Below, in pieces: positions 1 to 34,687 of a stretch of 34,687 nt of DNA. This DNA comes from an uncultured Clostridia bacterium (lineage in GTDB: Bacteria > Bacillota > Clostridia > TANB77 > CAG-508). The position numbers and the translations under genes are program-made. A model generated the notes under the pieces. It saw only the letters and a list, made by a program, of their open reading frames with translations, had not been told where the DNA came from and ran no database searches. Positions within the stretch are counted from its first letter, which is position 1. Every line of letters begins with the position of its first letter. The DNA lies in NCBI GenBank assembly GCA_947599995.1, contig CANQFW010000003.1, positions 1 to 34,687 on the forward strand. The letters run 5' to 3'.

Positions 1-2678
1 TCCTCTCTTCTTACCGTTCTATTAACATCAGAACTTTGTATAGTAGATTGACCTCCGTCAACACTTCTTATTGACTGAAGTGCAGCATTTGTTATTTTTG
101 CTGTTTCAGATCTCCTTAAATCTTCTTGTTTACGTAAATTTAAAAGAAGTTTTACGACGTCAACTTTCACTGCTTCGATCATTTCATCAAACATATCTGT
201 ACCTTGAATTCTGTATTGAACAACAGGGTCTTTTTGACCATATCCTTGTAGTCCTATTCCGTTTTTTAAGTCCTCCATGTTATCTATATGATCCATCCAT
301 TTTTGGTCTACAACTTTAAGCATAACGATTCTTTCGATTTCTCTTAATTGTTCAGCTTCAATTTCTTCTTCTTTCTCTTTATATTTACTATGAGCTAATT
401 TCTTTAACTCTTCTATAACCTTTTCTATATTGTTATTTTCTTTTATGAAATCTCTCATATTAATTCCGAAAATGTTTTGGATTTCTACAGTTAAAGCTTC
501 AATATTTAAATGTCCTACTCCCTTTTCATCTATTTCATTAAATGTTTCCACTGTGGTCTCTGCAACCCAATCTATATAATTTGAAATAATTGGGCTTAAA
601 TCCATACCATCTAGAACCTGTCTTCTTTGACCATATATTTCTTCTCTTTGCACATTCATTACATCATCATATTTTAATACATTTTTACGAATGCTAAAGT
701 TTCTTCCTTCTACTTTTGATTGTGCTGTTTCAACTGCTTTTGTTAGCATCCTTACTTCAATTGGCATAGATTCATCAACTTTTAATGCATTATATACAGC
801 TGTTACTTTATTTCCTCCAAATATTTTCATTAGATTATCATCTAAACCTATATAGAATTTTGATTCTCCTGGGTCTCCTTGACGTCCACTACGTCCACGA
901 AGCTGGTTATCAATTCTTCTAGATTCATGTCTTTCAGTTCCTATAATTTTTAACCCACCAACAGCTAAAACCTTCTCTTTCTCAGTTTTGATTTGTTCAT
1001 CATATTTAGCCTCTAGTGCTTTAAATTGCTCTCTAGCCCTTAATATATCTTGATCGTCTGTTTCATAATACGTATTTGCTTCTTCGATTAGATTTTCTGG
1101 AACCTTATTTTTCTTCATTTCTTCTTTTGCTAAAAATTCACTATTTCCTCCAAGCATAATATCTGTTCCACGTCCTGCCATATTTGTGGCAATTGTGACA
1201 GCTCCTAATTTTCCAGCCTGTGCAACGATTTCAGCTTCTTGTTCATGATATTTAGCATTTAATACTGTATGTTTAATTCCTGCAGCTTTTAGTCTTTTAC
1301 TTAAAGCCTCCGACTTTTCAACCGAAACTGTACCAATTAATACTGGTTGACCTTTTTTATTGCTTTCTTTTACGCTTTCAACTATAGCATTAAATTTAGC
1401 ATTTTCATTTTTATAGATTACATCATTTTGGTCCTTTCTTATCATAGGCTTATTTGTTGGGATTGCAACAACATCTAGGTTATATATTTCCTCAAATTCA
1501 TTTGCCTCTGTCATAGCTGTACCTGTCATTCCAGATAACTTTTCATACATTCTAAAATAGTTTTGGAATGTTATTGTTGCAAGTGTTTTTGATTCATCAG
1601 CAATTTTTACTTTTTCTTTTGCTTCAATGGCTTGATGTAGTCCGTCATTATATCTTCTTCCATACATAATACGTCCCGTAAATTCGTCAACTATTAGAAC
1701 TTGTCCATCTTTTACAATGTAATCAATTTCGTTTTTCATAACTCCATGTGCACGTAATGCTTGATGAACATGGTGAACTAGAGTTGAATTTTCTATATCA
1801 TTGTAATTCTCCAAGCCAAATTCTTTTTCAGCTTTTTCTATACCCTTTTGAGTAAGTGATGCAGACTTTGCTTTTAGATCAACAATATAATCATATTTCT
1901 CGTTATCTTCTTCCTGCTGGAAATCCTTTACATCTTCTTCAACTATTACTTTTGCTTGTAATTTTCTTACAAAATTATCTGCTTTTTTATAAAGGTCTGA
2001 TGATGCATTTGCACGTCCTGAAATTATAAGTGGTGTTCTTGCTTCATCTATTAAAATACTGTCTATTTCGTCCACTATGGCATAATGAAGTCCTCTTTGT
2101 ACTAATTGGTTTTTGTAAATAACCATGTTATCTCTTAAGTAGTCAAATCCAAATTCATTATTTGTACCATAAGTTATATCTGCATTGTATGCTTCTTGTT
2201 TTCTTTTAGGGTCTAGTCCTGGTAATACTAAACCTACAGATAACCCTAAAAATTTGTATAATTTACCCATCCATTCACTATCACGTTTTGCTAAGTAATC
2301 ATTTACTGTAATTACATGTACACCTTTTCCTTCTAGTGCATTTAAGTATACTGGAAGTGTTGCAACTAATGTTTTTCCTTCACCTGTTTTCATTTCTGCT
2401 ATTCTTCCTTGGTGAAGTATAATTCCACCTATCAATTGTACATCAAAATGTCTCATTCCAAGTACTCTTTTTGATGCTTCTCTAACTGTCGCAAATGCTT
2501 CTGGTAATATATCATCTAATGTTTTACCATTTTTTAACTCTTCTTTAAATTTTGCAGTTTTGCCTGTAAGCTCTGAATCAGAAAGCTTTGAATATTCTTC
2601 TTCTAATTCATTTATTTTTTTTACAATTGGCATTACTTTCTTTACTTCTTTTTCACTGTATGATTTAAATAATTTCAT
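1..2678 (-). CDS. secA: Preprotein translocase subunit SecA (3' end truncated by the window edge)
   Basis: My reverse translation from ATG at 2678 (RBS GAGAGGATG upstream) gives [21 protein letters not shown]... with [62 protein letters not shown]; frame open to base 1. Not listed in the ORF track because it lacks a stop in the window. Confidence 0.97.
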
Positions 2679-2874
2679 GTTTTTTTCATCCTCTCATCTA
2701 TCGTTATTTTTTATAAGGAATTGCATATTTATAATATGCACAGAATTAATATATCACTAAAATAAATATTTATCAAGTTTTTTTGGAATAATCTTTTATT
2801 TTTTCACATAAATTTGTTATAGTTCAGTGATTTACATCAATTTGTTACAGTGTGATTTTTATTGAAAAGGATAA

Positions 2875-3462
2875 GTGATTTTTATGTTTATATGTAATTT
2901 TAAATTGAATGGTTTAAAACTTGCCAAATTGTGTTTTATATCAATTTTAATAATTGTTATAATTATATTTTCTATTTCTATATATAGAATTTTTATTAAG
3001 CCTAAAATAGATTCTCAAAAAGCTAAATCTGAAATTACATCTGATGGAACCTCATGCATTAAAAATGAAGATATTTTAGAAATAGAGTCTAAGAATTATA
3101 CAAATATCCTACAAGCGGTTCATGATAATATAGATTCATATATTGGATGTAAATTACATTTTTCTGGATATGTTTATAGACTTATTGACTTTGATTCTAA
3201 TCAATTTGTTCTTGCTCGTGATATGCTAGTTTCAGATGATAAAAGTCAAACTTTGGTTGTAGGATTTTTATGTTCATACGATGATGCAATGAGCTTTGAA
3301 GAGGGAACATGGGTTGATTTGACTGGAACGATTACAAAAGAAGATTTTCATGGGGAAATTCCCGTTGTAAAGGTTGATAATATTAAAAAAATTGATATTC
3401 CAGATGATGTGTATGTTTATCCTCCAGATGGAACTTATATTCCTACAAGTTTTATGTTTTAG
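2875..3462 (+). CDS. Membrane-anchored protein with a C-terminal domain resembling the YcgQ/TIGR03943 (DUF1980) C-terminus
   Basis: N-terminal TM segment; C-terminal pattern GYVYR..FVLARDMLVSDD..VVGFLC..W+.+TG.I...F.GEIPVVKVDNI.KI..PDDVYVYPP matches my recollection of that family. Start could be GTG 2875 or ATG 2884. Confidence 0.6.
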   Translation: MIFMFICNFKLNGLKLAKLCFISILIIVIIIFSISIYRIFIKPKIDSQKAKSEITSDGTSCIKNEDILEIESKNYTNILQAVHDNIDSYIGCKLHFSGYVYRLIDFDSNQFVLARDMLVSDDKSQTLVVGFLCSYDDAMSFEEGTWVDLTGTITKEDFHGEIPVVKVDNIKKIDIPDDVYVYPPDGTYIPTSFMF

Positions 3463-3575
3463 TTATAAAAATTCATATATGATTTATTAAATTTTTAATA
3501 TCTTTAATTCATAATGAATTAATCTGGTTGGAAAAGATTTAAATTTTAGCAAGAAAAGTTTTGTTAAAGAGGCAA

Positions 3576-3607
3576 GGTCACATACTCTTTGTATGTAACC
3601 TCTTTTT
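3576..3607 (+). terminator. Rho-independent terminator after the 2875-3462 CDS
   Basis: GGTCACATAC-TCTTT-GTATGTAACC (10-bp stem, one mismatch) followed by TCTTTTT. Confidence 0.7.
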
Positions 3608-3663
3608 AATGAAATTTTACACAACAAAAATTGTATTTTTTTCAACCTTCGTTGTCTTTTTAG

Positions 3664-4762
3664 TTAATTCACATTAAAAATATTTTTTACAATTCCTTCA
3701 TCCAAAGATTTTGAAAAAACATTTTTAAGTATTATAAGAACAATTGGACCTACAAACATTCCAACTATTCCCATAAACTTAAAGCCTGTATACATTGCTG
3801 CAATTGTAAAAATTGGATGTATGCCTATTTTGCCACTTACAATTCTTGGCTCTATAAACTGTCTTACCAATGACATAATTATCCAAAGTGTAATCACACT
3901 TATGCCTAAGGTTAAATCCCCGCTTAACCCCGAAATTATTGCCCAAGGAATCATAACACTTCCAGAGCCTAAAATCGGAAGTGCGTCTACAAATCCTATG
4001 GCTAAAGCTATAATAAGTGGGTATCCAACATTTAATCCGCAAAAATGTAAAATATACAAACCGAACTAAACATATAATAAAAGAAATTGCAATTAATTTT
4101 ACCTGTGCCTTTAAATACCCTCCTAAACACTTGATTATCTCTCTTAAATGTTTACTAAGCTTCTTCATCCACTTTTCAGGCAAATGGTGCTCTAGTTCAT
4201 CTAACATATATATCTTATCAGTACATATGAAATATAAAGAAAGTATGGTTATTCCAAAATAAATACCAAATGTAGGTATCGAAGTTATCATATTTAGAAA
4301 ATTGCTAAAAAATTTTTGAACCCAATCAGACACTTTTTCTAATATTGTTCCTCCTGTTTCTTGAGCAATATTTAGAATTTCATCAGGTATCTTAAAATTA
4401 CTTAAATCAAATCTCAAAAGTAAATTGTTTAGCATTTTACTTGCCATAACATAATAATCATTAAACTTTTCTAATAGATTTGTAGATTCCGAAATTAAGG
4501 TTCCAATGCCAAAAGATAAAAGTGCTATTATTATGCCAAATGTAATTATAAAAACAATAATAGAGCTTATCTTTCTTGATAATTTAAATCTTTTCATAAT
4601 CTTTTTAATAAGTGGCTCTATAATTAAAGCAATAATAAAAGCAATCAAAAACGGCATATAGAAAATAACTAATTTAAACCCAATCCAAACACTCAAAAAT
4701 GCCAAAACTAAACCTAAAATTCTTTTAGTGACACTTGTCCAATATTTTACTCCATCAGACAT
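3664..4762 (-). CDS. ytvI: AI-2E family permease, sporulation protein YtvI-like; reading frame broken by +1 at a CGG codon (4061-4063)
   Basis: N-terminal half is ORF 3779..4762 (MSDGVKYWTSVTKRILGL...IAISFIICLV), C-terminal half is ORF 3664..4059 (LYILHFCGLNVGYPLIIALAIGFVDALPILGSGSVMIPWAI...RQFIEPRIVSGKIGIHPIF). Skipping the C at 4063 joins them as ...ICLV-G-LYILHF... Confidence 0.85.
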
Positions 4763-4834
4763 AACTCTAAGTTTCTCCCTTTCTATACTTTCTACATATT
4801 ATACACTTTCCACAAAAATTTAAACCTTCAAAGA

Positions 4835-4876
4835 GGAAAATCAATTCGAAAATTATTTTCGTTAAATTGATTTTCC
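4835..4876. terminator. Long imperfect hairpin between spoIIP and the ytvI-like gene
   Basis: GGAAAATCAATT-CGAAAA-TTA-TTTTCG-(TTA)-AATTGATTTTCC, 12+6 bp stem with a 3-nt bulge; no strong T tract on either side. Confidence 0.5.
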
Positions 4877-4907
4877 TAATTTCAAATTCAAATTAAAAAC
4901 TGATGAC

Positions 4908-6116
4908 TTAAGAGTTTGGAAAAGCCTTTTGAAAAATTGCCGCCAAATACTTCATGCTAACTAAAGTTTGATCCAATGTATTTCCTGTCGATCCTACCTC
5001 AATGATACAAGCTGCTTTACCTAAATGCTGATTATATCTCGAATTCCTCAAAATAATAGGTTTAAAAAGTCCTGGATACATTTCATTTGACACCTGCTGA
5101 AGTTTTACAGCAAATTTTAAATTAGAGCTCCAATTGGGATGATATAATCCACCACCATTAGATCCCATAACAAACATAATCTGAGCTGCATACTCATCCC
5201 CAATTTTAACAGTAGGAGCATAATCTGGCCTTGATCCTATAGCATCTCTATGTAAATCAATTATTATATCGCAACCGTTCTCGTTAAGCAAATTTTGGAC
5301 TGTAGCAAGAGATCTATTATAAGAACCCGTATAAGCCGGATAATCATGATAAGTCTTGTTATGTCTAACATTAAACCCATAAGACTTAAGACAATTTTCA
5401 AGCTCATCACCAACTCTAGCAACAGAATAATTTAAGTCCGTAGTCCTATAACTTCCAGTAGGAGTATATGGATAACTTTCACTAGAAGTATAACTTTCGC
5501 AAGTATGTGTATGAAATATTAAAATATCTTTGGTATTTATACTTAATCCAGCTGGATTTAAAATATCATCTGATAAACTATAGCTAGTTTCATTTTTTAT
5601 TTTCACGTTTCCGTATAAATCAGTATATGCATCTGATAAAGGATTTTTAGTTACTACATTTGTTTCGACATCTGTTTTAATATTTTCTGTATTTCCAGAA
5701 GTACTATTCTCATTATCAGTAGATATATTTTTATCATTTTTATTTTCTTCATCTAAATTACTTGCTACATTTTCTTCATACTCATGATTGTCTAAATCTG
5801 CTTCGGCAATTCCTAGCTGAGTATTAATTAAACTAATTAAAAAATTCTGTTTTAAATCATCTTCCATCTCTTCTGTAGATTCGTGAGAAATTATGTTTTG
5901 TTCTGCTTTGCTTTTCACTTCCTTAATTTGAGGATACTGGGTATCTATTAACGCTGTAGCTTGTTTTTCTAATACCTTTGCTATATCTATCAATTTTTCT
6001 TCTGATTTATGAGAAAAAAAATATCTATTTGCCACATATATAATTACCATTACAGATACAAGGCAAAATAGATATTTTATTATATCTTTTAAATTAAATA
6101 TTGCTAATCTGAACAT
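4908..6116 (-). CDS. spoIIP: Stage II sporulation protein P
   Basis: ILIFHTHTCESYT, IIIDLHRDAIGS, MFVMGSNGGG..HPNWSSNLKFAVKLQQ, ACIIEVGSTGNTLDQTLVSMKYLA; N-terminal TM. Confidence 0.93.
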   Translation of the reverse strand: MFRLAIFNLKDIIKYLFCLVSVMVIIYVANRYFFSHKSEEKLIDIAKVLEKQATALIDTQYPQIKEVKSKAEQNIISHESTEEMEDDLKQNFLISLINTQLGIAEADLDNHEYEENVASNLDEENKNDKNISTDNENSTSGNTENIKTDVETNVVTKNPLSDAYTDLYGNVKIKNETSYSLSDDILNPAGLSINTKDILIFHTHTCESYTSSESYPYTPTGSYRTTDLNYSVARVGDELENCLKSYGFNVRHNKTYHDYPAYTGSYNRSLATVQNLLNENGCDIIIDLHRDAIGSRPDYAPTVKIGDEYAAQIMFVMGSNGGGLYHPNWSSNLKFAVKLQQVSNEMYPGLFKPIILRNSRYNQHLGKAACIIEVGSTGNTLDQTLVSMKYLAAIFQKAFPNS

Positions 6117-6217
6117 ATATAATTCTCCTTGTCCTTATTATATATATTCAGTTATATATTATTTTATGACTTTAAACATATATTTTTTATTACGTTTTAC
6201 TAACACAACAACAATTT

Positions 6218-6868
6218 TTAGATCTTTCTAGGCTTTAGCTCCAGATAAATGGGCTTTTCATCACCAATCATAGTAGATTTACCATGTCCAGGGTAAACGA
6301 TTATCTCTTCTGGAAGAATCATAAGTTTATTTGTAATAGAATCTATTATCTCCCTAAAATCTGATGTTGGAAGATCTGTCCTCCCCCACGTTCCTCTAAA
6401 CAATGTATCTCCAGAAAATAATAACTTTTCTTCTTCACAATATAAGCAGCTTCCTCCTTTTGTGTGTCCAGGAGTGTGTATAACTCTAAATTCAAGATCT
6501 CCTAAATGAAGCAAGTCTCCATCATCGATTCTGGAATTTGCTTCTAAGTTTATATCATTTTGCATACCTATATATTCCGTTAAATTAATATTTGAATTAT
6601 TAAGTCCTTCTGCATCATCTCTATGAATTAAGATTTTTCCTCCTTTTTTTTCTTGAAGATCAGTTACTCCTCCTATATGGTCTCCATGGCAATGTGTTAA
6701 ATATATATATTTTAAATTTCCACCCAAAATATCTAGCATTTCAATAATTCTATCTACATCTCCAGCTGGGTCAATTACCATTGTTTCTTTGGAATCATTA
6801 TCAAATACAATATAACAATTTGTTGCATCTCCTATCCAAGTATCAATCTTTAATCTTTTCAAAATCAT
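6218..6868 (-). CDS. MBL-fold metallo-hydrolase (glyoxalase II-like)
   Basis: THCHGDHIGG, HTPGHTKGG, FSGDTLFRGTWGRTDLP, YPGHG. Confidence 0.92.
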   Translation of the reverse strand: MILKRLKIDTWIGDATNCYIVFDNDSKETMVIDPAGDVDRIIEMLDILGGNLKYIYLTHCHGDHIGGVTDLQEKKGGKILIHRDDAEGLNNSNINLTEYIGMQNDINLEANSRIDDGDLLHLGDLEFRVIHTPGHTKGGSCLYCEEEKLLFSGDTLFRGTWGRTDLPTSDFREIIDSITNKLMILPEEIIVYPGHGKSTMIGDEKPIYLELKPRKI

Positions 6869-6901
6869 GCTATATCCTTCTTTCTCATTTGCTTACTTAT
6901 T

Positions 6902-9106
6902 TTATCCTTTTTTTCTTATTACTTCATAAACACTATCTACTTTTCTAATAGATTTTAATATTGCATTTAACTCATCTAAATTTTTTGTTTCTAAAGTTAA
7001 ATCTATAATTGCAACTCTTTCCTTTGTAGACCTTGCATTTACAGCAACTAATGTTGCTTTTGTAGCACCTATTTCTTTTATTATATCTGAAAGAAGACCT
7101 CCTCTATCATTTGCAGAAACTTCTATTTCTACATTGTAAGAAGCTTGTTTTTCTTCTACCCAACATACTTCAATAATTCTATCTTCTTCCTTAAATAATT
7201 CTTCTACATTTATACAATCTTTTCTATGTACTGAGACGCCCCTTCCTTTCGTTATATAACCAATTATCTCATCTCCTGGAAGCGGATTACAGCATTTAGA
7301 GAGTTTCACTAAACAATTATCTATTCCTTTTACTATTACTCCTCGGTCTGACGGCTTCGTTTTCTTTTCTTTTTTTGCATTAGCAAGTTCTTCAATTTTT
7401 TCTTCTATATTTTCTTCTTTATGCTCTTTTCTGTATTCTATAAGCATTCTCGCAATTACTTTTCCAGCAGAATTTGCTCCAAATCCAACTGCTGCATACA
7501 TTTCGTCAATGTTTTTGTACTTATATCTTTCTAACATACAATCTATGTATTCAGGCTTAAATATTTGACTGTATTGAACGCCTATTCGTTTTAATTCTCT
7601 TTCAATTAATTCTTTACCCTTTTCTATATTTTCAGCTTTCTTTTCCTTTTTAAACCAGCTATTGATTTTATTTTTTGCAGAAGCACTTTTAACAAATTTA
7701 AGCCAATCTAAACTTGGTCCCTTAGAATTATCAGATGTTATAATTTCTACTATATCTCCGCTTTTTAAAGGTGTAATTATAGGCATCATTTTACTGTTTA
7801 TTTTACAGCCTGTCATATGATTTCCTATTTCTGCGTGAACACTATATGCAAAATCTATTGGTGTAGCATCTTTCGGTAAGACCTTTATTAGTCCTTTTGG
7901 TGTAAACACATAAACTTCATCTTCAAATAATTCTCTTTTAAGATTTTCCATAAATTGCTCCGCATCTTGCATTTCTTGTTGCCATTCTATTGTTTCACGA
8001 AGCCAAGCTAGTCTATCTTCTGTTACTATAACATTTTTCTTTCCTTTTCCTAAGAAATTTGCTTCTTTGTAAGCCCAGTGTGCAGCTATACCATATTCAG
8101 CAATTCTATGCATATCCCATGTACGAATCTGTACCTCAAAAGGAGTTCCTTTTTCTCCTAAAAGCGTTGTATGTATAGACTGATACATATTTGGCTTTGG
8201 AACAGCAATATAATCTTTAAACCTTCCAGGCATTGGGCTATATAATTCATGAACTACTCCTAATGCTGCATAGCAATCTTTTACAGAATTTACTATAATC
8301 CTCATCGCAAATAAGTCGTATATTTGATCAAGAGTGGAATTATCTCTTTTCATTTTTCTGTATATAGAGTACAAATGTTTTGCTCTTCCTGTAACTTCAG
8401 CATCTATCTTTTGCCTTTTTAATTGCATTCTTATGTCTTCCATTATTTTTTCAATAAATTTTAGTCTCTCGTCTTTCTTTTTATTAATTCCTTCTACTAA
8501 TTCGTGATACTCATCAGGGTATAAGTATTTAAATCCTAAATCTTCTAATTCTGCTTTTATTGAATAAAGTCCTAATCTATTTGCAAGTGGCGCATATAAG
8601 TCTAATGTTTCTTTCGCATTTGCAATTTGCCTTTCTCTTGATATATATTTAAGTGTTCTCATATTATGTAGTCTATCTGCTAATTTTATTAGGATTACTC
8701 TTATGTCCTTACCCATTGCTAAAAACATTCTTCTATAGTTTTCAACTTGTGTATCTTGTACTGTAGCAAATTGAATGTTGCTCAATTTTGTTACCCCTGC
8801 TACCATTTCTGCTGTTTCACTGCCAAACTCTCTTATTATATCTTCATTTGTAACATCTGTGTCTTCTACTATATCGTGTAGTAATGCAGCACAAATAGCC
8901 TTACTGTCTAACCCTATACTTGCTAATGTGTATGCCACTTGTAATGGATGTATTATATATGGCTCACCTGACCCTCTTTTTTGGTCTTTATGTTTTTCAT
9001 TTGCTAGATTATAAGCTTTCATTATTAGTTTCGTGTCTACTTTTCTGCTTACTTCCTTTTTTTTAGCAATTATATCTTGTATTGTTACTTCTGGTATTTC
9101 TGACAT
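6902..9106 (-). CDS. rel: Bifunctional (p)ppGpp synthetase/hydrolase RelA/SpoT family
   Basis: HD motif AALLHDIVEDTD, synthetase YQSIHTTL, TGS region VYVFTPKG, C-terminal ACT domain. Confidence 0.96.
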   Translation of the reverse strand: MSEIPEVTIQDIIAKKKEVSRKVDTKLIMKAYNLANEKHKDQKRGSGEPYIIHPLQVAYTLASIGLDSKAICAALLHDIVEDTDVTNEDIIREFGSETAEMVAGVTKLSNIQFATVQDTQVENYRRMFLAMGKDIRVILIKLADRLHNMRTLKYISRERQIANAKETLDLYAPLANRLGLYSIKAELEDLGFKYLYPDEYHELVEGINKKKDERLKFIEKIMEDIRMQLKRQKIDAEVTGRAKHLYSIYRKMKRDNSTLDQIYDLFAMRIIVNSVKDCYAALGVVHELYSPMPGRFKDYIAVPKPNMYQSIHTTLLGEKGTPFEVQIRTWDMHRIAEYGIAAHWAYKEANFLGKGKKNVIVTEDRLAWLRETIEWQQEMQDAEQFMENLKRELFEDEVYVFTPKGLIKVLPKDATPIDFAYSVHAEIGNHMTGCKINSKMMPIITPLKSGDIVEIITSDNSKGPSLDWLKFVKSASAKNKINSWFKKEKKAENIEKGKELIERELKRIGVQYSQIFKPEYIDCMLERYKYKNIDEMYAAVGFGANSAGKVIARMLIEYRKEHKEENIEEKIEELANAKKEKKTKPSDRGVIVKGIDNCLVKLSKCCNPLPGDEIIGYITKGRGVSVHRKDCINVEELFKEEDRIIEVCWVEEKQASYNVEIEVSANDRGGLLSDIIKEIGATKATLVAVNARSTKERVAIIDLTLETKNLDELNAILKSIRKVDSVYEVIRKKG

Positions 9107-9209
9107 TTTTGTGTCACCTCTTTTTATTTATTTTTCGAACAAATTTTTTTCAATGTATAAAATTCATTTTATTTTATAGTAATATTTACATTTTTCAAAT
9201 TTTTCTTGG

Positions 9210-10949
9210 CTATATTGATTTCATCATATCCTTTAAATTTATTTGTATACTATTTCTATCATTAAAGGAATTAATTTCTAAATTTCCTGCCAAATCTACC
9301 TTATCTCCTATTTTGTACTCTTCTGATAAATTTCCCATGTTAAATCCAATTGCATCTATGTATGTATTTTGATTTGTTTTTAATGAAAGTTTTAAATGTT
9401 TACCTTCTGTTAATGCCCTTATTGAATCTATTTTTAGGTTTTTAAAGACAAATATCGGATTTTTATTTGCCTCTCCAAATGGTTCTAATAGATTTAAACT
9501 TTTTACCATTTCCTTAGAAATTGTGTTTACATTTAGAATACTATCAATTTTAATTATTGGTTCTACATCTTTTATATTAGCTTCTTCTACTATTTTATAA
9601 AATTTTTCTCTAAAATTATCAAAATTTTGTTTTTTCATTGAAAGACCAACTGCCATACTATGACCTCCAAACCCTTCTAAAACATCTTGACATTTCATTA
9701 AAGCCTCGTGTAAGTCAAAGCCTGGTATACTTCTTCCTGAACCCTTACCTATATTTGAGTCATTCTGCAAACATATTAATATGCATGGCTTAAAGAACAT
9801 TTCTGTAATTTTTGATGCTACAATTCCAATTACTCCACTATGCCAATTTTCACCAGCTAAAATTATGGAATTTTCATCTTCTAATTTTTGTTTTTTTATT
9901 TGAATCAATACCTCATCAAATATCTTTTTTTCTTCTGATTGCCTGTCATTGTTATATTTTTTTAGGCTTTGAGCTAAGTTTTTTGCATCTTCGCAATTAG
10001 TTGATAGAAGTAATTTTAGAGCCTCATTTGCAAATCCCATTCTTCCACATGCATTAATTCTTGGTGCTACTCCGAATGAGACTACAGAAGAATCTACTTT
10101 TTTCATTCCTATCTCTTCTATAATTGCTTTAAGTCCTAAATTTTTTGTACAAGCTACCAGTTTTAAGCCTAATTTTGTAATTACTCTATTTTCGTCAACT
10201 AATGGGACTATATCTGATATTGTTCCTAAAGAAACTATGTCTAGGTACTTTAAGTATTCTTTCTCATCTAATGACAGTCTTTTACTTATTGCTTGCGTAA
10301 GCTTAAAAACGACTCCCACTCCTGCTAGTTCTCTAAATTCATATTCATTATCTTTTCTTTTACAGTCTACCACCGCTATAGCATTTGGAATTTCTTCTCC
10401 TGGTTCGTGGTGATCTGTTACTATTGTTTCCATTCCTAATGTTTTTGCGTAATCTACTTCCTCCACTCCTGTTATTCCACAATCTACCGTTATCATCAAA
10501 GTATTTCCATCATTTGCAATCTTTCTTACCGCTTCTTTATTTAGACCATATCCTTCGCTTAATCTGTTTGGAATATATTCTGATACATTTAGCCCTCTAT
10601 CTTTTAAAAAACTTTTTAACACCGTTATACTTGTTATTCCATCTACATCATAATCTCCATAAATTACAACTTTTTCTTTTTTATGTATTGCATCAATTAT
10701 TCTTTCTACTGCCTTTTTCATATCTGGCATATTAAATGGATTGTAAAAGTCGTTTCTGGTTGGATTTAAAAATATTTCTGCTTTTTCAGCTGTTATGTTT
10801 CTGTTTACCAATACAGTTGCAAGTAATTTATTGATTTTGTACTTTTCTTGAATTTTTTTTATTTCTTCTTCATTTACATCGTTATAATATTGCCATTTTT
10901 TACTCATTATTTTTTCATTCCTTCTTTTATCTTTTTTATTACATAACAC
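9210..10949 (-). CDS. recJ: Single-stranded-DNA-specific exonuclease RecJ
   Basis: VIYGDYDVDGITS, VTDHHEPGEEIP, GFGGHSMAVGLSM. Likely start at MSKKWQYYND (internal Met, residue 15). Confidence 0.94.
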   Translation of the reverse strand: MLCNKKDKRRNEKIMSKKWQYYNDVNEEEIKKIQEKYKINKLLATVLVNRNITAEKAEIFLNPTRNDFYNPFNMPDMKKAVERIIDAIHKKEKVVIYGDYDVDGITSITVLKSFLKDRGLNVSEYIPNRLSEGYGLNKEAVRKIANDGNTLMITVDCGITGVEEVDYAKTLGMETIVTDHHEPGEEIPNAIAVVDCKRKDNEYEFRELAGVGVVFKLTQAISKRLSLDEKEYLKYLDIVSLGTISDIVPLVDENRVITKLGLKLVACTKNLGLKAIIEEIGMKKVDSSVVSFGVAPRINACGRMGFANEALKLLLSTNCEDAKNLAQSLKKYNNDRQSEEKKIFDEVLIQIKKQKLEDENSIILAGENWHSGVIGIVASKITEMFFKPCILICLQNDSNIGKGSGRSIPGFDLHEALMKCQDVLEGFGGHSMAVGLSMKKQNFDNFREKFYKIVEEANIKDVEPIIKIDSILNVNTISKEMVKSLNLLEPFGEANKNPIFVFKNLKIDSIRALTEGKHLKLSLKTNQNTYIDAIGFNMGNLSEEYKIGDKVDLAGNLEINSFNDRNSIQINLKDMMKSI

Positions 10950-11068
10950 TTATAATTATTTTCATTTTTTTCTTATAATATCATTGTTTTTCATAATTGT
11001 AAAGAGAATTTTTAATTATTTATGCTTATGTAGTTAACTTGTCTTCGGATAGATCTTATGCTATATAT

Positions 11069-11866
11069 TTATCTGTTTTTAAACGTTACATCTTTATTTG
11101 GAATGTACTTTACAACTTCAATATTACTGTTCATACTTCGCTTACACATACAATTATATACCTTATCACGTAACTCCTTTTTTTGATCTTTTGAATTTAA
11201 ATTTTTATTAGCAAAAAATGGCCCATCTATATATGTTACAATTCTTACCTTTTTCTTATTTTTCCCATAGCTTTGATATGTATTTGTCATACAATATGTG
11301 GCTTTTTCAAGCTCTACTGGATATTTAAAAGACACATCTTTAAAAGGTCTTATTTTAGTATAATATGGCCAAATATGTGCTTCTGGGTAAATTGTTATTG
11401 AATGTTTTTTTTCTATGTGATACTTTATAGATTTTAAAAAGTTCTTCATTCCATCTTTTTTGTTTGGAATTGGTATAGCTCCAAATAATTGAATACTATT
11501 TCCTAAAAACTTCATTGATACATTCTCTGGATTCACTATAAAATGATTTCTTTTTGGGTATACTGGCAAACTTGGAATAAAAACATCTGCAAATGGCTGC
11601 GTATGATTTACGTATATAAAATATCCATCTTTTTTATACTGTTTCAACTTCTCTTTTCCTATATATTTTATTCTAAATTTTAATTTTCCATATAAAATTT
11701 TAATAGGCATGCTTAATATATTTTGAATAAAAAAAGAGCAAAAATCCCATAAGGGATTTTTATGTATGTATTTATAGTTTTTATCTATTACCCTAGGGAC
11801 TATATTTGCTCTAGAAAATTCATCATTTAGTTCGTCATTATAATAATAAACTTCTTTTTTTTTCAT
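11069..11866 (-). CDS. PlsC-like 1-acylglycerol-3-phosphate O-acyltransferase family protein
   Basis: YFIYVNHTQPFADVFIP, HFIVNPENVSMKFLGNSIQLFGAIPIP, ITIYPEAHIWPYYTKIRPFKDVSFKYP. Confidence 0.85.
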   Translation of the reverse strand: MKKKEVYYYNDELNDEFSRANIVPRVIDKNYKYIHKNPLWDFCSFFIQNILSMPIKILYGKLKFRIKYIGKEKLKQYKKDGYFIYVNHTQPFADVFIPSLPVYPKRNHFIVNPENVSMKFLGNSIQLFGAIPIPNKKDGMKNFLKSIKYHIEKKHSITIYPEAHIWPYYTKIRPFKDVSFKYPVELEKATYCMTNTYQSYGKNKKKVRIVTYIDGPFFANKNLNSKDQKKELRDKVYNCMCKRSMNSNIEVVKYIPNKDVTFKNR

Positions 11867-11967
11867 TGCTATTTATTTGTATTATTAGAAGATAATACAT
11901 TCTCCTTCTATATATTTATTCGTAGATTTAATGCAAAATAATTTATAACATTATAATCAAATTTAGT

Positions 11968-13776
11968 TTATATTTTTTCTTCCTCTAAATGTTTTTTCTC
12001 CGTACTGTACTCCAACGGAATTTTGTAAAAGTCTTCATAAATTTGTTTCCAAATCTCAGCATTTTTTTCTCTCATAATGTTTGCATTTTCTTTTTCAGAT
12101 AATTTTTCATTTGGGTAAATTGGTTTTTCAATATTTATAATATATTCTTGTACGAAAAATCCATCTTCTCCTATTATATTACTGTCTTGCATTGTTATAA
12201 AAATTGGGATGACTGGGACATTATTTTTAGCAGCAAATTTATATGCACCTATTTTTAGTGGCTTTGGTTTTTTATAATTCCACCACATACTTTGTTCTGG
12301 ATATATAAGTATAAAATCTTTTCTTTGTAATATGCTATCTACCGCTCTTAAAAACTCCTTCATTGTTTCAATATTGGAGCTTAATGGTAGAGTATCACAG
12401 TTTCTAAAGAAAAATCCATATAATCCTGGAAAATTAGTGTAATTTCCTTCTCTTATTACTTTATATAGTTTTTTCTCCTTGTCTTGACCAGCTTCTCTAA
12501 AAGTTTTTTCTATTGCAAATGAATCGAATGGATTGAAATGATTACATGTTATAATTGCTCCTGATTTAACATTTTTCAAATATTCAATCCCCTTTATTTC
12601 TTTTATAATTAATTTATTATCATTTAATAAATCATCTAAAAATTTTTTTCCCATACGGTTAGCAATTATATTTTTTATTCTACTTGAACTCTTTTTTTGA
12701 AGATAGTCTACTTCTCCTGGATTTAAAGGTATTGTTGGTGGGTCATCTTCAACATCTATATCAAATGTTCCATTTTTCTCATATTCTTCTATCTTTTTTA
12801 GAATTTTCAATCTTTCTTCGGATTTTTCTATTTCATTTCTTCCTTGGTAAAATCTTCTGTCATCTCCTACACAAGATGTTTCCATTTTTGCTAGTTTTTG
12901 AAGGTTTTTATATTGCTCCATGTCTCTAAATTTTTCTTGATCCGTATATGATTGCTTCATATTGATTAAATCATCATTGAACTCCGTTTTCTTTGCATAA
13001 TTCCAAAAATATTCTTGATATAAAACATTATCAAAATGACATGGTTTATATATTAAATTATAGTGTATTATTTTTATATCTTTTTCTTTTATTTCATCTG
13101 TAGGTATTGGCATTCTATCCCATACTTTACTAATTATCTTAGTTCTACCTTTGCATAATCTATTTAAATAGTCTTGGTCTTGTGCAACAGTAAATTTTAT
13201 AGATTCTAGTAAATATAAGAATTTTGCCTGAAAATCAAATTTTCTCATTTCATCTAAATTCATTAGTAATATTCCTGCATTAAAATAATTCTCGTGTTTT
13301 GCAACTCCTACTACCCTTTCTGCATAATCAGAGAAAATTTCTGAATTTTGTATAACATCATCTGGAGCTGCTGCAATTAAATTTTCTTCTACATCCATAT
13401 TATATAATTCTGAAATATCTCCTAAAACAACAATATCACTATCTAGATATATTGCTTTATTATATTGTGGATATAAATTCGGAATAAATAATCTATAATA
13501 TGTTGTTTGAGTATAGTAATCTCTGGTATATAATTTGTCTTTTACTTCTTCTATATAATAGTTTAAATCTACAAATTCTATTTTTACATTATCTCTTTCA
13601 TATTTTAATATTTTCTTTTTATTCCCTTCAGTGATATTTGTGTATAATATTTTTATTGCGTAGTTGTAATCTTTTGATGCATTTTCTATTAAAGATTCTA
13701 ATGCTACTGCTAAAAATGGTGCATATCCATCATCTACTGCAAAAAATATCGGTATTATTTCATTATCTTTTTCCAT
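11968..13776 (-). CDS. Fusion protein: N-terminal GT8 glycosyltransferase plus C-terminal PlsC-like acyltransferase
   Basis: N-term: IPIFFAVDDGYAPFLAVALESL, AIYLDSDIVVLGDISELY (DxD), FNAGILLMNL; C-term: ITCNHFNPFDSFAIEK (NHX4D), FILIYPEQSMWWNYKKPKPLKIGAYKFAAKNNVPVIPIFITM. Confidence 0.9.
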   Translation of the reverse strand: MEKDNEIIPIFFAVDDGYAPFLAVALESLIENASKDYNYAIKILYTNITEGNKKKILKYERDNVKIEFVDLNYYIEEVKDKLYTRDYYTQTTYYRLFIPNLYPQYNKAIYLDSDIVVLGDISELYNMDVEENLIAAAPDDVIQNSEIFSDYAERVVGVAKHENYFNAGILLMNLDEMRKFDFQAKFLYLLESIKFTVAQDQDYLNRLCKGRTKIISKVWDRMPIPTDEIKEKDIKIIHYNLIYKPCHFDNVLYQEYFWNYAKKTEFNDDLINMKQSYTDQEKFRDMEQYKNLQKLAKMETSCVGDDRRFYQGRNEIEKSEERLKILKKIEEYEKNGTFDIDVEDDPPTIPLNPGEVDYLQKKSSSRIKNIIANRMGKKFLDDLLNDNKLIIKEIKGIEYLKNVKSGAIITCNHFNPFDSFAIEKTFREAGQDKEKKLYKVIREGNYTNFPGLYGFFFRNCDTLPLSSNIETMKEFLRAVDSILQRKDFILIYPEQSMWWNYKKPKPLKIGAYKFAAKNNVPVIPIFITMQDSNIIGEDGFFVQEYIINIEKPIYPNEKLSEKENANIMREKNAEIWKQIYEDFYKIPLEYSTEKKHLEEEKI

Positions 13777-13838
13777 TTATGAGTCCTCTTTCCTTTTTTT
13801 AAAGCATAGATTATTTTAGGCAATAAATACATGACTTT

Positions 13839-14690
13839 TTATCTTCCTTCAAATTCAACCTGCTTCTTTCTATTATTATATATTTCTTTCAAATTCAAAT
13901 ATTCATTTAAATCATCATCAAAATAATAGCATTTTAATACTTTATGTACTTGGTCCACATTCCATTGTTTAAAATTTTCTATATATGGATAGGGGCGAAA
14001 TATTAGTCTTTTACAGAAGTGACAAATCACTGTGTCCTTTTTATTGAATTTAGATTGCTCATTATATATTCTCGGCAAAATTTTTTTCTTAGTTGTTGAC
14101 CAAAATATTGCATCTTGATCAGCAAAAAGTAGCTTTTTTGTTTTTATCAATTTTCTCGCTTTCTCTAAAAGTCCTGTTTCTTTTATTTTTTTGATATTTA
14201 ATAAAAGCATTCCTGCATTTATGTAGTCATGTCTAATAAACCAGCGCCCGTACTTTTCTTTTACTGCTGCATATTCATATTCTTCTATATTAATATTATA
14301 CAATTTTGATATATCGTCCCCTACCATTATATCTATATCTAAATATAATATTTTATCTGGTATAATATCTATTTTATCTGCAAGCAATCTGAGTAGTGTA
14401 TATGGAGTACAATATGCGGTTTCATTTGCACAGTTTTTGAATTCTTTTTCATAAATATCTGTCACATCTATTTTAGTTACATTGTTTTCTTTTCTCTTTG
14501 ATTTGACAACCTCGTTTAAAAATGTTATCTGTTCGTCTGTTATGCTTTCATATTCTGATTTTAATCTTGTAGCACACATTGTAAAAATGTAGATATTTAT
14601 TGGTTCTTTAGTTCTATTTGTTATAGAGATTAATTGTGTTAGTGCTCCATCAAATACTTTTTTATTTCCACATAATAATATATTTACCAT
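13839..14690 (-). CDS. Glycosyltransferase family 8 protein
   Basis: KILYLDIDIMVGDDISKLYNI (DxD), YINAGMLLLNI, FADQDAIFWST, CHFCKRLIFRPY. Confidence 0.85.
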   Translation of the reverse strand: MVNILLCGNKKVFDGALTQLISITNRTKEPINIYIFTMCATRLKSEYESITDEQITFLNEVVKSKRKENNVTKIDVTDIYEKEFKNCANETAYCTPYTLLRLLADKIDIIPDKILYLDIDIMVGDDISKLYNINIEEYEYAAVKEKYGRWFIRHDYINAGMLLLNIKKIKETGLLEKARKLIKTKKLLFADQDAIFWSTTKKKILPRIYNEQSKFNKKDTVICHFCKRLIFRPYPYIENFKQWNVDQVHKVLKCYYFDDDLNEYLNLKEIYNNRKKQVEFEGR

Positions 14691-14763
14691 ATTTTCCTCT
14701 TTTATTTTAAAATCTCTATTAGTATACTTTTTTTTTTATTAATTGTCAAGTTACATAAAATAT

Positions 14764-14830
14764 GCTTTTCACTACATATTACCTGGTAAAAAGTTAGTTT
14801 AACCAGTAACTAAAATTTGTAGTGAAAAGC
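14764..14830. repeat. Nested imperfect palindrome (intergenic)
   Basis: Outer arms GCTTTTCACTACA / TGTAGTGAAAAGC (13 bp perfect, 14764-14776 and 14818-14830); inner arms TTAC(C)TGGT / ACCAGTAA. Confidence 0.85.
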
Positions 14831-14836
14831 TTATGT

Positions 14837-15562
14837 TTAAAAGAATATTCCTACTAAATTGATAATTAGCTTATATACTAAATTAATTATTGGAGAAATA
14901 ATATTGCCAGCTATTCCCGTAATCCAAAGAAATATAAAAACAAAATAAAATATGTTTTCATAATTTTCGAACCATACCTTTGCTTTATATGGTAAAAAAG
15001 GTTTTATTACTTTAGAGCCATCAAGTGGATGGAGTGGGATCAAATTAAACACCCCAAGTCCAACATTTATTGAAATTGCATATAGTATCATTGGCATTAT
15101 TATTTGTAAAATTCTCGATGTATTTACTGCTGAAATTGCAAATTTATTTATAGATGCATATATAAATGCTAAAACAATTGCTAAAATAAAATTCATTAGA
15201 GGCCCAGCAATTGACACCAATGCATTAGCCTTATCCATTGACATATCTCTATTAAAATTTCTTGGATTTACTTGTACAGGTTTTCCCCATCCAAATCCCG
15301 CAAATAATAGCATTATTGAACCTATTGGATCTAAATGTGCAAATGGATTTAGTGACAACCTTCCTTCCATTCTTGGAGTATCGTCTCCTAGTTTGTCTGC
15401 TACAAATGCGTGTGCAAATTCATGGAATGTTATTGCAACAAGAACTCCTGGTATTGTAAGTAAAAGTGCTATTAAACTTGCAGTATTTGATAAGTACCTT
15501 GAAAGCCCTGTTATTACCATTAATATTATTATGGCATATAATATTCTTTTGTCAAAATACAT
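14837..15562 (-). CDS. Site-2 protease family (M50-like) membrane metalloprotease
   Basis: ITFHEFAHAFVADKLGDDTPRMEGRLSLNPFAHLDPIGS, NLIPLHPLDGSKVIKPFLP. ATG at 15562 preceded by AAAGGAGAATTTAT is a better start than the track start 15670. Confidence 0.93.
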   Translation of the reverse strand: MYFDKRILYAIIILMVITGLSRYLSNTASLIALLLTIPGVLVAITFHEFAHAFVADKLGDDTPRMEGRLSLNPFAHLDPIGSIMLLFAGFGWGKPVQVNPRNFNRDMSMDKANALVSIAGPLMNFILAIVLAFIYASINKFAISAVNTSRILQIIMPMILYAISINVGLGVFNLIPLHPLDGSKVIKPFLPYKAKVWFENYENIFYFVFIFLWITGIAGNIISPIINLVYKLIINLVGIFF

Positions 15563-15686
15563 ATAAATTCTCCTTTCATTTATATTTTCATTCCAATTAT
15601 ATGTTTTTTGCTTAAATAAATTTTCTTTTTCGTTTATTTTATTATTGTGATGGATTAATGTCAAGTACAAGTATTTAATTTTTGCA

Positions 15687-17561
15687 TTATTCTAATTCAA
15701 ATACTCCTGTATATAATTTATAATATTGTCCTTTTTGATTAATTAGATCTCCATGATTTCCTCTTTCTATTATTTTGCCTTTATCCATAACCATAATTGC
15801 TTTTGAGTTTCTTACTGTTGAAAGTCTATGAGCTATTACAAATACCGTTCTTCCTTCCATTAAATTATCCATTCCATCTTGAACTATTTTTTCTGTTCTC
15901 GTATCTATACTTGAAGTTGCTTCATCAAGTATCATTACTGGTGGGTCACAAAGAGCACATCTTGCAATTGCCAAAAGCTGTCTTTGCCCTTGAGACAAGC
16001 TTGCTCCATCTCCCGAAAGTTCTGTATCATACCCGTTTGGAAGTCTAGTAATAAAATCATGTGCGTTAGCAAGTTTGCTAGCTTCTATTACTTCTTCATC
16101 AGTTGCATCTTCCTTTCCATATTTTATGTTATCCTTAATTGTCCCTGTAAATAAGTGAGTATCTTGTAAAACCATTCCAAGAGAAAATCTTAAATCCTCT
16201 TTTTTTATTTCATTTATATTTATTCCATCATATATAATTTTGCCATCTTTAATATCATAAAAACGATTTATTAGATTTGTAATTGTAGTCTTTCCTGCCC
16301 CTGTTGCTCCAACAAATGCAATTTTTTGTCCAGGTTTTGCATATAGGCTAATGTTGTGTAATACTTTCTTATCTTCTTCATAGCCAAAATCCACATTCTT
16401 AAATTCTATATTTCCTGCTAAATTTATATATTCTACTGTGCCATCTGAATGAGGATATTTCCATGCCCATTTATTTGTCCTTTTCTTAACTTCTATAAGT
16501 TTTCCATTTTCTTCTTTTACATTTACTAAACAAACTTTACCTTCGTTTTTTTCAGGTTCTTCATCCATAAATTCGAATATTCTTTTTGCTCCTGCTACTG
16601 CCATAACAATTGAATTTAATTGTCTAGAGACTTCATTTATTGGTCTTATGAAAGTTTTACTTAGTTGCAAAAAGGCAACTATTAGGCCTACTGTCACATT
16701 TCCTATTCCATTCACTGCAAGTAGACCTCCAGCTATTGCAAGTACTGCATATAATGTATTTCCAAGATTTCCATTTACTGGTCCTATACAGTTTACAAAT
16801 TTATTTGCATTATAAGCATTTTCTGCCAATTCATCATTTAATTTATCAAATTTTTCTTTTGCTCTATCTTCATAACAAAAAACTTTTACAACCTTTTGTC
16901 CATTTATCATTTCTTCAATATAACCATTTAATTTGCCAACAGATTCTTGTTGTTTAATAAAATATTTTCCGCTTCTAGATGTCATAAATTTTGTTACTGT
17001 TAGTATTATTCCCAAAAATCCTAAAACAACTAATGTTAAATAAATGTTAGTCACTACCATTGAAACAAATATTACCACTATTGTTATAATTACAGAAAAT
17101 GTCTGAGGTATACTTTGAGATAACATCTGACTTAACGTATCTGTATCATTTGTATATCTACTCATTATATCTCCATGTGAATGAGTATCAAAATATCTTA
17201 TTGGAAGATTTTGCATTTTTACAAACATTTCATCACGAATTTGTTTTAAAGTTCCTTCTGAAACTTTAACCATTAATCTACTTGATAAAAATCCTGCAAT
17301 AACTCCCACTCCGTAAATTAATGCCATTGTTATAATTGCCTTAATAAGTAGACTATATGTAGGATTTTGACTTCCAACAAGAGGAATTATATAATCATCA
17401 ATTAATGTTTGCAGATAAAGATTTGCAGCAACCGATGATGCAGTACTTAGTAAAAGGCTGATAATTACAATAAATAGTCTTAATTTATAGTTTCTAGCAA
17501 GATATTTAAAAACTCTACCTAAAACCTTAAAATCTATTCTTCCTTTTTGTTTCTCCTTCAT
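15687..17561 (-). CDS. ABC transporter permease/ATP-binding protein (exporter half)
   Basis: Walker A GATGAGKTT, signature LSQGQRQLLAIARC, Walker B PVMILDEATSS, H-loop IAHRLST. Start at MKEKQKGRIDF (17561) with upstream GGAAAGAAATTAATA preferred over 17624. Confidence 0.95.
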   Translation of the reverse strand: MKEKQKGRIDFKVLGRVFKYLARNYKLRLFIVIISLLLSTASSVAANLYLQTLIDDYIIPLVGSQNPTYSLLIKAIITMALIYGVGVIAGFLSSRLMVKVSEGTLKQIRDEMFVKMQNLPIRYFDTHSHGDIMSRYTNDTDTLSQMLSQSIPQTFSVIITIVVIFVSMVVTNIYLTLVVLGFLGIILTVTKFMTSRSGKYFIKQQESVGKLNGYIEEMINGQKVVKVFCYEDRAKEKFDKLNDELAENAYNANKFVNCIGPVNGNLGNTLYAVLAIAGGLLAVNGIGNVTVGLIVAFLQLSKTFIRPINEVSRQLNSIVMAVAGAKRIFEFMDEEPEKNEGKVCLVNVKEENGKLIEVKKRTNKWAWKYPHSDGTVEYINLAGNIEFKNVDFGYEEDKKVLHNISLYAKPGQKIAFVGATGAGKTTITNLINRFYDIKDGKIIYDGININEIKKEDLRFSLGMVLQDTHLFTGTIKDNIKYGKEDATDEEVIEASKLANAHDFITRLPNGYDTELSGDGASLSQGQRQLLAIARCALCDPPVMILDEATSSIDTRTEKIVQDGMDNLMEGRTVFVIAHRLSTVRNSKAIMVMDKGKIIERGNHGDLINQKGQYYKLYTGVFELE

Positions 17562-17610
17562 TATTAATTTCTTTCCTTTCTTATGCACGAATTGGATTGT
17601 AATTCTTTTT

Positions 17611-19341
17611 TCAACCCTCTTCATCTTCTTTTACTTGTGAATAATACACCTCTTTGTAGATCTCATTAGAGTCAAGCAATTGCTTATGTGTTCCTATTCC
17701 ATTTATTTTACCATTGTCTAAAACAATTATTTTATCAGCATCTTCTACTGATGAAATCCTTTGAGCAATTATAATTTTTGTTATATTTGGAATATTTTCT
17801 TTGAATGCTTTTCTAATTAAGCTTTCTGTTTTAGTATCTACTGCACTTGTAGAATCATCTAAAATAAGTATCTTTGGATCTTTTAATAAAGCTCTTGCAA
17901 TACATAGTCTTTGTTTTTGTCCACCTGATACATTGCTTCCTCCTTGTTCAATGTAAGTGTCGTATCCTTTTGGAAATGTTTTTATAAATTCGTGTGCCTG
18001 AGTTAATTTACATACATTTTCTATTTCTTCATCTGTGGCATCTTCTTTACCCCAGCGTAAGTTTTCTTTTATTGTACCTGAAAATAGTTCATTCTTTTGT
18101 AACACCATTGCAACTTTGCTTCTTAAAGACTCAATATCATAGTCTCTAACATCTACTCCAGCGACCATTATTTTTCCACTTGTTACATCATAAAGCCTTG
18201 GTATTAATTGTACTAAAGTAGATTTTGATGAGCCTGTCCCACCAATTATTCCAACTGTTTCTCCTGACTTTATATTTAAATTTATATCTTTTAGACATGA
18301 TTTGTTTTCATCGTTTACATAACTAAAATTAACATTTTCAAAAACAATAGAACCATCTTTTACTTCTTTTATTGCATTTTGTTTATTTGTTAAATTACTT
18401 TTTTCGTCCATTAGCTCCACTATTCTTTCACCTGATGCTCTTGAAATCATTATTGTAACAAGTACCATTGAAAGCATCATTAAAGACATTAATATTTGCA
18501 TAGTATAGGATATTAAACTTGTGAATTCTCCTGTTGTTAAATTGTTTTGGACAATTTCCTTTCCTCCAAACCATGATATAAGTACTATAATTGCTGCAAC
18601 TGTAAATTGCATCAATGGATTGTTTAATGCAACTATTCTTTCAGCTCTTGAAAATTCTTTATATATTAATTCAGATGTTTTATTAAATTTTTCTATTTCT
18701 TTGTCTTCTGTTACAAAAGATTTGACAACTCTAATTCCTCTTACATTTTCTTCAACAGTATTATTAAGTTTATCATATATCGAGATTGCTCTTTCAAATA
18801 TTGGATGTGCTTTTGTTGCGATAAAATATAAGCCAAATCCTAATAATGGAACAGCTATTAAAAATATTAATGCAAGTTTTATATTTATTACAAATGTCAT
18901 TATTAATGAGAATATAATTATAAGTGGTGCTCTTACAGCCATTCTTATTATCATTTGAAATGCCATTTGTATATTATTTATATCTGTAGTATGTCTTGTT
19001 ATAATACTTGAAGTAGAGAATTTATCAATGTTTGAAAAAGAGAAGTCTTGTACATTATAATATATTTTTCTTCTAACATTTTTTGCGAATCCAGCTGACG
19101 CCTTGGCTGAATAATCTCCTGATTTTACTCCAGTATATATTGCTATAAATGAACATACAACGAGTAGTATTCCTATTGCAATAATCACTTTACTATTCCC
19201 CTTGTTTATTCCATTATCAATTAAGAATGCCATTAAAAATGGAATTATAACATCAAATGCACATTCAAATCCTACAAATAATGGTGTTAACATTGTTTCT
19301 TTTTTATATTCGCCAATACATTTTGCGAGTTTTCTTATCAT
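17611..19341 (-). CDS. ABC transporter permease/ATP-binding protein (partner half)
   Basis: Walker A-like GGTGSSKST, signature VSGGQKQRLCIARAL, DDSTSAVD; adjacent to the second ABC half. The D of DDSTSAVD in place of catalytic E suggests a degenerate site in a heterodimer. Confidence 0.95.
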   Translation of the reverse strand: MIRKLAKCIGEYKKETMLTPLFVGFECAFDVIIPFLMAFLIDNGINKGNSKVIIAIGILLVVCSFIAIYTGVKSGDYSAKASAGFAKNVRRKIYYNVQDFSFSNIDKFSTSSIITRHTTDINNIQMAFQMIIRMAVRAPLIIIFSLIMTFVINIKLALIFLIAVPLLGFGLYFIATKAHPIFERAISIYDKLNNTVEENVRGIRVVKSFVTEDKEIEKFNKTSELIYKEFSRAERIVALNNPLMQFTVAAIIVLISWFGGKEIVQNNLTTGEFTSLISYTMQILMSLMMLSMVLVTIMISRASGERIVELMDEKSNLTNKQNAIKEVKDGSIVFENVNFSYVNDENKSCLKDINLNIKSGETVGIIGGTGSSKSTLVQLIPRLYDVTSGKIMVAGVDVRDYDIESLRSKVAMVLQKNELFSGTIKENLRWGKEDATDEEIENVCKLTQAHEFIKTFPKGYDTYIEQGGSNVSGGQKQRLCIARALLKDPKILILDDSTSAVDTKTESLIRKAFKENIPNITKIIIAQRISSVEDADKIIVLDNGKINGIGTHKQLLDSNEIYKEVYYSQVKEDEEG

Positions 19342-19458
19342 CTTTTGCCTCCATAAAATGTTCTTTTAATTTCGTTAATTTTTAGATCTTATACCTTATT
19401 TTACTGTTTTTAAGACTTTTTAAACCTTATTAAAACTTTTTAGATTTTTTTTAATGTT

Positions 19459-20952
19459 CTATGCCAATGGTTTCATAGTTGGAAATAACAATACATCTCT
19501 AATAGATGAGCTATCTGTAAATAGCATAACTAATCTATCAATTCCTATTCCAAGTCCACCTGTTGGAGGTAGTCCAATTTCTAGTGCATGAATGTAATCT
19601 TCATCCATCATTCCTGCTTCTTCATCTCCCGCTTCTCTAGCTTCAACTTGCTTTCTAAATCTTTCATATTGGTCAATTGGATCATTTAACTCAGAGAATG
19701 CATTTCCGTATTCTCTTCCTCCTATAAATACTTCAAATCTTTCAGTTAAACGTTTATCTTTTGGGCTTTTCTTAGCAAGTGGTGAAATTTCTACTGGATA
19801 GTCATAAACAAATGTTGGTTGCATTAATGTTTCTTCTACATATTCATCAAAGAATAGTGATATTACATCTCCTCTTGTTTCTTTAGTTTTATCTGGTATT
19901 TCAATATTTTTTTCTTTAGCTAAAGCTACTGCTTCTGCATCTGTTTTTATTTCGTTAAAATCTATTCCTGTCACTTCTTTTATAGAATCTATCATACTAA
20001 TTCTTTTCCAACCAGGAGCTAAATCAATTTCTTGTCCTTGATAGGTTATTTTGGTTGTACCTAATACCTCATTTGCTGTTCTAGAAAATAGTTCTTCTGT
20101 TATATCCATCATATCATGATAATCTTGGTATGCTGAATACAACTCAAGTTCTGTAAATTCTGGATTGTGTCTAATATCCATTCCTTCATTTCTAAATACT
20201 CTACCTAATTCGTAAACTTTGTCAAATCCTCCAACTATTAATCTTTTTAGATTTAGCTCTAATGCTATTCTTAAATACATATCAATATCTAGTGCGTTGT
20301 GATGTGTTATAAATGGTCTTGCATTAGCTCCACCAGAGATTGTGTTTAGTATAGGGGTTTCAACTTCTAAATATCCTTTTTCTTCTAATATTTTTCTAAT
20401 ACAGCTTATTATTTTGCTTCTTAGTAAAAATGTTTCTTTTACTTCTGGGTTAACTATTAAATCTGTATAACGTTGTCTATACCTTAAATCTGGATCTTTT
20501 AGTCCATGAAATTTTTCTGGAAGTGGTCTTAAAGATTTTGAAAGAAGTTTTACTTCTTTTGCATGGACTGAAATTTCTTCAGTTCTTGTTTTAAATACAA
20601 AACCTGTTATTCCAATTATATCTCCTATATCATAAGTTTTAAATGCTTTATAACTTTCTTCTCCTAAATCATTTATACTAATATAGCTTTGAATTTTTTC
20701 ATCACAGTCTTGTATTGTGCAAAAAGATGCCTTTCCCATTATTCTTTTAGCAATTATTCTTCCTGCCACTGTTACATCTTTTTGTTCAAATTTTTCATAG
20801 TTTAATTTTATTTCTCCTGCTGTATTTGTTCTATTAAATTTTGTTATTTCAAAAGGGTCTTTTCCATTTTCTTGTAGTTCTTGTAATTTTTCTCTTCTAA
20901 TTTTCATTAATTGATTTAAATCTATTTCTTGATCCTGATTATTTTCTTGCAT
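19459..20952 (-). CDS. lysS: Lysyl-tRNA synthetase (class II)
   Basis: [73 protein letters not shown]. Confidence 0.97.
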
Positions 20953-21041
20953 ATTTATACTCCTTCTTTCTTTATTTTGACTATTATTATATACTAAAAG
21001 ATGTTGATTGTAAAGTTATACAGGCAATATTTTTATACGTA

Positions 21042-21079
21042 TGAAAAGGGAAACTTAATATAAGTAGTTTCCCTTTTCA
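21042..21079. terminator. Hairpin downstream of the 21088-21699 CDS
   Basis: TGAAAAGGGAAAC / GTTTCCCTTTTCA, 13-bp perfect stem, 12-nt loop. Confidence 0.55.
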
Positions 21080-21087
21080 CATATAAA

Positions 21088-21699
21088 CTAAAATTTTGAA
21101 TATCTATTACATGCTCCAGAATTATAATAATAATTATTACAATCTATCCCTTCATATCTATGCATAGGTGGTCTATTTGGTGGAAATGGTGGCCTATTTC
21201 CCGGTCTATTTCCTCTTTGCCCGAGCAACTCTCTTATTATTAATATTCTAATCAAGTCGTTTATAAATGGGTTTCGTGTTACCTGTCTTGAACTTTCACT
21301 TTCTGAAGATCTATTTTCTTTTTCTTGATTACATGATTCTGTTGCTGAATCTTCTGGTTTTCGATTTTCCATTACTTGATTATTTAAATTTATGTTGAGT
21401 TCTATTGTCCCATTTGATTCAAGATTAGTTGATATTTCATTTACCATATTATCTATTACAGTTTGATTTATTGGCATTGTATTTGACATGCAAACTTTTT
21501 TAACCATAGGATAAACAACATTATATATTTCTGGATAACAGCTTTCTATATCATCGTATAATGTACTATTTCTCCAATCTTGCCTTTGATAGTTTGGTTC
21601 ATAAAAATTTCCATATGGATTAAAATTTTGCTCATCATATGTATTTGGGTATTGTCTTACTGGAACCCCTAGTAAATTTTGCATATAATCTTCGTACAT
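21088..21699 (-). CDS. Uncharacterised Asn/Pro/Arg-rich protein
   Basis: ATG at 21699 preceded by a strong AGGAGG RBS (TCAGGAGGTTCTTATG). Contains CYPEIYNVVYPMVKKVC and an RPGNRPPFPPNRPP tail; no firm family assignment. Confidence 0.7.
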   Translation of the reverse strand: MYEDYMQNLLGVPVRQYPNTYDEQNFNPYGNFYEPNYQRQDWRNSTLYDDIESCYPEIYNVVYPMVKKVCMSNTMPINQTVIDNMVNEISTNLESNGTIELNINLNNQVMENRKPEDSATESCNQEKENRSSESESSRQVTRNPFINDLIRILIIRELLGQRGNRPGNRPPFPPNRPPMHRYEGIDCNNYYYNSGACNRYSKF

Positions 21700-21874
21700 A
21701 AGAACCTCCTGATTTTTTATTTTATATATAGTATGCAAAAATTTATGCTTAGGTTACAACTTTTTATAAAATTTGCTAAAAAACAGTGGTTACAATGCAT
21801 TCTTTCAAGAACCTGTATTATATTTTAGTTATTATATAATATCTTATTAAATAGTGTAGGAAAACAATTTGCAT

Positions 21875-23276
21875 CTACATCTTATTAATAATTTCTCTAA
21901 ACTTATCTCCCCTATCATACATATTCTTAAACATATCAAAACTTGCACTAGCAGGAGAAAATAAAACCACATCATTTTCTCTTGAATATCTTTTAGCTAA
22001 AATAATAGCTTGAGTTAAGCTATCCGCTTGATATATATCTATATTTCTTTTTTGTTTTTCTGCCTCTTCTTTTACAGCATTAAAAATTTTTTCCGATGTT
22101 TTTCCCATTAAAACTAAAACTTTTACTTTGTCTAGTATAGGCTTAGCAATTGGGGTATAGTCTAAATTTTTATCCGATCCTCCTGCAATTAACACAACTT
22201 TTTGATGAAATGCATTTAAGCCTGAAATAGTCCTTGATGGTGTAGAGCTTGCAGAATCGTTATACCACTTTACTCCATTAATTTCTTTTACAAATTCTAT
22301 TCTATGTGGTACACCTTTAAATTCGGTTATTGCTTTAACTGCCACGTCTATATCTACAAGTGTTCTTGTAGCTGCAATTGCTGCGCATATATTTTCAAAA
22401 TTGTGTATACCTTTTAGATTAATTTGTTTTGTATTTAATATATGTTTTCTTAGTTTATCATCACACTCTTTAATTATATCACCATCTACAATATATCCGG
22501 TTATCCAGTTTTTCTTTGCTACTAAAGAAAATGTTTTTTCCTTTTGCATATATAGAATAGTTTCTTGTTATTTCATTATCATAATTCAAAATTACAATTC
22601 CATCTTTACTTTGATATCTAAAAATATTTTTCTTTGACTCTATATATTCTTCTAAATCTTTATGAATATCCAAATGATTTGGTGTAACATTTGTTACAAC
22701 TGCTATATCCGGGCTTACCTCCATTCCCATTAGTTGAAAACTGCTAAGCTCTAGCACTACAATATCATCTGGTTTTATTTCATTAAGCTTTGTAAATAGA
22801 GGTGTTCCTATGTTTCCACCTGTGTAACATACATATCCTGCTTTTTTTAATATTTCAGAAATTAACGTTGTTGTTGTTGTTTTGCCGTCACTTCCAGTTA
22901 TACCTATCATTTTACAAGGGCACATTTTCATTAAAAGTTCTATCTCTGTTGTAACTAAAGCACCATTTTTTTCTTCTGCTTCAAGTTCAGGCTTTGTTGG
23001 AAGGCAACTTGGTGATCTTATTATTATATCAAAATTTATAAGTTTCGATAAATATTTTTTTCCAAATGAAAATTCCATGGAATATTCCGTTATCTTATCC
23101 ATTACTTCTTTAGGGATTTTTTCTATGTCTCTGCCATCAAAAACTGTAACTTTTGACTTTTTATCATAAAAGTAATCTAATAGAGGAATGTTGCTAACTC
23201 CAAGTCCAATAATTGCTATTCTTCTATTTTTTACATACGTATTAAATTGTTCTAGTTTTTCATTTACATATTCCAC
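21875..23276 (-). CDS. murD: UDP-N-acetylmuramoyl-L-alanine--D-glutamate ligase MurD; reading frame broken by +1 at a CGG codon (22497-22499)
   Basis: N-terminal ORF 22479..23276 (IAIIGLGVSN, IGITGSDGKTTTTTLI, TNVTPNHLDIHKDLEEYIESK) and C-terminal ORF 21875..22549 (GIHNFENICAAIAATR, NDSASSTPSRTISGL, LIAGGSDKNLDY, LFSPASASFDMFKNMYDRGDKF). Skipping the C at 22499 gives SSKEKLDN-G-YIVDGDIIKE. Confidence 0.93.
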
Positions 23277-23443
23277 TTTTATTCTCCCTTTCTTTGTTAT
23301 TTTATGTTTATTTAATTCAATTGATACACATTATAGCATATGTTTTTATATTCTTCAACAAACATTTTTTATTTAATATGTATATTTTTTTTTTTATAGT
23401 TAATAATATTTATATCCTTAGTTTAAGTGGAGGTGACAAGAGT

Positions 23444-23539
23444 ATGTCAGAAAAAAATAAGAATAAAAATAACAACAATAATAATAATAACAACAACAAT
23501 AACAACAATAATAATAATTCAGACAATAATAACAGATAA
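23444..23539 (+). CDS. Small poly-asparagine ORF (31 aa): MSEKNKNK(N)18SDNNNR
   Basis: Strong RBS AGTGGAGGTGACAAGAGTATG and an immediate downstream terminator; homopolymeric AAC/AAT codons. Confidence 0.55.
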   Translation: MSEKNKNKNNNNNNNNNNNNNNNNNSDNNNR

Positions 23540-23546
23540 CCAATTA

Positions 23547-23594
23547 AATAAGCTAAATTCTAAAGGTTCTTCTTTGAATTTAGCTTATTTTTTT
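23547..23594 (+). terminator. Rho-independent terminator after the poly-Asn ORF
   Basis: AATAAGCTAAATTC / GAATTTAGCTTATT, 14-bp perfect stem, followed by a T tract. Confidence 0.9.
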
Positions 23595-23609
23595 AATATA
23601 ATCTCCTTA

Positions 23610-24089
23610 TTATACGAAAAATATTGCATATATTAAAGTCGCTATTATAATATGAGTTTTTAAATCTTCTGATAGGAATATTCCTTCAAATAATTTCTCT
23701 GTATTTTCATCTTTTTTATCCACAATGCTAATCTCACAATGATCCACTGACTCTTTCTTAAAGAAAACTGCAAATTTTTTGGTTTCATTTTTATTTATTT
23801 CAGACAATTCTAGATACTTAGTTCCCAGTAACTCATTCTTTGAATTATATATATCCGCTTTTATGTATTTTCCATTAATGTCCTCTTCATCATTACTGAT
23901 TTTTCCTAAAATTCTACCATTAACTTTAGTTGCTTGTGCATATTCTACTTGAATTTCATCTGGAACATCACCTTCTACTTTTATATCTTTATATGTTGCA
24001 TTAAGTCCTATATATATTAAAAACTTAGAAAAAAAGTATAGTGCTACTAATAATATTACATATTTTAAAATTTTTTTTATCTGACTCAT
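23610..24089 (-). CDS. Hypothetical membrane-anchored protein with N- and C-terminal hydrophobic segments
   Basis: Open frame, N-terminal TM (YVILLVALYFFSKFLIYIGL) and C-terminal TM (HIIIATLIYAIFFV). Confidence 0.6.
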   Translation of the reverse strand: MSQIKKILKYVILLVALYFFSKFLIYIGLNATYKDIKVEGDVPDEIQVEYAQATKVNGRILGKISNDEEDINGKYIKADIYNSKNELLGTKYLELSEINKNETKKFAVFFKKESVDHCEISIVDKKDENTEKLFEGIFLSEDLKTHIIIATLIYAIFFV

Positions 24090-24162
24090 ATTATTTTTCC
24101 CTTCTCTATTTTATACTGTTATTATAGCAGAAAGTTTGTTAGTTTGCAATAGCTATTGGATA

Positions 24163-24939
24163 TTACTTGCCTATAAAAATCTGCACATATATCTTGCCAT
24201 ATTTACTTCCTGTAACAACTCCTACTCCAGTATAATTAAAAGAACTATTTAAAATATTTGCCTTGTGTCCAGAAGAGTTCATCCATGCCGTTACTGCTGC
24301 ACTATTACTAGAATTTCCTGCTATATTTTCCCCTGCAGTATTGTATGATATTTTAAAACTCTTTAACATATTAAATGGTGAACCATATATAGGTGATGTA
24401 TGTGAAAAATAATTATTGTCTACCATATCTTGTGCTTTAATTCTAGCTACTCTTTGAACCTCTTCATCAACTTTTAATGCGGAAAGTCCATTTTTTGTTC
24501 TTTGCGCATTTATTAAATCAAAAACTTCTTTTTCATCAGTATTCAATGAGGATGTATTTACTTGATTTGCATTATTTCCATCTGATGTAGATGTTCCTGA
24601 ACCTGCTGTACTTGGATAAATAGGTTTAATATATTTTTTACTTACCGCTCCAACATAATCACCTTCTACTTGCACAATATACCAGCTTCCTACTCCTGCA
24701 AAAACTCTAATGTATTCATTTTTTTCTACAGTTGCAATTATTTTGTAATTTGTTCCAGGGCCACTTCTCACATTAAGCTGACTTGCTGTTACTAAGCCTG
24801 TTGTAAAGTCGACATTATAATAATTTTGCATTCCAAAAGACTTTGATACTGTAAACACCGTAATTAGAAAAACTATTATCATACTTAGTTTTAGTGCTAT
24901 TTTCCTATTGGCTTTCCATAATTTCATAAAATTATTCAC
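24163..24939 (-). CDS. Secreted CAP/SCP-domain protein with an N-terminal SH3-like domain
   Basis: Signal/TM, ASQLNVRSGPGTNYKIIATVEKNEYIRV (SH3_3-like), then FDLINAQRTKNGL..., YFSHTSPIYGSPFNML, GENIAGN, WMNSSGHKANIL (CAP). Confidence 0.92.
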   Translation of the reverse strand: MNNFMKLWKANRKIALKLSMIIVFLITVFTVSKSFGMQNYYNVDFTTGLVTASQLNVRSGPGTNYKIIATVEKNEYIRVFAGVGSWYIVQVEGDYVGAVSKKYIKPIYPSTAGSGTSTSDGNNANQVNTSSLNTDEKEVFDLINAQRTKNGLSALKVDEEVQRVARIKAQDMVDNNYFSHTSPIYGSPFNMLKSFKISYNTAGENIAGNSSNSAAVTAWMNSSGHKANILNSSFNYTGVGVVTGSKYGKIYVQIFIGK

Positions 24940-25005
24940 AATCCTTTCTTTTTGAGGACATAGCTTAATTTATATCTTTTTATGCCTTCCTCTTTAATTA
25001 TTTTT

Positions 25006-25025
25006 CTATCAATATTTATTGATAG
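25006..25025 (+). terminator. Short hairpin CTATCAATATTTATTGATAG with downstream T-rich tract
   Basis: 8-bp stem followed by TTATTTTTATA on the + strand. Confidence 0.4.
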
Positions 25026-25099
25026 TTATTTTTATATTCTAGGAAAGTCATTATTAAAAATGATAAACTTTCCATAGAAGATAAATATGCGAAGTTTAA

Positions 25100-25148
25100 A
25101 TTTTGTAAGCACTTTAGACTGTTTACAAAATCTTAATTCCGTTTTTTT
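25100..25148 (+). terminator. Hairpin + T tract of the left repeat unit
   Basis: ATTTTGTAAGCA-CTTTAGAC-TGTTTACAAAAT then ..CCGTTTTTTT. Confidence 0.65.
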
Positions 25149-25197
25149 ATTTTTATAATTTTATTATAATTTTCTTGTCCAATATACCTATATAAGC

Positions 25198-25246
25198 AAA
25201 AAAAACGTACTAACAAATTCTACAAAGCATTGCTTTTAGAATTTGT
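25198..25246 (-). terminator. Hairpin + T tract of the right repeat unit
   Basis: Minus strand ACAAATTCTA..AAGC-AAT-GCTT..TAGAATTTGT then TAGTACGTTTTTTTT. Confidence 0.7.
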
Positions 25247-25310
25247 AACGTTCGCATATTTCTCCTCTACGCCCAAGTGTATCGTTTTTAATAATGACTT
25301 TCATAATGCT

Positions 25311-25350
25311 TTATATTATAGGAAGTTCAGAGAACTTTCCTATAATATAA
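25311..25350. repeat. Near-perfect palindrome TTATATTATAGGAAGTTCAGAGAACTTTCCTATAATATAA
   Basis: Seen directly; about 17-bp arms with one bulged base. Confidence 0.85.
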
Positions 25351-25381
25351 AAAAGTTACTGATTAGATTTAATCAGTAACT
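25348..25381 (-). terminator. Rho-independent terminator of the EndoQ-like gene
   Basis: Minus strand AGTTACTGATT-AAATCT-AATCAGTAACT followed by TTTTTTATATT. Confidence 0.8.
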
Positions 25382-25397
25382 CTGTCACATATAATTT

Positions 25398-26591
25398 TTA
25401 CGAAATTGTCACTCTTCCATATACACCTCCACCACCAGAGTGTACATGTACATCTCCATTTATTGCATTAACAATATTTTCAGCTACTTTTGCTCCCACA
25501 ACAGCTTCAATATCATCAGCTCCTACGTTATGCAAAATGTTCATTTCTGTTCCAAATGTGTCTATTAGTTTTTCGATAGTCTTCTTACCAACCCCTGGTA
25601 TAAATGAAAGCGGAATTTGATATATATATGGTGGTCTAAATTCTGGGCTTTTTGTATGTTCTTTATCTTTTATTAATTCTATTCTATCAAATACGCCAAA
25701 AGTTATATTATTTCCACCGCATTTTGGGCAGACAGTTGCAACTTCGTTTATTTCTATAGAATCGTTACAGTCTTCGCAAAAACTTCTATGGTATTTCCCA
25801 AGTTTTGGATCTAAACCGTAGTTTGCTAAAACTTTCCTTCCATCTTCTCTTTTTAATGCTTTTACAACCTCTTTATATGATATACCTCCTAATTGCAATT
25901 TGTTGTATTCTCTTGCAATTTTAGGAAGAGAATGTGCATCTGAGTTTGTTAGAAATGTTTTATCTTCTAATTCTGATATTGTATCTGCCAAAAATGTATC
26001 TGAACTTAGCCCTAACTCTACAGCAAATATTTTATTATATTTTTCCTTAAATATGTCTTTTAATCTGTCAGTACAGTTTCCATAGTAACTTTTATGAGGT
26101 GTAAAAATATGTGCTGGAATTAAAATTCCATTATTTTCCTCAACTATATCTATAAGTTCATATGCAGATAAATCTGATCTTTGCGTGCTAAGTGTTACAT
26201 TTTTTACATGCCTACTTAAAATATTTGAAAACGATTTTATGTCTTTTAGGAATGGAAAAAAGCATATATTGTGAGCACTTCCACATTTACCATTTCTCCC
26301 TTTTTCAGATGTTTCTACTTCGCTTCCAAGCAAAATACATACTTTATCTTTGTAAATTATTCCACCATCTTTTAATTCATACGCATCTCCTTGTTTTAAA
26401 AATGTTTCTATATCTTCTATTACATAAGGTGATGCACAATCTATAATTCCAACTACACTAACTCCTTTCCTCTGTGCACATTCTTTTGCTATGTTAGCAA
26501 AGTTCAGGCTTCTTGCGGCTGTGATTTTAATTGGCTTTCCTGTTTCACTTCTTCCTATATGAACATGCATATCTGCAAATACTTCGTACAT
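25398..26591 (-). CDS. PHP-domain protein of the TIGR00375 / endonuclease Q-like family
   Basis: FADMHVHIGRSETGKPIKITAARSL, GSEVETSEKG, IPAHIFTPHKSYYG, zinc-ribbon CEDCNDSIEI..CPKCGG, FIPGVGKKTIEKLIDTFGTEM (HhH). ATG 26591 with TTGGAGGAATAAA is preferred over 26621. Confidence 0.85.
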   Translation of the reverse strand: MYEVFADMHVHIGRSETGKPIKITAARSLNFANIAKECAQRKGVSVVGIIDCASPYVIEDIETFLKQGDAYELKDGGIIYKDKVCILLGSEVETSEKGRNGKCGSAHNICFFPFLKDIKSFSNILSRHVKNVTLSTQRSDLSAYELIDIVEENNGILIPAHIFTPHKSYYGNCTDRLKDIFKEKYNKIFAVELGLSSDTFLADTISELEDKTFLTNSDAHSLPKIAREYNKLQLGGISYKEVVKALKREDGRKVLANYGLDPKLGKYHRSFCEDCNDSIEINEVATVCPKCGGNNITFGVFDRIELIKDKEHTKSPEFRPPYIYQIPLSFIPGVGKKTIEKLIDTFGTEMNILHNVGADDIEAVVGAKVAENIVNAINGDVHVHSGGGGVYGRVTIS

Positions 26592-26592
26592 T

Positions 26593-27411
26593 TTATTCCT
26601 CCAATTTATATTTTGACTCATGATTCATTACTTTATTTGCAATTTCCTTGCTGAATAATGCTCTATTATTCTTTTTTTCTAATAATTCATATTCTGTTAC
26701 AGTATCATCTTCTTCATATAATTCTTTCGCATCTATTTTACCTTTTTTTATTAGAACATTGTCTATTTTCTTTGAATATTTATTAGATAATATTGCTATA
26801 TATGTTTTTACATTAGCTTCTTTGTTATGCAAATTTACTAACTTCTTTATTATAGGAACTTCTATTATTTCTTTTATATATACTTTTTCTACTTCTTCTA
26901 TAAATTGTATAAATAAATCCATATATCTATTATCTGTGTTTCTTAAATTTCTTTCTTTTAGAACTATAATCGCTTCTTCTGTTGTAAATGCTTCTCTTTC
27001 CACTCTATTTAATATTAACCCAACAAATTGGTCAACTACTTCCAAAATATCACTTTCACGCTCACGTTTTTTATTTCCGCTATACCTATTTATCTCTTCA
27101 CATATCTTGCAGAATCTTTTGTTAAATCCTAATGTTTGTAGGTAGTCTGCTCCATCTTTAGCAAATGTTTCTAGTTTTCCTATTTTTTGTGCATTATCTA
27201 TTTTTCTACAATTACATAAAAGCATTGCCGTTAATACTAAATTTCTGTCTATATCTATATTCATATATTCCATAAAAATTCTTGCAATTTCAGTTTTTAA
27301 TACTACTGATTTATCAAAAAATATTCCTGTCTTTTTTGATAAGTAATATGCTATAACCATTTTTTGTCCTATGTCTTTTTCATCTAATATATATTCTGCA
27401 AAATTATCCAT
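26593..27411 (-). CDS. Uncharacterised protein, possibly a degenerate HD-like domain
   Basis: Open frame abutting the EndoQ-like gene; segments VLTAMLLCNCRKIDN and SDILEVVDQFVGLILNR are weakly reminiscent of HD/HD-GYP helices. Confidence 0.55.
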   Translation of the reverse strand: MDNFAEYILDEKDIGQKMVIAYYLSKKTGIFFDKSVVLKTEIARIFMEYMNIDIDRNLVLTAMLLCNCRKIDNAQKIGKLETFAKDGADYLQTLGFNKRFCKICEEINRYSGNKKRERESDILEVVDQFVGLILNRVEREAFTTEEAIIVLKERNLRNTDNRYMDLFIQFIEEVEKVYIKEIIEVPIIKKLVNLHNKEANVKTYIAILSNKYSKKIDNVLIKKGKIDAKELYEEDDTVTEYELLEKKNNRALFSKEIANKVMNHESKYKLEE

Positions 27412-27615
27412 TTGTTCCTCCTAAGTATTTTATTCCTTTTTATTATATTTCATAATTCGTCAAATAGCAAGATATTTTTACAAAAAAATTATTATATTGT
27501 TACCTATTAATATTTTAATATGCAACTGTTTTAAAATAAAACTTAACTATTAGCTTCATTTGAATAATTATAAATAAAGTGTAAATAATAACCTAAGAAG
27601 GAGAATAATTTTAAT

Positions 27616-28323
27616 ATGAGTATACTTAAAATTATAATTTTATCAATTTCATCAATAGTAGAATTGTTTATTTTAACAAAAATAATGGGGAATAAAGAAA
27701 TGTCTCAGCTTAGTATGTTTGACTACATTGTAAGCATTACAATTGGCTCTATTGCAGCCGAAATGTCAACATCTCTGGAAGACGATTTTTGGCAACCCGT
27801 TGTTGCTATGTTAGTTTATGCTATAGTTTCTATACTAATTTCAATTTTATCATCAAAGAGCTTAAAATTACGTCGAGGCTTTTTGGGTACTACATTAATA
27901 CTGTATGATAATGGAACTTTATATAATAAAAACTTTAAAACTGCCAAATTGGATATAAACGAATTTTTAATGCTTTGCAGGATAAATGGATATTTTAATT
28001 TATCGGATATACAGACTGCTCTTTTAGAATCAAATGGTAAAATAAGTTTTTTGCCTAAAGCGGAGAAAAGACCAACAATAACCTCAGATTTCAATTTAAA
28101 TCCTTCTCAAGATCGTATTACAGTTAATGTAATACTTGATGGTAAACTTTTGCAAGATAATCTAGATTATACCGGAAACGATTATGTTTGGCTTCAAAAA
28201 GAGCTTGTAAAGCAGGGTTTTTCTGATGTTAAAGATATATTTTTAGCTACTTGCGATCAGAATAATTGTCTTTCGATTTATTCTAAAAATAATTTACAGA
28301 ATAAACATGATTTTTTTGATTAG
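27616..28323 (+). CDS. DUF421 / YetF-like membrane protein
   Basis: ELFILTKIMGNKEMSQLSMFDYIVSITIGSIAAEMS, then soluble domain with LMLCRINGYFNLSDIQTALLESNGKISFLPK; AAGGAGAA RBS. Confidence 0.88.
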   Translation: MSILKIIILSISSIVELFILTKIMGNKEMSQLSMFDYIVSITIGSIAAEMSTSLEDDFWQPVVAMLVYAIVSILISILSSKSLKLRRGFLGTTLILYDNGTLYNKNFKTAKLDINEFLMLCRINGYFNLSDIQTALLESNGKISFLPKAEKRPTITSDFNLNPSQDRITVNVILDGKLLQDNLDYTGNDYVWLQKELVKQGFSDVKDIFLATCDQNNCLSIYSKNNLQNKHDFFD

Positions 28324-28357
28324 TTTAATATTGCTTTGCATTTAATAGTAGAAAGCA

Positions 28358-28765
28358 TTATTCTATTTGGCTAATTTCTTCTATTGGTATTTCTCTTTTA
28401 TCTTCTAGTATGATCAAATGCCTATATTCATCTATTTTTTTTATGTTTCCTGTAACTGTCACATACTCTCCACCATCTTTTATTAAATCTGGCAAGAAAA
28501 ACGTAACTGTTACTTTAGGTTTTGAACCTATTTGTTTTCGTATTTCTTGAAATTTAATATCTAGGCATTTTTTAAATTCCTCATCAAGACTCTTTCTTTT
28601 AATTGTTTGCCTTGCTGTTTCCTTTATTTCTTCCTCATATCCATTCAATGCTGCAAATGGTGCAAATTGAGCCGCTCTTGCATATATTGACATTTGAGGA
28701 TGTTTCTTTGATACATGATGTGATATATTTATAATATCTTTGTATTTTTCATAATTATAATTCAT
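28358..28765 (-). CDS. YolD-like family protein
   Basis: HHVSKKHPQMSIYARAAQFAPFAALNGYEEEIKETARQT; immediately downstream of a Y-family polymerase, the usual arrangement. Confidence 0.85.
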   Translation of the reverse strand: MNYNYEKYKDIINISHHVSKKHPQMSIYARAAQFAPFAALNGYEEEIKETARQTIKRKSLDEEFKKCLDIKFQEIRKQIGSKPKVTVTFFLPDLIKDGGEYVTVTGNIKKIDEYRHLIILEDKREIPIEEISQIE

Positions 28766-28803
28766 AAATTCATAATATTTCCTTTCATTGTTATTTGTCA
28801 GTA

Positions 28804-30301
28804 TTATCCTCTATGTCCTCCTATTTGGCCATTTCTTTCAATAGTAGTTCCGTCCTTCTTCTAAATTCATTCCCTTTATAATTGAATTTTTACCATACTT
28901 TCTTTTTATACCTATCATTGCTTTTTGGATTTTTCTTTCAGCTATTTCTTTTTCTCTTTTTTTACTGGTTTCTTTATAGTCTGCAAACAGATCTATTTGT
29001 ACAAAGCGTTGCTCGTCAATTGCTACTTGTTCACTTACTGCATTATTTGCTGTTATATTAATTCTTCTTACTAAAAGTTTATCATTTACTATTTTTTTGA
29101 ATAAAGTCATTACCGCTTCCATAATTATTTTTGTAGATGACGTTCTATGATCTAAGTTTATTGTTCCATGAGCATGCTTTGGAACTCTTCTTCCATACCT
29201 ATCTATCGTAATTTCACCTTTATATAGTGATCTTATAGATGGATTTATTAAATTGTCTATATCATATCCTATAGTTAAAACCATCTGATTAGTAACCAGT
29301 TTTTTTTCAACTAATTCTAGAGTAAGTAATTCCGTCATTTCTTTTACAATAAGTTTAGTTTTTTCGTAATTATATGGACAATGCAAAACTTGTCCTGTAC
29401 TTATGCTATTTGTTTCGGGTTTATACGATTTTACATCTTTAATAGTAACTGGCTCCCACCCCCAGCTATGGTCAATAAGTAGCTCTGCATTTATGCCAAA
29501 CAATTTATACAATAATTCTTCATTTCTTATTGATGTTCTTGCAACGTCTCCCATTGTATATATACCGTTTTTTTCGAGCTTTTTTGCATATCCTTTTCCT
29601 ACTCTCCAAAAATCTGTGATTGGTCTATGATTCCATAAAAATTTTCTATAGCTCATTTCATCAAGGCCTGCAATTCTAACTCCATTTTTATCTGGTCTTA
29701 CATGTTTTGCTACAATATCCATTGCAACTTTTGCAAGATATAGATTTGTTCCAATTCCTGCAGTTGCTGTGATTCCTGTTGTTTGGTAAACATCTTGTAA
29801 TATTTTGGTTACTAGGTCTTTTGCTGACATTTTGTATGTTTTTAAATAGTGCGTTATATCGCAAAAGACTTCATCTATTGAATAAACATATATATCTTCT
29901 GATGCAAAGTATTTTAAATATATGTTATATATTTTTGTACTATATTTCATATAATATGTCATTCTTGGTGGAGCTATGATATAATCTAGTTCTAAATCTA
30001 GATTCTGCTTTAATTCTATATCGTTATATGATGAACCCTTAAAGCTATGTTGGTTATTTTTTTGTCTTCGTTGCAGATTTATTTCTTTTACTTTTTGAAC
30101 TACTTCAAATAACCTTGCTCTACCTGGTATTCCGTAAACTTTTAACGATGGACTTACTGCTAAGCATATTGTTTTTTCTGTTCTACTACTATCTGCAACG
30201 ACCAGATTAGTTGTGTTTGGGTCTAAATTTCTTTCTTTACATTCAACAGAGGCATAGAAACTTTTCAAATCAATTGCAACATAGACATTTTTATCATACA
30301 T
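28804..30301 (-). CDS. Y-family DNA polymerase (UmuC/DinB-like); conserved C-terminus requires a +1 shift at a CGG codon (28850-28852)
   Basis: YVAIDLKSFYASVECKERNLDP, YSIDEVFCDIT, TATAGIGTNLYLAKVAMD. ORF track stops at 28838 (..NLEEGRNYY*), but skipping the C at 28852 yields ..NLEEG-GTTIERNGQIGGHRG* ending at 28804, the conserved tail of this family. Confidence 0.9.
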
Positions 30302-30325
30302 ATTTTACCTCCTCTAACTTTTGTG

Positions 30326-30354
30326 ATTATATCACGTTTTTTTGCTTTTGTAAA
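30326..30354 (-). promoter_or_regulatory. Predicted sigma-A promoter of the Y-family polymerase
   Basis: Minus strand TTTACA - 17 nt - TATAAT, about 25 nt upstream of the ATG, with RBS GAGGAGG. Confidence 0.7.
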
Positions 30355-30366
30355 CAATTGTTTGCA
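30349..30366. promoter_or_regulatory. 18-bp near-palindrome TGTAAACAATTGTTTGCA, candidate operator
   Basis: Core AAACAATTGTTT is a perfect 12-bp palindrome overlapping the -35 of the polymerase promoter. Confidence 0.5.
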
Positions 30367-30448
30367 AAATAAAATTTTAATTTTTCTTCCGTAAATAAAA
30401 ATAATATGTTATAATTAAAAACAAATCATTTAAGAAAAGAGGGATATC

Positions 30449-32401
30449 ATGGATAAAATTAACAAAAAATATCTAACATTACTTAGTAAAATATATAAAA
30501 ATGTAGACGAGGTAACCACAGAAATAATAAATCTACAAGCAATATTAAACTTACCTAAAGGAACTGAGCTGTTTATGAGCGACATACATGGCGAATATGA
30601 AGCATTTTTACAAATATTAAATAATGGTTCTGGAATAATAAAAAGTAAAATAGAAGATATATTCGGTAACTCAATTACAGCCGAAGACAGAAAAAATTTA
30701 GCAACTTTAATTTATTATCCAGAGGAAAAATTGGAATTAGAAAAAGCAACAAATAAAAATATGGATGAGTATTACAAAATAATGCTTTATAGACTAATCG
30801 ATGTTGCTCGTGCAGTAAGCTCTAAATACACTCGTTCAAAAGTTAGAAAAGCAATGCCAAAAAGTTTTGATTATATAATAGATGAATTACTTCATGCTCA
30901 AAATGATAATGAATATGATAAACAAAATTATTATGAACAGATAATAGACAGCATTATTGATTTACATCGTGCAGATAAATTTATTATAGCAATTTCTGCT
31001 TTAATAAAAAGAATGGCAATAGATCATCTTCATATAATAGGTGATATTTATGACAGAGGTCCGGGAGCTCCTGTAATTATGGACACCTTAATGAATTTTC
31101 ATTCTTTAGATATTCAGTGGGGAAATCATGATATTCTTTGGATGGGAGCAGCTTGTGGAAACGAATCTTGCATAGCAAATGTTGTTAGAATTTGCAGTAG
31201 ATATGATAACCTATCCACTTTAGAAGAAGGCTATGGAATCAATATTAGACCACTTTCTATATTTGCTCAAGAAACATATAAAGATGACCCTTGTAAAGAA
31301 TTCCTACCAAAAATATGTGAATTATCTAGATACTCTAACTCTGATAAAATATTAATGTCTAAAATACAAAAAGCTATCGCTGTAATACAATTTAAACTTG
31401 AAGGGGCATTAATAAAGAGGCATCCTGAATATCACATGAATGATAGACTTCTTATAGATAAAATAGACTATGATAAATTAGAAATAAAACTTATGCAAAA
31501 AACATATAAATTAAATGATAACAACTTTCCTACTATAGATAAAAATGATCCTTATAAATTGACAAAACAAGAAATGGAAATTGTAGATAGACTAAAAATT
31601 TCATTTATTAATAGTGAAAAATTACATAAGCATGTTTCATTTCTATATTCTAAAGGTCATATGTATCAAAAATATAATGACAACATTTTATATCATGGTT
31701 GTATACCATTAGATGAAAACGGTCAATTTGAAGAAGTTGAAATAATGGGAAAAAAAGTAAAAGGTAAAGAATTGATGGATCATATGGAAAATATAGCTTA
31801 TAAAGCATTCTTTTCTGATAAACTGTCTAACAATCAATCCGAAGTTGATTTTATGTGGTACCTATGGTGTGGTCCTAAATCTCCTTTATTTGGTAAGGAT
31901 AAGGTTGCAACTTTTGAAAGATATTTTATAGATGACAAATCAACTCATGTTGAGATAAAAAATCCATATTACTCATACCTAGATGATGAAAAAGTTTGTG
32001 ATATGATTCTTTCAAATTTCGGTATTATTTCGAAAGATGGACATATTATTAATGGTCATGTTCCTGTTAAAGCAAAAGACGGTGAAAGTCCTATTAGAGG
32101 TAACGGCAAGTTAATCGTTATTGATGGTGGATTTGCAAAATCATATCAGAAATCTACAGGTCTTGCCGGTTATACTTTAACCTATAATTCAAATGGTCTT
32201 GTATTAGCTGCAAATGAGCCTTTTGAGTCTAGAAATAAGGCTATTCTTGACGGGCTAGACATTAAAAGTCAAACTATATTAAAACAATATGTTAAAGATA
32301 GAAGACGTGTTAGAGATACTGATATTGGAAAGAATTTGCAAGCTCAGATTAATGATTTGAAACTTCTTCTTAACGCCTATCTGGATGGAGATTTAAAGTA
32401 A
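30449..32401 (+). CDS. fbp: Fructose-1,6-bisphosphatase class III
   Basis: GTELFMSDIHGEYEAFLQIL, HIIGDIYDRGPGAPVIMD, QWGNHDILWMGAACGN, YLWCGPKSPLFGKDKVATFERYF, GHVPVKAKDGESPIRGNGKLIVIDGGF. Confidence 0.95.
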   Translation: MDKINKKYLTLLSKIYKNVDEVTTEIINLQAILNLPKGTELFMSDIHGEYEAFLQILNNGSGIIKSKIEDIFGNSITAEDRKNLATLIYYPEEKLELEKATNKNMDEYYKIMLYRLIDVARAVSSKYTRSKVRKAMPKSFDYIIDELLHAQNDNEYDKQNYYEQIIDSIIDLHRADKFIIAISALIKRMAIDHLHIIGDIYDRGPGAPVIMDTLMNFHSLDIQWGNHDILWMGAACGNESCIANVVRICSRYDNLSTLEEGYGINIRPLSIFAQETYKDDPCKEFLPKICELSRYSNSDKILMSKIQKAIAVIQFKLEGALIKRHPEYHMNDRLLIDKIDYDKLEIKLMQKTYKLNDNNFPTIDKNDPYKLTKQEMEIVDRLKISFINSEKLHKHVSFLYSKGHMYQKYNDNILYHGCIPLDENGQFEEVEIMGKKVKGKELMDHMENIAYKAFFSDKLSNNQSEVDFMWYLWCGPKSPLFGKDKVATFERYFIDDKSTHVEIKNPYYSYLDDEKVCDMILSNFGIISKDGHIINGHVPVKAKDGESPIRGNGKLIVIDGGFAKSYQKSTGLAGYTLTYNSNGLVLAANEPFESRNKAILDGLDIKSQTILKQYVKDRRRVRDTDIGKNLQAQINDLKLLLNAYLDGDLK

Positions 32402-32473
32402 ATTTTTAAATATATTTTAATACTACATCGTTTTAATGATAAGAACAACATTTTAGAAACTTTTATTATTACC

Positions 32474-32510
32474 AAAAGGAAGACACTATAATAATGTCTT
32501 CCTTTTATTT
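32474..32510 (+). terminator. Terminator of fbp (possibly bidirectional)
   Basis: AAAAGGAAGACA / TGTCTTCCTTTT 12-bp stem then ATTTTA; lies between convergent genes. Confidence 0.8.
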
Positions 32511-32541
32511 TAATACAAAAAAAATTGTATTTTTTACTAAC

Positions 32542-33954
32542 TTATTTTTTAAAGCTTTTTGTTAATATTCGAGCTAAAAGCACTCCATTAACAGATGCCG
32601 GCATCAGTCCATGAGTAGGTCCTGAACCATCTCCTATGCCATATAATCCTTCAATACTAGTTTCGCAATCTTTAGATAACTCCAATATCAAGCTGTAAAA
32701 TTTTATTTCAGGTGCATACAACAAATTGTTATTATCTGCAAATCCCGGAGCAATAATATCCATCTTATCGATAAATCCAAGAATATCCATAACAATGCGA
32801 TGTGGCATTGCAAGTGAAATATCACCAGGAGTTGCTGACGCTAAAGTAGGAACAACTGAATTACAAGAAAGTGCCTCTACTGTTGTTCCTTTGCCTTGTC
32901 TTAAGTCTTCCAATCTTTGGACTACAGGCTGGCCTCTCCCTATATTATTAATATTTCTTGCAATGCTTTTTGTCATTTCAAATGGATTCTTTACTCCAGA
33001 TATCGATACTAACAATGCTAGATTGGTATTTTCACTCACTGGCTCTAGAAAACTATGCCCATTTACTAAAGTCATTTTACCCTTGTATGACTCAGCAGAA
33101 ACAAAACCAGAAGGATTCTGGCAAAATGTGCGAACCATGTCTTTATATGGCTCTGGATATCCTATAAATTTGCCTTCGTATAAAACCTCGTTTATGTCCT
33201 TCATGACAGTATCATGCAATTCATATCGTACGCCTAAATCTGCCGAACCAAAATTGTAGGATATTTTATGCTCTTGGCACATTTTTTCCAGCCACTCAGT
33301 TCCGCTTCTTCCAATTGCTAATACAACAGTATTTGATTTAATCTGTTTAGTTTTTCCCTGTTTACTATAAGTTATGCCATAAACTTTTTTGCTTTTTACA
33401 AGCAAATCTGTCACTTCAGTATCAAACCATATTGTGACATTGTGTTCTTCCAACCACTTCTCCAGGTTTTGGTACACTTTACGAGCTCCATCTGTTCCTA
33501 AATGACGGATTCTTGAGCATTTAGCTTTTAAATCCGCTGAGCGAAGATATGGATTTAATGTATTATTAATATAGTTAATTCCATCTTCCCCTTGAACCTT
33601 GGTAGTTGCTCCAAGCTGCAAATATACCAAATCTGTATAATTATATAATTCTACAGACTCTGAAAAATTCATGTGTAATCCTAAATTTCCTCGAACAATT
33701 GTATCTGATTTATTTGGTAACAATAATTTACCATCAGAAAAAGCTCCTGCACCAGATGAACCATGAGTAATGGCGCAAACCTTGCATTTAGCACATTTTT
33801 CTGCCCCTTCTTGCATTGGGCAAACTCTTTGCATAAGCCTTTTGCCTTGTTCAATGATTAACACTTTTATATCAGGATTCCGGGTGACTAGCTCATATGC
33901 GCAAAACATTCCTGATGGTCCGCCGCCAACAATAATTAAATCAAAATCGTTCAT
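32542..33954 (-). CDS. FAD-dependent dehydrogenase/oxidoreductase, COG2509-like
   Basis: DLIIVGGGPSGMFCAYEL, CPMQEGAEKCAKCKVCAITHGSSGAGAFSDGKL, GIGDGSGPTHGLMPASVNGVLLAR. Confidence 0.9.
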   Translation of the reverse strand: MNDFDLIIVGGGPSGMFCAYELVTRNPDIKVLIIEQGKRLMQRVCPMQEGAEKCAKCKVCAITHGSSGAGAFSDGKLLLPNKSDTIVRGNLGLHMNFSESVELYNYTDLVYLQLGATTKVQGEDGINYINNTLNPYLRSADLKAKCSRIRHLGTDGARKVYQNLEKWLEEHNVTIWFDTEVTDLLVKSKKVYGITYSKQGKTKQIKSNTVVLAIGRSGTEWLEKMCQEHKISYNFGSADLGVRYELHDTVMKDINEVLYEGKFIGYPEPYKDMVRTFCQNPSGFVSAESYKGKMTLVNGHSFLEPVSENTNLALLVSISGVKNPFEMTKSIARNINNIGRGQPVVQRLEDLRQGKGTTVEALSCNSVVPTLASATPGDISLAMPHRIVMDILGFIDKMDIIAPGFADNNNLLYAPEIKFYSLILELSKDCETSIEGLYGIGDGSGPTHGLMPASVNGVLLARILTKSFKK

Positions 33955-34085
33955 TGTGATTCCTCCTTTAGTAATATTAATGTCTGTAAGTTAGTATGAA
34001 CAGATTTCATATTTACATGATATCATAAAATCACAAAAAAATCTATAGCTTTTATCTATATTTTTTTATATTCCCTTTTTTACTT

Positions 34086-34499
34086 TCAATTTAATAAATT
34101 TTCAAATATTTCGTTTATTTCTTTATTAGCCTTTTTCATATTTATAGGTTTCAATTCCCTATTGGTAAAGCAGTGTTTCGTACACGCTTCTATAACTGTC
34201 TTGCCAGTTTTTTCATCTGTCACTTTGTATGTTACGGTCATTCTAACTCCATTAAATTCAGTCAAAATAGGTTCTATAATAATATTATCACCACTTGTTA
34301 TGTGATATTTATATTTGCAAATTACCTCTAAAGTAGGAATAGTATAACCACATTGTTCTAATTTTTCCATTGGAATATTCAATTCTTCTAACCACCTACT
34401 TCTTGTTTCTTCTAAAAATCTTATATAATTTGAATGATGTACTACTCCCATCTTGTCTGTTTCATAATAATTGATTTTTCTTTTATATATAAATCCCAT
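34086..34499 (-). CDS. Acyl-CoA thioesterase, YbgC/4-hydroxybenzoyl-CoA thioesterase-like hotdog fold
   Basis: INYYETDKMGVVHHSNYIRFLEETRSRWLEELNIP; ATG 34499 preceded by GGAGGAAAAGAA, preferred over GTG 34514. Confidence 0.9.
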   Translation of the reverse strand: MGFIYKRKINYYETDKMGVVHHSNYIRFLEETRSRWLEELNIPMEKLEQCGYTIPTLEVICKYKYHITSGDNIIIEPILTEFNGVRMTVTYKVTDEKTGKTVIEACTKHCFTNRELKPINMKKANKEINEIFENLLN

Positions 34500-34600
34500 T
34501 TTCTTTTCCTCCACATTACCATTTAAGTAAAAAATTAATAAATCTAATTCTTTTATACAATCTACATCCCTATTAAATATTTTTTATTAAAATCTCCTCC

Positions 34601-34687
34601 TTAAAAGATTTTATACTTCACTTCATTATCAAAATTATCTATTTTTTCCTTTCTCTTTATTAAATCTACAGCTTTATATGTAATTGG
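34601..34687 (-). CDS. C-terminal tail of a gene entering from beyond the window edge (unknown product)
   Basis: Minus-strand frame open from 34687 to TAA at 34601: PITYKAVDLIKRKEKIDNFDNEVKYKIF*. Confidence 0.4.
   Translation of the reverse strand, partial: PITYKAVDLIKRKEKIDNFDNEVKYKIF

Follow-up and report, generated by a model that had tools for sequence, protein, structure and literature searches.

The window analysed here is a stretch of 34,687 nucleotides from an uncultured Clostridia bacterium (contig CANQFW010000003.1). Its minus strand, on which the cassette and the elements just upstream of it lie, encodes between positions 14690 and 11069 a family-8 glycosyltransferase (GT8; 283 aa), a fusion of a GT8 with a PlsC-like acyltransferase (602 aa) and a separate PlsC-fold protein (265 aa). 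The standalone glycosyltransferase (GT; P0003; 13839..14690) belongs to Pfam family PF01501 (E 1.4e-17), carries a DID at residues 118–120 (14331-14339), has LgtC and GlyE as weak PDB matches and is kept in nearly all related loci. Gaps of 62 bp and 101 bp separate it from the fusion (FUS; P0001; 11968..13776) and the fusion from the acyltransferase (AT; P0002; 11069..11866; PF01553, E 7e-8). The called ORFs, their strand and the Pfam domains bear out a sequence-only reading, which had described three adjacent, co-oriented GT8, GT8–PlsC fusion and PlsC genes.

A promoter-like site (TTGACA-N17-TATACT; 14721..14749) lies ~30 bp ahead of the start codon of GT; it matches 11 of 12 consensus positions and is the best of 27 such sites in the region, the number of sites being not above that in shuffled sequences. 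Further upstream, the M50 protease gene is immediately followed by a long hairpin (14753..14836; MFE −26.4 kcal/mol, z −4.67), which probably separates the M50 and cassette transcripts; it has no T-run and so is not a classic terminator, and no Rfam family matched it. Hairpin and near-perfect promoter-like site would fit one transcription unit for the three genes.

Both GT8 proteins score far above the PF01501 cut-off (145.4 and 64.6 bits vs 24.3) with DXD, NAG and DQ motifs present. The GT8 domain of FUS (residues 9–245; 13042..13752; E 3e-42) contains LgtC-like FNAG and QDQD motifs and a metal-binding DSD (D112/D114; 13435-13443), and Foldseek as well as alignment related it to WbbM (3e-21) and LgtC (4e-18). 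In the AF2 model of the fusion (mean pLDDT 88.7), a flexible linker at residues 308–314 (12835..12855) falls below pLDDT 50. The PlsC domain (hereafter ATf; residues 394–527; 12196..12597; PF01553, E 1e-10) has an HX4D motif, NHFNPFD (12523-12543), and YPEQSMWW (12280-12303) in place of the block III sequence FPEGTR. In AT, the corresponding motifs are NHTQPFAD with HX5D spacing (11585-11608) and YPEAHIWPYY (11360-11389). Superfamily membership of the two acyltransferases (PF01553; 42.0 and 32.8 bits vs a cut-off of 23) agrees with the predicted fold of AT (AF2 pLDDT 88.9), whose best PDB matches are PlsC 5kym, PatA and LpxM.

A single scan of 84,980 genomes yielded 452 relatives, the best 80 of which were fetched. 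YPEQSMWW is invariant in 80/80 of these, and their NHFN/SxxD motif always has HX4D spacing. AT departs from the canonical spacing: the NHT...D (HX5D) arrangement, together with PEA(H/K)IWP, runs throughout 71 aligned homologues, and HX5D is thus a stable lineage trait. The motifs singled out from the sequence (DSD, NHFNPFD, YPEQSMWW and NHTQPFAD) were therefore correctly described, and their conservation among relatives shows that they are not chance. In two divergent relatives (L098 and L099), ATf has HX4E in place of HX4D, and some of the acyltransferase domains, with HX5D or HX4E, may be only weakly active.

These same deviations could mean that the PlsC-like domains have degenerated as catalysts and instead anchor the GT8s in the membrane. 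We consider this very improbable, because the acyltransferase alignments show the catalytic His and the Glu of block III without exception. In PatA, moreover, the HX4D aspartate is structural and the block 3 glutamate relays charge (PMC4792965), so that a change of spacing need not be disabling in principle; by analogy, E162 of AT may take the role of this glutamate.

Across the aligned homologues, the phosphate-binding EGTR motif of block III has given way to YPEAHIWP in AT and to YPEQSMWW in ATf, while canonical PlsCs of the same family retain FPEGTR. The arginine of EGTR goes with acceptors that carry a glycerol phosphate. For CmGPAT, the corresponding basic residues are given in PMC4792965. 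Loss of this arginine from AT and ATf argues for an acceptor other than a glycerol phosphate. Database annotation of the proteins as 1-acyl-sn-glycerol-3-phosphate acyltransferases, along with the PlsC fold, would suit extra phospholipid PlsC enzymes that tune phospholipid acylation while the GT8s act elsewhere. This is improbable given that EGTR is gone family-wide, that the window genome has one canonical PlsC, with FPEGTR, at another locus, that both acyltransferases lie far below the model for canonical lysophosphatidic acid acyltransferases (TIGR00530; 27–34 vs 103 bits) and that fusion and GT8 linkage are conserved. An ordinary PlsC duplicate was likewise rejected on motif and phylogeny.

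Nearly all of the 80 best relatives (of 452) are Clostridia, with one labelled ‘Bacilli’. Approximately 70 of these 80, on independent contigs, encode the fusion as a single ORF, among them the cultured Roseburia faecis M72 and a 3.86-Mb contig of Lachnospiraceae AC2029. A misassembly of two genes, which had been named as what the linker might betray, is ruled out by these single-ORF relatives and finished genomes. GT, FUS and AT occur together at nearly all related loci in two gene orders, GT-FUS-AT in the clade of the window and AT-GT-FUS in Lachnospiraceae and Oscillospiraceae, frequently with overlaps of 4–8 bp; in one species GT is additionally fused to FUS (875 aa). A long match (E<=1e-40) was present in 17 of 391 sampled genomes of the class, and a 300-genome sample of the phylum, which included other class members, gave none besides the window's own genome. 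Across the sampled genomes, the fusion was confined to Clostridia. The full AT-GT-FUS set also occurs on one fecal ‘Bacteriophage sp.’ scaffold, which is unannotated and marked ‘UNVERIFIED’; it is probably bacterial contamination, and phage cargo was rejected as an explanation. Literature searches for GT8–PlsC fusions found nothing; the fusion is widespread, but a characterised product did not come to light.

Five divergent relatives (L097, L098, L099, L101 and L103) carry four separate genes, GT, GTf, ATf and AT. In a midpoint-rooted tree these four-gene forms fall outside the fused clade, and on this topology the fusion descends from an older four-gene module. Two split forms (L024 and L026) are nested within the fused clade, which implies that the fusion gene has also broken again; split points, including those in L155–L158, lie at approximately residues 308–316, where AF2 pLDDT is <50. 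AT and ATf form sister clades (support 98/91; 96/90 in a repeat tree). As sister paralogues they suggest that the module grew by duplication of both the GT8 and the acyltransferase, the GT8 duplication being deduced from the mutual similarity of the GT8s.

In the acyltransferase tree, the AT and ATf clades are nested in a subfamily outside canonical PlsC. Relatives without the GT8 module have a sister acyltransferase, whose nearest members contain YPExxLWPYYxxIR. This enzyme adjoins a UgtP/MGDG-type glycosyltransferase at eight loci (PF06925 over cut-off; PRK13609 E to 7e-49), in four of which a GT8 is fused to the UgtP-type domain, and a GT4 enzyme at a further eleven; independent GT4–acyltransferase fusions of ~600 aa were found at eight more. 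Bit scores of the partner glycosyltransferases stay under the equivalog thresholds of NCBIfam (PRK13609, 167 vs 500 bits; GT4 models, ~60 vs 400–480), so their action on diacylglycerol is a matter of family resemblance. Within the GTDB family of the window, the GT8 module is patchy (19 of 59 genomes, split and divergent forms counted); 15 genomes have the other acyltransferase and none has both (hypergeometric P 0.001, a statistic that ignores shared ancestry). At the level of the class, exclusion was not significant in a test without power (expected overlap 0.9, P = 0.40), and the window's own genus contains both acyltransferase types.

In a tblastn search against plasmids, these four genes turned up on either side of an ABC transporter in 17 cassettes that are almost identical (98.5–100%), some incomplete or cut by the end of the record, in Levilactobacillus, Pediococcus, Loigolactobacillus, Fructilactobacillus and Secundilactobacillus. 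Their motifs are kept (NHTQPLGD and YPEAHVWPYY in AT; NHFSPID and YPEREMWFNYRKP in ATf), and their acyltransferases are placed in the four-gene clades together with a Roseburia plasmid module. A plasmid glycosyltransferase and hop tolerance in L. brevis were reportedly the subject of a study by Feyereisen in 2020. The unfused relative has been on record since the 2000s with no function assigned (PMC4394401, PMC3765258, PMC6533708). In pPECL-8 the transporter is HorA, and the same genes consistently surround horA (PMC4394401); four of five genes around horA were expressed >3-fold above horA in beer by RNA-seq, and their study was called for (PMC3765258); two glycosyltransferases and two acyltransferases were present only on plasmids of beer-spoiling L. 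brevis (6/7; PMC6533708). Our literature search for a product assigned to the horA-flanking genes found none. The window has all four units with their diagnostic motifs, two of them fused, and its three-gene run includes no HorA transporter; the ABC genes closest to it (15687-19341) are a separate pair on the far side of the M50 gene. Judged by its genes and motifs, the window cassette is a variant of the uncharacterised gene set that flanks horA.

Among neighbouring genes, a Pfam scan revealed no enriched partner family apart from a PF03706/TIGR00374 flippase-like gene, directly upstream of GT in 17 loci of a single clade. The window genome has one PF03706 gene on another contig, 47–56% identical to the GT-linked ones. 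PF04018 genes (undecaprenyl-phosphate translocase) near 9 loci could indicate a polyprenyl-linked product. They would accord with a role of the cassette in making or acylating a glycan of the cell-wall or teichoic type, carried on a polyprenyl, with the acyl chains from the PlsC domains anchoring or modifying the glycan; WbbM and LgtC, to which the GT8s are related, build surface glycans, and the beer-plasmid genes were filed under cell-wall biogenesis (PMC6533708). We regard such a glycan product as unlikely. The PF04018 genes occupy the other strand and are clade-limited, the surroundings of the 80 loci show no enrichment of polymerases, priming transferases or polysaccharide operons, and the acyltransferase subfamily goes together with lipid glycosyltransferases of UgtP type or GT4.

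At one divergent locus (L102), an ORF similar to the glycosyl-carotenoid acyltransferase CrtO lies beside GTf-ATf. This ORF would be compatible with a target of another kind, either a terpenoid or carotenoid that is glycosylated and acylated much as staphyloxanthin is, or some other secondary metabolite. It is a single case and carotenoid or terpenoid genes are not enriched near the loci, which makes such a target highly improbable.

A glycolipid pathway, one of the possibilities raised in the sequence-only reading, is well supported by comparative evidence: the acyltransferase phylogeny, the pairing with lipid glycosyltransferases, the loss of EGTR and the linked flippase-like gene all point to it. 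We also count in its favour the conservation of the module, the replacement pattern within the GTDB family, the hexSDF precedent in C. difficile, the CrtO-like ORF at L102, the fold of AT and the position of the four-gene set beside horA. That the pathway is undescribed holds in part, since its four-gene relative has been recorded around horA, with function unassigned. We propose, with a probability of roughly 60%, that the cassette is a self-contained route to a lipid of the cytoplasmic membrane, a diglycosyl glycerolipid whose sugars are acylated. The enzyme families and motifs suggest two sugar-transfer and two acyl-transfer steps; we infer their order, the donor and the acceptor, where the acyl chains are attached and what the product does for the cell as follows. 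One GT8 would add the first or second hexose, with retention (alpha), from a UDP-sugar to a diacylglycerol-type lipid, and the GT8 domain of the fusion would add the next sugar. The cassette's two GT8 proteins are the only ones found in the window assembly (1.38 Mb). A search of this genome for a UgtP-type enzyme found none, so we have to assume that a GT4 or GT8 supplies the first sugar. Two acyl transfers from acyl-ACP or acyl-CoA to sugar hydroxyls would then follow, one by the fusion's PlsC-fold domain and one by the HX5D enzyme AT, in the manner of PatA on mannose; the glycolipid would end up with three or four acyl chains. In many relatives, the PF03706 flippase could move the lipid to the outer leaflet. 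The fusion itself suggests that one substrate undergoes both glycosyl transfer and acylation, and it may channel the freshly glycosylated lipid to the acylation site. The product might pack the membrane against membrane-active acids such as bile acids, fatty acids and hop acids.

A broader reading, which we advance tentatively and hold somewhat less probable than its converse, joins three elements. Gut Clostridia would use a bifunctional glycosyltransferase–acyltransferase to make a diglycosyl glycerolipid with several acyl chains that is as yet undescribed; the same pathway, mobilised on plasmids beside horA, would contribute passively, by membrane remodelling, to the hop tolerance of beer-spoiling lactic acid bacteria; and Clostridia would, as a recurrent strategy, join lipid glycosyltransferases (GT8, GT4) to a single PlsC subfamily. 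If true, an unseen class of acylated glycolipid would exist in gut bacteria, including the cultured Roseburia faecis, and the genes next to horA, which microbiologists in brewing have met for two decades without an explanation, would gain a concrete function. Bacterial glycolipids are common ligands for host immune receptors, and a new one from gut commensals would be of interest for this reason.

Several known systems share parts of this architecture. The horA cassette (P. claussenii pPECL-8, L. brevis pUCCLBBS449_D) comprises the same four orthologous functions GT, AT, GTf and ATf as the window, but its GTf and ATf are separate, an ABC transporter stands between GT and AT, and it is plasmid-borne in Lactobacillaceae. 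The GT4–PlsC and GT8–MGDG-synthase fusion loci described above pair or fuse the same acyltransferase subfamily with a glycosyltransferase, yet with another glycosyltransferase fold and a single acyltransferase. In C. difficile, hexSDF makes a glycolipid with an MGDG-synthase-like enzyme and an MprF-like flippase (PMC10128005), and UgtA/UgtB serve glycolipid synthesis (PMC11898633). Like the predicted product of the cassette, these are clostridial membrane glycolipids made by dedicated glycosyltransferases, and the MprF-like flippase parallels PF03706 at cassette relatives; their glycosyltransferases, however, are of UgtP/MGDG type rather than GT8, and hexSDF includes a deacetylase and no acyltransferase. 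The mycobacterial phosphatidylinositol mannoside (PIM) acyltransferase PatA resembles AT in its PlsC fold, acylates a glycolipid sugar hydroxyl and departs from HX4D catalysis (PMC4792965), although identity to AT is ~10%, its acceptor is an actinobacterial PIM and it is not fused to a glycosyltransferase. Finally, LgtC and the GT8 domain of WbbM share fold and active-site motifs with the GT8 domain of the fusion, but act on LPS or O-antigen and lack a fused acyltransferase.

The units of the cassette occur in further arrangements among its relatives. A single 875-aa protein (L057:7719-10346) unites the standalone GT8 (GT) with both the glycosyltransferase (GTf) and acyltransferase (ATf) halves of the GT8-PlsC fusion (FUS). 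At L159, within one genome (G052), GTf lies on one contig and ATf on another, and this separation suggests that the two halves are able to function apart. GTf-ATf at L102, without GT and the standalone PlsC-fold acyltransferase (AT) in its vicinity, is immediately preceded by a CrtO-like (PF18927) ORF (L102:4379-4897). In the window's clade, genes for sporulation sigma factors (SigE/SigK-like) adjoin either the module or the flippase gene (L105:1940-2647, L031, L032 and L037). All of AT-GT-FUS is also present on a human fecal scaffold recorded as 'Bacteriophage sp.' and flagged as unverified (L164:45-3603), which probably represents bacterial contamination.

Other fusions involve different partners. 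GT8 is joined to an MGDG-synthase/UgtP-type domain at L100:4529-6493, L104:4831-6573, L114:716-2692 and L144:1995-3935, each adjoining a single PlsC-like acyltransferase. GT4-PlsC fusions of ~600 aa are encoded in Clostridia (L129:2583-4394, L131:2786-4570, L132:3856-5670, L134:2543-4336 and L136:3805-5751); the GT4 portion is shortened in L133, L137 and L146. GT4-PlsC is a second, independent joining of a lipid-type glycosyltransferase to the FUS/AT acyltransferase subfamily.
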